Source: Ketobacter alkanivorans
GTDB lineage: Bacteria; Pseudomonadota; Gammaproteobacteria; Pseudomonadales; Ketobacteraceae
NCBI RefSeq assembly: GCF_002863865.1
Contig: NZ_CP022684.1
Coordinates: forward strand, 1,641,501 to 1,705,500
Length of the DNA: 64,000 bases
Reading direction: 5' to 3'
The translations under genes and the position numbers were made by a program. How positions within the stretch are numbered: position 1 is the stretch's first letter; every line of letters starts with the position of its first letter. Below are positions 1-64,000 of this stretch, piece after piece. Below the pieces are notes generated by a model. The model did not search any database, was not told where the DNA came from, and saw nothing but the letters and a program-made list of their open reading frames with translations.

Positions 1-2283
1 CTGATTACTTCTTTCTCCTTCCAATATCACATCATACTCTTCACCCTGATCTACATAATTAGTCACACGGCGTGAGCCCAGCATGGTCTCCAACGTACGG
101 CCAATATCACCAACTGAAACACCCAAATCAGCTGCCCGGTTGTAGTCAATCACCACATTAAGCTGGGGCTGGGTTTCCTTATAATCCCAGTCGATGCCTA
201 ACAAACCAGGATTATTCTTATTAATTTCATTTGTCAGAATGTCGCGCCACTGAGAAAGCTGCTCATAAGTTCCGCCCCCTAGAACGAATTGCACAGGCTT
301 TTGTGCTCGCGCACCAAACCCCTGTCGCATCACGGGAAATGCACGCACCCCAGGTAAATCCTGCAATTTCTCGCGCACTTCATTCATGATCTCAAACCCA
401 CTTCTGCGCTGCGCCCAATCACTCAATACATTGATAATGATACCTGAGTTAAAGTTCTCCAGGTTGCCAAATCCTCTAGGCGCTCTCACCAGCAAACGAG
501 TGATCTCGCCCTGATCGACATATGGCATCATGCGGCGTTCAATTTCATCCATGTACTTTTCCATGTATTCGTAGGTGGCGCCTTCCGGGCCATTAACGAT
601 CAGGTAAAACACACCGCGATCCTCTTTCGGAGAATACTCCGACGGAATTTCTTTGAATAATAAATAACTCGCAAGGATAATTCCAACAAAAGCCACCACC
701 ACAAGCCAGGGGGCTCCCATACAGAAACGAATACTTTGACCATACCCAGCCTTTAACCAGTTAAATGCTTTATCCACAACATGGACCACCGGGCTATGAT
801 CATTCTGCTTTAGAATCTTCGATGCCAACATGGGAGAAAGAGTGAGTGCTATCAAAGTCGAGAAGCATACTGCCGCTGTCATGGTAAGGGCGAATTCAGA
901 AAAAAGACGCCCCAGGTCACCCTGAAGAAAGGCAATTGGTACAAATACCGAAACCAAAACCAGCGTTGTTGCTATTACGGCAAAACCTACCTGTCGTACA
1001 CCGCGGTAAGCAGCCAACAAAGGAGGCTCACCATAATCATGCATACGACGAACCACGTTTTCCAGCACCACAACGGCGTCATCCACCACCAGCCCGATCG
1101 CAAGCACCAGCGCCAACAACGTGAGCAAATTAACCGAAAAACCAAAGATCAATAATGCTATGAACGTAGCAATAATAGACACCGGCACCGTTACGGCAGG
1201 CACCAGCATCGCGCGCGCACTGCCAAGAAACAGATAAATCATCAGCACCACTAAACCAATCGCAATAGCCAAGGTGCTGTATACTTGAGCAACGGCATCT
1301 TCTACAAAAACAGACGAATCATAGCTTTGCTCCAGGCTCATGTTATCAGGCAGTGTGGCATTAATTCGTTCACGTTCACGCTTTGCAGCGCGTGCCACAT
1401 CAATGGTGTTAGCAGTGGACTGTTTGATGATGCCTATACCTACCTGTGGTATACCATTGCCACGAAACAGAACGCGACTTTCTTCAGTGCCCTTCTCTAC
1501 TCGCGCCACATCCCCCAAACGCACCAGATAGCCATTATCACCTCGCATTAAAACAAGATTGGCAAAGTCGTCGACTTTACTAAAGGTACGCTTTACCCGC
1601 ACAGTTAACTGTCGAGTCTCACCTTCCACCGTTCCGGCAGGCAACTCCACGTTTTCAGCGCGCAAGGCAGCTTCCACATCATTGGCCGTTAACCCTCTTG
1701 CCGCCATCTGATTACGATCAAGCCACACTCTCATGGCATAGCGTTGCCCGCCACCTACTCGTACTCGAGCGACACCATTGAGCACTGAAAACCGATCCAC
1801 CAAATAGCGATCGGCATAATCAGAAAGCTCAGGCACCGTCATCCCTTCACCCACAAGATTCAGCCAAACAATGACATCATCGTCGCCGCTTTGCTTCTGA
1901 ATTTCCGGTGGATCTGCCTCCGGAGGAAGATCGTCTGAAATACCCGCCACGCGATCACGCACATCGTTAGCGGCAGAATCAATATCACGATCTATTTCAA
2001 ACTCGATGGTGATACGAGAATTACCGTCACTACTCACGGATTCCACATAGCGAATCCCTTCAATACCCGCTATCCGCTCTTCAATTATCTGCGTTATTCG
2101 CGTCTCAACCACACTGGCTGCGGCACCACGATAACCGGTATCAATGGTGACCACAGGGGGATCGATTTGCGGATACTCTCGTAAAGAAAGGCGATCAAAT
2201 GCAACAATGCCAAACGCAATCAGAAGCAAAGAAATCACAGATGCAAATACTGGCCGTTTAACAGACAGGTCTGAAATCAGCAT
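1..2283 (-). CDS. RND multidrug efflux permease, HAE1 (AcrB/MdtB-like), 3' end outside window
   Basis: Inner-membrane proton-driven pump of the RND superfamily, expected to work with the adjacent adaptor and an outer-membrane channel. Reading the minus strand from ATG at 2283 gives an uninterrupted frame of about 761 codons to the window edge. The N-terminus (MLISDLSVKRPVFASVISLL) is the classic first helix of HAE1 pumps. The segment LVLAIGLVVDDAVVVLENV is the TM4 proton-relay motif with two adjacent Asp residues. The order of porter region, TM2-6 and second periplasmic loop follows AcrB. An AGGA ribosome site sits inside the end of the adaptor gene and only one base separates the two genes, so they form an operon. 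The Asp-Asp pair and lack of CusA methionines favour organic substrates over metals. The substrate is unknown and the C-terminus is not visible. Confidence 0.93.
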   Translation of the reverse strand, partial: MLISDLSVKRPVFASVISLLLIAFGIVAFDRLSLREYPQIDPPVVTIDTGYRGAAASVVETRITQIIEERIAGIEGIRYVESVSSDGNSRITIEFEIDRDIDSAANDVRDRVAGISDDLPPEADPPEIQKQSGDDDVIVWLNLVGEGMTVPELSDYADRYLVDRFSVLNGVARVRVGGGQRYAMRVWLDRNQMAARGLTANDVEAALRAENVELPAGTVEGETRQLTVRVKRTFSKVDDFANLVLMRGDNGYLVRLGDVARVEKGTEESRVLFRGNGIPQVGIGIIKQSTANTIDVARAAKRERERINATLPDNMSLEQSYDSSVFVEDAVAQVYSTLAIAIGLVVLMIYLFLGSARAMLVPAVTVPVSIIATFIALLIFGFSVNLLTLLALVLAIGLVVDDAVVVLENVVRRMHDYGEPPLLAAYRGVRQVGFAVIATTLVLVSVFVPIAFLQGDLGRLFSEFALTMTAAVCFSTLIALTLSPMLASKILKQNDHSPVVHVVDKAFNWLKAGYGQSIRFCMGAPWLVVVAFVGIILASYLLFKEIPSEYSPKEDRGVFYLIVNGPEGATYEYMEKYMDEIERRMMPYVDQGEITRLLVRAPRGFGNLENFNSGIIINVLSDWAQRRSGFEIMNEVREKLQDLPGVRAFPVMRQGFGARAQKPVQFVLGGGTYEQLSQWRDILTNEINKNNPGLLGIDWDYKETQPQLNVVIDYNRAADLGVSVGDIGRTLETMLGSRRVTNYVDQGEEYDVILEGERSNQ

Positions 2284-2284
2284 T

Positions 2285-3334
2285 TTAGCTTCCTATTACC
2301 GGAGAACTGTCCATTAAACGAATGGGGGTGCCTTGCTCCAACTTCATGCTACCATCCAATACAACCTGATCCGTAGCACTCAGACCCTCCTTAATCTCAA
2401 CACGCCCTTTTAAACGAACACCAATAACAACTGGTTGTCGCTGCGCGTATAAACCATCGCTGCCTTCACGAACCACAAACACAAAGTGCTCATGCCTCTG
2501 CTGTACCAAGGCAGATTCAGGAACAACAAACGCAGTACGTGGATCGCTCAATAATGTTACCTCCATTAACAACCCGGCCTTCAATAGCCCCTGCGGATTA
2601 TCCAGAACGGCACGCACTGTGATCGAACGAGACAGCGGGTCAATCCGATTATCAACCGATTCAACTACACCCCTAAAAGTGGTGCGTCCAAATGCTCGGG
2701 AGCGCCCCTCTATAGTCATGCCAGGTTTAAGAGAGGACAAAAACAGAGAAGGTATATTAAAATCCAGTTTCATTTGAGAATCGTCCACCAGCGTAGTGAT
2801 TACATCACCAGGCGACACATATGCGCCGGGGCTGATATTACGCAGCCCAACAACACCGGAAAATGGTGCACGTACCGTTCGGTTCTCCAATCGGGACTCT
2901 ATCCCCGCCACCCTCGCACGGGCAACATAAAACTCACGCCGTTTCTCATCCAGCAATGATTGGGATGCATCACCTCGACTGGCTACCGATTTGATCCGAT
3001 CCAACTGTGCTTGTGCTTCATTTAACGTGTACTGTGCTTCCTGCAATACTGTTTTCTCTTCGGCACTTTCCAATCTGACCAAAATGTCGCCTTTAGTCAC
3101 CCGCTGACCGCTTTCAAACAACAGCGCCTCAACGCTTTCTGCAACATTGGCAGTAATAGTGACCACTTCATTGGCCTTCAGAGTACCTAAAGCCTCCAGC
3201 GGATCTGCAATCTGTTCTTGTTGTACCGTTTTAACAACAACCCCTACCGGCGATGCAGCCCACACAAAAACCGGGGTAATCATGGCCCACAAAAAGGCAT
3301 ATCGTACGGAACGATGTGTACGTAAAAACTGCAT
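2285..3334 (-). CDS. RND efflux periplasmic adaptor (membrane fusion protein)
   Basis: The 349-residue adaptor bridges the RND permease downstream and an outer-membrane channel. An N-terminal hydrophobic signal or anchor (about residues 10-27, ending WAA) is followed by a lipoyl half (ANEVVTITANVAESVEALLF), a coiled-coil hairpin (about 85-140), the second lipoyl half (NRTVRAPFSGVVGLR) and beta-barrel and membrane-proximal domains to the end. ATG at 3334 is preceded by AGGG at good spacing. It is the first gene of a two-gene operon; no outer-membrane factor gene is adjacent, so a shared TolC-type channel is likely. There is no His/Met-rich segment, unlike the copper adaptor encoded at 7084. 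Confidence 0.93.
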   Translation of the reverse strand: MQFLRTHRSVRYAFLWAMITPVFVWAASPVGVVVKTVQQEQIADPLEALGTLKANEVVTITANVAESVEALLFESGQRVTKGDILVRLESAEEKTVLQEAQYTLNEAQAQLDRIKSVASRGDASQSLLDEKRREFYVARARVAGIESRLENRTVRAPFSGVVGLRNISPGAYVSPGDVITTLVDDSQMKLDFNIPSLFLSSLKPGMTIEGRSRAFGRTTFRGVVESVDNRIDPLSRSITVRAVLDNPQGLLKAGLLMEVTLLSDPRTAFVVPESALVQQRHEHFVFVVREGSDGLYAQRQPVVIGVRLKGRVEIKEGLSATDQVVLDGSMKLEQGTPIRLMDSSPVIGS

Positions 3335-3965
3335 GGGGTTTCCCTATATTGTCTGGATCATACTCGCGAACTACTATGCCACAAAAAGATTTGCCAAGGT
3401 CATATATTGGCTGCCTGAAAATCAAAGGCCCCATAGTTTTCAGGTTTTATTCCATCTCCGACTATGGTTGACCTTAAGCTTGATTAACAAAGAGAGTCTC
3501 AATCTCTAATCAAATCGGCAAGCGAGCAATCACGACCGAATAACAAAATGACATATTACTATTTTGCCTGCACTATCTGAATGCAAGCCACTTAAGCGAC
3601 TGAATCAATTAAGAAACAAACGCACCATTATTGTACACAACACCATCGCCGTGCAGAAAGCCAATATTCTATACAGGCTCTCTCGGTTCGTTTCTTGACC
3701 AATCTTGCGCACCTTACTAAACCTATTAATAACAAAAAACATTTAACCCGTCACACCACAAGCGAGGAGCACCCGAGCCAATAACTCGATCAAGGTGACA
3801 ATGAAAAATCTCATCGATGCCTGTATGGCTACTTTGGTGTTCTGGACTGTGAGTTGGGGCTAATGTTTGGCGTGATTACGTCAAGGGCATGAATGCCATA
3901 CCTAACCATGCTGAGCTGGGCCTGCAAAAAATCAACTCCCCCCGGAATCACACCACCCGCCCATT
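3335..3965. other. 631-bp gap without an intact gene
   Basis: This gap separates two RND operons that both read leftward. No open frame with a ribosome site and family signature spans it. The part next to 3334 must hold the promoter of the adaptor/pump operon. The middle is AT-rich with no clear terminator. The right third contains a degraded ammonium-transporter-like fragment, annotated separately, so the gap looks like the scar of a lost gene. Confidence 0.6.
3780..3890 (+). pseudogene. Decayed ammonium transporter (Amt) fragment
   Basis: In the plus frame, 3780-3860 reads NNSIKVTMKNLIDACMATL and continues VFWTVSWG before a TAA at 3861-3863. A one-base shift to the -1 frame continues as GLMFGVITSRA and then stops. 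Amt family proteins carry a very similar segment near the first periplasmic/TM region (MKNLxDfCxxxLvFWxvGxGLMFG), so the match is broken exactly inside the motif. No further Amt sequence is recognisable on either side and the fragment covers about 35 residues of a roughly 400-residue family. I infer a pseudogene remnant. A short coincidental match cannot be excluded without a database search. Confidence 0.45.
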
Positions 3966-6900
3966 TTACAGACCACATCGCTTGCCCCAATACCGCAACG
4001 AAAGAAAATAGATAACTGGAAGCACAAATAGCGTCAGCAACACTGCTGTGATCATCCCACCAACCATCGGCGCGGCTATTCTACTCATCACCTCAGACCC
4101 AGTACCACCGCCAAACATAACAGGAATCAGACCCACAATGGTTGCAATGGCTGTCATCATCACAGGCCTGACCCTTAAACTGGCACCATTAATTATGGCA
4201 TTACGTAGCCGGGCTTCGGGCTCGTCACCTCCATCATCTGTTACTAGCGACTGCTGATAAGATTGCTTAAGATATTGAAGCATGATGACGCCGGTTTCCG
4301 CCGCCACCCCCGCCAAAGCAATAAAACCCACTGCAGCCGCAACCGAGAAATTAAAACCCTCGAACCACATCAACAATACTCCGCCAACCATGGCCAGCGG
4401 CAAAGTAACCATAATCATAAGCACCTCAGCAACGCTGCGGAAGTTCATATACAGCAGCACTATAATAATCATCAGAGTTAAAGGAACCACGTAGGTGAGT
4501 TTCTCTTTGGCCCGCTGCATATACTCATACTGCCCAGCCCATCCAATAGAGTATCCTGCCGGCAAATCAAGTTCGGCAGCCACTGTTTCCCGTGCTCGAT
4601 CGACATAAGTACCTACGTCGACGTCCTCAATATCGATAAAAACCCATCCATTGAGTCGCGCGTTCTCACTTTTTATACCCGGTGGTCCTTGCTCTATATA
4701 GACGTTTGCAACATCCGCCAGGGAAACCCGCTGACCTGATGGCGTTATGATAGGTAATAGAGATAAGCTTTCCGGGCTATCTCGGTAATCCTGCGGGTAG
4801 CGTAAATTTATGGGATAACGCTCCAACCCCTCAACCGTTTGGGAAACGTTCATGCCCCCAATAGCCGTTGCCACAACCTGTTGCACATCGACAATATTAA
4901 GCCCGTATCGCGCGGCCTTTTCCCGTTGTATATCCACTTTCAGATAACGACCGCCAGCAACCCGTTCGGAATACACCGATGCAGTACCTGGCACACCTGC
5001 AACGATGGTTTCCAATTGCTGCCCGATATCTTGAATGACGTTGAGATCCGGCCCCGCCACTTTAATACCCACTGGGGTTTTGATCCCCGTGGCCAACATA
5101 TCAATTCGAGTTTTGATTGGCATAACCCAGGCATTGGTAACACCAGGCAATTTCACCAGCGAATCCAGCTCCGACTTTAATGTTTCTGGCGTAACACCAG
5201 GCCGCCACTGATCTTTCGGTTTCAGTTGAATAAAGGTCTCGATCATGGTGAGCGGTGCGGGATCGGTTGCGGTCTCAGCTCTACCTACTTTACCGAACAC
5301 ATTCTCCACCTCGGGTAAGGTACGGATCAGCTTGTCGGTCTGCTGCAACAGTTGGCGAGCTTTGCCTATAGAAATACCAGGATAAGTTGTGGGCATATAC
5401 ATCAGATCCCCTTCATCCAGTGGTGGCATAAATTCGCTGCCGATCTTATTTACTGGCAAAAGCCCCACCGCTGTAATCACTAATGCCGTCATTACCGTCG
5501 CCTTAGGGTATGTCAGCAAAATACGGATTGCCGGTCGATATAGCCAAATCATACTGGCGTTAATCGGGTTCTTTCTCTCCGCAATTACTTTACCGCGGAT
5601 GAAGTAACCCATAAGAACCGGAACCAGCGTAATCGCCAAAGCGGCTGAAGCAGCCATAGCATAGGTTTTAGTAAAGGCTAGTGGTGCGAACATTCGCCCC
5701 TCCTGCGCCTCCAACGTAAACACAGGTATAAAGCTGACCGTGATTATCAACAGGCTGAAAAACAGTGCCGGCCCAACTTCGCTGGCCGAATCAGCCACCA
5801 CCTTCCATCGATTTTCATTGGTGAGTGGGGTACGCTCCATATGCTTGTGCATGTTTTCAATAAGCACAATGGCTCCATCTATCATTGCCCCAATCGCAAT
5901 GGCAATCCCTCCCAGGGACATAATATTGGCATTCAAACCCTGCCAATGCATGATAATAAACGCAACCAAAATTCCGATGGGCAAACTAACGATAGCGACA
6001 AGCGAGGAGCGCACATGCAGAAGAAACACAATGCAAACAAGTGCAACCATTATCAATTCCTCTGCTAATTTTTCCCACAGATTATCTACGGCTCGCTCAA
6101 TAAGTGCAGACCGATCATAAACCGGTATTAACTCTACTCCCTCCGGCAATCCTTTCTTTAGCTGTTCAAGCTTCTCCTTGACGCCTTCAATGGTTTTTTG
6201 AGCATTCTCACCAAAGCGCATCACCACGACACCACCCACCGTCTCGCCCTCACCGTTAAACTCCGCGATACCTCTTCGCATCTGGGGGCCAATGGCAATA
6301 TCGGCTACATCCTTTAGCAACAGGGGGGTTCCATTCTCATTTACGCCCAATGGCACATTACCCAGATCTTCCGAGCCCTGTATGTACCCTGTGGCACGCA
6401 CCATGTATTCAGCCTCAGCCATTTCTACAACCGAGGCGCCCACTTCCTGATTGCCTTGCCGAATGGCAAGCTGAATATGGGACAACGGTATGCCGAAGGC
6501 CCGCAATTTATCGGGGTTAACTTTCACCTGATACTGCTTCACCATGCCCCCAATTGAGGCCACCTCAGACACGCCGGGCACGGTCTGCAGTTCGAATTTC
6601 AAAAACCAGTCTTGCAGTGTGCGCAGCTGGCTGATGTCGTGGCGGCCGCTTCTATCCACTAACGCATACAGATAGATCCAACCCACACCAGTGGCATCTG
6701 GCCCCAGTTGCGGATTGGCATTAGGTGGCAAGGTTGCAGCAACCTGACTCAGATATTCCAGAACGCGACTGCGCGCCCAGTACAGGTCTGTTTTTTCGTC
6801 AAATATCACGTATACGTAGGAATCACCAAAGAATGAATAACCTCGCACGGTTACCGCACCAGGAACAGACAACATCGCAGTGGTGAGAGGATAGGTAACT

Positions 6901-7091
6901 TGATCTTCGACCACCTGAGGCGCCTGCCCTGGGTAGCTGGTTTTAATAATCACCTGCACATCCGACAGGTCGGGAATGGCATCAACCGGTGTATGTTTTA
7001 AGGCATAACTCCCCATACCGACAATCATTACCGTTGCAAGCAAAACAAAAAAACGATTAATTACAGACCAACGAATAATGGCTTCAATCAT
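3966..7091 (-). CDS. cusA: Copper/silver efflux RND permease CusA
   Basis: The 1041-residue heavy-metal-efflux RND pump moves Cu(I)/Ag(I) from periplasm or cytosol through CusC. The frame has 12 predicted TM helices and the HME TM4 motif IAIAIGAMIDGAIVLIENMH (single Asp). The three methionines that bind metal in E. coli CusA (M573, M623, M672) are matched by M566 (DLMYMPTT), M616 (PAPLTMIET) and M665 (TRIDMLATG) with the same 50 and 49 residue spacing, which argues for Cu/Ag rather than Zn/Co/Cd. The ATG overlaps the cusB stop (8 bases shared), giving translational coupling. It is the last gene of a four-gene operon. Confidence 0.95.
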   Translation of the reverse strand: MIEAIIRWSVINRFFVLLATVMIVGMGSYALKHTPVDAIPDLSDVQVIIKTSYPGQAPQVVEDQVTYPLTTAMLSVPGAVTVRGYSFFGDSYVYVIFDEKTDLYWARSRVLEYLSQVAATLPPNANPQLGPDATGVGWIYLYALVDRSGRHDISQLRTLQDWFLKFELQTVPGVSEVASIGGMVKQYQVKVNPDKLRAFGIPLSHIQLAIRQGNQEVGASVVEMAEAEYMVRATGYIQGSEDLGNVPLGVNENGTPLLLKDVADIAIGPQMRRGIAEFNGEGETVGGVVVMRFGENAQKTIEGVKEKLEQLKKGLPEGVELIPVYDRSALIERAVDNLWEKLAEELIMVALVCIVFLLHVRSSLVAIVSLPIGILVAFIIMHWQGLNANIMSLGGIAIAIGAMIDGAIVLIENMHKHMERTPLTNENRWKVVADSASEVGPALFFSLLIITVSFIPVFTLEAQEGRMFAPLAFTKTYAMAASAALAITLVPVLMGYFIRGKVIAERKNPINASMIWLYRPAIRILLTYPKATVMTALVITAVGLLPVNKIGSEFMPPLDEGDLMYMPTTYPGISIGKARQLLQQTDKLIRTLPEVENVFGKVGRAETATDPAPLTMIETFIQLKPKDQWRPGVTPETLKSELDSLVKLPGVTNAWVMPIKTRIDMLATGIKTPVGIKVAGPDLNVIQDIGQQLETIVAGVPGTASVYSERVAGGRYLKVDIQREKAARYGLNIVDVQQVVATAIGGMNVSQTVEGLERYPINLRYPQDYRDSPESLSLLPIITPSGQRVSLADVANVYIEQGPPGIKSENARLNGWVFIDIEDVDVGTYVDRARETVAAELDLPAGYSIGWAGQYEYMQRAKEKLTYVVPLTLMIIIVLLYMNFRSVAEVLMIMVTLPLAMVGGVLLMWFEGFNFSVAAAVGFIALAGVAAETGVIMLQYLKQSYQQSLVTDDGGDEPEARLRNAIINGASLRVRPVMMTAIATIVGLIPVMFGGGTGSEVMSRIAAPMVGGMITAVLLTLFVLPVIYFLSLRYWGKRCGL

Positions 7092-8583
7092 GGCTCATCG
7101 CTCCGTGATCTGCACCCTTCGGCTCAATCGGCATTGCATGTATGCGGGTGATCATAAACTCACCCTCAACACTCACCTCAAACATAAAGTGGATGCGCAT
7201 CCCGACTTTCAGACCAGCAAGGTCAACTCCGTCCATGACATTAAAATCCATATTGGCGGGACCTCGATTCCACTTGGGAATCGCTTCACGATCAATATTC
7301 AGGTTTCTCGAAGCTGCGTCTATCGATCTAATAACGCCCATGACTTCAGCAGAGGCATTCTGCTTAGCCTCACTTGCATAGTGCATGCGCATGAAGTCTG
7401 AAGTTTTAGATGATTCCGAATCCAATAAGAACTGCGCTGATGAAACCACATCATCACCGACCATTATGCCAGCCAGAATCTCAACATTATTTTCAGCGAT
7501 ACGCCCTACCTGCACATTTATCGATTTGAAGCGTCCATCGCCCAAAGCCAACACTACACGATCCACTTTCCCCGTTCTGATCAATGCCTCTCGCGGGATC
7601 AGCACCGCGCTGTCACTGGATTGAGCATGCACGGTAACCTGGGCAAACATATTGGGCTTCAACTGTCGATTTGGGTTGTCAAAGCGCATACGCAGTTTTA
7701 TGGTTCGGGTCTTCTCATCCAGGGTAGGATAGACATAATCCACCTTTCCCAGCCATTCCTTGCCTGGTGTGTAATCCAACGTCATGCTCACAGGAGCGCC
7801 TACCTGGACCAACGATGCCTGCCGCTCAAACACCTCTGCCTCTACCCACACTTCATCCAGCGAGCCGATTGACATAACCGTGGTACCGGGCTGAATAAAA
7901 AAACCTTCGCGAATATTGAGGTTATCTATCACGCCATCTTGTGGTGAATATACCGTTATGGTCTGGTGAACCTTACGGGTTTTTCGCAGCTGCTGGATCG
8001 TTGTATCCGACAATTGCAACGCCCTCAGCCTATCCTGAGCCGCGCTTATTAAGCGGGTGTTGTTTCGCTCTAACGCCAACACCATTTCCTCTTGCGCGTT
8101 TACTAGAGCAGGTGAATATAAATCATAAAGCGGTTGGCCTGCCCGTACCGGGTCGCCTTCGGCTTTCAGGTATAACTTTTCCACCCAGCCTTGCACCCTG
8201 GGGTGGATATGTATCAACTTATCCTGGTTGTATTGCACGTAGCCAACAGTGTTGATCTCGGTTAATAGGGCTCCCGCTTGAGCCTTGACTGTCCGCACCC
8301 CTAAATTGTTGACCACTTCAGGCGAAATCGACACCGTACCAGGCCCGCTATCAGTGCTAGCATCAGCATAAACCGGTATCAAATCCATACCCATTGGGGA
8401 CTTGCCTGGTTGATCTCGCCGGTATCCCGGATCCATCGGTGCCACCCAATACAGAGGTTCCGGTTTGGCCTGTGACACCTCTCCGGCTGGAGTTGTTGTC
8501 AGATTAGGCGCAACGACCAGGGTCAAGCCCGCGCCAATGAAGCAACCAACCAACAGCCATACACCTATTACTATTTTATTCAT
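7084..8583 (-). CDS. cusB: Copper/silver efflux adaptor CusB with N-terminal metal-binding and C-terminal CusF-like domain
   Basis: Periplasmic adaptor of the Cus pump, 499 residues from ATG 8583, which lies in the last codons of cusC. Order: signal/anchor (about 5-25), a heavy-metal-binding motif (YWVAPMDPGYRRDQPGKSPM, then GMDLIPVY, about 40-70), lipoyl, alpha-hairpin and barrel domains, then a C-terminal segment (about 405-490) resembling the CusF chaperone fold. In that segment the CusF ligand His appears replaced and only one of the two ligand Met positions is kept, so its copper site may be altered. The frame is open 13 codons further upstream, but the internal ATG has a GGGGGA ribosome site. 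The gene overlaps both cusC and cusA by 8 bases. Confidence 0.92.
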   Translation of the reverse strand: MNKIVIGVWLLVGCFIGAGLTLVVAPNLTTTPAGEVSQAKPEPLYWVAPMDPGYRRDQPGKSPMGMDLIPVYADASTDSGPGTVSISPEVVNNLGVRTVKAQAGALLTEINTVGYVQYNQDKLIHIHPRVQGWVEKLYLKAEGDPVRAGQPLYDLYSPALVNAQEEMVLALERNNTRLISAAQDRLRALQLSDTTIQQLRKTRKVHQTITVYSPQDGVIDNLNIREGFFIQPGTTVMSIGSLDEVWVEAEVFERQASLVQVGAPVSMTLDYTPGKEWLGKVDYVYPTLDEKTRTIKLRMRFDNPNRQLKPNMFAQVTVHAQSSDSAVLIPREALIRTGKVDRVVLALGDGRFKSINVQVGRIAENNVEILAGIMVGDDVVSSAQFLLDSESSKTSDFMRMHYASEAKQNASAEVMGVIRSIDAASRNLNIDREAIPKWNRGPANMDFNVMDGVDLAGLKVGMRIHFMFEVSVEGEFMITRIHAMPIEPKGADHGAMSHD

Positions 8584-9949
8584 GATGATATCCCCCCTGC
8601 TGCGCGTGGTCGGCGCTGGCAAAATAGTAGTTTAAGTGTGCGGTAACTTTTTTCTGTTGCACAAAGATATTCAGCGCGTCAATTTGTGCATTCAGTTCCG
8701 CTATGCGTGCACGCATTACCTCGGAAAATTCGCCGCTCTCATTGGTATAGGCTGTAAGGGAGGCTTCCGCCTGCTCGTGGGCTTGGGGCAACAATGTAGT
8801 GCGATACAATTCATGCCGCTGATTAAGCCGCTGCCATTGTGCTCGCATGGATTCGAAACCCGACAACATGGATTTAAGCCGCAGCCATTTTTCGGTTTTA
8901 ACCGATTCCACTTTCGAAACCGCCGCCGACACCTCGCGATCCTGGCGATTGGCAGTAAACAAGGGCACATCCAAGGTTACGCCTACTGAAAAGAAATCAG
9001 CCCGTTCACTGCCCACAGGGTCATCATCACGATACCCATAGCTCGCATTAACACCCCACTCTGGGCTGTATTTTTGTTGCGCCAGATCCACTTCCGTACG
9101 ACTGACATAAATCTTTTGTTCCAGCATACGCACTGAAGGATGCGCCATGAAGATCTGCGATAATTGTTGCCAGTCACTTTTCTGTTCCTGCAACAACCAC
9201 GCTGGTGCAATAACAGCAAGCTCTGGATCTTCTGTAGGCAGCGATGTAACCGACCGCTGCACGATCAATGCATCCTCTTCACTGGTCGGCCCCCCTTCAA
9301 ATTGTGCGATCCATTGCCCCAATGCGGCAAAATTACTGTCACGCTGCTGCTCCAGACTAACAAGCCGATCTTCCAACCGCGTCAGTTCCAGCTGAGCACG
9401 GATCACATCCTGTTGTCGGGTATGACCCATGGCAGAGGCATAGCTGCTCTGCGTGATCTCCGACATTTGCTCAAACAGATAGTAATTACGTTTGATCAGC
9501 TCCACTGATTGCTGGGCTTGCCACGCATCCAGCCACATTGTGCTCACCTGCAGCCGAATCTGCGCCAATCGTTCAGCTCGCTCGAAGGGCATTCGCTGAC
9601 TCATCAGCTGCATCTTTTTTTGCTGTAACCCACGCTGATCGCCACGGGGGAACATCTGACTAACGCCGACCTTGAATTGGGTCATCGGCTCCTGATCAAA
9701 GTCCCATGTATTTGTGGGTAGGTTAGCAAAGGCCAAGCTGACCTTGGGATCAGGCAGTGCTCCAGAAGCGACACTCATGTCCTCCATGGATCGCTGATCA
9801 TGAAGGCTACCTTGCAGCCATGGATCGTAACGTTGCGCCAAGTTGATGGCCTGCTGCAAAGACAGAGGATCAGCGGGCGCGGGGGGGCTGAACAATATCG
9901 CCCCAAGACTGAATGGAACTAACACAGATTTCAAAAACGGACTGATCAT
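8576..9949 (-). CDS. cusC: TolC-family outer-membrane channel CusC/CzcC-like
   Basis: Outer-membrane efflux duct of the Cus tripartite pump. From ATG 9949 (GGGG ribosome site six bases upstream) it has 457 residues; the frame is open from a GTG at 9985. A signal peptide ends near APAD. Two repeated helical halves follow with typical OEP features (SLQQAINLAQRYDPWLQG near the start, and the second repeat around VRMLEQKIYVSRTEVDLAQQ). The length fits the family. The C-terminal residues GGYHHE overlap the cusB start. It belongs with CusBA because of gene order and overlap, not because of any metal motif in it. Confidence 0.88.
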   Translation of the reverse strand: MISPFLKSVLVPFSLGAILFSPPAPADPLSLQQAINLAQRYDPWLQGSLHDQRSMEDMSVASGALPDPKVSLAFANLPTNTWDFDQEPMTQFKVGVSQMFPRGDQRGLQQKKMQLMSQRMPFERAERLAQIRLQVSTMWLDAWQAQQSVELIKRNYYLFEQMSEITQSSYASAMGHTRQQDVIRAQLELTRLEDRLVSLEQQRDSNFAALGQWIAQFEGGPTSEEDALIVQRSVTSLPTEDPELAVIAPAWLLQEQKSDWQQLSQIFMAHPSVRMLEQKIYVSRTEVDLAQQKYSPEWGVNASYGYRDDDPVGSERADFFSVGVTLDVPLFTANRQDREVSAAVSKVESVKTEKWLRLKSMLSGFESMRAQWQRLNQRHELYRTTLLPQAHEQAEASLTAYTNESGEFSEVMRARIAELNAQIDALNIFVQQKKVTAHLNYYFASADHAQQGGYHHE

Positions 9950-10015
9950 AACGACCCCGAACCAAACAATGAAACACACTGCCACAACCTGTGAGGCAGA
10001 CGCACTTATCCTGGG

Positions 10016-10456
10016 TCAGGCTTGTATTGGAGGTTTGAAATGAACCGTATGTGGCAGATGGAGATAGCAGGAAGGGAGGTATGTAGCGTGAACCGCAACG
10101 CAAGAATCGAACAATAGCACGACTGACGTCAAGGGCGCGCCTTGGGCGGAGCCACAGGACATCGGAGGGCAATAGCACTCCTGCTCACAGCAATCGTGGG
10201 CAATCGATACAGAATCAATCGCCCCATATATCATATTCTGGACTACTGGGTGCTGCTCTAGCCTGTGCGGCAGAGCGGCCTCGCTTTGGGGTACTGTGCC
10301 ATAAGCCAAACCCGGCGACATTGTTGCTGCGCTATCGTTGGACGAATCATGACAGTGAGCCGCTTGTACAGAAGACGCAAACACAAATGCCCCCATGATG
10401 CATACCAGCATCAGGGTTATCTTTATCAGAAATTGGGCAGGCTTGCGGTTTGGCAC
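10016..10456 (-). CDS. Small Cys/His-rich secreted protein leading the Cus operon
   Basis: The product has 146 residues, starting at GTG 10456 with AGGA seven bases upstream. An N-terminal signal peptide (about residues 8-33, ending VQA) is followed by HCHDSSND, then a cluster HDCCEQECYCPPMSCG and a His/Cys-containing tail (SCYLHLPHTVHF). It lies 66 bp upstream of cusC on the same strand, so it is probably the first gene of the operon. The cysteine cluster and position suggest a periplasmic or surface copper-binding protein, possibly CopL-like. I do not recognise a defined family, and the disulfide or metal role is inference. Confidence 0.72.
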   Translation of the reverse strand: MPNRKPAQFLIKITLMLVCIMGAFVFASSVQAAHCHDSSNDSAATMSPGLAYGTVPQSEAALPHRLEQHPVVQNMIYGAIDSVSIAHDCCEQECYCPPMSCGSAQGAPLTSVVLLFDSCVAVHATYLPSCYLHLPHTVHFKPPIQA

Positions 10457-10563
10457 GCTGGCATCCTATGAGATTGGCTCTGAAAACTGCGCCTATACCA
10501 GCAATGATAGTCCATACCACACCGGCTGGGAACCCCAAACCGGTGCGGCATGTTCATGGGTAT

Positions 10564-11706
10564 TTATCGGCCCACGATGCTGCGAGAGATGACTTCTTTC
10601 ATGATTTCGGAAGAGCCAGCGTAGATCGTCTGGATTCGCGCATCGACATAAAAGCGGGAGATAGGGTATTCGACAGTATAACCGTAGCCGCCAAACATCT
10701 GCAGACACTCGTTTACCGCGCGTAATTGCATCTCGGTGGTGGCCAGCTTGAGTACAGCCGCATCGTCGACAGTCATCTTGCCTTGTTTGAACTTGGTGAT
10801 GTTTTTCTCTAACAGAGCCAGGCTCAGTTCGATGTCAGTTTTCACATCGGCCATTTTGAAACGGGTGTTCTGGAACTTAGCAATAGGCTGACCAAACGCC
10901 TTGCGCTCCTGCACATATGCAGCTGCCAGATCCAATGCGCCCTGAGCTGCACCTACCGCCTGAGTCGAACATCCCAGACGCTCACGGGGCAACTCCTCCA
11001 TCAGGTAGACAAAGCCTTTGCCCTCTTCACCCAGCAGAGCATCCGCCGGCACTCGCAGATCACTGAAGAAAAGCTCAGCAGTATCACTGGAATGCTGACC
11101 AATTTTTTCGATCTTTTTACCGGTAGAGAAACCCGGTAGCGTAGTGTCCACCAGGAATAAAGATATGCCTTTGGCTCCGGCCTTGGGGTCGGTTTTGGCA
11201 CAGACAATCACCATGTCGGCATGAATACCATTGGTAATAAAGACTTTAGAGCCGTTAAGCACGTACTCATCGCCATCTTTTACTGCCGTGGTACGCAACG
11301 CAGCGAGGTCACTTCCAGCGCCGGGCTCAGTCATGGCAATTGCGGTAACCACTTCGCCGGTTACCATTTTGGGTAACCATTTGTCTTTCTGGGCCTGTGT
11401 GCCGATATTGTTAACATACGGCGCGCAGATATTGGCGTGAATATTGTAACCGGTAGCAATGCCGGCATAACCCAAACGGGACATTTCCCACATAATCATC
11501 TGGGTCACTTCAAAGTCTGCACCGGCGGAACCATATTCTTCTGGCATATCCACCAACAGCAGGCCAGCCTCACCCATGGTGTTCCAAACCTCGCGTGGCA
11601 TCATGTGGTTCTTTTCCCATTCTTCAAAATGGGGTTCTATTTCCTGCTGCAGGAAACGCAAAACCATGTCACGAAAGAGTTCCAGTTCTTCATTCTGTTC
11701 ACTCAT
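10564..11706 (-). CDS. Acyl-CoA dehydrogenase
   Basis: FAD enzyme introducing the alpha-beta double bond in an acyl-CoA, 380 residues, the normal family length. Visible signatures: AMTEPGAGSDLAALRTTA (FAD/substrate loop, ACAD signature 1) and QMFGGYGYTVEYPISRFYVDAR followed by IQTIYAGSSEIMKEVISR (signature 2 and C-terminal catalytic region). The ATG at 11706 has AGAGG seven bases upstream; the frame extends five codons to a GTG with no better site. It is divergent from the AraC gene at 11951, a likely regulator, and has a terminator hairpin in its leader. Chain length specificity cannot be read from the sequence; beta-oxidation or branched-chain catabolism both fit. Confidence 0.93.
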   Translation of the reverse strand: MSEQNEELELFRDMVLRFLQQEIEPHFEEWEKNHMMPREVWNTMGEAGLLLVDMPEEYGSAGADFEVTQMIMWEMSRLGYAGIATGYNIHANICAPYVNNIGTQAQKDKWLPKMVTGEVVTAIAMTEPGAGSDLAALRTTAVKDGDEYVLNGSKVFITNGIHADMVIVCAKTDPKAGAKGISLFLVDTTLPGFSTGKKIEKIGQHSSDTAELFFSDLRVPADALLGEEGKGFVYLMEELPRERLGCSTQAVGAAQGALDLAAAYVQERKAFGQPIAKFQNTRFKMADVKTDIELSLALLEKNITKFKQGKMTVDDAAVLKLATTEMQLRAVNECLQMFGGYGYTVEYPISRFYVDARIQTIYAGSSEIMKEVISRSIVGR

Positions 11707-11739
11707 GAGGGGGCCTCTCACTAATCGGGTTAAATAAAG

Positions 11740-11766
11740 AAAAACCTGATCCGGAGCCGGATCAGG
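11740..11766 (-). terminator. Intrinsic terminator in the leader of the acyl-CoA dehydrogenase gene
   Basis: On the minus strand a perfect 10-bp stem (CCTGATCCGG / CCGGATCAGG, two-base loop) at 11745-11766 is followed by TTTTTCTTT. It lies about 40 bases upstream of the dehydrogenase start and points the same way. No minus-strand gene ends just before it, so it either attenuates the dehydrogenase transcript or ends a small RNA. Form is clear; role is inferred. Confidence 0.7.
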
Positions 11767-11950
11767 TCACGCTGCAGATTGGGCTGCATAAAGTCTAGGA
11801 GTTTGAACCAGGAACGCCAAGGGCTCAATGATGAAACATGTCAATAAATTAGCATTATCGGACTCACGCTTACCTTTAAGGTGATATTTATACTCAGTTA
11901 GGGCAATATTCCAGGATATTTTTACCTTTTTCGGACATCTACAACTTTCC

Positions 11951-12970
11951 ATGAAAGCCCATTACACCAATCACACTGTTTCTATTTACTTTGCGCGAGC
12001 CTACCTCGAGCGGGGCCGACAACTGGGGTTGGATTGCAATGCGCTGATGGCTTATGCCAATCTCACGCCTGCGCTCATTGCAGACGACCGCGCCCGGCTT
12101 GCGCCCTACCAACTCGCCAGGCTGCTGCACAAGGTAATGGTGGACGGTGATGACGAGTTCATGGGGTTGGCGGCCGAACGCTCCCGCTTTGGCATATTCA
12201 CTTTGTTATCAGAGCGCTTGATTCATTGCCAAACCCTGCGAGAGGCCCTACTGGAAACCCGTCGCTTCTACCGACTGGTCACAGGATCTGTATTGTTTGA
12301 GATTGATGAGGCTGTAGACGTCACTCGGCTCTATGTGCAGATGACTGCTCCTGAACAAGATCCGGACTTCATAATGACTGAGTTGCTAATGCTGATTTGG
12401 CACCGTTTTCCATCCTGGCTGATTGCCGAAGTCATCCCACTGAACGCCGTACACATGGCCATGCCGGTACCACAACACAACCGGGAATATCGCTTGCTGT
12501 TCCCCTGTCCGGCAGCATTCGAACAGGACGCTAATTGCCTGATAATGCCAACCTATATGATGGAACGCCCAATTCAGCGTAGCTCAGAGCAACTGCGCAA
12601 ATATCTGGCCAAGGTTCCTTTGGTTTGGTTTCGCAAACTGCAATTTGTTGAGCAATTGACTGAGCGTGTGACTCACATTTTAAAACACTGTGATGACCTG
12701 CAGCGTATATCCGTGGAACATGTCGCACAGCAACTGCATATGACATCCCGCACCTTACGTCGCAAACTCACGGCAGAAGGCACCCAGTTCCAGATACTGA
12801 AAGACAACGTGCGGCGTGAACGTGCTATTTTCTGGTTGAGCCAGAAAGCCTCCATCAAGGAAGCCGCCATCAAAACCGGCTATACCGAAACCGCATCGTT
12901 TATTCGCGCATTTAAAAACTGGACGGGGATGTCGCCAGGCCAATACAAGCGCAACCTGAATGTGCGTTAA
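11951..12970 (+). CDS. AraC-family transcriptional regulator (Arabinose_bd-type, OruR-like)
   Basis: The product is 339 residues long. The N-terminal two thirds match the layout of the ligand-binding domain seen in OruR/ArgR-type AraC proteins, with the RxxRFGIFTLLSERL stretch near residue 75. The C-terminal double helix-turn-helix covers about residues 235-335: ISVEHVAQQLHMTSRTLRRK followed by FWLSQKASIKEAAIKTGYTE and ASFIRAFKNWTGMSPGQYK. It diverges from the acyl-CoA dehydrogenase with a 244-bp gap, so control of that gene by an acyl or related ligand is a reasonable inference. The ribosome site before the ATG is weak. Confidence 0.92.
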   Translation: MKAHYTNHTVSIYFARAYLERGRQLGLDCNALMAYANLTPALIADDRARLAPYQLARLLHKVMVDGDDEFMGLAAERSRFGIFTLLSERLIHCQTLREALLETRRFYRLVTGSVLFEIDEAVDVTRLYVQMTAPEQDPDFIMTELLMLIWHRFPSWLIAEVIPLNAVHMAMPVPQHNREYRLLFPCPAAFEQDANCLIMPTYMMERPIQRSSEQLRKYLAKVPLVWFRKLQFVEQLTERVTHILKHCDDLQRISVEHVAQQLHMTSRTLRRKLTAEGTQFQILKDNVRRERAIFWLSQKASIKEAAIKTGYTETASFIRAFKNWTGMSPGQYKRNLNVR

Positions 12971-12975
12971 CTCAC

Positions 12976-13497
12976 CTACTCTGGCATATGGGGCGGATCA
13001 AAATCCGTAGGATCCAACGTCACAGCGCTGCTCTGCAATTGTTGCAGGCGCGCCTGCACTGCCTGCACGTGTTCCTGCTCTTCATGGGCAAAGTTTTCAG
13101 CCATAGCCCTTAACCCAGGGTCGGGGCTACGGTTAGCCACATCGGCATAGAAACTTTGTGCGCTCTGCTCCACTTCCAAAGCCAGCTGCAACACCTGCTC
13201 TGCCGTCATTAGATAGTGTACGCTGCTATAATGAAATACTTCCGGGGACTCTTCCTTTGGCCATGAGTATTCCCATGCCTGCAACGTTGGCAACGCTTTA
13301 CCTGCTGCCAGTTTCACTACCTCTGCAGCATGATGTTCACTGTAACCGGCAAGCTCAGTAAGCAGATCATGCAGAGGCCGGTTATTGTGTACAGCCATTG
13401 CGTTGGCCAGTTCATAGAGCCGTTCTGCGGCTTCTTGCTCAAGGGCAACGCTGTGGGCCAGAAACACCGCTTCATCCTGGTAGAGTAATTGGCTCAT
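12976..13497 (-). CDS. Ferritin-like/rubrerythrin-like four-helix protein
   Basis: The 173-residue product is all helical with the spacing of carboxylate and His ligands of a diiron four-helix bundle: ALEQEAAERLYE (helix 1), YSEHHAAEV (helix 2), ALEVEQSAQSFY (helix 3) and FAHEEQEHVQAV (helix 4, ExxH). It is the third gene after the 2-oxoacid oxidoreductase subunits, overlapping korB by 4 bases, so it is co-translated with an oxygen-sensitive enzyme. A role in peroxide or oxygen protection or in iron supply is inference. There is no rubredoxin-like cysteine domain, so it is not a full rubrerythrin. Confidence 0.8.
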   Translation of the reverse strand: MSQLLYQDEAVFLAHSVALEQEAAERLYELANAMAVHNNRPLHDLLTELAGYSEHHAAEVVKLAAGKALPTLQAWEYSWPKEESPEVFHYSSVHYLMTAEQVLQLALEVEQSAQSFYADVANRSPDPGLRAMAENFAHEEQEHVQAVQARLQQLQSSAVTLDPTDFDPPHMPE

Positions 13498-14300
13498 AGG
13501 GCGAATCCCCTTCTAATATCGCTGCTGCCTTGCTGCTCATGTGTGACTGGCCATACTGGTCTGGGGTTACGATAAAAAACACCTTTGGCGAAACCATCAT
13601 CACCATGTAGAAAATTGGCAGCGGCCACCGGATCGGCGGTGCAAACTTCCTCCAGATGAACAATATCTTTCCACTGGGCCTGTTCCGGGCAGAAGGTAAC
13701 ACACTGACTGAGTACCTGCACAAACGCAAAACCAGGATGCTGAACAGCATCATAAAGAATTTTCGCCAAGCCGTTAGGATCGCCAGAGTGACCGCGCGCG
13801 ATAAAACTGGCTCCTGCAGCAAGTGCAATGGCACACGGTTGAAACGGCCGCACCTCCGGGCCATGAGGCGTGAGCTTGCTGTGATCCCAATGCTCTGGTG
13901 TAGTCGGGGATGCCTGACCTTTTGTCATACCGTAAACTTCGTTATCCATCACCACATAGACAATATTCACATTGCGGCGACAGGCATGAATAAAGTGATT
14001 GCCGCCAATGGAGAAACCATCGCCGTCTCCGCCCAGGGCGATAACGTTAAGTTCTGGTCGCGCCACCTTTAAGCCCGCCGCAACCGGCAAGGCTCGACCG
14101 TGTACACCATGAAACCCATAACTGTTCACATAGGCAGGCAGGCGCGAGGAACAACCAATACCGGACACCAGCACTGAACTTTCCGGCGCTTGTTCCAAAG
14201 CTGAAAAAGCCTTGGTGATGGCGTTCAGTACGCTGTAGTGCCCACACCCCGGACACCAGATGGGCTTAACATCTGATTTATAATCTTTGGCTTTAAGCAC
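13494..14300 (-). CDS. korB: 2-oxoacid:ferredoxin oxidoreductase, beta subunit
   Basis: TPP-binding subunit, 268 residues, of an enzyme that decarboxylates a 2-oxoacid (probably 2-oxoglutarate) to the acyl-CoA and reduces ferredoxin. WCPGCGHYSVLN (C18, C21) and GIGCSSRLP supply cysteines for the 4Fe-4S cluster. GGDGDGFSIGGNHFIHACRRN is the TPP/Mg motif, and NEVYGMTKGQASPTT is the typical second TPP loop. The start overlaps the korA stop by 8 bases. The two-subunit layout (gamma fused to alpha, no delta) is that of KorAB. The electron partner could be a ferredoxin served by Fpr, encoded at 39.3 kb. Substrate is inferred from family resemblance. Confidence 0.92.
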   Translation of the reverse strand: MLKAKDYKSDVKPIWCPGCGHYSVLNAITKAFSALEQAPESSVLVSGIGCSSRLPAYVNSYGFHGVHGRALPVAAGLKVARPELNVIALGGDGDGFSIGGNHFIHACRRNVNIVYVVMDNEVYGMTKGQASPTTPEHWDHSKLTPHGPEVRPFQPCAIALAAGASFIARGHSGDPNGLAKILYDAVQHPGFAFVQVLSQCVTFCPEQAQWKDIVHLEEVCTADPVAAANFLHGDDGFAKGVFYRNPRPVWPVTHEQQGSSDIRRGFAL

Positions 14301-16029
14301 GATTCAATCCCTCAACTTGCTGCAGTATTTCCACAGGGGTAAACAGGCGTGGGCCTGGGCGGTGGTAGCTGACAAAACTCAAACCAAAGGAGCGTAAATA
14401 GCGGGCAAACTGGCCCAGATGATTTTGCTCAACAACCAACACCTGATCCACCGCGTCCATGCTCTGCTGAATAAATTCCAGGGGCAATGGAGACAGCAGG
14501 CGTACACCCACGACGTTTACTATTACCCCCTGATCTTGCAATAGCCGTTGCGCTTCCAGAGCAATAGGGTAAAGCGATCCCCAACACAGCACCAACACAC
14601 GGGCGTTGGGCAAAATACTCTGCAGCCCCCACTGATCTGAATCTGCCAAGCTCTGCAGTTTGCGTTCACGCTTATCCAGCTGCAGCTCATGGTCTGCCGC
14701 CTTGGGAGAAGGAATAGCCGCCTGGCTGTGCTCCAGACCATCGGCAGTGTATGCGGTGCCCGCCTGCCCTGGTACAGCCATCGGAGAAACACCTGAATCG
14801 GTATTCAAGTAGCGAAAGTAACGCTCGCCTTGCATCTGCGATGATTCAGGCGGCTCGGCTTCAGGCGATAACAGGGCGGCCTTAAAACCGGTTGTCGGTA
14901 ATGGAGCCAAAACCTGTATGGATTGCCCCAGAAACTGATCAGACAATACGATTACCAAAGTCTGCCGCTCACTGGCCACTTGCGTGGCCCAGGCCATAAC
15001 GTGATGACAATCTTCTACCGAAAGGGCGCTCATCACCACATGAGGGGCATCCCCATGCAACCCGTACACTGCCAGATTAAAATCGCTTTGTTCGGCTTTG
15101 GTGGGTATACCTGTCGAAGGCCCGCCTCGCATCACGTTAAGCACCACCAGCGGGGTCTCACTGGCCACCGCCAGGCCCATAGCCTCACTCATTAGCGCAA
15201 GCCCCGGCCCGGAAGTCGCCGTCATGGCAGGCACGCCACCATAGCCAGCACCGATGGCCATATTCACCGCCGCCAGCTCGTCTTCGGCCTGCATGAGATG
15301 GCCACCGACCGATTCAATTTTTCCCGCCATCCACTCCAGCGCATCTGAGGCAGGGGTAATGGGATAAGCCGCCACAAAACGAACGCCCGCCTCAAGCGCA
15401 CCCAACCCAGCTAACTGGTTGCCTGTGGCCAGCCAGCGTTCTTCACCTTGATATTGCTCAGCCATAGGAGGCTCGATAGGAATGGGCGTGGTGCCGGCCA
15501 GCTCGGCACCCGCCAACGCCACTTGCTGAGCCAGGGCGATGGTATCCTCGCTGTGCTTATGTAAGCGCTGCTCGACCGACGCTGCCACCTGAGCTGAATC
15601 GCAACCCAGCCAGGCCGCCACATAGCCAAGCAGCGCAATATTACTGTGAGTGGAGCCCATCTTCTGCGCCAGCCCGGTAAAATCCAGGCTCGCGACCGAC
15701 AAACCCTCAGGTATCGAGGCCGGGCGGGCACCGGCTGCGGTATCTCCAATGACCACGGTTGAAGGCTTAAGCGGTATCTCATCAGCGAAACGTTGGAAAT
15801 TCGTCCAATCCAACACCAGCAACAGGTCGATCTCGCCCCCAAAGCTGGCGAGGGGGCGGGGGCCAAAGCGAATAATTGCGGCAGACTCCCCCCCTCGTAT
15901 CTGAGGCCCGAAGGTTTTACACAGAATGCCGAACAAGCCGGTACGAGCCGCAGAGCGCAGCAACATTTCACCAAGAGCTACGACGCCGGTTCCACCAGAA
16001 CCGGTCATAGCGAGAGTAAGCGTCTTCAT
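14293..16029 (-). CDS. korA: 2-oxoacid:ferredoxin oxidoreductase, fused gamma-alpha subunit
   Basis: The product has 578 residues from ATG 16029. The N-terminal gamma domain (about 1-185) opens with MKTLTLAMTGSGGTGVVALG; the alpha domain starts near LATGNQLAGLGALEAGVRFV and carries YPITPASDALEW and the TATSGPGLALMSEA loop. A C-terminal domain (VLCWGSLYPIALEAQRLL through VVEQNHLGQFARYLRS) completes the family layout. The frame runs 20 codons further up to 16089; I chose the ATG that gives the usual gamma N-terminus, though a GGAG lies unusually close to it. It is divergent from fabV across about 210 bp holding an inverted repeat. Confidence 0.91.
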   Translation of the reverse strand: MKTLTLAMTGSGGTGVVALGEMLLRSAARTGLFGILCKTFGPQIRGGESAAIIRFGPRPLASFGGEIDLLLVLDWTNFQRFADEIPLKPSTVVIGDTAAGARPASIPEGLSVASLDFTGLAQKMGSTHSNIALLGYVAAWLGCDSAQVAASVEQRLHKHSEDTIALAQQVALAGAELAGTTPIPIEPPMAEQYQGEERWLATGNQLAGLGALEAGVRFVAAYPITPASDALEWMAGKIESVGGHLMQAEDELAAVNMAIGAGYGGVPAMTATSGPGLALMSEAMGLAVASETPLVVLNVMRGGPSTGIPTKAEQSDFNLAVYGLHGDAPHVVMSALSVEDCHHVMAWATQVASERQTLVIVLSDQFLGQSIQVLAPLPTTGFKAALLSPEAEPPESSQMQGERYFRYLNTDSGVSPMAVPGQAGTAYTADGLEHSQAAIPSPKAADHELQLDKRERKLQSLADSDQWGLQSILPNARVLVLCWGSLYPIALEAQRLLQDQGVIVNVVGVRLLSPLPLEFIQQSMDAVDQVLVVEQNHLGQFARYLRSFGLSFVSYHRPGPRLFTPVEILQQVEGLNRA

Positions 16030-16113
16030 TCTCCAATCTGTTCCTTCATGCATTAAACCAAAACCAACTCTAGCACCATTGCAAGTCAAACGGCTTGCTC
16101 TGGCTCAACCCCA

Positions 16114-16143
16114 GGCAAATTGTAAGAAATCATAAAATTTGCC
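16114..16143. repeat. Inverted repeat in the korA/fabV divergent region
   Basis: GGCAAATT at 16114-16121 and its perfect complement AATTTGCC at 16136-16143 are separated by 14 bp, in the shared upstream region of two divergent genes. It could be an operator. No regulator for it is visible nearby. Confidence 0.4.
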
Positions 16144-16239
16144 CCCGCTGCCGGGCTGTCAACTGGCCATCCCCAGGCCACACCATTAGAATGAGCGCAT
16201 TATTAAGCCACACAAAGAACACAACAAAAGGTATCAGGA

Positions 16240-17421
16240 ATGGTCATCTCCCCAAGGGTAAAAGGGTTTATCTGTACCACAGCTCACCCCGCTGGTTGCG
16301 CCGCAAACGTGCAGAAGCAGATTGATTTCGTAAAGCAGCAGGGTGAAATCAGCAATGCCCCCAAGCGCGTATTGGTGATCGGGGCTTCCACTGGATATGG
16401 CCTGGCCTCACGCATCACGGCAGCCTTTGGCGGAGGTGCCAGCACCATCGGCATCTTTTTTGAAAAACCGGCCCAGGGCAAACGCACTGCATCGGCTGGC
16501 TGGTACAACTCCGCTGCATTCCAGCAAGCCGCCGAAGCCGCCGGTCTGTATTCCAAAAACATCAATGGCGATGCGTTCTCTCACGAAATCAAGGCCAAGG
16601 CCATCGACTTGATCAAAGCTGACCTTGGACAAGTGGATCTGGTTGTTTATAGCCTGGCATCACCCCGCCGCCAACACCCTGACACGGGCATACTGCACTC
16701 ATCAACCTTAAAGCCCATCGGCAAAGCGGTCACCCAAACCGGGCTGGATACCGATCGTGAGGTCATCAAGCAATTCACACTAGAGCCCGCCACGCAGGAA
16801 GACATTGACAATACCGTCACCGTGATGGGTGGCGAAGACTGGGAAATGTGGTTGAGCGCACTGAATAAGGCAGGTGTATTGGCACCGGACTGCAAGACCA
16901 CCTCCTATACCTATGTTGGCGAAGAAGTTACCCGCGACATCTATTGGGATGGCACCATCGGCGCAGCCAAGAAAGATCTGGATCGTGCCGCCGACACCTT
17001 GCGACAAGACGGTTTTGATGCCCGCGTATCGGTACTGAAAGCCGTGGTCACACAGTCCAGCTCAGCCATCCCCGTGATGCCCCTGTATCTGGCACTACTG
17101 TTTCGCGTTATGAAAGAACAGGGCACACACGAAGGCTGCATTGAACAAATCTATCGTTTATTCAGTGAATGCCTGTACAACGACAGCCCCCGACGGGATG
17201 ACGCTGGGCGTAACCGGGTTGATGAAAAGGAAGTCAATTCAGAGGTTCAACAACAAGTAGAAGCATTGTGGCCTCAGGTCACCACGGAAAACCTGAATGA
17301 GATAAGTGACTTCAGAGGATTTCGCACTGAGTTCATGCAACTATTTGGATTTAACGTTGATGGCGTAGACTACGAGGCAGATGTAGACGCTGAGGTTCCC
17401 GTGAACAACCTGGTGGAATAA
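16240..17421 (+). CDS. fabV: Enoyl-ACP (trans-2-enoyl-CoA) reductase FabV
   Basis: NADH-dependent reductase finishing each cycle of fatty-acid elongation, 393 residues, a triclosan-tolerant alternative to FabI. It begins [20 protein letters not shown], typical of FabV. The cofactor site is [15 protein letters not shown] (about 45-58). The catalytic pair Y235 and K244 ([10 protein letters not shown], the Y-x8-K spacing special to FabV) is at the same numbers as in characterised enzymes. An AAGG site precedes the ATG. It stands alone, divergent from the Kor operon. A terminator follows at 17454. Confidence 0.97.
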
Positions 17422-17453
17422 GCGGTAATAAGGAAGACGAAAAAGCCTTCGAA

Positions 17454-17482
17454 GAGAGCCGCTAAACAGCGGCTCTCTTGTT
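17454..17482 (+). terminator. Hairpin after fabV
   Basis: Perfect 10-bp stem GAGAGCCGCT / AGCGGCTCTC with loop AAAC, then TTGTT. It lies between convergent fabV and the PilZ-acyltransferase gene and may serve both; the U tract is short. Confidence 0.65.
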
Positions 17483-18959
17483 AGCGGCTGTTGGCTCGCT
17501 TCCAATTATAATATACACCCTGACACTGTTTGCCGTAGCGCGCTTTGGCGTAAGCGCTAAACTCGCGCCAGCGCAACGTCAAACCAAACAGCCAACAGCT
17601 TCCATAGACACGCATTTTCTCTACCAGGGTGTAGTCAATAATACGGCGCTTATATAAATACAAACTCACGCCACCCCAAACGCCCCACCAAGTAACAGGA
17701 TTCATGCCTTTGCCCCACTTCGTGGTTAGATCATCCATGACCAACACGCTCATTTTCAAATCGCGGTACTTGGGCTGCACAAAACTGAAACCCGTATCCT
17801 GAAAGCCCACCGTTTTATACATGCTCATTAAATATTTATCGGTACTTATGACAATGTAGTTGCGGCCATTCATCATGGCGTACTTATAAATGTGCTCAAA
17901 CATGCCATGAAGAATATCAGTATCTCGGTAACCTTTATCCAGGCACATAGCGGCCACCTCAAAAAGCTGCTCATAAGGTGGCAATTGAGCGAAATCTGCT
18001 TCAGGCATCAGCATTTCAATTTCCATCGGTTCTACTCCACGATCACCGATTATGATCGTGGCTGTGCCGATGGCTTTGCCCTGGTGATATACAACAAGGA
18101 TACGACTATAACGATCAAAGAAATATGACAGCTTCTTCAGGGGTGCATTAACATCAACCTTACGCACTGCTGCATAGTTACGTCGCCGCAGCGCCAGCAC
18201 ATCCTCATACTCTTGCTGGGTTTCGACAAATTTGAATTGCACCAAACCTTTGACGAAGTAAGAACGCAACCCGGAGCGCCGCAAATCTCTGGGAGTTCTT
18301 TTTAGATAATGAAAACAATACTGCGCCAGTTGTTTTTCGACAGCCTTGGTAAGCGCACCAATACTGACAAAACAGCGCTGCACATTGTCCTCATCGTAAG
18401 ATACATCGGAAACGACCCCATCAATGGTTTGATCTATATCAAACACACCCAGCCGCAAAGTAATGCGCATACCACTAAACAGGATACAGCCCGCATCAAT
18501 ACCGGTGATAAAAAATCCATTGGCAGACAAGCTTTCTATATCGAAATAATGTTTCTGCCGATAAGAAAACGGATGTTGAAACTGCCCTCGAATTGTATTC
18601 TGACGGGACAGTTCTATAGGTGTCAGAGCGCCATGAGCACAGCCCACCTCGTGCTCAATCACTGCTGATACTTTGATTTTATCCCCATTAACCTGCCGGT
18701 CTATAATCAGCCCCTGCACGTTATAGTGCATACCCAATAGCGGGCTGACGATCAGCTTAACGACTTCACCGACTCTCAACTGCGCCTTATATTCCTCAGG
18801 CAACAGCATGGCAAAACCCAAGCTCGAAATATCCAACAGCGTTACAGGAACCCGGCGCGACCCAGCTAGCCAAGTCGCAACCACCCCATGATTTCCATTC
18901 AATTGTTGCCGAACAATACGGCGCCCTTCCCTGGATGAAAACTTAATTGGTGTTTCCAT
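17481..18959 (-). CDS. PilZ-PilZ-N-acyltransferase fusion (FeeM-like), putative c-di-GMP-controlled acyltransferase
   Basis: The 492-residue product has an unusual architecture. Domain 1 (about 8-115) has both PilZ ligand motifs: RRIVR (R13, R17) and DISSLG (D43, S45, G48). Domain 2 (about 116-225) is a second PilZ-like barrel with a weaker motif (RQNTIR, SLSANG). Residues about 240-410 resemble the GNAT-like N-acyl amino acid synthase / exosortase-associated acyltransferase fold: an RRRNY start, DRYSRILVVYHQGKAIGTAT, PYEQLFEVAAMCL, and HIYKYAMMNGRNYIVI then YKTVGFQDTG. The last 80 residues are aromatic-rich (TWWGVWGGVSLYLYKRR) and may contact membrane. It is monocistronic. Acyl-donor, acceptor and c-di-GMP binding are all inference; a PEP-CTERM protein occurs in this window. 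Confidence 0.78.
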   Translation of the reverse strand: METPIKFSSREGRRIVRQQLNGNHGVVATWLAGSRRVPVTLLDISSLGFAMLLPEEYKAQLRVGEVVKLIVSPLLGMHYNVQGLIIDRQVNGDKIKVSAVIEHEVGCAHGALTPIELSRQNTIRGQFQHPFSYRQKHYFDIESLSANGFFITGIDAGCILFSGMRITLRLGVFDIDQTIDGVVSDVSYDEDNVQRCFVSIGALTKAVEKQLAQYCFHYLKRTPRDLRRSGLRSYFVKGLVQFKFVETQQEYEDVLALRRRNYAAVRKVDVNAPLKKLSYFFDRYSRILVVYHQGKAIGTATIIIGDRGVEPMEIEMLMPEADFAQLPPYEQLFEVAAMCLDKGYRDTDILHGMFEHIYKYAMMNGRNYIVISTDKYLMSMYKTVGFQDTGFSFVQPKYRDLKMSVLVMDDLTTKWGKGMNPVTWWGVWGGVSLYLYKRRIIDYTLVEKMRVYGSCWLFGLTLRWREFSAYAKARYGKQCQGVYYNWKRANSR

Positions 18960-19192
18960 ACAGGCTACGTCTTTTCAGGTTGCTTAAAAATCCATGTTCT
19001 GCAGCGGAGATAATGCTTCCCCAAAATTCAACCGCCGCAACAGTGTTTATAATGTAATCACTTTCCCATCAATTGCCAAACATTATTTGGTTAACGAAAG
19101 ATACCTTTAGGTATTCAATGTAAACTGCCGTTCACATAAAGCCTTACTGCATTTTATATGTAACCGGTTCGTACAGGTGTTTATTCAATTGG

Positions 19193-21583
19193 TTATCCTG
19201 CGCCTTCCAAATTGAATTCAGCTGCATTCGGCGCGCTGCCCGTTGTAGATGCACCCTGATTATCTCTGTGATCGACAAACAAAAGCATAGGAACAAAGAA
19301 TAGAAAATTCACGGCCAACGCCACCGCCACGGTGATTGCAGTCAACATTCCCATCGATGCATTGGGATAATAATGGGAGAAAGACATCATGCCAAAATTG
19401 GCGGATATCACTAAAGTGGTAGCCACCAGCGCAATCCCGACTGTCTTAAATGCGTAACGTGTTGCCTCTATACTGGAAAGCTGGCCTTCCTCTTTTGCTC
19501 GAGTGTACTTACTCAGGAAGTGCACGGTGTTGTCGATAACGATCCCTAAAGTCATACAGGCTACAATGCTAACGGATATACCGATCTGCCCATCGATCAA
19601 TGCCCATATACCAAAGGAAATAATCGCCGGAAACAAATTAGGCAGCATACTGAGCAAACCGTATTTTACTGAGCGCAATGCCACCACTAACAACAAGGAT
19701 ACCACCACCAACGCCAACGCCGTGCCTACCAACATCCCCTGGCCATTCTGATAGGACAGCTCCCCCAACAGCAGATCGAAGCCCACGCCACGCACCTGCA
19801 TGTAAGAAGGTAGATTATCTGCAATCCATTGATCCGCACGCCGCTCAAACGCCAGAATTTCATTAGAGCTAACGCCTCCCAGCAAGACATTCACCCGCAC
19901 CGATGATTGATCCATATCTATCTGATTTTCAAGACCTAAACCAAAAGGTAGCGACATCTGGAACATCAAGGTGTACTGCGATATCAAATCCCTCTGCGCT
20001 GGTATTTGATAGAACGATGGATCACCTCCATTCATATCGCGATTTAAACGCTTGATGGTGTCTGAAAAACTTGAAACGTACTCAACTTCCGGCTGCTGAC
20101 GGGCCCAATGCGCAAAGCGATCGAGCCCTTGCATGTACGCAGGCTCCATAATGCCGGAGGATTCTCCCGATGGAAAAGCAAACTGCAAACGATGGTTTCC
20201 CGTTAACTCATTTACCATAAACTCAGTAGCACGGCGCACTTCGTACGTTTCATCAAAGTACTCCATCCATACATCGTTGAACTCATTTTTTGCGCTAAGC
20301 AAAGCCAGAATGAGAAAAACTGTACTGGATACTATAAACACAGGCTTGCGATGATCTACCACAAAATCAGCAAAGCCATCCATAATACGATGGTCGTGAT
20401 CGCCACCTCTGAACGTTTGTTGTGGTAATACGACAAGCATAGCGGGTAAAAACACAACACTTAGAAACCACGCTGCCATCACGCCGATTGATACCATGTT
20501 CGCCATGTCTGCAAACGGTGGCGACTCTGAACTATTCAAAAACAGAAACCCGATAGCAGTGGTGAGACTGGTTAAAAAGACGGGTTGCGTATTAATACGC
20601 AGGCTCTCATAAACGGCTTGTTGTTTGTTCGCGCCACTGCGGATTTGGTGCTGATATGAAATCAACAAGTGAATACTATCGGCCACCGCCAGGGTTAGTA
20701 TAATGGCAGGTGCACCCCCCATTACCGGCGTGATCTCGACACCAAACCAAACGATGGTTCCCATTGCAATCACGATAGAAAGCATTATCACCAGCATGGT
20801 CTGAATAACCGAAACGATACTGCGCAACATGATAAACAGACAAAACAAAATCGCTACGCCACTGTAAATGGACGTTGAGCTTAGTTCGTTTTCGGTAGTG
20901 GAGCGGGAGGCACTTTTGAAAGCAACGATACCTGACAGCATGATGTCCACATTCGGGTGTTCTTTCACAATCTGATCCCGAAGATTTTCAACATACTCCA
21001 TGATCATCGGTGCATCCTGACCTCGTCGGTCATCCGTAATCACCGTAACGGCAACCGAAGCCGCATGACCACTCTCAGACACAACATTTTTTACCAAATT
21101 CGGCTCTGCCAGCGCGATGCGTTTGATGTGCTGGAGCTCTTCATCGCTAAGACTGTCTACATCACCCACCAGATCCAGAACATTCAGCTCATCACCATCC
21201 ACCAGGGTATGCTGGAAATTGGTCAGCGAGTCCACCCGTTGGGTTTTTGGAATTGCCCATGCGGCGTCCGTCAGTTGTTGCAGAAGTTTCAGATTATCCC
21301 GTGTGAATACGTCGCCGTTATGAGGGCGAACAATAATAATGACGTTATCATCCTTGCTAAAGCGATCCTCGAGTTCGACCAGGCTCTGCATGCCTTTATT
21401 ATCATCAGCAAACAGCGCTCTGGAATCGTTGTTAAACTCCATAAAACGCATGCCGTAACCGGACATTGCCACCCAGGCCAATGTGATAAAAATGCACACC
21501 CACGGGTGATTTATGATGAATAAATGCACTTGTGCGATTGGGCCGGGCTTAACGTCCCGACCCATAAACGGATCGAACTTCAT
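19193..21583 (-). CDS. RND-superfamily exporter, MMPL/HAE3 type
   Basis: The 796-residue inner-membrane protein has the HAE3 layout: TM1 (about 25-45), a large periplasmic loop, TM2-6 containing GGAPAIILTLAVADSIHLLISY, a second loop, then TM7-12 with IVACMTLGIVIDNTVHFLSKY. The Asp-containing TM4 and TM10 motifs are intact. Relatives export lipids, hopanoids or other hydrophobic molecules, often without a dedicated adaptor. I chose ATG 21583 (AAGAG site) over the frame's opening at 21631. It diverges from a TetR gene with a perfect palindrome between them and sits two genes from a P450, implying handling of a hydrophobic substrate. Confidence 0.9.
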   Translation of the reverse strand: MKFDPFMGRDVKPGPIAQVHLFIINHPWVCIFITLAWVAMSGYGMRFMEFNNDSRALFADDNKGMQSLVELEDRFSKDDNVIIIVRPHNGDVFTRDNLKLLQQLTDAAWAIPKTQRVDSLTNFQHTLVDGDELNVLDLVGDVDSLSDEELQHIKRIALAEPNLVKNVVSESGHAASVAVTVITDDRRGQDAPMIMEYVENLRDQIVKEHPNVDIMLSGIVAFKSASRSTTENELSSTSIYSGVAILFCLFIMLRSIVSVIQTMLVIMLSIVIAMGTIVWFGVEITPVMGGAPAIILTLAVADSIHLLISYQHQIRSGANKQQAVYESLRINTQPVFLTSLTTAIGFLFLNSSESPPFADMANMVSIGVMAAWFLSVVFLPAMLVVLPQQTFRGGDHDHRIMDGFADFVVDHRKPVFIVSSTVFLILALLSAKNEFNDVWMEYFDETYEVRRATEFMVNELTGNHRLQFAFPSGESSGIMEPAYMQGLDRFAHWARQQPEVEYVSSFSDTIKRLNRDMNGGDPSFYQIPAQRDLISQYTLMFQMSLPFGLGLENQIDMDQSSVRVNVLLGGVSSNEILAFERRADQWIADNLPSYMQVRGVGFDLLLGELSYQNGQGMLVGTALALVVVSLLLVVALRSVKYGLLSMLPNLFPAIISFGIWALIDGQIGISVSIVACMTLGIVIDNTVHFLSKYTRAKEEGQLSSIEATRYAFKTVGIALVATTLVISANFGMMSFSHYYPNASMGMLTAITVAVALAVNFLFFVPMLLFVDHRDNQGASTTGSAPNAAEFNLEGAG

Positions 21584-21662
21584 ATTGCTATCTCTTTGAA
21601 TTATTTTGATATTTGGCTTTTTTATAGGCAAAACAACCAGACTTGCCGGTCACTCGCAATTG

Positions 21663-21678
21663 CTATACGATCGTATAG
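21663..21678. promoter_or_regulatory. TetR operator candidate 1 (exporter/tetR divergent region)
   Basis: CTATACGATCGTATAG is a perfect 16-bp palindrome lying 84 bp from the exporter start and 30 bp from the tetR start. TetR regulators usually bind such dyads beside their own gene. A related dyad occurs upstream of the P450 gene at 22367. Confidence 0.72.
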
Positions 21679-21708
21679 TCAACTCAATCTGTCAATAGAT
21701 GATGAATA

Positions 21709-22329
21709 ATGAATCAGGACGATAAACAACCAAGCCGCCAGGAAATTCTTATCGCAGCGGCCACTCTGTTCTCGGAACAGGGGTACAACGGAACCTCATT
21801 TGCTGCAGTCGCCAAGGCCAGCAATCAAAGCAAGGCGCTGGTGCAATATCATTTCGCCAGCAAAGAAAACCTATGGAAAAGCGCAGTACGTCATCTGTGG
21901 GAGCAGCGCAACAATGCGCTTCCCCACTACCTGGATGAACAGGTTCTGGCAGAACTGGATAACGAGGCTCAGAGCCAGATGATTCGCCAGCTGTGTCGCG
22001 GCCTGATCCGCTTCACAGCCGATAACCCGCAGTGGGTAAAAATCATGTATCTGGAATCCTCAGCTCCCGGCCCCCGCCTGGACTGGATGGTAAGCGAATT
22101 CATTCAACAGGATTTCAGCTCCGGTATCGCCATGGTTGAATTAGCCCAGCAACGTCATTTGCTGCCCCCGGCGGACCCTATGAGCGTGCTCTATATTTTG
22201 GGGGGAACCGTAATTCATTACGTCAACGTCGCCCCCATCACACAGCGGGTAATGGGGTTTGACCCTTTCAGCGACGCCCAAATCGATCAATATGTAGACA
22301 ACTTTATAGGCATTCTGCAACGCCCATGA
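21709..22329 (+). CDS. TetR/AcrR-family transcriptional regulator
   Basis: The product is 206 residues long. The N-terminal helix-turn-helix (about 10-56) is clear: SRQEILIAAATLFSEQGYNG then SFAAVAKASNQSKALVQYHF and FASKENLWKSAVR. The C-terminal ligand/dimer domain (about 70-200) has the TetR_C layout with RQLCRGLIRFTADNPQWVKI. It sits between the divergent exporter and the P450 in its own direction, flanked by two near-identical dyads, so it probably represses all three genes including itself until a hydrophobic ligand is bound. The ribosome site is weak. Confidence 0.92.
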   Translation: MNQDDKQPSRQEILIAAATLFSEQGYNGTSFAAVAKASNQSKALVQYHFASKENLWKSAVRHLWEQRNNALPHYLDEQVLAELDNEAQSQMIRQLCRGLIRFTADNPQWVKIMYLESSAPGPRLDWMVSEFIQQDFSSGIAMVELAQQRHLLPPADPMSVLYILGGTVIHYVNVAPITQRVMGFDPFSDAQIDQYVDNFIGILQRP

Positions 22330-22340
22330 CCGAATAGTTC

Positions 22341-22381
22341 TTGCTTTTGTGCTGCTCGCCAAATTAGTATACGGCGTATAC
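22341..22381 (+). promoter_or_regulatory. P450 promoter with overlapping TetR operator candidate 2
   Basis: TTGCTT (22341-22346) and TAGTAT (22365-22370) form a sigma70-like pair with an 18-bp spacer. The dyad GTATACGGCGTATAC (22367-22381, 7-bp perfect arms around one base) overlaps the -10. It shares the TATACG/CGTATA half-sites of the palindrome at 21663, with a one-base centre instead of two. Binding would block RNA polymerase. Confidence 0.65.
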
Positions 22382-22440
22382 CTGATTTAACATTCATTAA
22401 GACACTACAACAAGAACAAGCGCTAGCAGAGGAGCAAACC

Positions 22441-23913
22441 ATGACCACTCATGCACAACTGCCGCCGGGGCCAAAAGAGTTCAAATTCAAGCAAGCCATG
22501 AAAATGGGGCTGAGCATCTACGATTACCTGCAGCAATGTGGCGACGAGTTTGGCGATGCCTTTACCTTGAATCTGCCGGGTATGGAGCCCATGGTGTGGG
22601 TCAGTCGGCCCGACATGGTTAAAAGCTTTTTCAGCCTCAAGCCAGATGAAATCGATCAATCCAAACTGGCAATCCCCATCGACATAGGTGACAACCAGAC
22701 CGGGTTTCTCAACAACGAGGAACACGCCCATTCACGCAAGGTGGTCATCCCTTCCTTGGTTTCTAGACGATTACACGACCGCGCCAACGTCATGCATGAA
22801 ATCATCACTCAACACATTGATGCCATGAAACCCGGCGACCAGTACGATGTGCCACGGCTGATCGGCGATATGACTCTGGACATTGCCTGCTACACATTGC
22901 TTGGATTGCGCGAAGGCGAAAAGAAAGAGCGCTACAAGGAACTGATGCTGCACTGGATTCAGGCTTCCACCAATAACACCATGTTTTTGATCGGCACGCT
23001 GTATGGGCCATCCAAGTGGCGCAACCGACTGCACAAGGCCTATCTGAAGAAAACCGCCAGCGGTGACTTTGGCACAGGTAAAAAAGGCATTTTGCCATGG
23101 TCTCACTCGATTGAGCTAAAGGCACAACTGGCGGATCTGATGCGCAAGGACATTCACGAAGCCCGCCAGACCCCGGACAGTGGCCGAACTGATCTGCTCT
23201 TCACTGTCTCGAATGCACATTATGAAGACGGCGAGCTGCTGTCTGAAGAACGGGTAATTTCTGAATCCATGGGGATGCTGGTGGGCGGCCATGAGACCAG
23301 TGCAGCGACGTCCGCATGGTACATGTTGTGGCTGTTGAAAAACCCCGATGTGTACAAAAAGATGCACGACACCGTACTGGCATCCATTGCCGAAGAAGGC
23401 AAGCTCGACCCCATGAAAATTACTGAGGTGCCTTATCTGAACGCCTGCCTCTCTGAATCCCAGCGCCTGACCCCCTCGGCTGTAGGCACCATGCGCTGCC
23501 TTATTAAGGAATGCAAAATCGGCCCGCTCACAATTCCTGCCAACACCAACGTACTGGCGGCGGCCTATCTCACCCACCGCCGCAAGGACATCTGGGGCGA
23601 AGATGTATTGGAATACCGGCCGGAACGCTGGCTGGAAGGCAAACAGCCCAGCCCATTCGAATACTATCCGTTTGGTGGCGGTCGGCGCGCCTGTGTTGGC
23701 TCCAACCAGGCAAAACAGCAAATGCGAATTATCTTTGCCGAGCTGGCACGACGGGTTGAGTTTGACTCGCCCTATGCCAATAACGATGAATGGCCAGGGC
23801 AGATGCAGGTCAGCGGTCAAACCGAACCCCAGGGCGGCGTGCCCGTCACCGTTACTAAAGTGCGCCCTGCCAGCTATGGCTTACCAGAGTCTAGCCTGCA
23901 AGAGGCCAGTTGA
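22441..23913 (+). CDS. Cytochrome P450 (first of two in the window)
   Basis: Haem mono-oxygenase of 490 residues. The I-helix oxygen motif is LVGGHETSAATSAW; the K-helix ExxR is ESQR in ACLSESQRLTPSA; the meander is EYRPERWL; the haem loop YYPFGGGRRACVGSN supplies the Cys thiolate. There is no fused reductase or ferredoxin, and none lies adjacent, so electrons must come from elsewhere (the Fpr at 39.3 kb is one candidate). AGGAG precedes the ATG. It follows tetR by 111 bp with its own operator-bearing promoter. Substrate unknown; the neighbouring exporter and FadL porin point to a fatty or terpenoid compound. Confidence 0.93.
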   Translation: MTTHAQLPPGPKEFKFKQAMKMGLSIYDYLQQCGDEFGDAFTLNLPGMEPMVWVSRPDMVKSFFSLKPDEIDQSKLAIPIDIGDNQTGFLNNEEHAHSRKVVIPSLVSRRLHDRANVMHEIITQHIDAMKPGDQYDVPRLIGDMTLDIACYTLLGLREGEKKERYKELMLHWIQASTNNTMFLIGTLYGPSKWRNRLHKAYLKKTASGDFGTGKKGILPWSHSIELKAQLADLMRKDIHEARQTPDSGRTDLLFTVSNAHYEDGELLSEERVISESMGMLVGGHETSAATSAWYMLWLLKNPDVYKKMHDTVLASIAEEGKLDPMKITEVPYLNACLSESQRLTPSAVGTMRCLIKECKIGPLTIPANTNVLAAAYLTHRRKDIWGEDVLEYRPERWLEGKQPSPFEYYPFGGGRRACVGSNQAKQQMRIIFAELARRVEFDSPYANNDEWPGQMQVSGQTEPQGGVPVTVTKVRPASYGLPESSLQEAS

Positions 23914-23958
23914 TTTTCCCGACTCTTATTCACCGGTACGGGCAATAGATCCCACTTT

Positions 23959-23992
23959 GCGGTTGCCGAAGCGATTTGGCAGCCGCTTTTTT
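23959..23992 (+). terminator. Rho-independent terminator after P450
   Basis: Stem GCGGTTGCC / GGCAGCCGC (one G-U pair) followed by six T residues, 45 bp after the P450 stop. It separates the P450 from the DUF2959 gene. Confidence 0.8.
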
Positions 23993-24107
23993 ATCGTGCT
24001 CACTGCCCTCCTGGCGCCCCAACCCTTGCGTCATTCCATGGCAATATCAGGTTCAGCTGGTATCATGAGCCCGACATTTACCCCTTACCCAAAGAGAGAC
24101 TGACCCG

Positions 24108-24758
24108 ATGCCGTTGATTCGCACCGCCCTCCTCAGTTGTTTGCTTGTTTTGATCAGTGCCTGCCAGAGCATGTACTACGATGCCATGGAACAGGTGGGC
24201 TACCACAAACGAGATATTCTGGTGGATCGCGTTGAAGAGGTGCAGGATGCTCAAAAAGAAGCGAAAGAGCAGTTCGCCTCCGCCCTGGAACAGTATCAAG
24301 CACTGATAAAAATTGAGGATCAGGATCTGCTGGACAAATACAATGCGCTCAACGATGAGTTTGAGGACAGCAAGGAAGCGGCCCAACAAGTGACTGACCG
24401 CATCAACGCTGTGGAAAGTGTGTCCGAAGCATTGTTTGATGAATGGCAAGATGAGCTGGCCCTCTACAGCAACGCCAACCTTAAAAAACAAAGCGCGCAA
24501 AAACTGGCAGCCACCCAGAAAAAATACAATGCACTCATCAAATCCATGCGTTTAGCGGAATCACGCATGCAACCGGTCTTAGGGGCACTGCAGGATCAAG
24601 TGCTTTATCTGAAGCACAATCTGAACGCCCGTGCGATAGACGGCCTGAAAGGTGAACTGAGCACCATTGAAACCAATGTCGCCCGCTTGATTAGCGACAT
24701 GGAAAAGTCCATCGCCCAATCAGAAGCCTTTATTGCAGAGTTAAATCAAGCCGGTTAA
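24108..24758 (+). CDS. DUF2959 lipoprotein, coiled coil
   Basis: The 216-residue product begins with a lipoprotein signal: MPLIRTALLSCLLVLISACQ, where LISAC fits a lipobox with Cys19. The mature part is almost entirely charged helix (EEVQDAQKEAKEQFASALEQ, ALNDEFEDSKEAAQQVTD) predicting a long coiled coil in the periplasm. It resembles the DUF2959 family, known mainly as conserved, uncharacterised lipoproteins of marine Gammaproteobacteria. A terminator on either side indicates a single-gene unit. Function unknown. Confidence 0.82.
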   Translation: MPLIRTALLSCLLVLISACQSMYYDAMEQVGYHKRDILVDRVEEVQDAQKEAKEQFASALEQYQALIKIEDQDLLDKYNALNDEFEDSKEAAQQVTDRINAVESVSEALFDEWQDELALYSNANLKKQSAQKLAATQKKYNALIKSMRLAESRMQPVLGALQDQVLYLKHNLNARAIDGLKGELSTIETNVARLISDMEKSIAQSEAFIAELNQAG

Positions 24759-24770
24759 TAGCCACATAAC

Positions 24771-24800
24771 CCGGGGTAATCTTCATGATTGCCCCGGTTT
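24771..24800 (+). terminator. Terminator after DUF2959 gene
   Basis: Stem CCGGGGTAATC / GATTGCCCCGG with a five-base loop (one G-U pair), then TTT, 13 bp after the stop codon. Confidence 0.7.
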
Positions 24801-24956
24801 CTACCCATCTGCCCCCTGTGCATTTTCGGCCAATATACAACTTGTGACTGGCAATTACAGTAAACCTGTTGACCCTTTTTTCTGATAGAACTAGAGTACC
24901 AACAAAGACCGCAGAGTCATTTAAACCCAATATATTCATTACCAATAAAAATAAAA

Positions 24957-26669
24957 ATGATGAAAAAATCAGCTATTACCGTATCGCTGGCAATGGCATC
25001 GAGCCTGCTGGCCACCGAGGCTTCTGCCCAATTACTGCATAACCTTTCCATTGGTAACCCCAAGGCATTGGGGATGGCCCATGCCGTCACCGCTGATCCT
25101 CCAGGCATTGATTCGATTCACTTTAATCCAGCCGGGTTGATCCGCATCAAGGGTCGCCAGGCCAACATAAAAGCCTTAATCGCCAATGTCAGCATCGACT
25201 CCAAATTCGGTGATCCGGTACTGCCCACCGATATCTTCGATTACCCTTACGATCCCAATGATGCAGATCCGAATCCCATCAGCGACAAACAGCTGTACTA
25301 CAACCTGAACGTCGATTGCCAAAGCCAGTACCCCATCAGCGACCCGGCAGACGTGAGTGAAGTATCGTCCGCCCACGACCAGTGCTGGGGAGTCGACCCG
25401 GTTGCCAACACCAGCGTATCCACCGGCAACCCGGTAATGATGGTGCCCTTTATGGGCTTGCAAGAAACTCCGATTCTATTGCTGCCCATGGGTGGTATGG
25501 CTTTTGAAGGCCCCACCGGGGATTGGGCCTTTGGTTCAGCGGTGTATGTACCAGAAGGTATTGGCTACACCCGCGAGCTTGATGAGGGCGGCGCGTATCA
25601 GGGCCACCAGGTAGGCCTTACCCGCCTCACCTACTTTTCACCCACGCTGGCCTTTCGCGTCACAGACACACTGTCCGCGGGTATCGGCATGACCTTTTCC
25701 TATCATGGCCTGGGGATCAAAACCAAATTCCGCGCCGGCGGCATGACCATCGGCTATCTGCGCAGCCTGAATACCATTCCAGGAGACATTCTGCCGAATA
25801 TTGAGCTGGGGCCTTATGACAACGTAGGCCTGCTCACCATGGAAATGGAAGACCTGTTTTCGGTGGGCTTTAGTTTCGGCATGCTATGGGAAGCCAATGA
25901 CTGGCTCACACTCGGCTTCAAATATCAGAGCGAGCAAGTGTCAGAGCTGGAAGGCGACTACAGCATGGAATACAGCGAAACCTTCGTGCACACCATGGAA
26001 GGACTGCAAGGCGGCCTGGATGCACTGCTGCCTATATTGGATGGTGCCCGTGTAGCCGCCGTGCCGGTACAAAAGGGTACGGTTAAATCCGAATACATTG
26101 TGCCTCAGAACGTGGCCTTCGGTGCTTCACTACAGGTTCTACCCAGACTGAAAGTAAACCTGGACGCCAAGTGGATTGAATACAGCCGCTGGGATGAACT
26201 GACGTTTACCTTCAGCCAAAACAATGATTTCCTGATATTGGCCAGCGTGATCAACAAGTTGGCGGGGATGAACTATGCTGACCCTGACGAATTGCGTATT
26301 CCACGCAAATATGAGGATGTTTGGTCCTGGGCTCTTGGTGCAGAATATCAGTTCAACGATAACATTGTATTACGAGCCGGATACGAGCCACGCACCTCGG
26401 CCATTCCGGAAGACCGAACCGACTTGCTGTTCCCCATAGGTGACGCGGATCTGTTCACTGCAGGGATCGGCTGGCAGTATGACAACATCACGCGGTTTGA
26501 TGCAGCGTTTGGTTACATGCATTCCAAAACCAAAACCGATGCCTGTCAGTCTCGTAATGCCAATAGCTGCGTCGAAGGGGATGTGGTGTACAACCCGTAT
26601 TTCGCAACACCGTTCGAGAACGAGGTTAACGCTTATCTGGTGGCGCTGTCGGTGGATCGCAAGTTTTGA
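24957..26669 (+). CDS. FadL/OmpP1-family outer-membrane hydrophobe transporter
   Basis: The product has 570 residues, longer than E. coli FadL (about 446). A signal peptide ends ATEASA. The mature N-terminus QLLHNLSIGNPKALGMAHAV followed by DSIHFNPAGL is the FadL hatch hallmark (NPAG). Alternating beta strands run to a final strand ending in F (VALSVDRKF), as needed for BAM insertion. An insert of about 60 residues near 75-140 contains two Cys (CQSQYP, QCWGVD), and another pair occurs near 530 (DACQSRNANSC), suggesting extracellular disulfide loops. It probably imports long-chain fatty acids, alkanes or terpenoids. ATG 24957 or 24960 are both possible. Confidence 0.9.
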   Translation: MMKKSAITVSLAMASSLLATEASAQLLHNLSIGNPKALGMAHAVTADPPGIDSIHFNPAGLIRIKGRQANIKALIANVSIDSKFGDPVLPTDIFDYPYDPNDADPNPISDKQLYYNLNVDCQSQYPISDPADVSEVSSAHDQCWGVDPVANTSVSTGNPVMMVPFMGLQETPILLLPMGGMAFEGPTGDWAFGSAVYVPEGIGYTRELDEGGAYQGHQVGLTRLTYFSPTLAFRVTDTLSAGIGMTFSYHGLGIKTKFRAGGMTIGYLRSLNTIPGDILPNIELGPYDNVGLLTMEMEDLFSVGFSFGMLWEANDWLTLGFKYQSEQVSELEGDYSMEYSETFVHTMEGLQGGLDALLPILDGARVAAVPVQKGTVKSEYIVPQNVAFGASLQVLPRLKVNLDAKWIEYSRWDELTFTFSQNNDFLILASVINKLAGMNYADPDELRIPRKYEDVWSWALGAEYQFNDNIVLRAGYEPRTSAIPEDRTDLLFPIGDADLFTAGIGWQYDNITRFDAAFGYMHSKTKTDACQSRNANSCVEGDVVYNPYFATPFENEVNAYLVALSVDRKF

Positions 26670-26687
26670 TTATAGACTTCCCCCAAT

Positions 26688-26718
26688 AAAAAAGGCCGCT
26701 TAACATAGCGGCCTTTTT
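26688..26718 (+). terminator. Bidirectional terminator between FadL gene and reductase gene
   Basis: AAAAAAGGCCGCT and AGCGGCCTTTTT form a strong stem with a six-base loop, with A and T tracts on both sides; serves convergent genes. Confidence 0.9.
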
Positions 26719-26762
26719 ACGACTGATAGCTTCTGTTTATGTACTTTGCGACTACAGCACTA

Positions 26763-27830
26763 TCAACGAATCAAACCATCATCAATCAGCTGCTGGAAAT
26801 GATCCACGAATGTTTGCTCCAATGGATGGTACTGAAGCCCCAGCCGGGCCTTACTGCGGCTGTTATCAAACTTCAGCGGATGACCCGCATTCTGCTCGAT
26901 AAAGCGCGGCTTGGCGCTGGGATCCATTACCCGACCAAACCACTTCACGATGAACTTCGGCAGCTCGAAAAGCGGAAACTTATAACGATTACCAAACTTT
27001 TGTTTCAGAATACTGGCCACCTCCAGCATGGAAGGCTCACCATTGGAAACAATGTGACGCCCTTCTGCATCCGAGCGAAAAGCGGCTTCCACATGGGCAC
27101 GAGCCACATCACGCACATCCACCCAACCCAGGCGCATATTCGGCACACCGGGCCACAACTTGCCGTTACCCAAGCTGCGCAGGGTATCAATACTGGTGGA
27201 ATGACTGTATTTGGTTAATGCCGGGCCACCCACCATGCTGGGATTAATGGTCACCAAGCGCCAGCGAGACTGGGCATCGTGAATTTTCCATGCCTCCTTT
27301 TCTGCCAGAAACTTGGAGTAGGAATAAGGCTGGTGATCCAGGCTGCTGGAGAAGTTCCAATCCTCTTCGTTGAAAATACCGCGGGGGTTCTTTTTAAGAT
27401 CCGCATTATCGCCAAACACGGCCGCAACGCTGCTGGTCAGCACTACCCTCTTAACGCTGTCTGTGCGATTGGCGGCCTCCAGTACATTACGCGTCCCCTC
27501 CACCGCCGGTTTAATTAACGCCTGTTCCGCATCTTTGAAGCCCCGCACTACAAAAGGCGAAGCCGTATGCATGACAACTTCACAACCCTGAATAGCTTCA
27601 TCGAAGCTACCCTCATCCAATAGATCAGCCTTAAATAACTTAAGAGTTCCTTTGGGTGCGGATTCGGCAATCTTATTCAGCGGCCCAACGGATTTTTCAT
27701 TCTGTAAGTCACGCACTGTTCCGTGGACCGTACAGCCCTCTTCCAATAGATATTTGATAATCCAGTTGGCAATGTAACCTGACGCACCCGTCACCAGTAT
27801 GGGTTTGGTCTTATCGATGATCTGTTCCAT
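26763..27830 (-). CDS. NAD(P)-dependent epimerase/reductase (dihydroflavonol-4-reductase-like)
   Basis: Extended short-chain dehydrogenase of 355 residues. The cofactor motif is VTGASGYIANWIIKYLLEEG (TGxxGYxA, about 13-32). Catalytic S near LTSSVAAVFG (about 131-140) and Y169/K173 (PYSYSKFLAEK) complete the triad. TVRD after strand 2 (Arg40) favours NADPH, as in cinnamoyl-CoA/dihydroflavonol reductases, which reduce aldehydes or ketones. It starts at ATG 27830 and is divergent from a membrane-protein gene across 174 bp with a large dyad. The natural substrate in a bacterium is unknown. Confidence 0.88.
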   Translation of the reverse strand: MEQIIDKTKPILVTGASGYIANWIIKYLLEEGCTVHGTVRDLQNEKSVGPLNKIAESAPKGTLKLFKADLLDEGSFDEAIQGCEVVMHTASPFVVRGFKDAEQALIKPAVEGTRNVLEAANRTDSVKRVVLTSSVAAVFGDNADLKKNPRGIFNEEDWNFSSSLDHQPYSYSKFLAEKEAWKIHDAQSRWRLVTINPSMVGGPALTKYSHSTSIDTLRSLGNGKLWPGVPNMRLGWVDVRDVARAHVEAAFRSDAEGRHIVSNGEPSMLEVASILKQKFGNRYKFPLFELPKFIVKWFGRVMDPSAKPRFIEQNAGHPLKFDNSRSKARLGLQYHPLEQTFVDHFQQLIDDGLIR

Positions 27831-27925
27831 GTTTAATCCGTTGCTTGAGCGGTAAAACCCGAACCCTAAGCCAATTCAGCAGGCAAAACAATAGCCATAA
27901 AGCCAAACACTGCGGCTCTTCATAC

Positions 27926-27965
27926 ACCGACCAAATAGTCAATTATGGTTGATCATGTGGTCGGT
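27926..27965. promoter_or_regulatory. 40-bp dyad in divergent promoter region
   Basis: ACCGACCA (27926-27933) and TGGTCGGT (27958-27965) are perfect complements, and an inner TCAA/TTGA pair shares the same centre. Across the full 40 bp, 15 of 20 positions pair. It lies 96 bp upstream of the reductase start and 40 bp upstream of the membrane-protein start, suggesting an operator for both. Confidence 0.55.
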
Positions 27966-28004
27966 GGGAGATAAACTCCCCATTAATATGAATACGGGAT
28001 AATA

Positions 28005-28538
28005 ATGATGCTGGAATTTATTCGTGAATACGTGGGCCCCTATTATCTGATCGTAAAGTTCGTGCATGTGTTTGCGGTCATGGCCTGGTCCTGGAGTACG
28101 GCTGTTGCCTACACCTCTTATCTAAAACCGGCGTATATCCGATGGCGCAGGAAACCTTCGGATTCGGCACTGAAACAACAGAGAAATGCAGCATTCGAAC
28201 AATTCGATCGGGGGGCAATCATAGAACACACTGCGTTCCCGGTGCTGCTGGTCAGTGGCGGATTACTGTTTATGTTGGGTGGATGGAATCTGGACTTCAA
28301 CTGGCTACTGTTTAAACTGGGTATCGTAGCATTTGTCTTCGTTCCCATTGAGATTTTCGATTACTGGTTATCGCATTTCGGTGGTAACAAGCGCTACATC
28401 AAGCGCACGGGAACAGACGAAAAATACGAGCGATATATTCAGCATCATTGGACGTTTTTCCGTATTACCACACCACTGATCACGATATTCATGCCCATGG
28501 TGATTTTTCTCGCAATCGTTAAACCTGCCTTTATTTAG
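28005..28538 (+). CDS. Four-helix integral membrane protein, unknown function
   Basis: The 177-residue product has four hydrophobic segments: about 13-40 (LIVKFVHVFAVMAWSWSTAV), 76-92, 98-117 and 150-175. The first helix has a His inside the membrane (FVHVFAVMAW), and a second His lies in HTAFPVLLVSGG, a pattern seen in HemJ/CopD-like small membrane proteins that bind haem; the resemblance is too weak to name it. Its 3' end overlaps that of the convergent MarR gene by 8 bases, and it diverges from the reductase across a 40-bp dyad. I do not recognise the family. Confidence 0.75.
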   Translation: MMLEFIREYVGPYYLIVKFVHVFAVMAWSWSTAVAYTSYLKPAYIRWRRKPSDSALKQQRNAAFEQFDRGAIIEHTAFPVLLVSGGLLFMLGGWNLDFNWLLFKLGIVAFVFVPIEIFDYWLSHFGGNKRYIKRTGTDEKYERYIQHHWTFFRITTPLITIFMPMVIFLAIVKPAFI

Positions 28539-28998
28539 CTTCAAATACAGGCCCGGGAGGCCGCTCCAATATAGCCCGCAAAGCCTTGGCCTGCTCACCA
28601 CCTATGCGGCGGGCCAGCTCTTGCTCCAGTTCATACAACGCCTTCGCCGCCTGCCGACCTTTCTCCATGCCGGCTTCGGTGGGTAGAATTCGCCGGCTGC
28701 GTTTATCTTCACTGTCCACCACCAGCGCCAGCAATCCCCGCTCTACCAATTCGTTGACCGTTTTGTTCACTGCCTGTTTGCTTACGCCTATATGACGGGC
28801 AATGTCCACTGCCGTATTGCGGCCTTCAGCCAAATTCACAAACACCGCCGACTGGGCCTTGCTGAAAGCTTTTTCACCATCAGCAGCCAATGCTTGCTGC
28901 AGGCTGTTATCGAACCATTCATAATAATTCAACAGCAGTTGCATTAAATTGGTGGGATACCCCAGATCAAACTGCTCGGATACTTTTTGTTTAGACAT
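28531..28998 (-). CDS. MarR-family transcriptional regulator
   Basis: The product has 155 residues from ATG 28998 (MSKQKVSEQF). The frame is open 40 codons further, but that extension (Cys-rich, no ribosome site) covers the neighbouring promoter and is unlikely. The winged helix region shows NTAVDIARHIGVSKQAVNKTVNELVERGLL then DKRSRRILPTEAG, the typical wing. It diverges from the metallophosphoesterase gene and converges on the membrane protein, so either or both could be its targets. Confidence 0.88.
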   Translation of the reverse strand: MSKQKVSEQFDLGYPTNLMQLLLNYYEWFDNSLQQALAADGEKAFSKAQSAVFVNLAEGRNTAVDIARHIGVSKQAVNKTVNELVERGLLALVVDSEDKRSRRILPTEAGMEKGRQAAKALYELEQELARRIGGEQAKALRAILERPPGPVFEAK

Positions 28999-29031
28999 AA
29001 ACGGTGTCCACAGAATTTGCGTCAGTATACA

Positions 29032-29042
29032 CTGGTGACCAG
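29032..29042. promoter_or_regulatory. Palindrome between marR and metallophosphoesterase genes
   Basis: CTGGTGACCAG has perfect 5-bp arms around one base, 34 bp from the marR start and 46 bp from the divergent start. A MarR operator is possible. Confidence 0.4.
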
Positions 29043-29087
29043 CCACCTTACACTTTGAGCCCCACTCCACGTGACCGAGGTTACACT

Positions 29088-30257
29088 GTGCGCCGCACCA
29101 GCAAATTGATTTTGGCACTGTACACTGTATCAGCGTTGATGCACCTTTATGTAGGATTACGCCTCATACCTGCGCTTTCTTATGTGGAAAGCGGGCGCTG
29201 GACTCTGGTGCTTTTACTGATCCTGTCGACCGTTCTCATCCCTCTTGCCATGATTCAAAGCCGCAAGGATCATTCCCTGCTGAATACTCTGATCATCTGG
29301 TGCGGTTTGGTTTTTATGGGCTTTCTGTCCAGCCTGTTTGTCTTCACCCTGGTAAGGGATGGGTTAATTGTATCGCTTTGGGTGGCGCAATGGAGCACCG
29401 GCCATTCACTGCTTAGCGATCAATGGTTGAATATCAGCGCGTTGACTGTGGTCATTGGCAGCCTGCTGCTAAGTGCTGTTGGGTTCGCCAACATCTGGTT
29501 CGGGCCACGGGTGGTGAAAGTAGACATTCCCATCAGCGATCTACCTGAAGGGCTAAGCGATTTCAACATCGTGCAATTGAGCGATGTTCATATCGGCCCT
29601 ACCATTAAACGCCGTTTTCTGAATAAGGTAGTGCAGCGTGTCAATCGCCTGCAAACCGATGCGGTGGTGATTACCGGTGACTTGGTAGACGGTAGAGTCA
29701 AACGTCTTGGAATGGAGGCGACACCCCTGGCAGAGCTGCAGTCCCGTTACGGCTCGTTTTTCGTAACCGGTAATCACGAATACTATTCCGGTGCCACTGA
29801 GTGGATTGATCTACTACAGCAACTGGGTATACGGGTGCTGATGAACGAGCACGAGTTAATTCATCACAACGAGGAACAGGTTGTGATGGCAGGGATCACC
29901 GATTACTCAGCCCATCAATTTGATGAAACTCATCGCAGCAATCCTCAGCAGGCTTTGCGTAATGCACCCAAAGATGCAGGCCTGAAAATACTGCTGGCCC
30001 ACCAGCCGCGATCCTTGTTTCAGGCGCGGGAATGCGGCGCCCAGGTACAACTTTCCGGCCACACCCACGGTGGCCAGTTCTGGCCGTGGAATCACTTTGT
30101 GCCATTGCAACAGCCATTCACCAGCGGCCTGCACTGGTTTGAAACCATGTGGATTTATGTCAGCCGAGGCACCGGCTACTGGGGGCCACCGAAACGATTT
30201 GGCGCACCCTCTGAAATAACCCTGATTAGCTTCAGCAAGGCTGATTTGCCGGAATGA
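29088..30257 (+). CDS. Membrane-anchored metallophosphoesterase
   Basis: The product has 389 residues from GTG 29088, which has GAGG seven bases upstream; the frame is open to a GTG at 29004 but that would cover the marR promoter. Four hydrophobic helices (about 5-140) precede the catalytic domain. Metal-site motifs in order: QLSDVHIG (DxH), ITGDLVDGR (GDxxD), VTGNHEYY (GNHE), LAHQP and LSGHTHGGQFWP (GHTH). This is the YkuE/YaeI-like layout; relatives act on phosphodiesters including UDP-sugars or phospholipids near the membrane. The MATE gene follows 13 bp later, so they are likely one transcript. Confidence 0.92.
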   Translation: MRRTSKLILALYTVSALMHLYVGLRLIPALSYVESGRWTLVLLLILSTVLIPLAMIQSRKDHSLLNTLIIWCGLVFMGFLSSLFVFTLVRDGLIVSLWVAQWSTGHSLLSDQWLNISALTVVIGSLLLSAVGFANIWFGPRVVKVDIPISDLPEGLSDFNIVQLSDVHIGPTIKRRFLNKVVQRVNRLQTDAVVITGDLVDGRVKRLGMEATPLAELQSRYGSFFVTGNHEYYSGATEWIDLLQQLGIRVLMNEHELIHHNEEQVVMAGITDYSAHQFDETHRSNPQQALRNAPKDAGLKILLAHQPRSLFQARECGAQVQLSGHTHGGQFWPWNHFVPLQQPFTSGLHWFETMWIYVSRGTGYWGPPKRFGAPSEITLISFSKADLPE

Positions 30258-30270
30258 ACGATCTGTCTAA

Positions 30271-31626
30271 ATGAACAAGCACCCAAGTCGCAGCCCGGGC
30301 CACGCCCCAAGCTATCTACATATTCTGCAATTAACCTGGCCTATCATTCTGGCCAACAGCGCCACGCCCCTGCTCGGCCTGGCGGACACCGCCATTATCG
30401 GCCATACCGCCAGCCCCCAGCACCTGGGCGCCATTGCCCTGGGCGCACTGTTGTTCAATTTTGTTTATTGGGGCTTCGGCTTCTTACGCATGAGCACCAC
30501 CGGCTTTGTGGCTCAGGCTGCGGGCCGCGATGATAATCAAGCCATTGTGGAAACCACATTGCGCGCTCTACTGATGGGCGTTTTGATCGGCCTGGGACTG
30601 ATGTTGTTGCAGTGGCCTCTGCTGCACACTGCCCTGACACTGTTCGGTGCCAGCGACACGGTGGAATACATAGCAGCACATTACTTTTCTATTCGCATCT
30701 GGGGCGCACCGGCCACCTTAGGCACCTACGCTTTGATGGGGTATTTGATTGGCCGGGGCCTAAGCCGAACGCTGCTGGTGGTGCAACTGATTCTGAACGG
30801 GCTCAATATCACCTTGGATTATCTGTTTGCCGGTTATTGGGATATGGGGGCTCGTGGCATTGCATTGGGCACAGCCCTGTCGGAATGGATCACATTTGTT
30901 ATTGCACTGCTGCTGGTGTATCGACATCAACTAAGTGCTGCCCGCACCCATCTCAACCTGCGCTGGCGTCAACTTGTAGTACGAGAAAAACTGATACCGG
31001 TACTGAAAGCAAACGGCAACCTGATGATTCGCACCTTGTTTTTGTTATTAGGCTTTGCTGTATTCACCGACCAAAGCGCCCGGTTTGGCGACATTACCCT
31101 GGCAGCCAATCATATACTGCTCCAGTTTATCTCCTTCAGCGCATTTTTTCTGGATGGCTTTGCCTTTGCAAGCGAATCCCTGGCGGGGCGGGCTCTTGGC
31201 AAAGGTCAACGAGAGAGTTTCTTGATCACGATCAAGCGTTCGACACTCCTGGCCGCCGCAACCGCTCTATTATTGGCGGCATTCATTCTGGCATTCGGTG
31301 ACAGCCTTCTGGCCTTACTTACAGACCTCCCGGACGTACAGCGCGCGGCATCCTCATATCTCGCCTGGTGCGCACTGTATGTGGCCGTATCGTTTGCTGC
31401 GTTTCAGTTAGACGGCTTGTTCATCGGCACTACCACCACCGCTGCGCTGCGCAATGCATCCGTGCTCTCCACCTGTAGTTTCCTTCTACTTTGCTATTGG
31501 TTAACAGCCCATTACGGTAACACCGGCCTGTGGGCTGCCTTTATCGGCTTTATTCTCTTGCGCGCGGTGTTTCTGGGAGCCGCCTTCGGCTCCATTACCC
31601 GCAGACTAGACCAAACACATCCTTAA
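30271..31626 (+). CDS. MATE-family efflux transporter (DinF-like)
   Basis: The 451-residue membrane protein has 12 helices. The N-terminal MATE signature is visible: LTWPIILANSATPLLGLADTAIIGH, and the second half begins near KANGNLMIRTLFLLLGFAVFT, a DinF-branch hallmark. It follows the phosphoesterase by 13 bp with only a weak ribosome site, suggesting coupling. The branch has been linked to export of drugs, bile salts and oxidative-stress protection. The substrate here is unknown. Confidence 0.92.
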   Translation: MNKHPSRSPGHAPSYLHILQLTWPIILANSATPLLGLADTAIIGHTASPQHLGAIALGALLFNFVYWGFGFLRMSTTGFVAQAAGRDDNQAIVETTLRALLMGVLIGLGLMLLQWPLLHTALTLFGASDTVEYIAAHYFSIRIWGAPATLGTYALMGYLIGRGLSRTLLVVQLILNGLNITLDYLFAGYWDMGARGIALGTALSEWITFVIALLLVYRHQLSAARTHLNLRWRQLVVREKLIPVLKANGNLMIRTLFLLLGFAVFTDQSARFGDITLAANHILLQFISFSAFFLDGFAFASESLAGRALGKGQRESFLITIKRSTLLAAATALLLAAFILAFGDSLLALLTDLPDVQRAASSYLAWCALYVAVSFAAFQLDGLFIGTTTTAALRNASVLSTCSFLLLCYWLTAHYGNTGLWAAFIGFILLRAVFLGAAFGSITRRLDQTHP

Positions 31627-31631
31627 AACGC

Positions 31632-33035
31632 TTACTGTGCCAGTTCGGTTTCTGCCTCCATGTCAGACTCAGTTTCCGGCGCCATGGCAGACTGCAGCAA
31701 CGCATCAATCGGCACAGGGCTGCCATTTAATAGCAATATGCCATCCGCCAGCCTTACCTGCATGACGAGCTTGCCGTCCTGCGGCATCAACAACCCTTGC
31801 TGCACAAAAGGCATCAAAGAATCAGCAAGCGGGCTTTGCAATATAGACTGTTCGTCCAGTTCCACATCCAGATCCCCTTTGAAAGCCTGTAAATACTGCA
31901 TCGGATCTTCTACTTGCGAAAGGGGTGTCGTTCCAGGCAAACCAACAAAACTTAACGCCATCTCTGCACTGTGCCCTGTACCCAGAGCCTGCACATCAAG
32001 CCGCTGCGAAAAACCCAAGCCCGGCTGCAGTAACTCTTGCATTATCTGCTCCATTTTGGCTTCCAGTTCAGGGGGCAGCTCCGGCTCACCCGCTTCATCC
32101 AATGGCAACTGTCCGGCCTGGCTCAGCTCCTGAAGCTGCAGAGAAAAGTCAGACCAGGCTTCCAACCCCGCAGGAGACAGCCCAGTAAATTCCAGATGCC
32201 AGCGGCCAGAGGTGATCGGCAGCGGAGATTCCACGCTGTCGACCTCAATCGTCTGAAAGTAATCCAACTTACCCTGATTCAACTGGGTTCCACTATTAAG
32301 GTTCAAGCCCTGTATTACGGTGGATACCTCCTTCCCCGTGATAGACACACTGGGGAAACTAAACACGGTCTCACCGACCATAGTGTAGGGATTTTTGCCC
32401 TGATAACTCATCGACCCAGACGACTCAGCCACATCCATAACGTATCCCGTGGTCAGAACACTGCTGGCATTCACCCGCATAGAACCATCGAATTTGGTAA
32501 GATTGGCATCGGTAATGAGGCTGGCATTGATACCACCAAAGCGAATGTGATCGTCGCCATGATCCGCTTCATATGCTGCAATGGTGATTTCGGTGTGCGC
32601 AGACTGATCCAAATTGATCAAAGTACGAACAGTCAGCGGAGCGGCCTGCATCCACTCAGACAAAGCCTGCTCAACCCCGGCAACATCTGACCCCGACAAA
32701 GAAAGGGAACCGTAACCCAACCCAAACCTCAGCCCCAAATCTGTCAGCAGCACTGGGCCATGATAAAAATCAGAGCGCACCAGAATGTTTATCGGCTCGC
32801 TGGTATATTCCGCGGCCCCCAGCCATTGCTCCAGATCCAACTCCACCCGGGTCACCGCACTTGAGCGAAACCATCCCCTGTCGTAGGATTCACTGAACAG
32901 CATCACCCCCGGCTGTTTCGGCATTGCGCCAATGCGCTGCAAATAAGCCTCTTTCAACTTAATACCAGAGACCATTGGAAAGCTCAGCAACACCCCAATC
33001 GTGATAACCACCACGTAAACCGCTAATTTCTTCAT
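31632..33035 (-). CDS. DUF945 (YdgA-family) periplasmic protein
   Basis: The product has 467 residues. An N-terminal signal or anchor MKKLAVYVVVITIGVLLSFP is followed by the family opening GIKLKEAYLQRIGAMPKQPG and SYDRGWFRSSAVTRVEL (YxRGWFxS). The remainder is beta-rich with the DUF945 C-terminal pattern of amphipathic strands (MQVRLADGILLLNGSPVP). The tail is acidic. AAGG precedes the ATG at good spacing. It converges on the MATE gene with only 5 bp between stops and no terminator. Function in the envelope is not established for the family. Confidence 0.82.
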   Translation of the reverse strand: MKKLAVYVVVITIGVLLSFPMVSGIKLKEAYLQRIGAMPKQPGVMLFSESYDRGWFRSSAVTRVELDLEQWLGAAEYTSEPINILVRSDFYHGPVLLTDLGLRFGLGYGSLSLSGSDVAGVEQALSEWMQAAPLTVRTLINLDQSAHTEITIAAYEADHGDDHIRFGGINASLITDANLTKFDGSMRVNASSVLTTGYVMDVAESSGSMSYQGKNPYTMVGETVFSFPSVSITGKEVSTVIQGLNLNSGTQLNQGKLDYFQTIEVDSVESPLPITSGRWHLEFTGLSPAGLEAWSDFSLQLQELSQAGQLPLDEAGEPELPPELEAKMEQIMQELLQPGLGFSQRLDVQALGTGHSAEMALSFVGLPGTTPLSQVEDPMQYLQAFKGDLDVELDEQSILQSPLADSLMPFVQQGLLMPQDGKLVMQVRLADGILLLNGSPVPIDALLQSAMAPETESDMEAETELAQ

Positions 33036-33174
33036 TCAAGAACCTTTAATCTTTATATTTCTGATAGTTACGATTAACCGCATAACAATAATAGCGAAGC
33101 CTGAAACAATTTGCCGGATTCTGCATCAAACTGTCGAATGGCGCTCATTTACAAGATACATAATAAGGACTTTC

Positions 33175-33681
33175 ATGAACCCGAGACCAGCCCGGATACT
33201 GTTTCTTTGCACCCATAACCGCTGCCGCAGCATCCTGGCAGAAGCACTGACCCGTCATCAAGGCGCCAATTACCTGATCGCGGCCAGCGCTGGCAGCAGC
33301 CCAGAGGGTCAGGTTCATCCAGACACCCTGACCAACCTGCGGCAACGGGGTGTGAACATTGATGGCCTACACAGCAAATCCTGGCATGAGATGGCCGAGT
33401 TCGCTCCTGACTACGCCGTAGCGGTTTGCCAACAAGCGGCTGGAGAAGCTTGTCCAACCTGGATGAACAACGTTCCCATGGTGCATTGGGGCCTGCCCGA
33501 TCCATCCAAAATCACTCAATCTGCCACCGAACGGCAACAGGCCTTTACGGATGTTATGGATACCATCGAGAAGAAAATAGCGATCTGGGTGGGATTGTTG
33601 CAAGCAGACAGCAGCGGATTGCGCTTTCGCGAAGCAATGGACAGTCAGCTGGCGCGACGCAGCACCCAATCGCGAAACTGA
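33175..33681 (+). CDS. Arsenate reductase ArsC, low-molecular-weight phosphatase fold
   Basis: The 168-residue product begins ARILFLCTHNRCRSILAEAL: the P-loop C12-x5-R18-S19 of LMW-PTP/ArsC. C85 and C93 (VCQQAAGEACP) match the two relay cysteines of thioredoxin-coupled arsenate reductases, and VHWGLPDPSK is the catalytic Asp loop. AAGG stands six bases before the ATG. No arsB, arsR or acr3 lies next to it, so it is an orphan. Its last 37 bases overlap the end of the convergent GGDEF-EAL gene. Confidence 0.9.
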   Translation: MNPRPARILFLCTHNRCRSILAEALTRHQGANYLIAASAGSSPEGQVHPDTLTNLRQRGVNIDGLHSKSWHEMAEFAPDYAVAVCQQAAGEACPTWMNNVPMVHWGLPDPSKITQSATERQQAFTDVMDTIEKKIAIWVGLLQADSSGLRFREAMDSQLARRSTQSRN

Positions 33682-36245
33682 GATACCGGCATGGGCTTGG
33701 CCAGATGGAAGCCTTGTACCCGATCACAACCCAAGCGGGTTACACTGGTCAGGGTGTCCTGGTCTTCCACGCCTTCTGCGACAGTCTGTATCTGCAACGC
33801 CCGCGCCAGCTTCACGGTGTTTTCCACGATTCGATAATCGCTGTCGTTACGCCCCATCTGGCTTATAAAACTGCGGTCTATTTTAAGCTCATGTATCGGT
33901 AACCGGCTCAGATAAGCCAACGACGAATAGCCAGTTCCGTAATCATCCAGTGCGATACTGCAACCCGTCGAGGCCAGCTGGTTCAGGTTTTCTATCACCG
34001 TTTCAAAATTATCACTGGTGGTGGTTTCAGTAACCTCGAACACCACCTCTGACAGGTTAATCATATATTTATCGGCCATAGCGGTGACAAATGAAATCAG
34101 TTTCGCTTCCATCAGGTTCTGAATTGAAAGGTTAATACTCAACGTAAGGATATGCCCGTTCTCATTAAAACTGCGCAATACGGTAAACGATTCCTCGATA
34201 ACAAACCGGGTCAGCTCAGGCATCAACCCGGCCTCTTCGGCCACCTCGATAAACTCAACAGGGGACACCACACCAAACTTCTCGCTATTCCAACGCAACA
34301 GCACTTCCGCTCCGCACAAACGATTGGATCGACAGTCAAACTGCGGTTGCAGATACAACTCCAGATCTCGGGCAGAAATCGCATTGATCAGCTCACCTAC
34401 AATGGCCAAACGACGCCGACCGTATGCATCAATATCGGAACTGTAGATAGTGACATCCTCCGGCGTGCGGGAACAATAGTCCCTGGCGGCACTGGCATGC
34501 TGCACCAGCAGATCCGCTCTGTCGCCGTGTCTGGGATAGGTGGCGATACCGCAAAATGCTTTCAGTCGGGTCGACATACCCCCTACATCAAAGGCTGTTT
34601 CGCGCAAGTGCATCAGGTGATCGACAAAGTCATGTACCGATCGATAGCCCTCTCCCATTTTCACTAAAAAAGCCAAGCTACCAAATTCAGTGACTGAAAC
34701 AAAAAAGCGCTGCGATGTTTCAACGGCTATGGACTGGATGTCCCCGCATAATTCGCTGTTAACGCGAATCGCCACTTTGGAAAACAAATCCTCCGCAAGA
34801 CGACGCCCCATCGATGAAGATATTTCCTTGAATTGAGGAAATGAAAACAGCACTAAAGCAAAGGAATCGCACCCCGATCGGTGATCGATCAACTCACCCA
34901 ATCGGTTTAACAGAAAAGCATCATTCGGAAACTTGGTAATGGGATCATGCAGGGCCTGTTCCAGCGCCTGCTCCTGCACCTGCACGGTGGCATACTGGGC
35001 CGCTTTCATCTTCTCCATGGCGATCAGCTTGTGACGGCGCTCTTCTTTAATTCTATGGGCCAGGGCAAACGAAAACAAAAGCGCCTCCAACATGGAGCCC
35101 CCCTGAAAAGCATGATTGGTTAACCGCGAAGGCGCAACCCAGCCAAAAATATTGGCCAGATACAGGCTTGTCCCCAACACAAAAGCCGCTGTGGCAAACA
35201 CAAAATAACGGGCAATCTCTACGCCGGAAAACAATGATCCGACGCCTGCAACCAACACCAGCACCATGGAGATCACACCCACACAGCCTGCCAGGAATGC
35301 CCCCGACTCTGGTGCATACATCACATAACCTGCAACCAGCAAATTGCCCACACACATGGCTTTCATTGCCAAACGCAACCATGGCTTGAGGCAGTCGTTG
35401 CTCAAAAAACTGAGGGAGAAACACAGCAGCCAGAACAGGGCCAAACAGGCCGAAACCGGCAGCACGTAGCCGGTAAGCTCGGGGTTAGCCCACAAATAAC
35501 GCGCCCCTAGCCCGGATATAGCAAGCATCAGCATCACCAATGACACCAACGTCATCACATAATAACCATAGGTCTTGTCGCCCATGGAGATAAACAAAAA
35601 ACTGTTATACAGCAAGAGCGCTACTATCACGCCAAAATACAGCCCCCACAGCAACGCTTCCATGTTCTGCCGGGCAACCAGGTATTCTACAGTCCAGAGT
35701 TCCACCGGCATTTGCAGCGAGGTTGTGGATTCAATGCGTAATAGAAAATCCACCTTTCCGGACAATTCATCAGGAATAGGGAAATTAATATTATTGGAGC
35801 GGAACGTTTTGGGATCCTGGCGTATCTCACGCAGGTTACTGCGCCACAACAGCTTCCGAGATTGCTCGGAAAACGCAAACACTTCGACATCCTGCAACAA
35901 TGGATAAGGAATAACCAAATGCCAGCGATTCGACTGATACGTTGTTAAATCCAGGCTCAGTTTCAACCAGACGGCGTAATCCACAAAACCGAAGTTGAGT
36001 ACTTCACCGCCGGTATTTCGCACCCACTCCGACTGCGCCAACGCATCACTCGGCAGCAATTCCTTACCATCATCAATAACATAGCTAAGAAATGCATTTA
36101 GATTGTAGTAGTCGTAATTGGGCTCATCTGCCTGTGATGTCGCTGCATACAACGAAAAACTGGCTAGAAAAAAACCAGCAAGCAGCAAACTCCCGAATCG
36201 GCAAGGCCTTTTCCAAGTCCTCGTCGAAAAGTTGAATCCGTTCAA
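33645..36245 (-). CDS. 7TMR-DISM sensor with degenerate GGDEF and EAL domains
   Basis: The 866-residue inner-membrane protein starts at TTG 36245 with GAGAG upstream and a signal peptide ending YAA. Order: periplasmic 7TMR-DISMED2 sensor (about 40-180, WHLVIPYPLLQDVEVF), seven-TM DISM bundle (about 195-395), GGDEF-like domain (about 425-590) with signature residues lost (ETSQRF where GGDEF should be), and EAL domain (about 610-855). The EAL domain keeps GAEVLLRW (EVL form), SINLSIQNL, EVTETT, ALDDYGTGYSS, LKIDRSF and AEGVED, so the metal and catalytic residues look intact. I infer a c-di-GMP phosphodiesterase controlled by an extracellular, perhaps carbohydrate, signal, with a regulatory GGDEF remnant. 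Confidence 0.9.
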   Translation of the reverse strand: MNGFNFSTRTWKRPCRFGSLLLAGFFLASFSLYAATSQADEPNYDYYNLNAFLSYVIDDGKELLPSDALAQSEWVRNTGGEVLNFGFVDYAVWLKLSLDLTTYQSNRWHLVIPYPLLQDVEVFAFSEQSRKLLWRSNLREIRQDPKTFRSNNINFPIPDELSGKVDFLLRIESTTSLQMPVELWTVEYLVARQNMEALLWGLYFGVIVALLLYNSFLFISMGDKTYGYYVMTLVSLVMLMLAISGLGARYLWANPELTGYVLPVSACLALFWLLCFSLSFLSNDCLKPWLRLAMKAMCVGNLLVAGYVMYAPESGAFLAGCVGVISMVLVLVAGVGSLFSGVEIARYFVFATAAFVLGTSLYLANIFGWVAPSRLTNHAFQGGSMLEALLFSFALAHRIKEERRHKLIAMEKMKAAQYATVQVQEQALEQALHDPITKFPNDAFLLNRLGELIDHRSGCDSFALVLFSFPQFKEISSSMGRRLAEDLFSKVAIRVNSELCGDIQSIAVETSQRFFVSVTEFGSLAFLVKMGEGYRSVHDFVDHLMHLRETAFDVGGMSTRLKAFCGIATYPRHGDRADLLVQHASAARDYCSRTPEDVTIYSSDIDAYGRRRLAIVGELINAISARDLELYLQPQFDCRSNRLCGAEVLLRWNSEKFGVVSPVEFIEVAEEAGLMPELTRFVIEESFTVLRSFNENGHILTLSINLSIQNLMEAKLISFVTAMADKYMINLSEVVFEVTETTTSDNFETVIENLNQLASTGCSIALDDYGTGYSSLAYLSRLPIHELKIDRSFISQMGRNDSDYRIVENTVKLARALQIQTVAEGVEDQDTLTSVTRLGCDRVQGFHLAKPMPVSQFRDWVLRRAS

Positions 36246-36326
36246 TATTCTACACTCTCGTTTTGACGAATCGAAAATCTAGGCCAGACTTTCCATGTAC
36301 TCAATCATTATAGATGGATCTTAGAA

Positions 36327-37655
36327 ATGAGCACGCTACACGGAGAGTATCGTCGCCACGAGCGCACGACTATCAAAACCCCTGTATCCGTTAACCTTGA
36401 TGATAACGGCCTCAGCAGCAGCACCAGAGATGTCTCAGAAAGCGGCTTATCCATAGCCAAACCTGCAGAGCTGCAACTAAAACCAGGGCAAACGGTGAAT
36501 GTAACCTTCGACCGTTTAGCCAATTTCTCTGTACCTGCAACCATTATCCGAGTGTCAGACAACCAGATCGGCCTAGCGCTGGATCACATTCGCTTTTCTG
36601 AACAGGACATCAGCGGAATCATCCAAACCGCCCCTTGGTATCAACGCACCAAAGTGGCCATTAAGCGGGGCTTCTGGAAAAACACAAGACGTATGGCGGT
36701 GCTGCTTACCAACACCATTTTGCGCAAAGCCTTATTGCGACTGATTAAACCATCTTATATCTTCGCCGTTTACGGTAACGAAAAAGATGTAGGAACCTAT
36801 TACACACCGTTCATGAGCAAACTGATTCCTCCGTTGATGATCGGCAGTGTCATCCGCAATCGCAACCGCACAGGGATTATGGTGGCATCCAAGTTCTACG
36901 AGCACGAACTGGCTGACGATTCCGCCAAGGTGAAAACCTATCTGCAGCAATTGCAGGAGGAGTTCCCGCACATCAATACCATCGCACTTGTTGGCAGGTT
37001 GCCCAACTTTGTGATGAAGGCAGGTCAGGAGATCGAACCGCCATATGTGGATGGCTCCATGGGCACCCGTTACATGATTTGGGATATCGGCAGGCAAATG
37101 CAAATGCGCCCCCAATACAAACATGAGAACGTAATAACCGTGCTGGGTGGCGCTGGGCGCATTGGCAATCTGGTGTGTGAAGACTTAACCCGAGTCTACC
37201 GCACAGTTATCGCCTTTGACCCCCGCTACACCAAGCAGGAAGAAGTGTACACACCCATTGGAAAAATCATTCGCAGCGGTGACCCCGCCATCTTGGATAA
37301 CTGCAAATTGTTCATAGGCCTGACCCACCATGGCGATGCCATCAGGGATCTGAAAGCACACCTGCCTGCGGGTTCTTTGGTGGCAGACGACACCCACCCC
37401 TGTATCAGCATGGAAGCTCGCCAAGAGCTTCAGGTTATGGGGGTTGACGTGGAAAAGATCGTGCTATTTCACGAGGAGTTTTCCATGTGGCCAAGAATGC
37501 CGGGCTGGAACAACCGAGCCATACCAGGCTGCCTGGTGGAAGCATTGGTACTGCTGGAACAAGAGGATGCCGACGTGAAGGATTTCGACAGTTTCTGTAA
37601 AACGGCTCAGCAGATCGGCTTCCAGGGTCAGTTGATCCCACCTCTGGATGAATAA
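36327..37655 (+). CDS. PilZ domain fused to Rossmann-fold dehydrogenase-like domain
   Basis: The product is 442 residues long. The N-terminal PilZ domain (about 5-102) has RRHER (R9, R13) and DVSESG (D35, S37, G40), a complete c-di-GMP motif pair. A basic amphipathic linker (105-142, KRGFWKNTRRMAVLL) may lie on the membrane. Residues 143-265 form a domain I cannot name; 268-410 is a Rossmann fold with GGAGRIG (274-280) and an acidic FDPR at the end of strand 2, favouring NAD. Its organisation loosely recalls two-domain acyl-ACP reductases or alanine dehydrogenases. The GNAT-nitrilase gene follows after 71 bp on the same strand, likely the same transcript. The enzyme activity is unknown. Confidence 0.78.
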   Translation: MSTLHGEYRRHERTTIKTPVSVNLDDNGLSSSTRDVSESGLSIAKPAELQLKPGQTVNVTFDRLANFSVPATIIRVSDNQIGLALDHIRFSEQDISGIIQTAPWYQRTKVAIKRGFWKNTRRMAVLLTNTILRKALLRLIKPSYIFAVYGNEKDVGTYYTPFMSKLIPPLMIGSVIRNRNRTGIMVASKFYEHELADDSAKVKTYLQQLQEEFPHINTIALVGRLPNFVMKAGQEIEPPYVDGSMGTRYMIWDIGRQMQMRPQYKHENVITVLGGAGRIGNLVCEDLTRVYRTVIAFDPRYTKQEEVYTPIGKIIRSGDPAILDNCKLFIGLTHHGDAIRDLKAHLPAGSLVADDTHPCISMEARQELQVMGVDVEKIVLFHEEFSMWPRMPGWNNRAIPGCLVEALVLLEQEDADVKDFDSFCKTAQQIGFQGQLIPPLDE

Positions 37656-37726
37656 TCAATAACCGTCGAGTTGTTACGCCAAAAGCCATATACTGAACCC
37701 CTCACTCACACCTCGAAGGGCAGTAT

Positions 37727-39301
37727 ATGGCCTCCAAAAACACGCTTTCCGACCCAAAAAACCAAATTGTAATCCGTAATGCCACCACCGCAGATGCCAG
37801 CGCTATCTGCGATCTGAGCAGCCGGGTGTATGCCAGCACTGGCATGTACGGTTACTCGGAAGGTGCCGTTACCGGCCAGATCAACCATTTCCCCCAAGGG
37901 CAATTTGTCATCGTAATTGGTGACAAAATCGTAGGCTACTGTGCAACCTTTCGCATCGGAGAAGATCTGGCGCTGAAGAAACATAACTGGACAGAAATCA
38001 CCGGTAATGGCTATGCCTCTCGTCATGATCCGGATGGAGACTGGCTGTATGGCATGGAGGTGGCTATTGATCCCGAGTATCGGGGGTATCGACTGGGCCA
38101 ACGGCTATACAATGAACGCAAAAAGCTGTGCCAAAGCCTGGGGTTGAAAGGCATCGTATTTGGTGGTCGCTTGCCCTCACTATCCAATCGGCTGAAGCGT
38201 TTTGGCAGCGTGGAAGAGTACGTTGAGCAGGTCATTCAGAAGAAGCAACGGGATCAAGTGCTCTCATTCCAGCTGCACAATGGCTTTGAAGTGATCGGCA
38301 TCATTCCTCACTATCTTGATGCGGATGTGCAGTCCATGGGCTACGCCGTTCATCTGATGTGGCGCAACCCCATGGTGGCCGTAGAAGAACCCACCACCAA
38401 CAAGAAAAAGTATGGCGGTCGAGTTCCCGATTCCGTTCGCATTGGCTCGGTTCAATACATGCAGCGGCGAGTACACACGTTCGATGAGTTTCTGTCGATC
38501 GTTGAGTATTTTGTAGATGTGGTGGCGGACTATAAGGGCGACTTTGTGGTGTTCCCTGAACTGTTTGCCCTGCAACTGTTATCCATAGAGGATCAGGCGC
38601 TGTCACCCATGGAATCCATGGAAGCACTGACCAAGTACACCCCGGCATTCAAAGAAGCATTACGCGACATGTCGATCCGCTACAATATCAACATCATCGG
38701 CGGCTCCCACCCCACCATCATGCCCAACGGTCGAGTGGAAAACATCGCTTATATCTTCCTGCGGGATGGCACCATTCACGAACAACCCAAGATTCACCCC
38801 ACACCGAATGAGGTTTACTGGTGGAATATTGAGGGCGGCAACACACTGAAAGCCATCGAAACGGATTGCGGCCCCATCGGCGTGCTGATCTGCTACGACT
38901 CTGAGTTTCCTGAACTGGCTCGCCATCTGACCGATCAGGGTATCTCCATCCTGTTCGTGCCATTTTGTACCGACGAACGCCAAAGCTATCTGCGGGTGCG
39001 TTACTGCTGCCAGGCTCGCGCGGTAGAAAACCAGATCTACGTGGTGATGTCCGGTAACGTGGGCAACTTGCCCAAAGTGAACAACATGGACATTCAGTAT
39101 GCCCAAAGCTGTATTCTAACCCCCTGCGATTTTCCCTTCGCCCGGGATGGTATCGCTGCCGACACCACCCCCAACGTAGAGATGATTGCATTCGCGGACT
39201 TGCGCCCTGAAACATTGATGATGGCGCGTAACAACGGCACCGTTAAAAATCTACAGGATCGTCGCCACGACCTTTACAGTTTGAACTGGCGGGGCAAGTA
39301 A
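37727..39301 (+). CDS. Bifunctional GNAT acetyltransferase / carbon-nitrogen hydrolase
   Basis: The product has 524 residues. The N-terminal GNAT domain (about 12-215) shows IRNATTADASAICDLSSRVY and the acetyl-CoA loop EVAIDPEYRGYRLGQRLYNE. The C-terminal nitrilase domain (about 230-510) has the Glu-Lys-Cys triad: FVVFPELFAL (Glu), PKIHPTPNE (Lys) and GVLICYDSEFPEL (Cys). This fusion is recurrent in bacteria (YhcX-type) but its substrate is not established; an amide or ureido compound is expected. AAGG lies before the ATG. The upstream PilZ-Rossmann gene in the same direction may make or use the same metabolite. Confidence 0.9.
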   Translation: MASKNTLSDPKNQIVIRNATTADASAICDLSSRVYASTGMYGYSEGAVTGQINHFPQGQFVIVIGDKIVGYCATFRIGEDLALKKHNWTEITGNGYASRHDPDGDWLYGMEVAIDPEYRGYRLGQRLYNERKKLCQSLGLKGIVFGGRLPSLSNRLKRFGSVEEYVEQVIQKKQRDQVLSFQLHNGFEVIGIIPHYLDADVQSMGYAVHLMWRNPMVAVEEPTTNKKKYGGRVPDSVRIGSVQYMQRRVHTFDEFLSIVEYFVDVVADYKGDFVVFPELFALQLLSIEDQALSPMESMEALTKYTPAFKEALRDMSIRYNINIIGGSHPTIMPNGRVENIAYIFLRDGTIHEQPKIHPTPNEVYWWNIEGGNTLKAIETDCGPIGVLICYDSEFPELARHLTDQGISILFVPFCTDERQSYLRVRYCCQARAVENQIYVVMSGNVGNLPKVNNMDIQYAQSCILTPCDFPFARDGIAADTTPNVEMIAFADLRPETLMMARNNGTVKNLQDRRHDLYSLNWRGK

Positions 39302-39313
39302 ACAGAACCCTGG

Positions 39314-40087
39314 CTACTTTTCCACGAAAGCCCGCTCAATCACATAGTGACCCTGGTCACCGTGGCGGGCTTCGTGGAAACCTCGCTCCTCCAGAATCCT
39401 GCAGGTATCTTTCAACATGCTGGGGCTGCCACACAACATGAAACGATCGTGATCCGGGTGCATGTCCGGCAACCCCACATCGCTGAATAACTTACCACTG
39501 GCCATCAAGTCGGTAAGCCGCCCCTGATTACGGAATGCTTCACGGGTAACCGTTGGGTAATAAATCAGTTTGTCACGAATCACATCACCAAAATACTCAT
39601 TGCTGATTAGCTCTTGGGTGATGTAATCCTCATACGCCAGATCCTCAACATGACGCACACCGTGAGTCAGAATGATTTTGTCATAGGCTTCATACACTTC
39701 GGGATCTTTAATAATGCTCATAAACGGCGCCAACCCCGTACCGGTGCTGAGCAGATACAGGTTACGGCCAGGAATCAAATGATCCACAATCAAAGTGCCT
39801 GTGGGCTTGGTGCTGACAAACACTTCATCCCCGACTTGTAGATGCTGTAACTTGGAGGTCAACGGGCCATCCTGCACCTTGATGCTGAAAAACTCCAACT
39901 CAGATTCGTAGTTCGCACTCACAATACTGTAAGCACGCATCAGCGGACGCCCTTCATTCTGCAGACCTATCATGGTGAAGTGGCCGTTCTTGAATCGAAA
40001 ACCTGGATCTCGGCTGGTGGTAAAACTGAACAGCGTATCATTCCAGTGATGGACACTGGTGACACGTTCGGTAATTAGATTAGCCAT
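39314..40087 (-). CDS. fpr: Ferredoxin--NADP+ reductase
   Basis: The FAD enzyme has 257 residues from ATG 40087 (GGAG eight bases upstream) and exchanges electrons between NADPH and ferredoxin or flavodoxin. RAYSIVSANYE is the FAD loop (RxYS), LLSTGTGLAPFMSIIKD the NADP loop, MLCGSPSMLKDT the second NADP motif, and the C-terminus VIERAFVEK is typical of Pseudomonas-type Fpr. It diverges from a FinR-like LysR gene, as in Pseudomonas, where FinR activates fpr under redox stress. It could feed the two P450s and the Kor enzyme through a ferredoxin. Confidence 0.95.
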   Translation of the reverse strand: MANLITERVTSVHHWNDTLFSFTTSRDPGFRFKNGHFTMIGLQNEGRPLMRAYSIVSANYESELEFFSIKVQDGPLTSKLQHLQVGDEVFVSTKPTGTLIVDHLIPGRNLYLLSTGTGLAPFMSIIKDPEVYEAYDKIILTHGVRHVEDLAYEDYITQELISNEYFGDVIRDKLIYYPTVTREAFRNQGRLTDLMASGKLFSDVGLPDMHPDHDRFMLCGSPSMLKDTCRILEERGFHEARHGDQGHYVIERAFVEK

Positions 40088-40118
40088 AGCACTACTCCGC
40101 TGATAGATATATGTCGCC

Positions 40119-40148
40119 ACTATAGACCTTCACCCTAATATCGGTAAA
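40119..40148 (-). promoter_or_regulatory. Likely fpr promoter
   Basis: On the minus strand TTTACC (40143-40148) and TATAGT (40119-40124) are spaced 18 bp and lie 32 bp upstream of the fpr start. The -35 falls inside the left arm of the inverted repeat, the usual place for a LysR activator to contact polymerase. Confidence 0.5.
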
Positions 40149-40187
40149 ATGGGTATAATTGATATTATTAATCGAATTTACCGATAT
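40138..40187. promoter_or_regulatory. 11-bp inverted repeat between fpr and finR (FinR site candidate)
   Basis: ATATCGGTAAA at 40138-40148 and TTTACCGATAT at 40177-40187 are perfect complements separated by 28 bp. The right arm reaches into the finR ATG (40186). A TATAAT hexamer lies between the arms at 40154. The layout suits a LysR tetramer that activates fpr and represses its own gene. Confidence 0.65.
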
Positions 40188-41070
40188 GAAATACACCCTT
40201 AGGCAGCTACAGGTTTTTTTGGCCACCGCCCATTTCCAGAATATTTCCAAAGCTGCCAACAGCTTAGCCATGTCCCAATCCGCTGCCAGCAGCGCGCTAT
40301 CTGAAATGGAGTCCCAGTTCGATATCCAGCTGTTCGACCGGGTCGGCAAGCGCCTGCAGCTGAACTCGCTCGGCCATGCTTTACGCGGGCAAGCGGAGGC
40401 ATTGCTGCGACAGGCAGAGGATCTGGAGCTGGCCCTGCAACAACACTCGGCCGTTGGCCACTTGAAAGTAGGGGCCACCCTTACCATTGGTAACTATCTG
40501 GCAATACACATCATGAGCCGTTTTTTGCAGGAATTGCCCGGCGCACAGGTGGAACTGGATGTTGCCAACACGGCAGCCATAGCCGCCAAAGTAAAAAACT
40601 TCGAGCTGGATGTTGGTTTAATTGAAGGTGAGATTTCAGATCCAGAATTGGACATCATACCTTGGATGGAAGATGAGCTGGTGGTGTTTTGCGCCCCGGA
40701 TCATCCATTGGCTACCAAGAAAAAGCTGTCGGAAAAAGACATCCTGAATGCCCAGTGGATTTTACGAGAACAAGGCTCGGGCACCCGGCAGGCTTTTGAT
40801 TGGGCTATGCATGGTATCTTGCCTGAACTGACAATATTGCTGGAATTACAGCATACGGAAGCCATAAAAAGAGCCGTAGAGGCACGCCTGGGTATCGGTT
40901 GTCTATCCAGAGTAGCTCTGAAAGAAGCGTTCTCCCGAGGCAGCCTGATCCCGCTGCTGATACCAAACCGAAACCTGAAAAGGCAATTCTATTTTATATT
41001 GCACAAACAGAAATATCGCGACAGCAGCATAGACCAATGGTTAACGCTTTGTCAGTCATTATACCACTGA
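40186..41070 (+). CDS. finR: LysR-family regulator, FinR-like
   Basis: The product has 294 residues from ATG 40186 (MKYTLRQLQVFLATAHFQNI). The N-terminal winged helix (about 1-60) has ISKAANSLAMSQSAASSALSEMESQFDIQLFDR; the effector domain spans about 90-290 with two Rossmann-like lobes. The frame opens nine codons earlier, but the internal start fits LysR family N-termini; no Shine-Dalgarno is visible and the transcript may have a short or absent leader. The name rests on its position divergent from fpr and the LysR family, not on a sequence comparison. Confidence 0.88.
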   Translation: MKYTLRQLQVFLATAHFQNISKAANSLAMSQSAASSALSEMESQFDIQLFDRVGKRLQLNSLGHALRGQAEALLRQAEDLELALQQHSAVGHLKVGATLTIGNYLAIHIMSRFLQELPGAQVELDVANTAAIAAKVKNFELDVGLIEGEISDPELDIIPWMEDELVVFCAPDHPLATKKKLSEKDILNAQWILREQGSGTRQAFDWAMHGILPELTILLELQHTEAIKRAVEARLGIGCLSRVALKEAFSRGSLIPLLIPNRNLKRQFYFILHKQKYRDSSIDQWLTLCQSLYH

Positions 41071-41072
41071 CA

Positions 41073-43364
41073 TCAAGACTGGCCTTTATCCTTTAATTGC
41101 CGTTTGTGTTCGTACATTCTCTCATCTGCACAATTAATCCAGCTATTGGCATCAGCGATAGGGTCATCGCCCAGCGTGACGATACCACAGGAAATTGAAA
41201 CCACCACACCGGGATATTCCTCAACTTTTATATCCTCCAAAGCAGCGTTTAGTTTGCGCAGAAACCCGGCTGTGTCGTCGGAATTCGTTTCTCGCAACAA
41301 CAAAAGAAACTCATCCCCTGCGTAGCGATAAAAGGTATCGGTTTCACGTATATTTTCGCGCACACACGCCGCAAATCTCGACAACACCTGATCGCCAGCT
41401 TCATGCCCGTAATTGTCGTTAACATCTTTGAAATCATTCAAATCAATAAACACTAAAGAGGCAAAGGTGGCATAACGTTTATGTAACGCAATACATTCTT
41501 CCAAATCGGCAATGGAATAAGGGCGACGGATCGCCATCGTCAATGGATCAAACTTGGCTAACTGCTCCAACTGGCGATTACTGCTTTTCAAACGCTCCTT
41601 CGCCAGGTGCTCCTCAGTGACATCCCTTGCCAAACCCACCAGGCATAGCAACTCCCCGTTAGCACCCCGTACCGGTGCGCCTTCATCATGAATATAGCGA
41701 ATAGAGCCATCCCGGCCCAAGATCCTGTACGCTACTTTCCATATGCCCTTGCGATGATTTTCGATCTCGGCTATTACCTTGGGCCGATCCTCGGGCAATA
41801 TGCCCTCGATAAAACTTTGAGGGCTCTGCTTAAGGCTCTCGATGCTGCGCCCCCAGATCTCTTCATATCGATTGCTGACAAACATTACCGAGTCAATTCC
41901 TGGGGTAGCCATCCACACCACGCCTTGAACATGATTTGCAATGCTCCTGAACTTGGCCTCCGATGCCAATAACTCCTCCTCATATTTACGGCGGTAAGAC
42001 ACATCTTCGAGGATCGAAATCAGGTATTCTGGCTGGTTATTCACATTACGATACAGAGCTAACGTATTAATTACCCAGACATCCGCGCCAGTACTGCTTT
42101 TATAGCACTTTTCAAGCCGCACATGGGTGGTAGCGCTATCAATGAGGCGATCGATAGCCATTTGATTTGCTGCTCTCTCTTCTACCGGTGTAACATCATT
42201 AATAGAGAGTTGCTCTAGATCCGAAACTTGATATTCAAGCAGGCTTGCGAATTGACGATTCACTTTAATGAAGCGGCCCTCCAGGCTGATCTGGGCAATG
42301 CCAACCGGAGCCAATTGAAAGGTCATCCGAAATGTCTGCTCGATTTCTTCGGCGTGACGCTGCATATCTTCTACTTTTGACACATCCAAAAGATGTACAA
42401 CAGCAAATTGCTCCTGATCCAATCGGTACAAACCAATTTGCACTTCGACTCTTTTTAATTCGCCTTTTTCTGTAGTGAGTTCCACAGGGTTTCGCATGGT
42501 GCGCTCACCGCCACTGTGAAAAAAAAGGGTACGATAGTGAGCGTGCTGCACACGCAGGGAGTCAGGTATAAAATCCTCGATGGTGCGACCAATCAGGGTG
42601 TCTTTATCACATTCAAAAAGCTTTCCTGCACCGTGATTCGCAACCACAATCTCACCAGCCTCGGTTACCACCAAAATCGGGTTTGGTGACGCATCCAGCA
42701 ATTTCTGCCGGGATGAAATCTTTTGCAACCCTGCCAGCTCATTGCGAACATTGACCACGAGCAACCAACAGATTGCACAGGCGGCAATGGTAATCATCAG
42801 GCTCAGCGCAACCACTACGTACAAATCGTGATTATGCCCTTGCTCTCGCTCCAACTGGTCACGCAGCAGATTCGCCGATTGCACCTGATATTGACCAATT
42901 AAATCTCTTATCGCCTTAGAGGCCAGCGTATCATCAACTTTTACCTGCTGATCAATTTCCTGCACGCTCAGGCCTTGGTTGCGCAGCCGACGGGCCAACT
43001 CAAGGTTCAGTTCATAATGCGTCACTGCCTGTTCAATCAACTTAATAGAAGACTCCAGGCTCTGCTTCCGATAATACACATGGCTATTATCAAGCTGCTG
43101 CTCCAGCTGGCGGAGGTTGTGCTGTGCCGCCTGGTAGTATTTATCATCACCACGCAGTATGTAATTTTTGAAGTTATGAATTAAACCGGTGTAACCGAGC
43201 TGATGTATGATGAGGGAGATATTAGCTTGCGTATCCAGAGACTGACGCAGCTGGATGGAGAGCTGCTCGCGCTTTGTGTCCATTGTGCGAGCAAAAGATA
43301 CCAACGCGAAAATAGCCACACTGAACACAGCTATAATGATGAAGACACTAGACTTGGATTTCAC
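41073..43364 (-). CDS. Membrane PAS-PAS-PAS-GGDEF diguanylate cyclase
   Basis: About 763 residues from a GTG at 43364 preceded by AAGGATGAGG; the frame is open to a TTG at 43421. TM1 (SSVFIIIAVFSVAIFALVSF), a helical periplasmic domain of about 150 residues, and TM2 (LYVVVALSLMITIAACAICWLL) are followed by three PAS domains (ASPNPILVVTEAGEIVVANH; APVGIAQISLEGRFIKVN; the third around GVVWMATPGIDSVMFVSNRY with a PAC end) and GGDEF (about 610-763). The active site is AGDEF, an accepted active variant, with an RxxD inhibitory site (RETD) five residues before it. The phosphate-binding-like gene 12 bp upstream is probably in the same operon and may provide the signal. Confidence 0.9.
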   Translation of the reverse strand: MKSKSSVFIIIAVFSVAIFALVSFARTMDTKREQLSIQLRQSLDTQANISLIIHQLGYTGLIHNFKNYILRGDDKYYQAAQHNLRQLEQQLDNSHVYYRKQSLESSIKLIEQAVTHYELNLELARRLRNQGLSVQEIDQQVKVDDTLASKAIRDLIGQYQVQSANLLRDQLEREQGHNHDLYVVVALSLMITIAACAICWLLVVNVRNELAGLQKISSRQKLLDASPNPILVVTEAGEIVVANHGAGKLFECDKDTLIGRTIEDFIPDSLRVQHAHYRTLFFHSGGERTMRNPVELTTEKGELKRVEVQIGLYRLDQEQFAVVHLLDVSKVEDMQRHAEEIEQTFRMTFQLAPVGIAQISLEGRFIKVNRQFASLLEYQVSDLEQLSINDVTPVEERAANQMAIDRLIDSATTHVRLEKCYKSSTGADVWVINTLALYRNVNNQPEYLISILEDVSYRRKYEEELLASEAKFRSIANHVQGVVWMATPGIDSVMFVSNRYEEIWGRSIESLKQSPQSFIEGILPEDRPKVIAEIENHRKGIWKVAYRILGRDGSIRYIHDEGAPVRGANGELLCLVGLARDVTEEHLAKERLKSSNRQLEQLAKFDPLTMAIRRPYSIADLEECIALHKRYATFASLVFIDLNDFKDVNDNYGHEAGDQVLSRFAACVRENIRETDTFYRYAGDEFLLLLRETNSDDTAGFLRKLNAALEDIKVEEYPGVVVSISCGIVTLGDDPIADANSWINCADERMYEHKRQLKDKGQS

Positions 43365-43433
43365 CGCCACCTCATCCTTGATATAAAAGCGCGGACCTGA
43401 TTTCGGATTGCCCTCAGGCAATGCGTAGAACGG

Positions 43434-43883
43434 CTACTGAACCATCAGTAGCACCTTAACGTTACTTAGATTGCTGGCGGTCTGTAACGCCTTCACATCC
43501 ACATAGCCGATCATATTAGGATTGGATGCAACGAATTCCAGAACTTCGCTGTCACCCGACACGGCAAAAGGTGGCTGACCGCGCCCAGTAAATATCAGCC
43601 GTGACCAATAGGAGTTCAACTGTGGCAACGTTTTCTTAACCACCTTGGTATAGAACTCAAGCCGCACGCCTTCGCCCTCCAATTGATCCAGTGGGATCAC
43701 CTTGGTGCCATTGGGCAGCTGCCGGCTCTTACCCAGAAAGATACTGGCAACATCCTCGACGCTGACCTGACTGATTTCGTTGCTACTATTAACCACGATC
43801 GCCAGCTCCCCGCTGGCGGATGACGCGGACTGTATCCCCAAAAAAAACAAACTCCATAACCACAGCACCCTGTGCGCTTTCAT
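43434..43883 (-). CDS. Small PstS-like periplasmic binding protein
   Basis: The product has 149 residues. A signal peptide ends near SSASG. The mature part (ELAIVVNSSNEISQVSVEDVASIFLGKSRQLPNGTKVIPLD, then FYTKVVKKTLPQLNSYWSRLIFTGRGQPP and SNPNMIGYVDVKAL) matches one lobe-like unit of phosphate ABC substrate-binding proteins, but is half their usual length. No ABC permease or ATPase follows. The GGDEF sensor gene starts just after it, so it looks like a sensory accessory rather than a transporter part. GAGG precedes the ATG. Confidence 0.85.
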   Translation of the reverse strand: MKAHRVLWLWSLFFLGIQSASSASGELAIVVNSSNEISQVSVEDVASIFLGKSRQLPNGTKVIPLDQLEGEGVRLEFYTKVVKKTLPQLNSYWSRLIFTGRGQPPFAVSGDSEVLEFVASNPNMIGYVDVKALQTASNLSNVKVLLMVQ

Positions 43884-44011
43884 CCTATATTCCTCATCCC
43901 AATGCCTGTTGTTTCTGATCCATGCGTTTGTTCGCCGGGCGCGCTTCTACTGCATACCTACTAATAAAAGTACATATCTGTTCTTTCTTCAATTTTTTCT
44001 TGTACTTATCT

Positions 44012-45619
44012 TCACTTTACCTTGTTTTTTTCCGTCAATCTGGGGCCTACCTCGCCATTGTGCACAATCACACAATTGCGCCCGGAGCGTTTGGCCGTAT
44101 ACAGTCCAACGTCTGCCCTCTCGATAATGTCTTCTATAGACTCGGAATCATCCACCAATGTTGAAACACCGATGCTCACGCTGAAACTGAGCTGCTGTTC
44201 GTTCAATTCAAACACCTCATCCATCCAACGCTTACGGATTCTTTCTGCCACCACATAACCTCCCTGCTCAGCAGAGAATACCAGCAAAGCACAAAATTCC
44301 TCTCCACCCACTCGCCCCATCAAGTCTTCTTCGCGCAACAAGGACTGCACGATATCCGCATACCGGCGTAGTACGCTGTCTCCGAATTGATGTCCATAGT
44401 TATCATTCACTGACTTAAAGTTATCAATATCCATCATCAATATGGCAAATGGCTGACTATACCGCACCGCGCGACGCATCTCCTTGTGGGCGGATTCAAA
44501 GAAACTGCGACGGTTATAGATACCGGTGAGCGGATCCGTTGTGGCTAGGCGTTCCAGCTCCTGCTGAATACGCTTGCGATCGGTAATGTCCATAACGGAG
44601 ATGAACACCGACTCCACGCCACCAAACTCAAGCCGGCTCCCGGTCAGTGATGCCCAAAACGTATGGGAGCTGCGCCCTTTCATCACCATTTCTGTTTCGA
44701 ATACGTGATTCTCGCTGACCACAGCATCGATAAACTGGCTGCGAGAGAGGCCCTCTGACCAAAACTCCCGCGATTTTAGTTCATCGCTGGAGATATTGGG
44801 GTCTATGCCAAACAACTGGTAGGCACTTCGGTTCGCATACAGCACAGGGTATTCTTCGGCCACTTCCAGAATCAGGATCGGATAAGGGGCTGCATCCAAT
44901 ATAGAACGCATGCGTTCTTCACTGCGCTGCAAAGCAAGCTCTGCCAGTTTCCGATCGGTAATGTCCTGCACGGTTCCGGTTTCATGTACCGGCCCGCTGC
45001 CGTCGCCCAGAAACACCTGACCTGCCAGCCGAATGTATTTTTCCTGCCCACTACGGTTTGCGACTCTATGGTCACACTGATAATTGCCACCCTGAAAATA
45101 GGCGGTGGCAATCACTTCAGTCACCCGGTCAATATCGTCCTGGTGGATCAGAGTCTCATAATGCTTCAGTGCTTCGTCATTGGCATCAATGCCCAGCACC
45201 GACAATGCCTCTTTGGACCAAAATGTTTCCCCGGTTTCAAAGTCGCGAGTCCAACTGCCAATGCGGGCAATGCGCTGCGCGTTTCGCAACCGGGCATGGG
45301 AGCGCTCAAGCTCTTCTTCCTTGTCCTGCAGGCGCTGCTGGTATTGGGTTCGTTGCACCCACAGCGCCACCAGAAACGTTGCCAATAACGCAAATACAAC
45401 CCAAGGCCAGTCGCTGCTGCTGAAACCGCCCGACCCACCTTGTTCATAAAGTATCTCTATAGTCTCCGCCAGCACGGGGCCTGAGAAAACCAACAGACAC
45501 AACCACCCAGCAGCCGCTAACAAGCTGAAACTTTTGTTGTTTTTGGTTATCTTATGGGCTAGATAATCGATCTTGTCGAGCTTCACTGCCTTGGGGACTC
45601 CTGATCCATTTTCAGGCAC
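44012..45619 (-). CDS. PAS-PAS-GGDEF diguanylate cyclase, membrane-anchored
   Basis: The product has 535 residues from GTG 45619; a GTG at 45586 (AGGAG upstream) is an alternative. TM1 (FSLLAAAGWLCLLVFSGPVL) and TM2 (WVVFALLATFLVALWV) flank a short periplasmic loop; a coiled coil leads to PAS1 (GSWTRDFETGETFWSKEALSV region, ending in a PAC motif VQDITDRK), PAS2 (ILDAAPYPILILEVAEEYPV) and GGDEF (about 365-530). The active site reads GGEEF with RxxD (REED) five residues upstream, so it should make c-di-GMP with product inhibition. It lies 128 bp upstream of the PstS-like gene on the same strand and may share its operon. Confidence 0.9.
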   Translation of the reverse strand: MPENGSGVPKAVKLDKIDYLAHKITKNNKSFSLLAAAGWLCLLVFSGPVLAETIEILYEQGGSGGFSSSDWPWVVFALLATFLVALWVQRTQYQQRLQDKEEELERSHARLRNAQRIARIGSWTRDFETGETFWSKEALSVLGIDANDEALKHYETLIHQDDIDRVTEVIATAYFQGGNYQCDHRVANRSGQEKYIRLAGQVFLGDGSGPVHETGTVQDITDRKLAELALQRSEERMRSILDAAPYPILILEVAEEYPVLYANRSAYQLFGIDPNISSDELKSREFWSEGLSRSQFIDAVVSENHVFETEMVMKGRSSHTFWASLTGSRLEFGGVESVFISVMDITDRKRIQQELERLATTDPLTGIYNRRSFFESAHKEMRRAVRYSQPFAILMMDIDNFKSVNDNYGHQFGDSVLRRYADIVQSLLREEDLMGRVGGEEFCALLVFSAEQGGYVVAERIRKRWMDEVFELNEQQLSFSVSIGVSTLVDDSESIEDIIERADVGLYTAKRSGRNCVIVHNGEVGPRLTEKNKVK

Positions 45620-45788
45620 ATAAAGTCAGTATAGCTAACACTGCCAATACAACCCTGAAACTGTCTAATTTGATTAAGTCCACAACAGGCAAAGGGTTAA
45701 AAAATACAATCGGTTGCAAAACTGGCATGCTGCCTGCGTGCCCAGTTTCAACTACACTTGCAGCAAATCACACAGGCCACTTAATTTA

Positions 45789-47039
45789 ATGAATCTGTTT
45801 CTGCCTCTCTTGCTTGCTCTCTCGATCCTGCTGACGGCTGCTTCCAGCCATGCCAATGAAGCAGAACCCGACGAGCCGGCTCCGGCACCCGTGGAACCCC
45901 ACAGCGCTTCAGACGCCAGCCTGAAAAGCGATTCAGCCGAGCCGGGCATGGCAGAACCCATTACTCTGCTAAACAACACCATTGCACCGGGCACCTTTCG
46001 TACCTTGCATTGGTCGCCTGGTTTGTCGATGACCAGCTTGAATACACCGGTGCCGGTATTGGTGGCCCATGGCGCAGCACCCGGCCCCACCATGTGCATG
46101 ACCGCGGCTTTGCACGGTGATGAGTTGAACGGTATTGAAATCGTGCGCAGGGTTTTGCACCAAATCGAGCCAGATGATCTCAAAGGCACCATTATTGGTA
46201 TGCCCATTGTTAACCTGGATGGATTTCGTCGCGCTTCCCGCTACATGAGCGACCGCCGGGATCTGAATCGCTACTTTCCGGGCAACCCTATTGGCAGTTA
46301 TGCATCACGGGTGGCACATTCGCTGTTTCACAAGGTGATTCTGCACTGCGATTATCTGGTGGACATTCACACCGGCTCGTTTCTGCGTACCAACTTGCCG
46401 CAGTTACGGGGCGATCTCAAGAATCCTATGATCCTGGAATTCAGCCGCCATTTTGGTGGCATGGGTGTACTCCATCACCGGGGGGGCTCGGGAACATTAC
46501 GGCGGGCCGCTGCGGATTCAGGCATCCCTGCCATCACCATGGAAACCGGCGGCCCTCATTCTCTGGATCAGGAATCCGTTTCTCACGGTGTGAAGGGGAT
46601 GAAAAACGTACTGCATAATCTGGGAATGTATAAAACGGTGCGCCTGTGGTTAATACCACAACCGGTGTTTTACCAGTCCACCTGGGTACGCTCCAATCAG
46701 GGCGGTATTATGCTGTCGAAGGTCGTACTGGATGAGAAAGTGAAAAAAGGCCAGTTGCTGGGTCGCGTTATCGACCCTATCACCAATACCAGCAGTGATA
46801 TTATTTCACCCCTGGACGGCATCGTGTTGGGTAAGGCTCTGGATCAGGTCGTTAGCCCAGGTTTTGCAACCTTCCACATTGGCATCATCGCCACCGAAGA
46901 GCAGCTGGCCAAACCGATTCCAGCGGAAGTGAAAGCCCCTGAGCTGGAATCCGATGAGGGGGAGCCTATTACATCCCCCCCTCTTGCACCGGGTGAATCC
47001 GGTGAGCTGGTTGAACCATTTCAAGACATGGAAAGCTGA
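45789..47039 (+). CDS. Succinylglutamate desuccinylase/aspartoacylase-family zinc hydrolase, secreted
   Basis: The product has 416 residues from ATG 45789, chosen because it gives a clean signal peptide (MNLFLPLLLALSILLTAASS, cleavage after HAN); the frame opens 25 codons upstream with no signal. Zinc and catalytic residues: AALHGDELNGIEIVRR (HGDE), LVDIHTGSF (HxG) and ITMETGGPHSLD (catalytic Glu). The C-terminal half has a beta domain (GKVVSPxxG-like: GQLLGRVIDPITNTSSDIIS). An acidic, Pro-rich stretch follows the signal and ends the protein. Periplasmic location argues against arginine catabolism; an envelope amide or N-acyl amino acid could be the substrate. Confidence 0.87.
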   Translation: MNLFLPLLLALSILLTAASSHANEAEPDEPAPAPVEPHSASDASLKSDSAEPGMAEPITLLNNTIAPGTFRTLHWSPGLSMTSLNTPVPVLVAHGAAPGPTMCMTAALHGDELNGIEIVRRVLHQIEPDDLKGTIIGMPIVNLDGFRRASRYMSDRRDLNRYFPGNPIGSYASRVAHSLFHKVILHCDYLVDIHTGSFLRTNLPQLRGDLKNPMILEFSRHFGGMGVLHHRGGSGTLRRAAADSGIPAITMETGGPHSLDQESVSHGVKGMKNVLHNLGMYKTVRLWLIPQPVFYQSTWVRSNQGGIMLSKVVLDEKVKKGQLLGRVIDPITNTSSDIISPLDGIVLGKALDQVVSPGFATFHIGIIATEEQLAKPIPAEVKAPELESDEGEPITSPPLAPGESGELVEPFQDMES

Positions 47040-47042
47040 GCT

Positions 47043-47657
47043 TTACTTGCTCAGCAAGAAGTTTACCACTTCAAACAGATCTTCAGGCGAACCCGCCATA
47101 CTGACGCTGGTTTGATACTGACCGTTCACCACGACAGCCGGAACCCCCCTGATCTGGTTAGCCGCGAAAATACGGCCGGCGGTATTGGCATTCGTCTCTA
47201 CCTGCGGATCGTTCCAGGCTTTGTTGAACACTTCTGGGGTAACACCCAACCCGGTCAACAGCGTCTGTGCATCTTCACGACTGGTGATGGTTTTATTTTG
47301 CTTGTGTAGATATTCAAACACCGCTGGTACCGCTTTTTCCTCGATGCCCAGGGCCTCAATCACGTAATACAGTTTGCCCAGCACGGCGAATTTCTGGTTC
47401 CAGGTGGCCGGTACACGGCTGAATGACACCGCCTCGGGTTTGGATTTCACCCAGGCTTCCACCTTGGGTTCAAGCTCATAGCAATGGGGGCAACCGAAGC
47501 TGAAAAACTCCACCACGGTCTTGGGCTGAGGCTGCCCGCCTTCCACTTTCTGATAATGAACTCCCTCCACATAGCGTTCCAAACTGAAGGCCCAACCCGA
47601 GCTGCTGACCAGGGCCAGCAGTAAAACCACACAGCATTGTTTCATCGCTTTCATCAC
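47043..47657 (-). CDS. dsbA: Thiol:disulfide interchange protein DsbA
   Basis: Periplasmic disulfide-forming oxidase of 204 residues. A signal peptide ends GWAFS. The active site C56-P-H-C59 sits in VVEFFSFGCPHCYELEPKVE, the cis-Pro loop is RGVPAVVVNG, and the helical insert between them has the DsbA length. It converges on the zinc hydrolase gene with 3 bp between stops. It would oxidise the cysteine-rich exported proteins seen here, such as the Cus leader protein and FadL loops. Confidence 0.95.
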   Translation of the reverse strand: MMKAMKQCCVVLLLALVSSSGWAFSLERYVEGVHYQKVEGGQPQPKTVVEFFSFGCPHCYELEPKVEAWVKSKPEAVSFSRVPATWNQKFAVLGKLYYVIEALGIEEKAVPAVFEYLHKQNKTITSREDAQTLLTGLGVTPEVFNKAWNDPQVETNANTAGRIFAANQIRGVPAVVVNGQYQTSVSMAGSPEDLFEVVNFLLSK

Positions 47658-47839
47658 ACAACCCGCTTATTGATTGATTAATAGAATAATTATTACGTTC
47701 AGGCTGGCAAGCATAACAGCTTGGCACCACAACCCCAAAACGATGATATTGACACTAATTTAGCGAAAAAATTGACCGAAAGCAGGCTACGGGGGCACAG
47801 AACACACCTATACTTAGAAAGGTTTAATGAAGGTAGCTT

Positions 47840-48841
47840 ATGTTCAGTATTAGAAAGCAGATGGGCAAATTCACCGCCCGGGTTTTTAACAACCGAGCCA
47901 ACATCAAGGAAGATCTGACGCTCGCGGCCAGACACGCCTGGACGCTGCCCTTTCTGGCTACCCCCTGGAACGCCGAATCGCTGACCCAGTCAGAGCTGCA
48001 TCCCGGCAGCTACAACAACGTGGGCGACGTGATCAACCTGAGCCTGCAGACCATGGTCCCCATGGAGCGTCGCACCTATAGCCCTGGCACCATTGCCTGC
48101 TATCCGGAGCATTACGCGTCCACCGCAGGGCGGGAGAAGTGGTTTTTTATCAACGGTATTTGCACCTCACCGCCTATTGCCATTCTAAACGGTCTGGAAC
48201 TGGCCAAGGCCTTCCACCGCCCCATACACCTGATTCACACACCAACCTATGGCGTGGTGCGGGATTTATGGGATTCGATCACCGCCCGCACCTTGCGCAA
48301 AGACGGCAAGCTGTCCAGACCCGCTTACGACGTGGTGAAAGAGGCTTTGGTTCATCACGATAAAGTCGTCATCATTGGTCACTCTCAAGGCACCATTATC
48401 AGCAGTTACATTGCGCGTAAACTGCTGAAAGACAAGCGCTACCGGCATCATGCCCCAAAGCTGGAAATATATTGCGTGGCGGGCGTGGCGGACAGCTGTC
48501 GTATTGACCCAGAACTGAGCGAGCACTTCGGCCGTGGCGTGCCCTATGTTGAGCACTTCGCCAATGGTAAGGATTTCTTCTGCCGAATTGGTGTGTTGGC
48601 CCACCTGGAACACACCGCAGGGGCGGTATTCACCATACCGGATCGTACCGGTCATTTGCTCAACGATCATTATTTACCGGGTATCTGGCGGGGCGAGTAC
48701 TGCGATCAACGCTCCCGCCTCTTCAAATACATTGATGGCAACTCGCCCAGCTCTACCGATTATGTGGCCCACGACCTCAATATTGCTCCGTCGCACCCCA
48801 GCGTGATGCCCGAGCCAATCATGAAAGCGGCTAATCACTAG
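47840..48841 (+). CDS. Alpha/beta-hydrolase fold protein (lipase/esterase-like)
   Basis: The 333-residue product has no clear signal peptide. The nucleophile elbow GHSQG (S182) follows strand VVIIG and precedes helix TIISSYIARKLL, as in lipases. TPTYGVVRDLWDSITAR and the WFFINGICTSPPIAILNGLEL strand-loop fit the core fold; D and H candidates lie in SCRIDPEL and DRTGHLLNDHY. AAGG precedes the ATG by six bases. The end overlaps that of the convergent patatin gene by 11 bases; the two may act on the same lipids. The specific substrate is unknown. Confidence 0.75.
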   Translation: MFSIRKQMGKFTARVFNNRANIKEDLTLAARHAWTLPFLATPWNAESLTQSELHPGSYNNVGDVINLSLQTMVPMERRTYSPGTIACYPEHYASTAGREKWFFINGICTSPPIAILNGLELAKAFHRPIHLIHTPTYGVVRDLWDSITARTLRKDGKLSRPAYDVVKEALVHHDKVVIIGHSQGTIISSYIARKLLKDKRYRHHAPKLEIYCVAGVADSCRIDPELSEHFGRGVPYVEHFANGKDFFCRIGVLAHLEHTAGAVFTIPDRTGHLLNDHYLPGIWRGEYCDQRSRLFKYIDGNSPSSTDYVAHDLNIAPSHPSVMPEPIMKAANH

Positions 48842-49982
48842 CCATAAAGGCCTCTATTTCGGCTGCCTTGGCAATACCGTCGTGATACCCCAGCGCGATC
48901 AGTTCCTGGCAAAATCTGCGTTCAAACAACAGATAGCTCAGAATACTGGAGCCCGAGCTGCGAGTGGCTCCGATGCCATGCAAAAACATGCGAATACTCA
49001 CCGGCAGCACATGCAGATATTTGGAAGCAATGCGATCCAGGCATTGGGAAGGGGAAATGATCAGGCTGTCGATGGGGTGCATCGCACCTTTGGTTTTGCC
49101 GCGAACCTTTTCAGGAATCACATCCAGCATGCCATTGATGCGCTCCATACGCTCAATATCGTATTCCAGGCTGTCCAAAAAGATACTGTTCATAAGGTGG
49201 CCGCTGATCTGGGCCAGCGAAGGATAGTCGTCCTCCGGTCGCTGCACCTGGGGCGCAGAACGGTTACCGCTCACACCCACCACCAACACCTTACGCGCCC
49301 CTAAATGCAAAGCCGGACTCAAGGGAGCCAACTGCCGCACCGCGCCATCACCAAAGTATTCCCGGTTGATCCGTACCGCCGGAAACACCACCGGAATAGC
49401 TGACGACGCCATTAAATGCTCCAACTTTAGGTGGGTACGCATACCCACCCGCTGAAAGCGCTTCCAGGCGCTGATATCCGGCGAACCCTGAAAAAAAGCC
49501 ACCGAGTGCCCGGAACTGTATCCCGACGCAGTCACCGATATGGCCCGTAGATAGCCGTTATCAATAGCATCCTGAATATTGTCAAAGCGAATCATTCGCG
49601 CCAACAATGCGGCCAGGGGATCATTATCCAGTAAAGAAGACCGGTTACGGGAGGCGAACACCAGGCTGGACAGCCAGCGCAGCGCATTACTGAACACCCC
49701 CACTGGGTCGGAGCGATAGACCTGATGAGGGCGAAAGGATTTCCATACCGATTCAATGTTGTAGACCGCATTACGAAAGTTATCGGCATGGGAAGCCAGG
49801 GCCACCGCATTGATGGCGCCAGCGGAGGTGCCTGAAATAATACCGAAAGGATTGCGGGGGGATTCCGGCATGATGTCGGCGATGGCCTTCAGCACCCCTA
49901 CTTGATATGCGGCACGGGCACCACCACCAGACAGCACCAAAGCACTGTGCAGATGGGTGGACGAATTAATTATCTTGGGCAT
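48831..49982 (-). CDS. Patatin-like phospholipase
   Basis: The product has 383 residues. The oxyanion loop LSGGGARAAYQVG (18-29), nucleophile GTSAG (S53) and DGA (D212 in YFGDGAVRQ) make the complete Ser-Asp dyad. A C-terminal region after about 300 (SPSQCLDRIASKYLHVLPVS) is typical of the bacterial YlbK/RssA-like branch. AGGA precedes the ATG. No signal peptide, so it is probably cytosolic or membrane-peripheral, releasing fatty acids from phospholipids or other acyl esters. Confidence 0.92.
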   Translation of the reverse strand: MPKIINSSTHLHSALVLSGGGARAAYQVGVLKAIADIMPESPRNPFGIISGTSAGAINAVALASHADNFRNAVYNIESVWKSFRPHQVYRSDPVGVFSNALRWLSSLVFASRNRSSLLDNDPLAALLARMIRFDNIQDAIDNGYLRAISVTASGYSSGHSVAFFQGSPDISAWKRFQRVGMRTHLKLEHLMASSAIPVVFPAVRINREYFGDGAVRQLAPLSPALHLGARKVLVVGVSGNRSAPQVQRPEDDYPSLAQISGHLMNSIFLDSLEYDIERMERINGMLDVIPEKVRGKTKGAMHPIDSLIISPSQCLDRIASKYLHVLPVSIRMFLHGIGATRSSGSSILSYLLFERRFCQELIALGYHDGIAKAAEIEAFMASD

Positions 49983-50084
49983 ACAACGAGTTCCTGAACC
50001 AATACCTTAACTGTAGCAGGAACTGGCTGGAGCCACTGCACCATGACCTGTTAAACTAACCGAATATCCGATTCTGGAGCCGTT

Positions 50085-50699
50085 ATGAGCAGTACCCATT
50101 TAATTCTGATCCGTCATGGACAGATTCAGGCCAACATCGACAAACGCTGGCACGGCTGGACCGACAGCGCGCTCACCGAGATGGGCATTGCCCAGGCAGA
50201 ACGGGTTGCTGCCCGCATCCATCAGCATCACCCTGATGTCAGCGCCATCTACGCCAGCCCCTTGCAACGCACCTTCAACACCGCCCTGAGAATTGCAGAG
50301 ATTCTGCAACTGGATATCATTGAAGAACCCGGCATCAAGGAATACGGCATCGGTGTATGGGAAGGCGAAACCTTCAGCGACCTGCACAGCAAACACGGTT
50401 TTTTTAAACAGGTGGATGCTGATCCGCACTTCGCCCCGGAGCAAGGGGAATCCATCGCTCAAGTGGGTGATCGAGTCAGCACCGCATGGCAGGGTTTTGT
50501 CAGTAGCCACCCCGGCCAGAAAGTGCTGGCGGTAAGCCACGGTGCCGCCATGGCGCTGGGCATGGCCGGCCTGTTCGACAAGGATTGGTATGCCTGGGGC
50601 AAATACCAGTTTTTGAACACTTCAGTGACCGAGCTGAAACTGGGGGCAGAGCCTGAGTTGTTGACACTGAATTGTGTCGCCCATCTGGAAGGCCTCTGA
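50085..50699 (+). CDS. Histidine phosphatase-family protein (phosphoglycerate mutase-like)
   Basis: The product has 204 residues. LIRHGQIQAN is the catalytic RHG motif (His near residue 10), with the second Arg in SPLQRTFNTA, the acid Glu in EYGIGVWEGETF and the second catalytic His in LAVSHGAAM. The phosphatase branch (PhoE/CobC-like) is more likely than a true mutase, but sequence alone does not decide. GGAG lies five bases before the ATG. A strong bidirectional terminator separates it from speD. Confidence 0.9.
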   Translation: MSSTHLILIRHGQIQANIDKRWHGWTDSALTEMGIAQAERVAARIHQHHPDVSAIYASPLQRTFNTALRIAEILQLDIIEEPGIKEYGIGVWEGETFSDLHSKHGFFKQVDADPHFAPEQGESIAQVGDRVSTAWQGFVSSHPGQKVLAVSHGAAMALGMAGLFDKDWYAWGKYQFLNTSVTELKLGAEPELLTLNCVAHLEGL

Positions 50700-50730
50700 A
50701 ACGGCTTATTGCCGGTAAACATTAGGCAAT

Positions 50731-50760
50731 AAAAAAGGGCTTCGATCGAAGCCCTTTTTT
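50731..50760. terminator. Bidirectional terminator, perfect 30-bp palindrome
   Basis: AAAAAAGGGCTTC, a central GATC and the exact complement GAAGCCCTTTTTT form a stem with A and T tracts on both ends, between convergent phosphatase and speD genes. Confidence 0.93.
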
Positions 50761-50775
50761 ATAATCTGAAACATC

Positions 50776-51591
50776 TTAACTGGACATGTTGCGTCCGTAA
50801 AAGATTTCCAACATCTCACGGCGCAGCTTACGGCTGATTTGATCCTGCTCATCCGTGCTCAGCTCATCAACACCGGTACCAAACAGGTAGTTATCCAGCT
50901 CGAAGTCTTTCAGCAGCATCTTGGTGTGAAATATATTTTCCTGATACACGTTCACATCGATCATTTCATACAGATCCAGCGTCTCATCCAGGAAATAGTT
51001 CTGAATGGAGTTGATCTCATGATCGATGTAATGCTTCACACCGTCCACATCACGGGTAAAACCACGTACCCGATAATCGACCGTGACAATATCGGAATCA
51101 AACTGGTGAATCAGGTAGTTCAGCACCTTCAGGGGTGAAATAACGCCACAGGTGGAAACATCGATGTCCACACGGAAGGTGCTGATACCGTTTTCGTTAT
51201 CCGGGTGGGTTTCCGGATAGGTGTGTACAGTTACGTGACTCTTATCCAGATGGGCCACAACGGATTCCTTCAAGGGGCCGGGCTCTTCCTTGGAAGGGTC
51301 TTCATCGGGTGCCACCGGGTGCTCGGCAATCAACATGGTGACACTGGCACCTTCTGGATCGTAATCCTGGCGGGCCACATTCAATACGGTAGCGCCGATG
51401 ATTTCGGTTACGGTGGTCAGGATCTGAGTCAAGCGCTCTGCATTGTAAAGCTCGTCAACGTACTCGCGATACTCACGGCGGTGGTCCGGAGTCTTGGCAT
51501 AACAAATATCATAGATATTGAAGCTCAAGGACTTGGTCAGGTTATTAAACCCGTGCAATTTCAGCTTGTGTGGAATTTCGTTGTCGTTCAT
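50776..51591 (-). CDS. speD: S-adenosylmethionine decarboxylase proenzyme
   Basis: The 271-residue, E. coli-type enzyme is self-cleaved to a pyruvoyl form. It makes decarboxylated AdoMet for spermidine. The cleavage site is K117-S118 in [13 protein letters not shown], and [20 protein letters not shown] holds the catalytic Cys. Length is as expected (E. coli 264). No speE is adjacent. Position next to osmC and crp/vfr is the order seen in Pseudomonas. Confidence 0.96.
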
Positions 51592-51714
51592 CTACTCAGA
51601 TCTCAAAGGATAGAGGCCCAATTGAATGGCCACAGCACTGAGGGCTAGGGCCGCTAAATGTAATACCGAAAGAGGTGTAGCCATACTGCTCGGAAGGGGC
51701 ATTTATTACCCTCC

Positions 51715-52140
51715 TCAAGCCTCTGCCTCATGGATTTCGTAACTGTGGGTTACATCAACCCCGGCGTTGGTCAGCATGATAGAAGCAGAGCAATATTTTT
51801 CAGCAGACAGCTCCACCGCGCGCTTCACCTGGGACTCTTTCAGTTTGCGGCCAGTCACCACAAAATGCAGGTGAATGGATTTGAATACCGCTGGCACCGC
51901 ATCCACTCGCTCAGCTTCAACCTGAGCAACACAGTCTGTAACGTCCTGACGGGATTTCTTGAGGATATGCAGCACATCGAAAGAGGAGCAGCCTCCCACG
52001 CCCAGCAGCATCAGCTCCATGGGGCGCACACCCTGATTCTGGCCACCGTATTCTGGGGGACCATCGATTACAACGGTATGACCGGAGTCGGACTCCGCTT
52101 CAAATTTGACTTCACCAGCCCAGCGTATGGTTGCTTTCAT
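51715..52140 (-). CDS. OsmC-family protein (YhfA-like)
   Basis: The product has 141 residues from ATG 52140 with GGGG six bases upstream. The family core is visible: GVRPMELMLLGVGGCSSFDVLHILKK with the first reactive Cys, and LSAEKYCSASIMLTNAGVDVTHSYEI with the second Cys, both needed for peroxide reduction in OsmC/Ohr proteins. The YhfA branch is usually adjacent to crp, as here. Its substrate and reductant are not established. Confidence 0.92.
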   Translation of the reverse strand: MKATIRWAGEVKFEAESDSGHTVVIDGPPEYGGQNQGVRPMELMLLGVGGCSSFDVLHILKKSRQDVTDCVAQVEAERVDAVPAVFKSIHLHFVVTGRKLKESQVKRAVELSAEKYCSASIMLTNAGVDVTHSYEIHEAEA

Positions 52141-52524
52141 CAATTACCCCACAAGGCGATTATCAAAGGGGCTGCCAAGGCCCATAAGGCGCGCAAGATA
52201 ACATAAAGCCCCCCTCTATGCGCAAGAATTTTGCCCTCTTTAGGTCAACTTTTGATCAATCGAGCCCGCTGCGGAAAAATCTGTCTTTGTACGCAGAAAA
52301 ACGGCGCATCGGTTCACATATGCCCCTTGAAATGTGCGTTATAATCATTTGATATAATTTGACTTTCAATCTTCTCTCCAGGCTTCAGCGAGGCTAAAAC
52401 CGCCGCGCAAGGTAGCGAGCCATGGCTTTTAGGGCCATAATGAATAAGTTAGGAAGATCAATAGTCTCCATCGGGCCCTCTGCCGAGCGCGCTCGAAACG
52501 ATCACAACAATACCGGGTCATGCA
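52141..52524. other. 384-bp divergent intergenic region, osmC/crp
   Basis: AT-rich, holding the promoters of two divergent genes. Two TATAAT hexamers occur on the plus strand at 52340 and 52353; neither has a convincing -35 at 16-18 bp, so activator control is possible. The last 150 bp is a long leader for crp. No complete CRP site (TGTGA-N6-TCACA) is visible. A short open frame at 52422 overlaps crp and lacks support. Confidence 0.5.
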
Positions 52525-53157
52525 ATGACGTTAAAACCAAACCGATTAATTCCAGACACGGAAAGCTTTCTGGCAAATTGTCATCGGCGCAAATATCCAG
52601 CGAAAAGTACACTGATCTACGCAGGGGATGACTCTGACGCACTGTACTACATTCTTAAAGGCACCGTGATGGTGGTCATCGAGGATGATGACGGGCGGGA
52701 AATGATCATGGCCTACCTGAATGAGGGTGACTTCTTCGGGGAGATGGGGTTGTTCGATGAAGCCGCCGGACGCAGTGCCTGGATTCGCGCTAAGACCGAA
52801 TGCGAAGTAGCCGAAATCAGTTATACCAAATTCAAACAGTTGGCCAAGGAAGACGCGGACATCCTGTTTGCTGTGAGCGCCCAGATTGCAGGCCGCTTAA
52901 GAGCAACCACCCGCAAGGTTGGTGACCTGGCGTTTCTGGATGTGACTGGCCGCGTGGCTCGCACACTGATCGACCTTTGTAAGCAACCAGAGGCCATGAC
53001 CCATCCTGACGGTATGCAGATCAAAATCACCCGCCAGGAAATCGGCCGCATTGTGGGCTGTTCCCGCGAGATGGTGGGGCGGGTTCTGAAAAGCCTCGAA
53101 GAGCAGGGGCTGATTCAAGTGAAAGGCAAAACCATGGTGGTATACGGTACGCGCTAG
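52525..53157 (+). CDS. crp: CRP/Vfr-type cyclic-AMP receptor protein
   Basis: Global regulator of 210 residues. The nucleotide pocket is in [26 protein letters not shown] (the GEMGLF and RSAWIRA phosphate-binding segment), and the C-helix holds [22 protein letters not shown] (Thr/Ser contacts to adenine). The helix-turn-helix is [28 protein letters not shown], with the R/E/R DNA-reading residues of CRP. Length and residues match Pseudomonas Vfr. The stop codon overlaps the stop of the convergent P450 gene (CTAG at 53154-53157). Confidence 0.96.
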
Positions 53158-54569
53158 GACCTGCGCCAGCGCAACCGCACCTTGAAGTTCTTCGATAAAA
53201 CCGGTGCTGGATTAAAGGTCATACGGACCTTATCCAGGTCACAGGCCGGTTCCACTTCCGTCAGATACAACAACAACCCCATGTGCAACGGCAGGATCAA
53301 CTCACTGAGACTGGCACCCAGACAATTGTGTGGCCCCTTGCCAAATGGTGCATAGGCCGCCTGCCTGTGCTCATCGCGGGGTGATTGATAGCGTTCAATA
53401 TCGAACACCGTTGGATTGGGGAAGTATTTGGGGTTGAGGTGGTCTGCGGTGGTAAACACCAGCACCTTTTCACCCTGCTTGATGCTGTATCCTTGATATT
53501 CAAAGTCCTGGGCTGCGGTTCTGGGAATGCCAAAGGCGGCCGGGTACAGGCGCATGGTTTCCCGATAAAAACCATTTAAATTGCTCAACTCTCGTAGCCC
53601 CTGCAGATCCGGCACGCCCTTGGCGAAACAGGCATCCACCTCCTGGCGCACCCGATTGTAGAGGGCAGGATCTCGCAATAACTGATAGAGCATAAAGCCC
53701 TTGGTGGCGGCCACTGTATCCAACGCAGCCACATAAGGCAGCAGTACATGGGCAAGCTTGTCGCCGTCTGCGAACCAGTCCGGCCTGGCATCCAGCGCGG
53801 GCAACACTTTATCCAGATACAACCTTTGATCCGGCGCAGCCGCCATCCTGACCCGGGCCTGCTGCAACGTGTCCTGCAATTCACGATTGGTCACCCACCG
53901 CGCCCACTTCACTTTCGGCGTACTTAACATAAAGCGCGGCCAACTGCCCAGAGCGAAGACTTTGGTCACCGCACTGAAGTAATAGATCATCGCCTCAACA
54001 TTGCGATAGGAGGCTTTGCGCCCCAACAACAAATCACTGAGCTGGTTGGACAATAACTGTCGCATCAATCCGCCCACCGCCAATGGGGTGCCTTGCGCCC
54101 GCTTGCGCAGCAAGCTTTCCACGTTGTCAGCCATATGCACAATACTGTGTTTAAAGGCCTGTTGCGCCAGCGCGGGGCCCATCAGTGCGCGTTGATAACG
54201 ATGCATATCGCCATCCACCATGGTAACCATATGCGGACACTCCATATGGCGACCGGCCTCTCCCCAAAAGCCGTCGACAGAAAAGCAATGCCGCCCTTCC
54301 CCTGCCACAAAGCGATTGGCGTTGATGCCCCCCAAAACAGTGAACTCCTTTCCCGGCACCTTAAACCGAAACACATCACCATGGTGCTGATAAGCCTGTT
54401 GCAGAAACACCAGCGGATTAGACAGCATCGGGCGCACACTGCCCAGCAAGGGATCACCGCTTACCAAGGGTGGACGTTTGAAATAAGGCCATTTGGGGGT
54501 GGCTTGCTCTGCTGCCGTGGAGGCACATTGAGCAGAAGTCGAAGATTGAGCGGACGCTGATGTGTTCAT
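53154..54569 (-). CDS. Cytochrome P450 (second in the window)
   Basis: The product has 471 residues. The I-helix has [11 protein letters not shown] (acid-Thr pair kept), the K-helix ExxR is ETMR in [10 protein letters not shown], and the haem loop [13 protein letters not shown] has the Cys ligand. An N-terminal Ser/Thr/Ala-rich stretch of about 25 residues is followed by [17 protein letters not shown]. It differs clearly from the P450 at 22441 (haem loop, length), so it is not a duplicate. A divergent TetR gene is 78 bp away, as in the first P450 module. There is no reductase next to it. Confidence 0.92.
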
Positions 54570-54598
54570 TGTTTGGTGCTCTCTGATTGCATTCTTAT

Positions 54599-54608
54599 TG
54601 TAGCTACA
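54599..54608. promoter_or_regulatory. Palindrome between P450 and tetR
   Basis: TGTAGCTACA, perfect 10-bp palindrome, flanked by an outer ATTCT/AGAAT pair not centred on it. It lies midway between divergent P450 and tetR starts and may be the TetR operator. It differs from the TATACG sites at 21.7 kb. Confidence 0.5.
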
Positions 54609-54647
54609 GAATAATCTGAGGAATCAAGCAAATCGATCAGGTTTTAG

Positions 54648-55313
54648 ATGGCACAGCAGCACCCCGGCGAAACGCAGAAACGCTATAAAAATCAGCGACG
54701 TATCCCAAAGCAGTCACGAGCTCTGCAAAAATACAATGCCGTGCTGGATGCCTGTACTCAGGTTTTGGGTCAGCAAGGCTACAAGAAAACCACCATGCTG
54801 GAGCTGTCGCTGGAGAGCGGCGTGGCGGTACCGACGATATATCAGTACTTTGATAATAAAGAGGCGATTCTGCTGGCATGGATGGATCGCACTATCGAAC
54901 AGATGCTGCAAACGGTTCGGCATATTAATACTGGATTGGAGCGCAGGCCCGAAGGGGGCACTTCAATCAAGCCGCTGATCGACACATTGCTGAGCGGGGC
55001 TTTGGCCGCGTTTGGCACGTTTCAGCCAGGTATCGCCAATTTGTTGCAGGGGTTGCCCCATGCACTGTCGGCGCAGGTGCTGCGATCACTGGAGGAAAAA
55101 ACCCTGGCCATGCTGTTACAGCTGCTCCCTCAGGAGGCATCGATTCTAGGCACAGAACAAGACTCGCTGAAGCTCCGAATGCTGATTCGTATGATCTGTG
55201 GCTATCTGCTGTTTTCGGTACTGGCAGACAAAGAAACCGACACATTACAGGCAGAAGGCAAGGAGCTGGCTACCTGCATTCAGCTTTATTTACAGGCGCA
55301 GGGACTGCACTAA
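54648..55313 (+). CDS. TetR-family transcriptional regulator
   Basis: The product has 221 residues. The helix-turn-helix (about 25-75) reads VLDACTQVLGQQGYKKTTML then SLESGVAVPTIYQYFDNKEAILLAW, which is typical. A basic leader of about 20 residues (KRYKNQRRIPKQSRALQK) precedes it and may contact the minor groove. The C-terminal half is a ligand domain with no recognised identity. Divergent from the P450, which it most likely represses. Terminator downstream at 55322. Confidence 0.92.
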   Translation: MAQQHPGETQKRYKNQRRIPKQSRALQKYNAVLDACTQVLGQQGYKKTTMLELSLESGVAVPTIYQYFDNKEAILLAWMDRTIEQMLQTVRHINTGLERRPEGGTSIKPLIDTLLSGALAAFGTFQPGIANLLQGLPHALSAQVLRSLEEKTLAMLLQLLPQEASILGTEQDSLKLRMLIRMICGYLLFSVLADKETDTLQAEGKELATCIQLYLQAQGLH

Positions 55314-55321
55314 GCGACCAT

Positions 55322-55354
55322 AAAAAAAGCCGCGAACCAAAGTCGCGGCTTTTT
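55322..55354. terminator. Bidirectional terminator between tetR and malic enzyme
   Basis: AAAAAAAGCCGCGA and TCGCGGCTTTTT form a stem with a seven-base loop between convergent genes. Confidence 0.9.
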
Positions 55355-55379
55355 CACATCTTCACATCCAAACGACAGG

Positions 55380-56648
55380 TTAGCTGTAACGAATGTCATC
55401 CAGTGTGTTGAGGGGGTAATGCGCCGGATATGGGCGCGTGGCCACTCCGGAATCCACTGCAGCTTTCGCTACGGCAGCGGTCACCACACCCAGCAGACGG
55501 GGGTCGGTCGGCTTGGGAATGATGTAATCACGCCCAAAGGTCATTTCCACGCCTTCATAACCATCCCGTACCACTTGCGGAACCGGCTCTTTTGCCAGCG
55601 CACTGATAGCATGAACGGCGGCTATTTTCATGGCTTCGTTAATGCGGGTGGCACGTACATCCAGCGCGCCGCGGAAGATGTATGGGAAACCAAGTACGTT
55701 GTTCACCTGATTAGGGTAATCACTGCGGCCGGTCGCCACGATCACATCATCACGAATTCCATAGGCCACTTCTGGGAGAATCTCCGGGTCTGGGTTGGCC
55801 AGAGCAAACACCACCGGGTTCGGTGCCATCAGATTCAACATCTCGGCCGTCAGCAAATTAGCGCTGGACACACCAATAAACACATCAGCGCCCGCCAACG
55901 CATCCGCCAAGGTGCGCTTGTCGGTGTCGTGTGCAAACGCAGCCTTATACTGGTTCAGGTCGGTACGGCCGGAATGAATCACGCCGTTGCGATCCAGTAC
56001 ATAAATGTTTTCTTTCTTGGCACCCATTTCCATAATCAGTTTGAGGGTGGCCACACCAGCGGCACCGGCACCAATACAGACGATGGAGATGTCTTCCATT
56101 TTTTTGTTCTGTAGTTCCAGAGCATTCACCAGGCCAGCGGCGGCAATAATCGCCGTACCGTGCTGGTCATCGTGGAAGATAGGAATGTCACATTGTTCTA
56201 TCAGAACACGCTCAATCTCAAAGCACTCAGGGGCTTTGATGTCTTCCAGGTTGATGCCACCAAACGTTGGGGATATACGTTTCACTGTATCAATGAAAGC
56301 CTGCGGGCTTTCTGAATCCACTTCGATGTCGAATACGTCGATTCCAGCGAAGCGCTTGAACAGCACACCTTTGCCTTCCATAACCGGCTTGCTGGCCAGG
56401 CTGCCCAGGTTACCCAAGCCCAGAATCGCGGTGCCGTCACTGATTACGGCGACCAGGTTTCCTTTATTGGTGTACTGGTAAGCGGTTTCAGGATCACGGG
56501 CGATCTCACGCACGGGCTCAGCCACACCAGGGCTGTAGGCCAGAGACAGATCACGGGCGGTTTCGGTTGGCTTGGTTAGCTCTACACTCACCTTGCCAGG
56601 ACGAGGCTTGGAGTGATAATCGAGTGCGGCTTGCTTTAAATCTGACAT
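55380..56648 (-). CDS. Malic enzyme, short NAD(P) form
   Basis: The product has 422 residues from ATG 56648 (MSDLKQAALDYHSKPRPGKV), the normal start of short malic enzymes; the frame continues 53 codons upstream but without a family match. It converts malate to pyruvate and CO2. SLAYSPGVAEPVREIA holds the catalytic Tyr region, AGIDVFDIEVDSE and CDIPIFHDDQHGTAIIAAAGL the metal-binding acids, and GAGAAGVATLKLIMEMG the nucleotide fold. There is no phosphotransacetylase-like C-terminal extension, so it is not a MaeB fusion. It supplies NADPH or pyruvate, useful during growth on fatty acids. Confidence 0.93.
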   Translation of the reverse strand: MSDLKQAALDYHSKPRPGKVSVELTKPTETARDLSLAYSPGVAEPVREIARDPETAYQYTNKGNLVAVISDGTAILGLGNLGSLASKPVMEGKGVLFKRFAGIDVFDIEVDSESPQAFIDTVKRISPTFGGINLEDIKAPECFEIERVLIEQCDIPIFHDDQHGTAIIAAAGLVNALELQNKKMEDISIVCIGAGAAGVATLKLIMEMGAKKENIYVLDRNGVIHSGRTDLNQYKAAFAHDTDKRTLADALAGADVFIGVSSANLLTAEMLNLMAPNPVVFALANPDPEILPEVAYGIRDDVIVATGRSDYPNQVNNVLGFPYIFRGALDVRATRINEAMKIAAVHAISALAKEPVPQVVRDGYEGVEMTFGRDYIIPKPTDPRLLGVVTAAVAKAAVDSGVATRPYPAHYPLNTLDDIRYS

Positions 56649-56816
56649 AAAATTTTGCTTCCCATTGATGGGTTTGCGGACCTTACTGCAGGGCGGAATC
56701 TGTACCCCGAACCTGCTTACTCCCCTTGATATGCGGCCGGGATCACACCGACTGCAGCCCCTGCCAAAACCGGCCTTGGCGAGGGTGGTGTAGCATAGCG
56801 AAATCACCCCTGCCGC

Positions 56817-57746
56817 TCAATAAAAGATTGGGCTGTCCAGAAATGGTTTAACCTGGGCCACGGTCGAGTCCTGGCTCAGGGTTTCCCAGGATGACTGATG
56901 GGTAATTTTCATCTGGTAGCGCTTCTGCTGGCCTTTTCGCACCAACTCAGGCGTGCTTCCATTCCAGGTCAGACGATCGGAAAGCCAACCTCTGGCCTCC
57001 AGTCGCAACTCGGCGCTGCCTTTGGGCGCGCGGGATAGCGCCACCAGCTGATCCATCAAGGCATCATCTATAGTTAGCGCCACTTTCTTTTCAATCTTGA
57101 GGCTAACCTGGCCAGTCAGCTCCACAAACATGGCTTTTTTACTCATGGTGACCGACTCAACCTGGCCCTGAATCCTGGCATAGCCACCTTTCAGCTCAGC
57201 AGAGGTTGCCGGTATGGCGTCATAATAGTCGTGCCCCCACACCCCCAAGCGCTTGGATCGCGCCTGAGCCTGGGCCTGACTGTAACAATCCACGTACCGC
57301 AGATTAGGCAGAATCGCCACCTGAAACCCGGCCCCCTGCTGCAACAGGGCGGCAATGATACTTTCGCCCTGCCCGGTGAAGAGATGCCCCAGCACCCGAC
57401 CATAATGATCATGTGTATCCTGGCCGACTAACAGGTAAATCGGCTTTTGTTTGAGCAAAGCCTCCAGCTGCTGCCGGGCCTCTAGCGCCAATGGCTCCTC
57501 TGGCTTACCACGGTGGGCCACTTCTGGTGTATTAATACCCACCAGCCGCACTTTACGACCGTCCGTAAGGCGCACCGTATCACCATCGAATACCGCCTCG
57601 ATCTGAACCGCCTCCACCGCTTTTTCTGCCGGATCCAGCGGGCACAGGGCGTACGCCGGGAAAGACCACTGCAGCAGAAACAGGCTGGCAATAAAAAAGG
57701 CTCCCACGGGAGCCTTTTTCAGGATGTTCATCCGTTGTACACGCAT
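56817..57746 (-). CDS. Exported staphylococcal-nuclease-like protein
   Basis: The product has 309 residues from the ATG overlapping the rpmE stop (TAATG at 57744-57748); ATG 57731 is an alternative. A signal peptide (KKAPVGAFFIASLFLLQWSF, then PAYA) is followed by the SNase domain (about 40-170): VFDGDTVRLTDGRKVRLVGINTPE with the catalytic Asp and Arg, then HDHYGRVLGHLF. The C-terminal half (about 185-305) has a beta domain (KGGYARIQGQVESVTMSKK) resembling an OB-fold nucleic acid binding unit. The function may be extracellular or periplasmic DNA degradation. Co-transcription with rpmE is odd but the overlap is clear. Confidence 0.85.
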   Translation of the reverse strand: MRVQRMNILKKAPVGAFFIASLFLLQWSFPAYALCPLDPAEKAVEAVQIEAVFDGDTVRLTDGRKVRLVGINTPEVAHRGKPEEPLALEARQQLEALLKQKPIYLLVGQDTHDHYGRVLGHLFTGQGESIIAALLQQGAGFQVAILPNLRYVDCYSQAQAQARSKRLGVWGHDYYDAIPATSAELKGGYARIQGQVESVTMSKKAMFVELTGQVSLKIEKKVALTIDDALMDQLVALSRAPKGSAELRLEARGWLSDRLTWNGSTPELVRKGQQKRYQMKITHQSSWETLSQDSTVAQVKPFLDSPIFY

Positions 57747-57961
57747 TACTTGGTGCGACGTACCGCGCCGAAACGCTTCTTGAATTTGTCGATACGGCCA
57801 CCGGTATCCACAACTTTCTGCTGACCAGTGTAGAACGGGTGACAGGCAGAGCACACGTCCAGGTGGATTTCTTCTTTCAACGTGGATCGAGTCTCCATCA
57901 CATTGCCGCAAGTGCAAGTGGCTTTGATGTCGTTGTATTCTGGATGGATGCCTTCTTTCAT
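57746..57961 (-). CDS. rpmE: 50S ribosomal protein L31, zinc-binding form
   Basis: The 71-residue protein opens [21 protein letters not shown]16, C18, C37 and C40 make the Zn ligands of the C+ form, and [17 protein letters not shown] is the family core. A zinc-free paralogue is often encoded elsewhere under Zur control. It diverges from priA, as in many Gammaproteobacteria. Confidence 0.97.
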
Positions 57962-58167
57962 GGTGTCACCTGATCTCTCTCAGTGCATGCCGCCACCCGA
58001 TCAATTGCCGGGCACCGCATGGGATTTTTTAGGAAATTCGCAATACGAGTATCGTATACAAGGGCGCGAATCATACCAAAGTATGGCAAATTGGCAAGCA
58101 AAGCATTAATCTTTACTGCCCAAGCGCCGACGCCCACCAATAACCACTTGGAATCATTAGCATTTTT

Positions 58168-60390
58168 ATGGCCAAGCCCGGATCTCATACCATCATTCAA
58201 GTGGCTTTGCCTGTGCCTTTGCGGCGCACTTTTGATTACTTGCCCAAAGCAGACACCCCGGTCAACCTGCTGCAGCCGGGTACGCGGGTAAAAGTACCCT
58301 TCGGCAAGCGCCAGATAATCGGCATCATTCACGGCATTATCCCGCACTCCAACTTTGGTGACGATAACCTCAAAACCATCACAGGCCTGCTGGATGAGGA
58401 GGCGGCCATCGGGCCAGAGCTGGTGAAGCTGTGCCAGTGGGCTGCCCAGTATTACCACCATCCACTGGGTGATGTTTATGCTCATGCGCTGCCCACCCTG
58501 CTGCGCAGCAAGGATGATTCCTGGGAAGAAGTGTCCGTACGCTGGCAGTTGACGCAGAAAGGGCGTCTGATCGGGCTGGACCAGCTGGGCCGGGCCAAGC
58601 GCCAGATCCACGCATTGAAGATATTGAGGGAACACCCGGAAGGCCTGCATCAGCCCATGCTGAAGGGCTTTGAAGTGGAAGCGCCCATTCTGCGCACCCT
58701 GCTGGACAAAGGGCTAGTGGATCAGCATCAGGATCGCCCGCCACGACAACACTGGCGCCAGGACAGGATACTGGCGGAAAGCCCGCTCACGCTGAATGAA
58801 GAGCAAAAGCATGCCCTGCAACCCATCATTGATAGCACCGGGTTTCGTCCATTTCTGCTGGAGGGTGTTACCGGCAGCGGCAAAACCGAGGTCTATCTGC
58901 AGGCCATCACCCATTATCTGAAGCAAGGCAAGCAGGCTCTGGTACTGGTGCCTGAAATCGGCCTCACCCCTCAGACCCTGCATCGGTTTGAAGCCCGTTT
59001 CGGGGTACCGGTGGTGAGCTTCCATTCCAATCTCACCGATCGGGAGCGCATGATCAGTTGGCGCAAGGCCCGCAATGGTGAAGCCGCCATTGTGCTGGGC
59101 ACCCGCTCAGCCCTGTTCAGCCCGATGGAAAACCTGGGCATCATTGTGGTGGATGAGGAACACGATCTTTCGTACAAACAGCAGGAAGGTTTCCGCTACA
59201 ACGCCCGCGACCTGGCCATTATTCGCGCCAACCAACAGAACATTCCTGTGGTGCTGGGCAGTGCCACCCCCACGCTGGAGAGCCTGCAGAATGCACGCAG
59301 CGGTCGCTACGAGCACCTGGTGCTAAGCCAGCGCGCGGGCAACGCACGACCACCGCAGTTTCGGGTGCTGGATATCCGACAGAAAGCGCTTACCCACGGC
59401 ATGGCGCCCGAGCTGCTGAAGGAAATGGAAGAACGCTTAAAGGCGCGCCAGCAAGTGCTGGTATTCATCAATCGCAGGGGTTATGCACCGGTTTTGATGT
59501 GCCATGATTGTGGCTGGTTCAAAGAGTGCCCCCATTGCGATCATCGCATGACCTGCCACGCCAACCCGGCCCATCTCCATTGCCATCACTGCAATCATCA
59601 GTTGGCCATACCACGCTTTTGCGGGAACTGTAAAAGTACGGATCTGCGCCCCATTGGCATGGGAACCGAACGGCTGGAAGACAATCTCAGCGCCCTGTTT
59701 CCTAAATTTCCGGTGATACGCATCGATCGCGACACCACTCAACGCAAGCAAGCCATGAGCAAACACCTGGAGCGCATCAACACCGGGGAGCCCTGTATTT
59801 TGGTGGGCACTCAGATGCTGGCCAAAGGGCATCATTTTCCCAAAGTAACCCTGGTGGCCGTGTGCGACATTGACGCCGGTTTGTTCGCGGCGGATTTTCG
59901 TGCCACAGAGCACACGGCGCAGTTGCTGATGCAGGTATCCGGCCGGGCCGGGCGCGGTGACGATCGCGGCCTGGTGTTTCTGCAAACCCATCAACCGGGG
60001 CACCCTTTGTTGCAGACATTGCTCAGCGATGGTTACGGTGAATTCGCCACCGAACTCACCAACGAGCGCCGCCTGATGGGCATGCCTCCGTTTGGTTATC
60101 TGGCATTACTGCGGGCAGAGAGCGCAGACCCCCGACAAGCCTCTCAGTTTCTAAACCAGATCGAACGCTGGATGCAACCGGCAGCGCAGTCATTGAATGC
60201 CGAGGTGTGGGGCCCTGCCCCGGCGCTGATGCCGAAAAAAGCACGCCGGTTTCGCTTTCAGTTAATGCTGCGCAGTGAACAGCGCCCAGCGCTGCAGCAG
60301 CTGTTAAAACAAACTGTAAAAAAAATCGAACAAGAGGCAGGGCACCGCCTGAAATGGAGCGTGGACGTAGACCCGGTAACGCTGGATTGA
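58168..60390 (+). CDS. priA: Primosomal protein N' (replication restart helicase PriA)
   Basis: The 740-residue 3'-5' helicase restarts stalled forks. The 3'-DNA-binding domain (about 1-105) leads to Walker A GVTGSGKTEVYL (about 230), DEEH in IIVVDEEHDLSYKQQ, the helicase motifs GSATPTLES, and eight cysteines in CHDCGWFKECPHCDHRMTC and CHHCNHQL then FCGNCKS as two Zn sites. Motif VI lies in QVSGRAGRGD. It ends WSVDVDPVTLD, typical for PriA. Single gene, 206 bp from rpmE. Confidence 0.97.
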   Translation: MAKPGSHTIIQVALPVPLRRTFDYLPKADTPVNLLQPGTRVKVPFGKRQIIGIIHGIIPHSNFGDDNLKTITGLLDEEAAIGPELVKLCQWAAQYYHHPLGDVYAHALPTLLRSKDDSWEEVSVRWQLTQKGRLIGLDQLGRAKRQIHALKILREHPEGLHQPMLKGFEVEAPILRTLLDKGLVDQHQDRPPRQHWRQDRILAESPLTLNEEQKHALQPIIDSTGFRPFLLEGVTGSGKTEVYLQAITHYLKQGKQALVLVPEIGLTPQTLHRFEARFGVPVVSFHSNLTDRERMISWRKARNGEAAIVLGTRSALFSPMENLGIIVVDEEHDLSYKQQEGFRYNARDLAIIRANQQNIPVVLGSATPTLESLQNARSGRYEHLVLSQRAGNARPPQFRVLDIRQKALTHGMAPELLKEMEERLKARQQVLVFINRRGYAPVLMCHDCGWFKECPHCDHRMTCHANPAHLHCHHCNHQLAIPRFCGNCKSTDLRPIGMGTERLEDNLSALFPKFPVIRIDRDTTQRKQAMSKHLERINTGEPCILVGTQMLAKGHHFPKVTLVAVCDIDAGLFAADFRATEHTAQLLMQVSGRAGRGDDRGLVFLQTHQPGHPLLQTLLSDGYGEFATELTNERRLMGMPPFGYLALLRAESADPRQASQFLNQIERWMQPAAQSLNAEVWGPAPALMPKKARRFRFQLMLRSEQRPALQQLLKQTVKKIEQEAGHRLKWSVDVDPVTLD

Positions 60391-60433
60391 TTCAGCAACT
60401 GCACTGACAGAAAGCGGTCGGGCTTGAACCCAT

Positions 60434-62266
60434 CTAAGCGCTAACGTCCTCCTGCACAATGGCAGGCAGAACAAAGGGCTCGACCGCCTGCACAAACGAA
60501 GTCTCTCCGCCATCCAGCTTGCCTTTCACCACCTGCAACACATCGTCATTGATCTTGCCGGTTGGATCCACAAACGCCAGCGCCGCATCGCCTTCCTCGG
60601 AGAAAGCCAGCTCACTGGGCCGCTGCAACAGCTGCAACAAACGCCCGCGCAAACCTGAATCTTCAAGGCTGTTGATGTACTCCAGAGCAAACAACGTAAT
60701 CAGCATGGGCGAGGCCAAATCCGACGTAAAAGCATCCAGCATCGACGACTTACCACCACTGAACTGCCCATCCTCACCGTAATAATGCCGCAACAGGTTG
60801 TAACTGTTATGCAGACGTTTCAACTGGCGGGGATTAGTGAACCCAAAGTGCCCCACCCACTTTTTAAAGATACGCTTCTGGTGATCACTGAGCCCGGGTT
60901 TGGTTAGGTCATCCGCGCCGCTACTGATGTCACTACTTCGCTTATCCAGCCCGGAACCGGCAGACTCGATCACACTTTTGTCACCGGATGTTTCCTGCCA
61001 GATCGCATCCAGATAGCCGCTGATGGATTGCGGGTCAGCCGGGGTCAGGGTGATCGGCGTATGAATCACCTTGGCCAGATAATCCCTGGCGATGGCCTGA
61101 GGGTTACTGAGCTGATGGTGTTGCGCCAGATCCTGATAATGCAGCGCCAATGCCGCCAACGCGATACGCTGATCCACCGCAATAATCACGGTAACCTGGG
61201 GAATATCCAATACCAGCCGCACTGCCTCAAACACTTTAACAATGCCTTCCTGACCGCAACGATCCAGATCATCCACCAGAAACAGCAAACGCTGCTTACG
61301 ACCGAACACACCAAGGCCAAATGGCGGGTTCAATCGCACCTTGCACAGCGCTCTAATCTGCTTACGCATAACAGGAATGGAGCCCAGGTGCTCGCCATAG
61401 TCGGGCAACTTCATATACGTCATCCACTCCTTCGCCAAGGGCATGGCCAGCAGGGATTTGACCTGTCGGAATAACATGACCAAAACCACCGCCGCGCCAC
61501 CGCCCATAAACATCTGCGCCCCCACACCAGCCTCAAGGGCCCGCCGAGTCATGCTTTCCATGTCGGCCCAGGTAAGATTCAAATAAGCCACAAGCAACAG
61601 GCCGATGAGCCCCACCAGCTTGGTGCCATGTAACGCAAACGCAAAACGAAACAGCGTGGGTAAGCGCACGCCCAAACCCCACAGCGGTGGTGCCAACCAC
61701 GCTTTGACCCGCCCCAACACACGCCCCCACCGGCCAGCCTCCAGCTGTGTCGGCGGAGCCTGATAGCTGGACAACGCCTTCAGCATCTCCTGGGCGATAC
61801 CGGCCTGCAAGTTGTTGGTGTGCTCATACTCCCAGGCATTAAAGGTTCCGAACAGAAACGGTTGCTGCTTCGCGCGGGACTGCAGCGCCTTTTTTAACAA
61901 ATGCACGGTGGTGGATTTGCCCACCCCCCAATCGCCAAGCAGGCCGATGGTTTGATGATGATCATTCTCCCCCGCCAGCACTGTAGCCAACGCCTCAACC
62001 AGCCGGGTACGGTTCAAACGATCCTGATCGCTGACCTGTTCGGCACTTTGTCGCCGGGAAGGCATGAAACGCGGATCAGAATTCGTCCTTGATGACTTTG
62101 TAAAAGTTTCCGACTCAAGGGGCGCTGAACCCTCAAACGGGGGTGGCTGACTGCCAGACTTGCGTTCTGGTTCCCGCTGGGAGGCAGTCTTGAATTCACG
62201 GGGATCTTCCGGCTTGCTACTCACATTCTGTGTCCTGTGTGGTGAAACCTGACGCTTAGACAGCAC
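60434..62266 (-). CDS. KAP-family P-loop NTPase, membrane-associated
   Basis: The product has 610 residues. A disordered, charged N-terminus (1-75) precedes Walker A GDWGVGKST (111-119) and Walker B LLFLVDDLDR (327-336), with the KAP hallmark of TM segments inserted between them (about 216-234 and 252-269). DFGFTNPR-like GFTNPRQLKRLHNSYNLLR (about 480) is the sensor region. KAP proteins organise membrane signalling complexes and some occur in defence or plasmid loci. Here the neighbours are priA and a PEP-CTERM gene, so no such role is shown. The gene is monocistronic; the terminator upstream at 62320 separates it from the PEP-CTERM gene. Confidence 0.85.
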   Translation of the reverse strand: MLSKRQVSPHRTQNVSSKPEDPREFKTASQREPERKSGSQPPPFEGSAPLESETFTKSSRTNSDPRFMPSRRQSAEQVSDQDRLNRTRLVEALATVLAGENDHHQTIGLLGDWGVGKSTTVHLLKKALQSRAKQQPFLFGTFNAWEYEHTNNLQAGIAQEMLKALSSYQAPPTQLEAGRWGRVLGRVKAWLAPPLWGLGVRLPTLFRFAFALHGTKLVGLIGLLLVAYLNLTWADMESMTRRALEAGVGAQMFMGGGAAVVLVMLFRQVKSLLAMPLAKEWMTYMKLPDYGEHLGSIPVMRKQIRALCKVRLNPPFGLGVFGRKQRLLFLVDDLDRCGQEGIVKVFEAVRLVLDIPQVTVIIAVDQRIALAALALHYQDLAQHHQLSNPQAIARDYLAKVIHTPITLTPADPQSISGYLDAIWQETSGDKSVIESAGSGLDKRSSDISSGADDLTKPGLSDHQKRIFKKWVGHFGFTNPRQLKRLHNSYNLLRHYYGEDGQFSGGKSSMLDAFTSDLASPMLITLFALEYINSLEDSGLRGRLLQLLQRPSELAFSEEGDAALAFVDPTGKINDDVLQVVKGKLDGGETSFVQAVEPFVLPAIVQEDVSA

Positions 62267-62319
62267 GTCTTATTAAACCCTAACCCACTTATGTCAGCTT
62301 GCCCACTGCAATTTTTGGC

Positions 62320-62353
62320 AAAAAAAAGCCCGCTGGCCAGAAGCTCAGCGGGC
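62320..62353 (-). terminator. Terminator after the PEP-CTERM gene
   Basis: Minus-strand stem GCCCGCTG / CAGCGGGC with a ten-base loop, followed by eight T residues, 32 bp after the stop codon. Confidence 0.9.
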
Positions 62354-62384
62354 GGCTTAACGCTTGAAGGTAAAGCTAAATCGG

Positions 62385-63017
62385 TTAACCGTGCATCAGA
62401 TGACGACGGGTGAACACCAACCCCACCAGCCCAACGGCCAACAGCACAAAGACCGGCGGCTCAGGAACACGGGCGTAGGCATGGTTGTCGGATTCAAAGG
62501 CAAAGTTAGTGCTGGTGAGCGCTACCGTATCGAACAGATCACCACCGGTGAACATAAAATTAATGTACCGATTGGAAGACCACGAACCCTGGTTGCCATC
62601 CGCCAACAGCGGGCCCAGATCCGAACCGGAGAAACCACCCACCAGGCTGCCGCCAAGATAAAATGCAATGCTGTTATAACTATCAATAGACCCCCAATAG
62701 AGTCCGTAATAATTATAATCACCATTTAAACCAATGGTGTACGTGCCGCTGCTGGTAGGATTAGGCACACTCAGGTACGCACTGGATGTGCCAAAAGGCT
62801 GCGCGTAAAGACCAGACGCACTGCCAATCACTATCTGGCCTGCACCGGAACAGCTGACACCTGCGTTACACGCGCCAGAGTTGAAATCCATAGTAGTAGC
62901 ACCCGCCACCGCCGAGGTGTATACACCAGCGCCGGATACCGAATAATCAATGGCGGAAGAAGCAGAAAAAGATACAACCAAAAAGGCAAAACCAATAACT
63001 GATCGAAGAGAAGACAT
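62385..63017 (-). CDS. PEP-CTERM sorting-domain exported protein
   Basis: The product has 210 residues from ATG 63017 with GAGG eight bases upstream. A signal peptide (SVIGFAFLVVSFSASSA) is followed by a low-complexity Ser/Gly/Tyr-rich body of beta character with two Cys. The C-terminus has the full sorting signal: VPEPPVFVLLAVGLVGLVF then TRRHLMHG (PEP, TM helix, basic tail), so it should be cleaved by an exosortase encoded elsewhere and sent to the surface or matrix. The body has no recognised enzyme domain. Confidence 0.9.
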   Translation of the reverse strand: MSSLRSVIGFAFLVVSFSASSAIDYSVSGAGVYTSAVAGATTMDFNSGACNAGVSCSGAGQIVIGSASGLYAQPFGTSSAYLSVPNPTSSGTYTIGLNGDYNYYGLYWGSIDSYNSIAFYLGGSLVGGFSGSDLGPLLADGNQGSWSSNRYINFMFTGGDLFDTVALTSTNFAFESDNHAYARVPEPPVFVLLAVGLVGLVFTRRHLMHG

Positions 63018-63182
63018 AACAGTAGCCTCAAAAATGCGGAGCACAAAACGTGACCCAGTTCACACTATTGCAAATATGCATGAACGGGGCCAAAGGCTCT
63101 TTTGAGGCGTAAAACAAGGCCTTAGCGAATGTATACCCCAACGGCTAACGCTTAACTGTAAATTAGTTCGACAGAATCCTGC

Positions 63183-64000
63183 CTACACGCATTCCAGACT
63201 GCCGTGACGGTGCACAAGAGACGCAACCACCCGATCACGTCCCGCCTTCTTGGCGCGATACAGGTTGTCATCCGCTGCTTTTACGGCGCTTTCGCCATCA
63301 CCATCGTTCACCTGCACAGCGCCGATGCTGATGGTCACCTGAAAGCTGTTCTCGCCCTCGCCGAATATATGATGGCTCATATACCGTCTTATCTTCTCGG
63401 CAATGGCTTCCGCTTGCGCCAGGCGAGTATTGGGTAACAACACCACAAACTCTTCACCACCAAACCGGGCCACCACATCCCCCGCCGAACGGGTGCTTTG
63501 CTTGAGTATACGCCCTACAGCCCGCAGCACTTCATCCCCCGCTGGATGGCCCCAGGTGTCGTTTACCCGCTTGAAATTATCCACGTCGCACATCAGCACA
63601 CAAAGGGGTTGCTGCTTGCGCTCGTGACGGCTGCTTTCCATATCCAGCATGGCCATAAAATGGCTGCGATTGGAGATACCAGTAAGGGAATCCGTCACCA
63701 CCATCTGCTCCAGCTCTTTCTTCTCCCGCTGCATGAAATACCCAAGCACAAAGAAAATCACCAGCATGGGGAAGGCAATCATTGAATAAATCATCCGCAA
63801 CCAGAACGCCCACCAGGCGTCCAGTGCCTCGCCGACAAAAATCGGTGATTGCAGCATCGGGGCATAAGGCACGGTATTGGTCCAAAAACCAATTTCACTG
63901 CACACAAACAGCAACCCCATCACCACCGATATGGGCTTGTACACATCCGGTTTAAACAGCGCGCGCACCAACAGCACCATCCCTAAAGACAGCAGCATCA
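63183..64000 (-). CDS. Membrane-bound GGDEF diguanylate cyclase, N-terminus outside window
   Basis: The visible 271 residues show three hydrophobic segments (VRALFKPDVYKPISVVMGLL region, WAFWLRMIYSMIAFPMLVIF and upstream), then GGDEF (about 100-260): TDSLTGISNRSHF, DVDNFKRVNDTWGHPAGDEV and the active site ARFGGEEFVVLLP. The RxxD inhibitory site is not in register (SAGD where it should be), so product inhibition may be absent. The upstream part, probably more TM helices, runs past the window edge. Confidence 0.9.
   Translation of the reverse strand, partial: MLLSLGMVLLVRALFKPDVYKPISVVMGLLFVCSEIGFWTNTVPYAPMLQSPIFVGEALDAWWAFWLRMIYSMIAFPMLVIFFVLGYFMQREKKELEQMVVTDSLTGISNRSHFMAMLDMESSRHERKQQPLCVLMCDVDNFKRVNDTWGHPAGDEVLRAVGRILKQSTRSAGDVVARFGGEEFVVLLPNTRLAQAEAIAEKIRRYMSHHIFGEGENSFQVTISIGAVQVNDGDGESAVKAADDNLYRAKKAGRDRVVASLVHRHGSLECV

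What the first reader, a model, noticed from the sequence alone, without database searches (positions are those of the whole stretch)
17481..18959. PilZ-PilZ-acyltransferase: possible c-di-GMP-gated lipid synthesis
Two tandem PilZ-like domains, the first with intact ligand motifs, precede a FeeM/exosortase-type N-acyltransferase domain and an aromatic-rich tail. N-acyl amino acid synthases of this kind make surface or signal lipids and often accompany PEP-CTERM systems. A direct c-di-GMP switch on such an enzyme would be new to my knowledge.
Basis: partly seen in the sequence, partly recalled or inferred. Interest (0 to 1): 0.68.

Follow-up and report, generated by a model that had tools for sequence, protein, structure and literature searches.

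The report
Tandem-PilZ N-acyl amino acid synthase
A marine bacterium of the genus Ketobacter carries an enzyme that probably joins fatty acids to an amine to make a surface or signal lipid, fused to a two-part sensor for the bacterial messenger c-di-GMP; it is a rearranged version of a fusion first described in 2016, so a new variant rather than a new kind.

Summary
ORF 17481-18959 (-), 492 aa, is tandem PilZ (residues 1-222), a FeeM-type N-acyltransferase (about 223-420) and a basic, aromatic-rich tail. FeeM passes its Pfam cut-off (E 8.4e-9); PilZ is just below cut-off here but passes in relatives; a structure search of the (low-confidence) model returns YcgR-like c-di-GMP receptors first. 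R13, R17 and G48 are invariant in 8 Ketobacter/f7 proteins and the catalytic Glu (E334) in all 18 relatives found. These occur in only three families of the order. In the third family the ligand motif is intact in PilZ domain 2 and lost from domain 1, the reverse of Ketobacter, which argues that one c-di-GMP site is kept under selection.

The novelty claim is only partly right: Nas343/Nas354, an NAS fused to one PilZ in the opposite order, were described in 2016, make N-acyltyrosine in E. coli, and were proposed to be c-di-GMP-regulated; NasP is an NAS activated by cAMP; HfsK is a GNAT-fold c-di-GMP effector. There is no PEP-CTERM link at this locus. Most likely it is a membrane-associated, acyl-ACP-dependent N-acyl amino acid synthase controlled by c-di-GMP. 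Binding, product and direction of control are untested.

The parts
17481..18959 (-). complete CDS, 492 aa, PilZ-PilZ-NAS with C-terminal tail (stop codon 17481-17483)
18639..18959 (-). PilZ domain 1, residues 1-107, ligand motif intact
   Evidence: Pfam 26-95, just under cut-off; hhalign 59%, E 9e-5; Foldseek
18909..18923 (-). R13-x3-R17, c-di-GMP-binding arginine motif
   Evidence: invariant in 8 f1+f7 proteins
18816..18833 (-). D43-I-S-S-L-G48, [D/N]xSxxG motif
   Evidence: G48 invariant in 18; D43 is D/N and S45 is S/T in f1+f7
18294..18638 (-). PilZ-like domain 2, residues 108-222, motif degenerate here but equivalent to the intact PilZ domain of f39 relatives
   Evidence: (f17_D2 vs f39_D2 90%)
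17700..18293 (-). [quoted passage not shown]
   Evidence: Pfam match 254-391 = 17787-18200
17958..17960 (-). E334, equivalent of the FeeM-family catalytic Glu
   Evidence: invariant in 18 proteins; aligned with the NAS-family Glu, which aligns with FeeM 2G0B
17484..17699 (-). aromatic-rich basic tail, residues 421-492, with W424 and W428 invariant in all 18
19193..21631 (-). MMPL-family transporter gene upstream, same strand, 233 bp away; possible partner, weak evidence
   Evidence: adjacent in 4 of 6 Ketobacter loci; caveat

Best explanation
It is a cytoplasmic, probably membrane-associated N-acyl amino acid synthase under direct c-di-GMP control. The C-terminal domain takes a fatty acyl chain from acyl-ACP and transfers it to the amino group of an amino acid or related amine, using E334 as the catalytic glutamate. 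The N-terminal tandem PilZ module binds c-di-GMP at R13/R17 and D43-G48 of domain 1; binding rearranges the two PilZ domains against each other and against the synthase, switching activity or membrane placement, with the tail helping to hold the enzyme at the bilayer where the lipid is released. Shown here: domains, conserved catalytic and ligand residues, conservation, restricted distribution. Inferred: acyl-ACP donor, amine acceptor, c-di-GMP binding, coupling, direction of control, membrane binding.
For: FeeM Pfam match over cut-off; NAS half matches canonical NAS at 96%, E 1.2e-9, with E334 aligned to the NAS glutamate that aligns with FeeM 2G0B. E334 invariant in 18/18. Mutation of the equivalent Glu103 of the NAS-PilZ enzyme Nas354 abolished its surfactant and hemolytic phenotypes (PMC4897644). 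Foldseek of the full model: the first 14 PDB hits are tandem PilZ receptors, several in c-di-GMP complexes: PP4397 E 2.1e-6, YcgR, MrkH, PlzA, MotI, VCA0042. R13, R17, G48 invariant in f1+f7. In f39 the intact RRxxxRW and [D/N]xSxxG lie in domain 2 while domain 1 lacks RxxxR: each lineage keeps one site. The genome has 71 GGDEF matches and 13 other PilZ matches, so the messenger should be available. An independent NAS-nucleotide-sensor fusion (FeeM + cNMP-binding, L014) exists in the same order, and NasP is reported as cAMP-activated (cited in PMC4897644).
Against: No binding or activity data. PilZ domain 1 is 1.3 bits under the Pfam cut-off. The structure model has mean pLDDT 49 and the NAS half could not be tested by fold. 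The Arg after the catalytic Glu (ExxR) of many NAS and of most f39 relatives is Ala in f1/f7, though FeeM itself has Gln there. No NCBIfam match.
Confidence: 0.6

Rival explanations
1. The transferase is a GNAT-like enzyme with another donor or acceptor (polysaccharide, protein, polyamine, phospholipid headgroup), still controlled by c-di-GMP, in the manner of HfsK of Caulobacter.
For: Several generic GNAT models also match; identity to FeeM-type enzymes is only about 20%; the ExxR arginine is lost in f1/f7; HfsK is a GNAT-fold c-di-GMP effector thought to act on the holdfast polysaccharide (PMC5362036).
Against: The best and only over-threshold model is FeeM; catalytic Glu invariant in 18; the closest characterised fusion makes N-acyltyrosine (PMC4897644).
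Confidence: 0.22
2. The PilZ module does not change catalysis but places the enzyme: c-di-GMP-dependent recruitment to a membrane site or to a partner.
For: Basic aromatic tail with two invariant tryptophans suggests membrane contact; HfsK changes location on c-di-GMP binding.
Against: No direct evidence either way; computed hydrophobic moments of the tail are not high.
Confidence: 0.25
3. The PilZ domains are structural only, or bind another ligand, and the enzyme is not c-di-GMP-responsive.
For: PilZ1 below Pfam cut-off; domain 2 degenerate in Ketobacter; in f39 the gene next door encodes a class III nucleotide cyclase-like protein, which hints at another nucleotide in the pathway.
Against: The ligand residues are among the few invariant positions of PilZ domain 1 in f1+f7 (15 of 107 columns) and an intact site persists in each lineage.
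Confidence: 0.15

Closest known systems
Nas343 and Nas354 (metagenomic NAS-PilZ enzymes, PMC4897644)
   Same: NAS domain fused to a PilZ domain in one polypeptide; catalytic Glu; c-di-GMP control proposed by the authors
   Different: there the NAS is N-terminal and one PilZ is C-terminal; here a tandem PilZ pair is N-terminal.
[quoted passage not shown]
   Same: Pfam FeeM domain, catalytic Glu position
   Different: about 20% identity, no sensor domain in FeeM, extra tail here
NasP and the FeeM-cNMP protein L014
   Same: NAS joined to a nucleotide second-messenger sensor
   Different: cAMP-type domain, C-terminal in L014
YcgR / PP4397 / MrkH / PlzA tandem c-di-GMP receptors
   Same: two tandem PilZ-type beta-barrels; Foldseek top hits
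   Different: their ligand arginines lie between the domains and the site is in the second barrel (general knowledge of YcgR); in Ketobacter they precede and belong to the first. The f39 relatives have the YcgR-like layout
HfsK (Caulobacter, PMC5362036)
   Same: GNAT-fold acyltransferase directly bound by c-di-GMP
   Different: no PilZ; FemX-like tandem GNAT; different substrate class

Membership tests
[quoted passage not shown]
   35.8 bits vs 27; hhalign 96% to canonical NAS
[quoted passage not shown]
   E334 invariant in 18, aligned with the NAS Glu
[quoted passage not shown]
   model pLDDT 46, no meaningful hits
[quoted passage not shown]
   needs expression and lipid analysis
PilZ c-di-GMP receptor | RxxxR and [D/N]xSxxG at proper spacing and conserved | tested here: met
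   R13/R17, D43-G48, conserved in f1+f7 (S45 is T in f7)
PilZ c-di-GMP receptor | Pfam PilZ gathering score | tested here: inconclusive
   21.2 bits vs 22.5 for this protein; f39 relatives pass (35.5, 29.3 and 22.8 bits)
PilZ c-di-GMP receptor | c-di-GMP binding | not testable with these tools
   biochemical
YcgR-like tandem receptor | two tandem PilZ-type barrels | tested here: met
   Foldseek first 14 hits, E 2.1e-6 to 7.6e-4, from a low-confidence model; profile E 0.01 to chains deposited as MrkH/YcgR
YcgR-like tandem receptor | RxxxR in the interdomain linker with site in the second barrel | tested here: not met
   in f1/f7 RxxxR is at residues 13-17 and the site in barrel 1; met in f39. 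It is YcgR-like in layout, not filed as a YcgR
PEP-CTERM/exosortase-linked acyltransferase | located with exosortase genes | tested here: not met
   single exosortase match 1.77 Mb away; no NCBIfam match
Nas343/Nas354 type NAS-PilZ | NAS N-terminal, single PilZ C-terminal | tested here: not met
   order and number differ

The most novel reading that the evidence does not exclude
A lipid-making synthase gated by a tandem PilZ sensor whose working c-di-GMP pocket has moved from one barrel to the other between lineages while the output domain stayed the same, and which in one lineage (f39) sits in a gene cluster with a membrane-bound class III cyclase-like protein, an MMPL exporter and a methyltransferase: a second-messenger-controlled lipid synthesis and export module.
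Probability: 0.3. Interest if true: 0.62.

Novelty: new variant of a known kind. Interest (0 to 1): 0.45.

Why it matters
N-acyl amino acids are surfactants, antibiotics and possible signals of environmental bacteria, with an unclear role for the producer. A synthase wired directly to c-di-GMP would tie their production to the switch between swimming and attached life, and gives a one-gene, E. coli-testable case of messenger control of a lipid enzyme. The relocated ligand site offers a natural experiment on how tandem PilZ pairs pass a signal.

Tried and rejected
Sequence comparison with PDB using the single protein gave nothing. MMPL partner: a transporter of this type next to the gene in 4 of 6 Ketobacter loci and in 6 of 10 f39 loci looked like conserved linkage, but the genome has about 14 such loci, several matching the f39 transporter equally well, and the window's is only third best, so orthology is not supported and the link stays suggestive. 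PEP-CTERM link: rejected for this locus. Wider search: no further full-length relatives in 369 genomes of the class or 398 of the phylum. Amphipathic-helix anchoring by the tail: hydrophobic moments unremarkable. The paper on PEP-CTERM-linked NAS was not held.

Full report
What is there. The window lies in a 4.91 Mb single-contig genome. The four nearest named relatives are MAGs labelled Ketobacter sp., Pseudomonadales or Gammaproteobacteria, and I call the genus Ketobacter on that basis. ORF 17481-18959 (-) encodes 492 aa. Pfam finds FeeM at 254-391 (E 8.4e-9, above cut-off) and PilZ at 26-95 (E 3.6e-4, 1.3 bits below cut-off). NCBIfam has nothing. The protein is present without stops in all six sampled genomes of its genus.

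Relatives. Profile searches found the full architecture only in three families of the order: f1 (six Ketobacter genomes; not the other sampled genera of that family), f7 (2 of 2 genomes) and f39 (10 of 81 genomes, one of them, L071, with a decayed NAS half), and none in 369 genomes of the class or 398 of the phylum apart from the window's own (two partial hits in the phylum sample covered only the transferase). The 18 proteins were aligned. Seventeen match PilZ and seventeen match FeeM at E<=0.5.

Domains by independent routes. Profile-profile comparison: the NAS part of f1+f7 matches canonical NAS proteins at 96% (E 1.2e-9) and the f39 NAS at 99.9%; domain 1 of f1+f7 matches PilZ proteins of the same genome at 59% (E 9e-5), domain 2 of f39 at 96% (E 8.5e-9), and domain 2 of f1+f7 matches domain 2 of f39 at 90%. 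Cross-pairings between PilZ-type and NAS-type profiles gave at most 1.6%. Foldseek on the full-length model, in which the PilZ region is the better part (10-residue means 41-79) though the overall mean pLDDT is 49, lists PP4397, YcgR, MrkH, PlzA, MotI and VCA0042 before anything else. The acyltransferase half was too poorly predicted for a fold test.

Residues. E334 is invariant in all 18 and aligns with the NAS-family glutamate; a canonical family member, L013, aligns the same Glu with FeeM 2G0B. Thies et al. 2016 showed that the corresponding Glu103Ala in Nas354 abolished its phenotypes (PMC4897644). In f1 and f7, R13, R17 and G48 are invariant, D43 is D or N and S45 is S or T; domain 2 lacks both motifs. 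In f39 all ten proteins carry [R/K]RxxxRW before domain 2 and [D/N][I/V]SxxG in it, while domain 1 has no RxxxR and has K, R or T at the position of D43. So each lineage keeps one complete site, and the site differs. This is the most unusual thing I found. At least one change of site is needed between the two groups; its direction is unknown.

Chance. RxxxR followed at the right distance by [D/N]xSxxG arises in 0.25% of shuffles of the first 107 residues and in 1.8% of shuffles of the whole protein, and 3 of 52 long ORFs in the window have it, so the motif alone would not persuade; the alignments and the fold match do.

Surroundings. Downstream and convergent is the enoyl-ACP reductase gene fabV (16240-17421, +), conserved next to the gene in all six Ketobacter loci. 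Upstream, same strand, 233 bp away, is an MMPL-family transporter (19193-21631), adjacent in four of six loci. In f39 the gene is usually in a tight cluster: a membrane protein with a class III nucleotide cyclase-like domain (profile match to CyaB, E 3.9e-11) abutting or overlapping the start of the NAS gene, then commonly an MMPL transporter and a methyltransferase. Because the Ketobacter genome holds about 14 loci matching that transporter and the window's is only third best, I do not claim orthologous linkage. In f7 the upstream genes are a LysR regulator and a metallo-beta-lactamase-fold protein, and in one of the two genomes a GGDEF protein lies just downstream. There are 71 GGDEF and 13 further PilZ matches in the genome, and one exosortase 1.77 Mb away.

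How it likely works. By homology to FeeM-type enzymes (established knowledge), the domain transfers an acyl group from acyl-ACP to an amine. By homology to tandem PilZ receptors, c-di-GMP binding at the arginine motif reorients the two barrels. The simplest coupling is that this changes access to, or the placement of, the synthase domain. Whether it activates or inhibits cannot be told; NasP is activated by cAMP (as cited in PMC4897644) while HfsK is inactivated by c-di-GMP (PMC5362036).

Compared with what is known. The idea of a PilZ-fused NAS is not new: Nas343 and Nas354 have it with NAS first and one PilZ last, make N-acyltyrosines in E. coli, and their authors proposed c-di-GMP regulation without demonstrating it. 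Full-text searches found no other paper combining the two, but subscription journals are largely missing from that library. What is new here is a tandem PilZ pair in the N-terminal position, a natural host lineage with conservation, and the moved ligand site. I therefore call it a new variant of a known kind.

Noticed in passing
L064:6439-7959, L062:9621-11162 and seven others (alignment A5): In f39 the gene directly upstream of the PilZ-NAS encodes a membrane protein with a class III nucleotide cyclase-like domain that keeps both metal Asp, Asn and Arg, but has Arg at the usual adenine-selecting Lys (read from the alignment to CyaB). Pfam barely sees it. Possibly a second nucleotide input.
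   Followed up: partly
L018:637-2073, L020:706-2085: In another genus of the same family the FeeM domain is fused to an N-terminal hydrophobic, probably multi-pass membrane region instead of PilZ.
   Followed up: no
L014:1456-2736: FeeM followed by a cNMP-binding domain, the NasP-like arrangement, in the same order.
   Followed up: no
window 36327-37655 (+): Another PilZ protein: PilZ at residues 9-90 followed by about 350 aa with no Pfam match at E 1e-5, next to a 7TMR-GGDEF-EAL gene (33645-36245, -).
   Followed up: no
G000 whole genome: 71 GGDEF matches and about 14 MMPL-type transporter loci in 4.9 Mb, a heavy c-di-GMP and lipid-exporter load.
   Followed up: no
window 37727-39301 (+): GNAT domain fused to a carbon-nitrogen hydrolase domain.
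   Followed up: no
L071:8027-9403: A relative whose PilZ part is intact but whose synthase half has lost most conserved residues except the Glu: possible decay or change of function.
   Followed up: no
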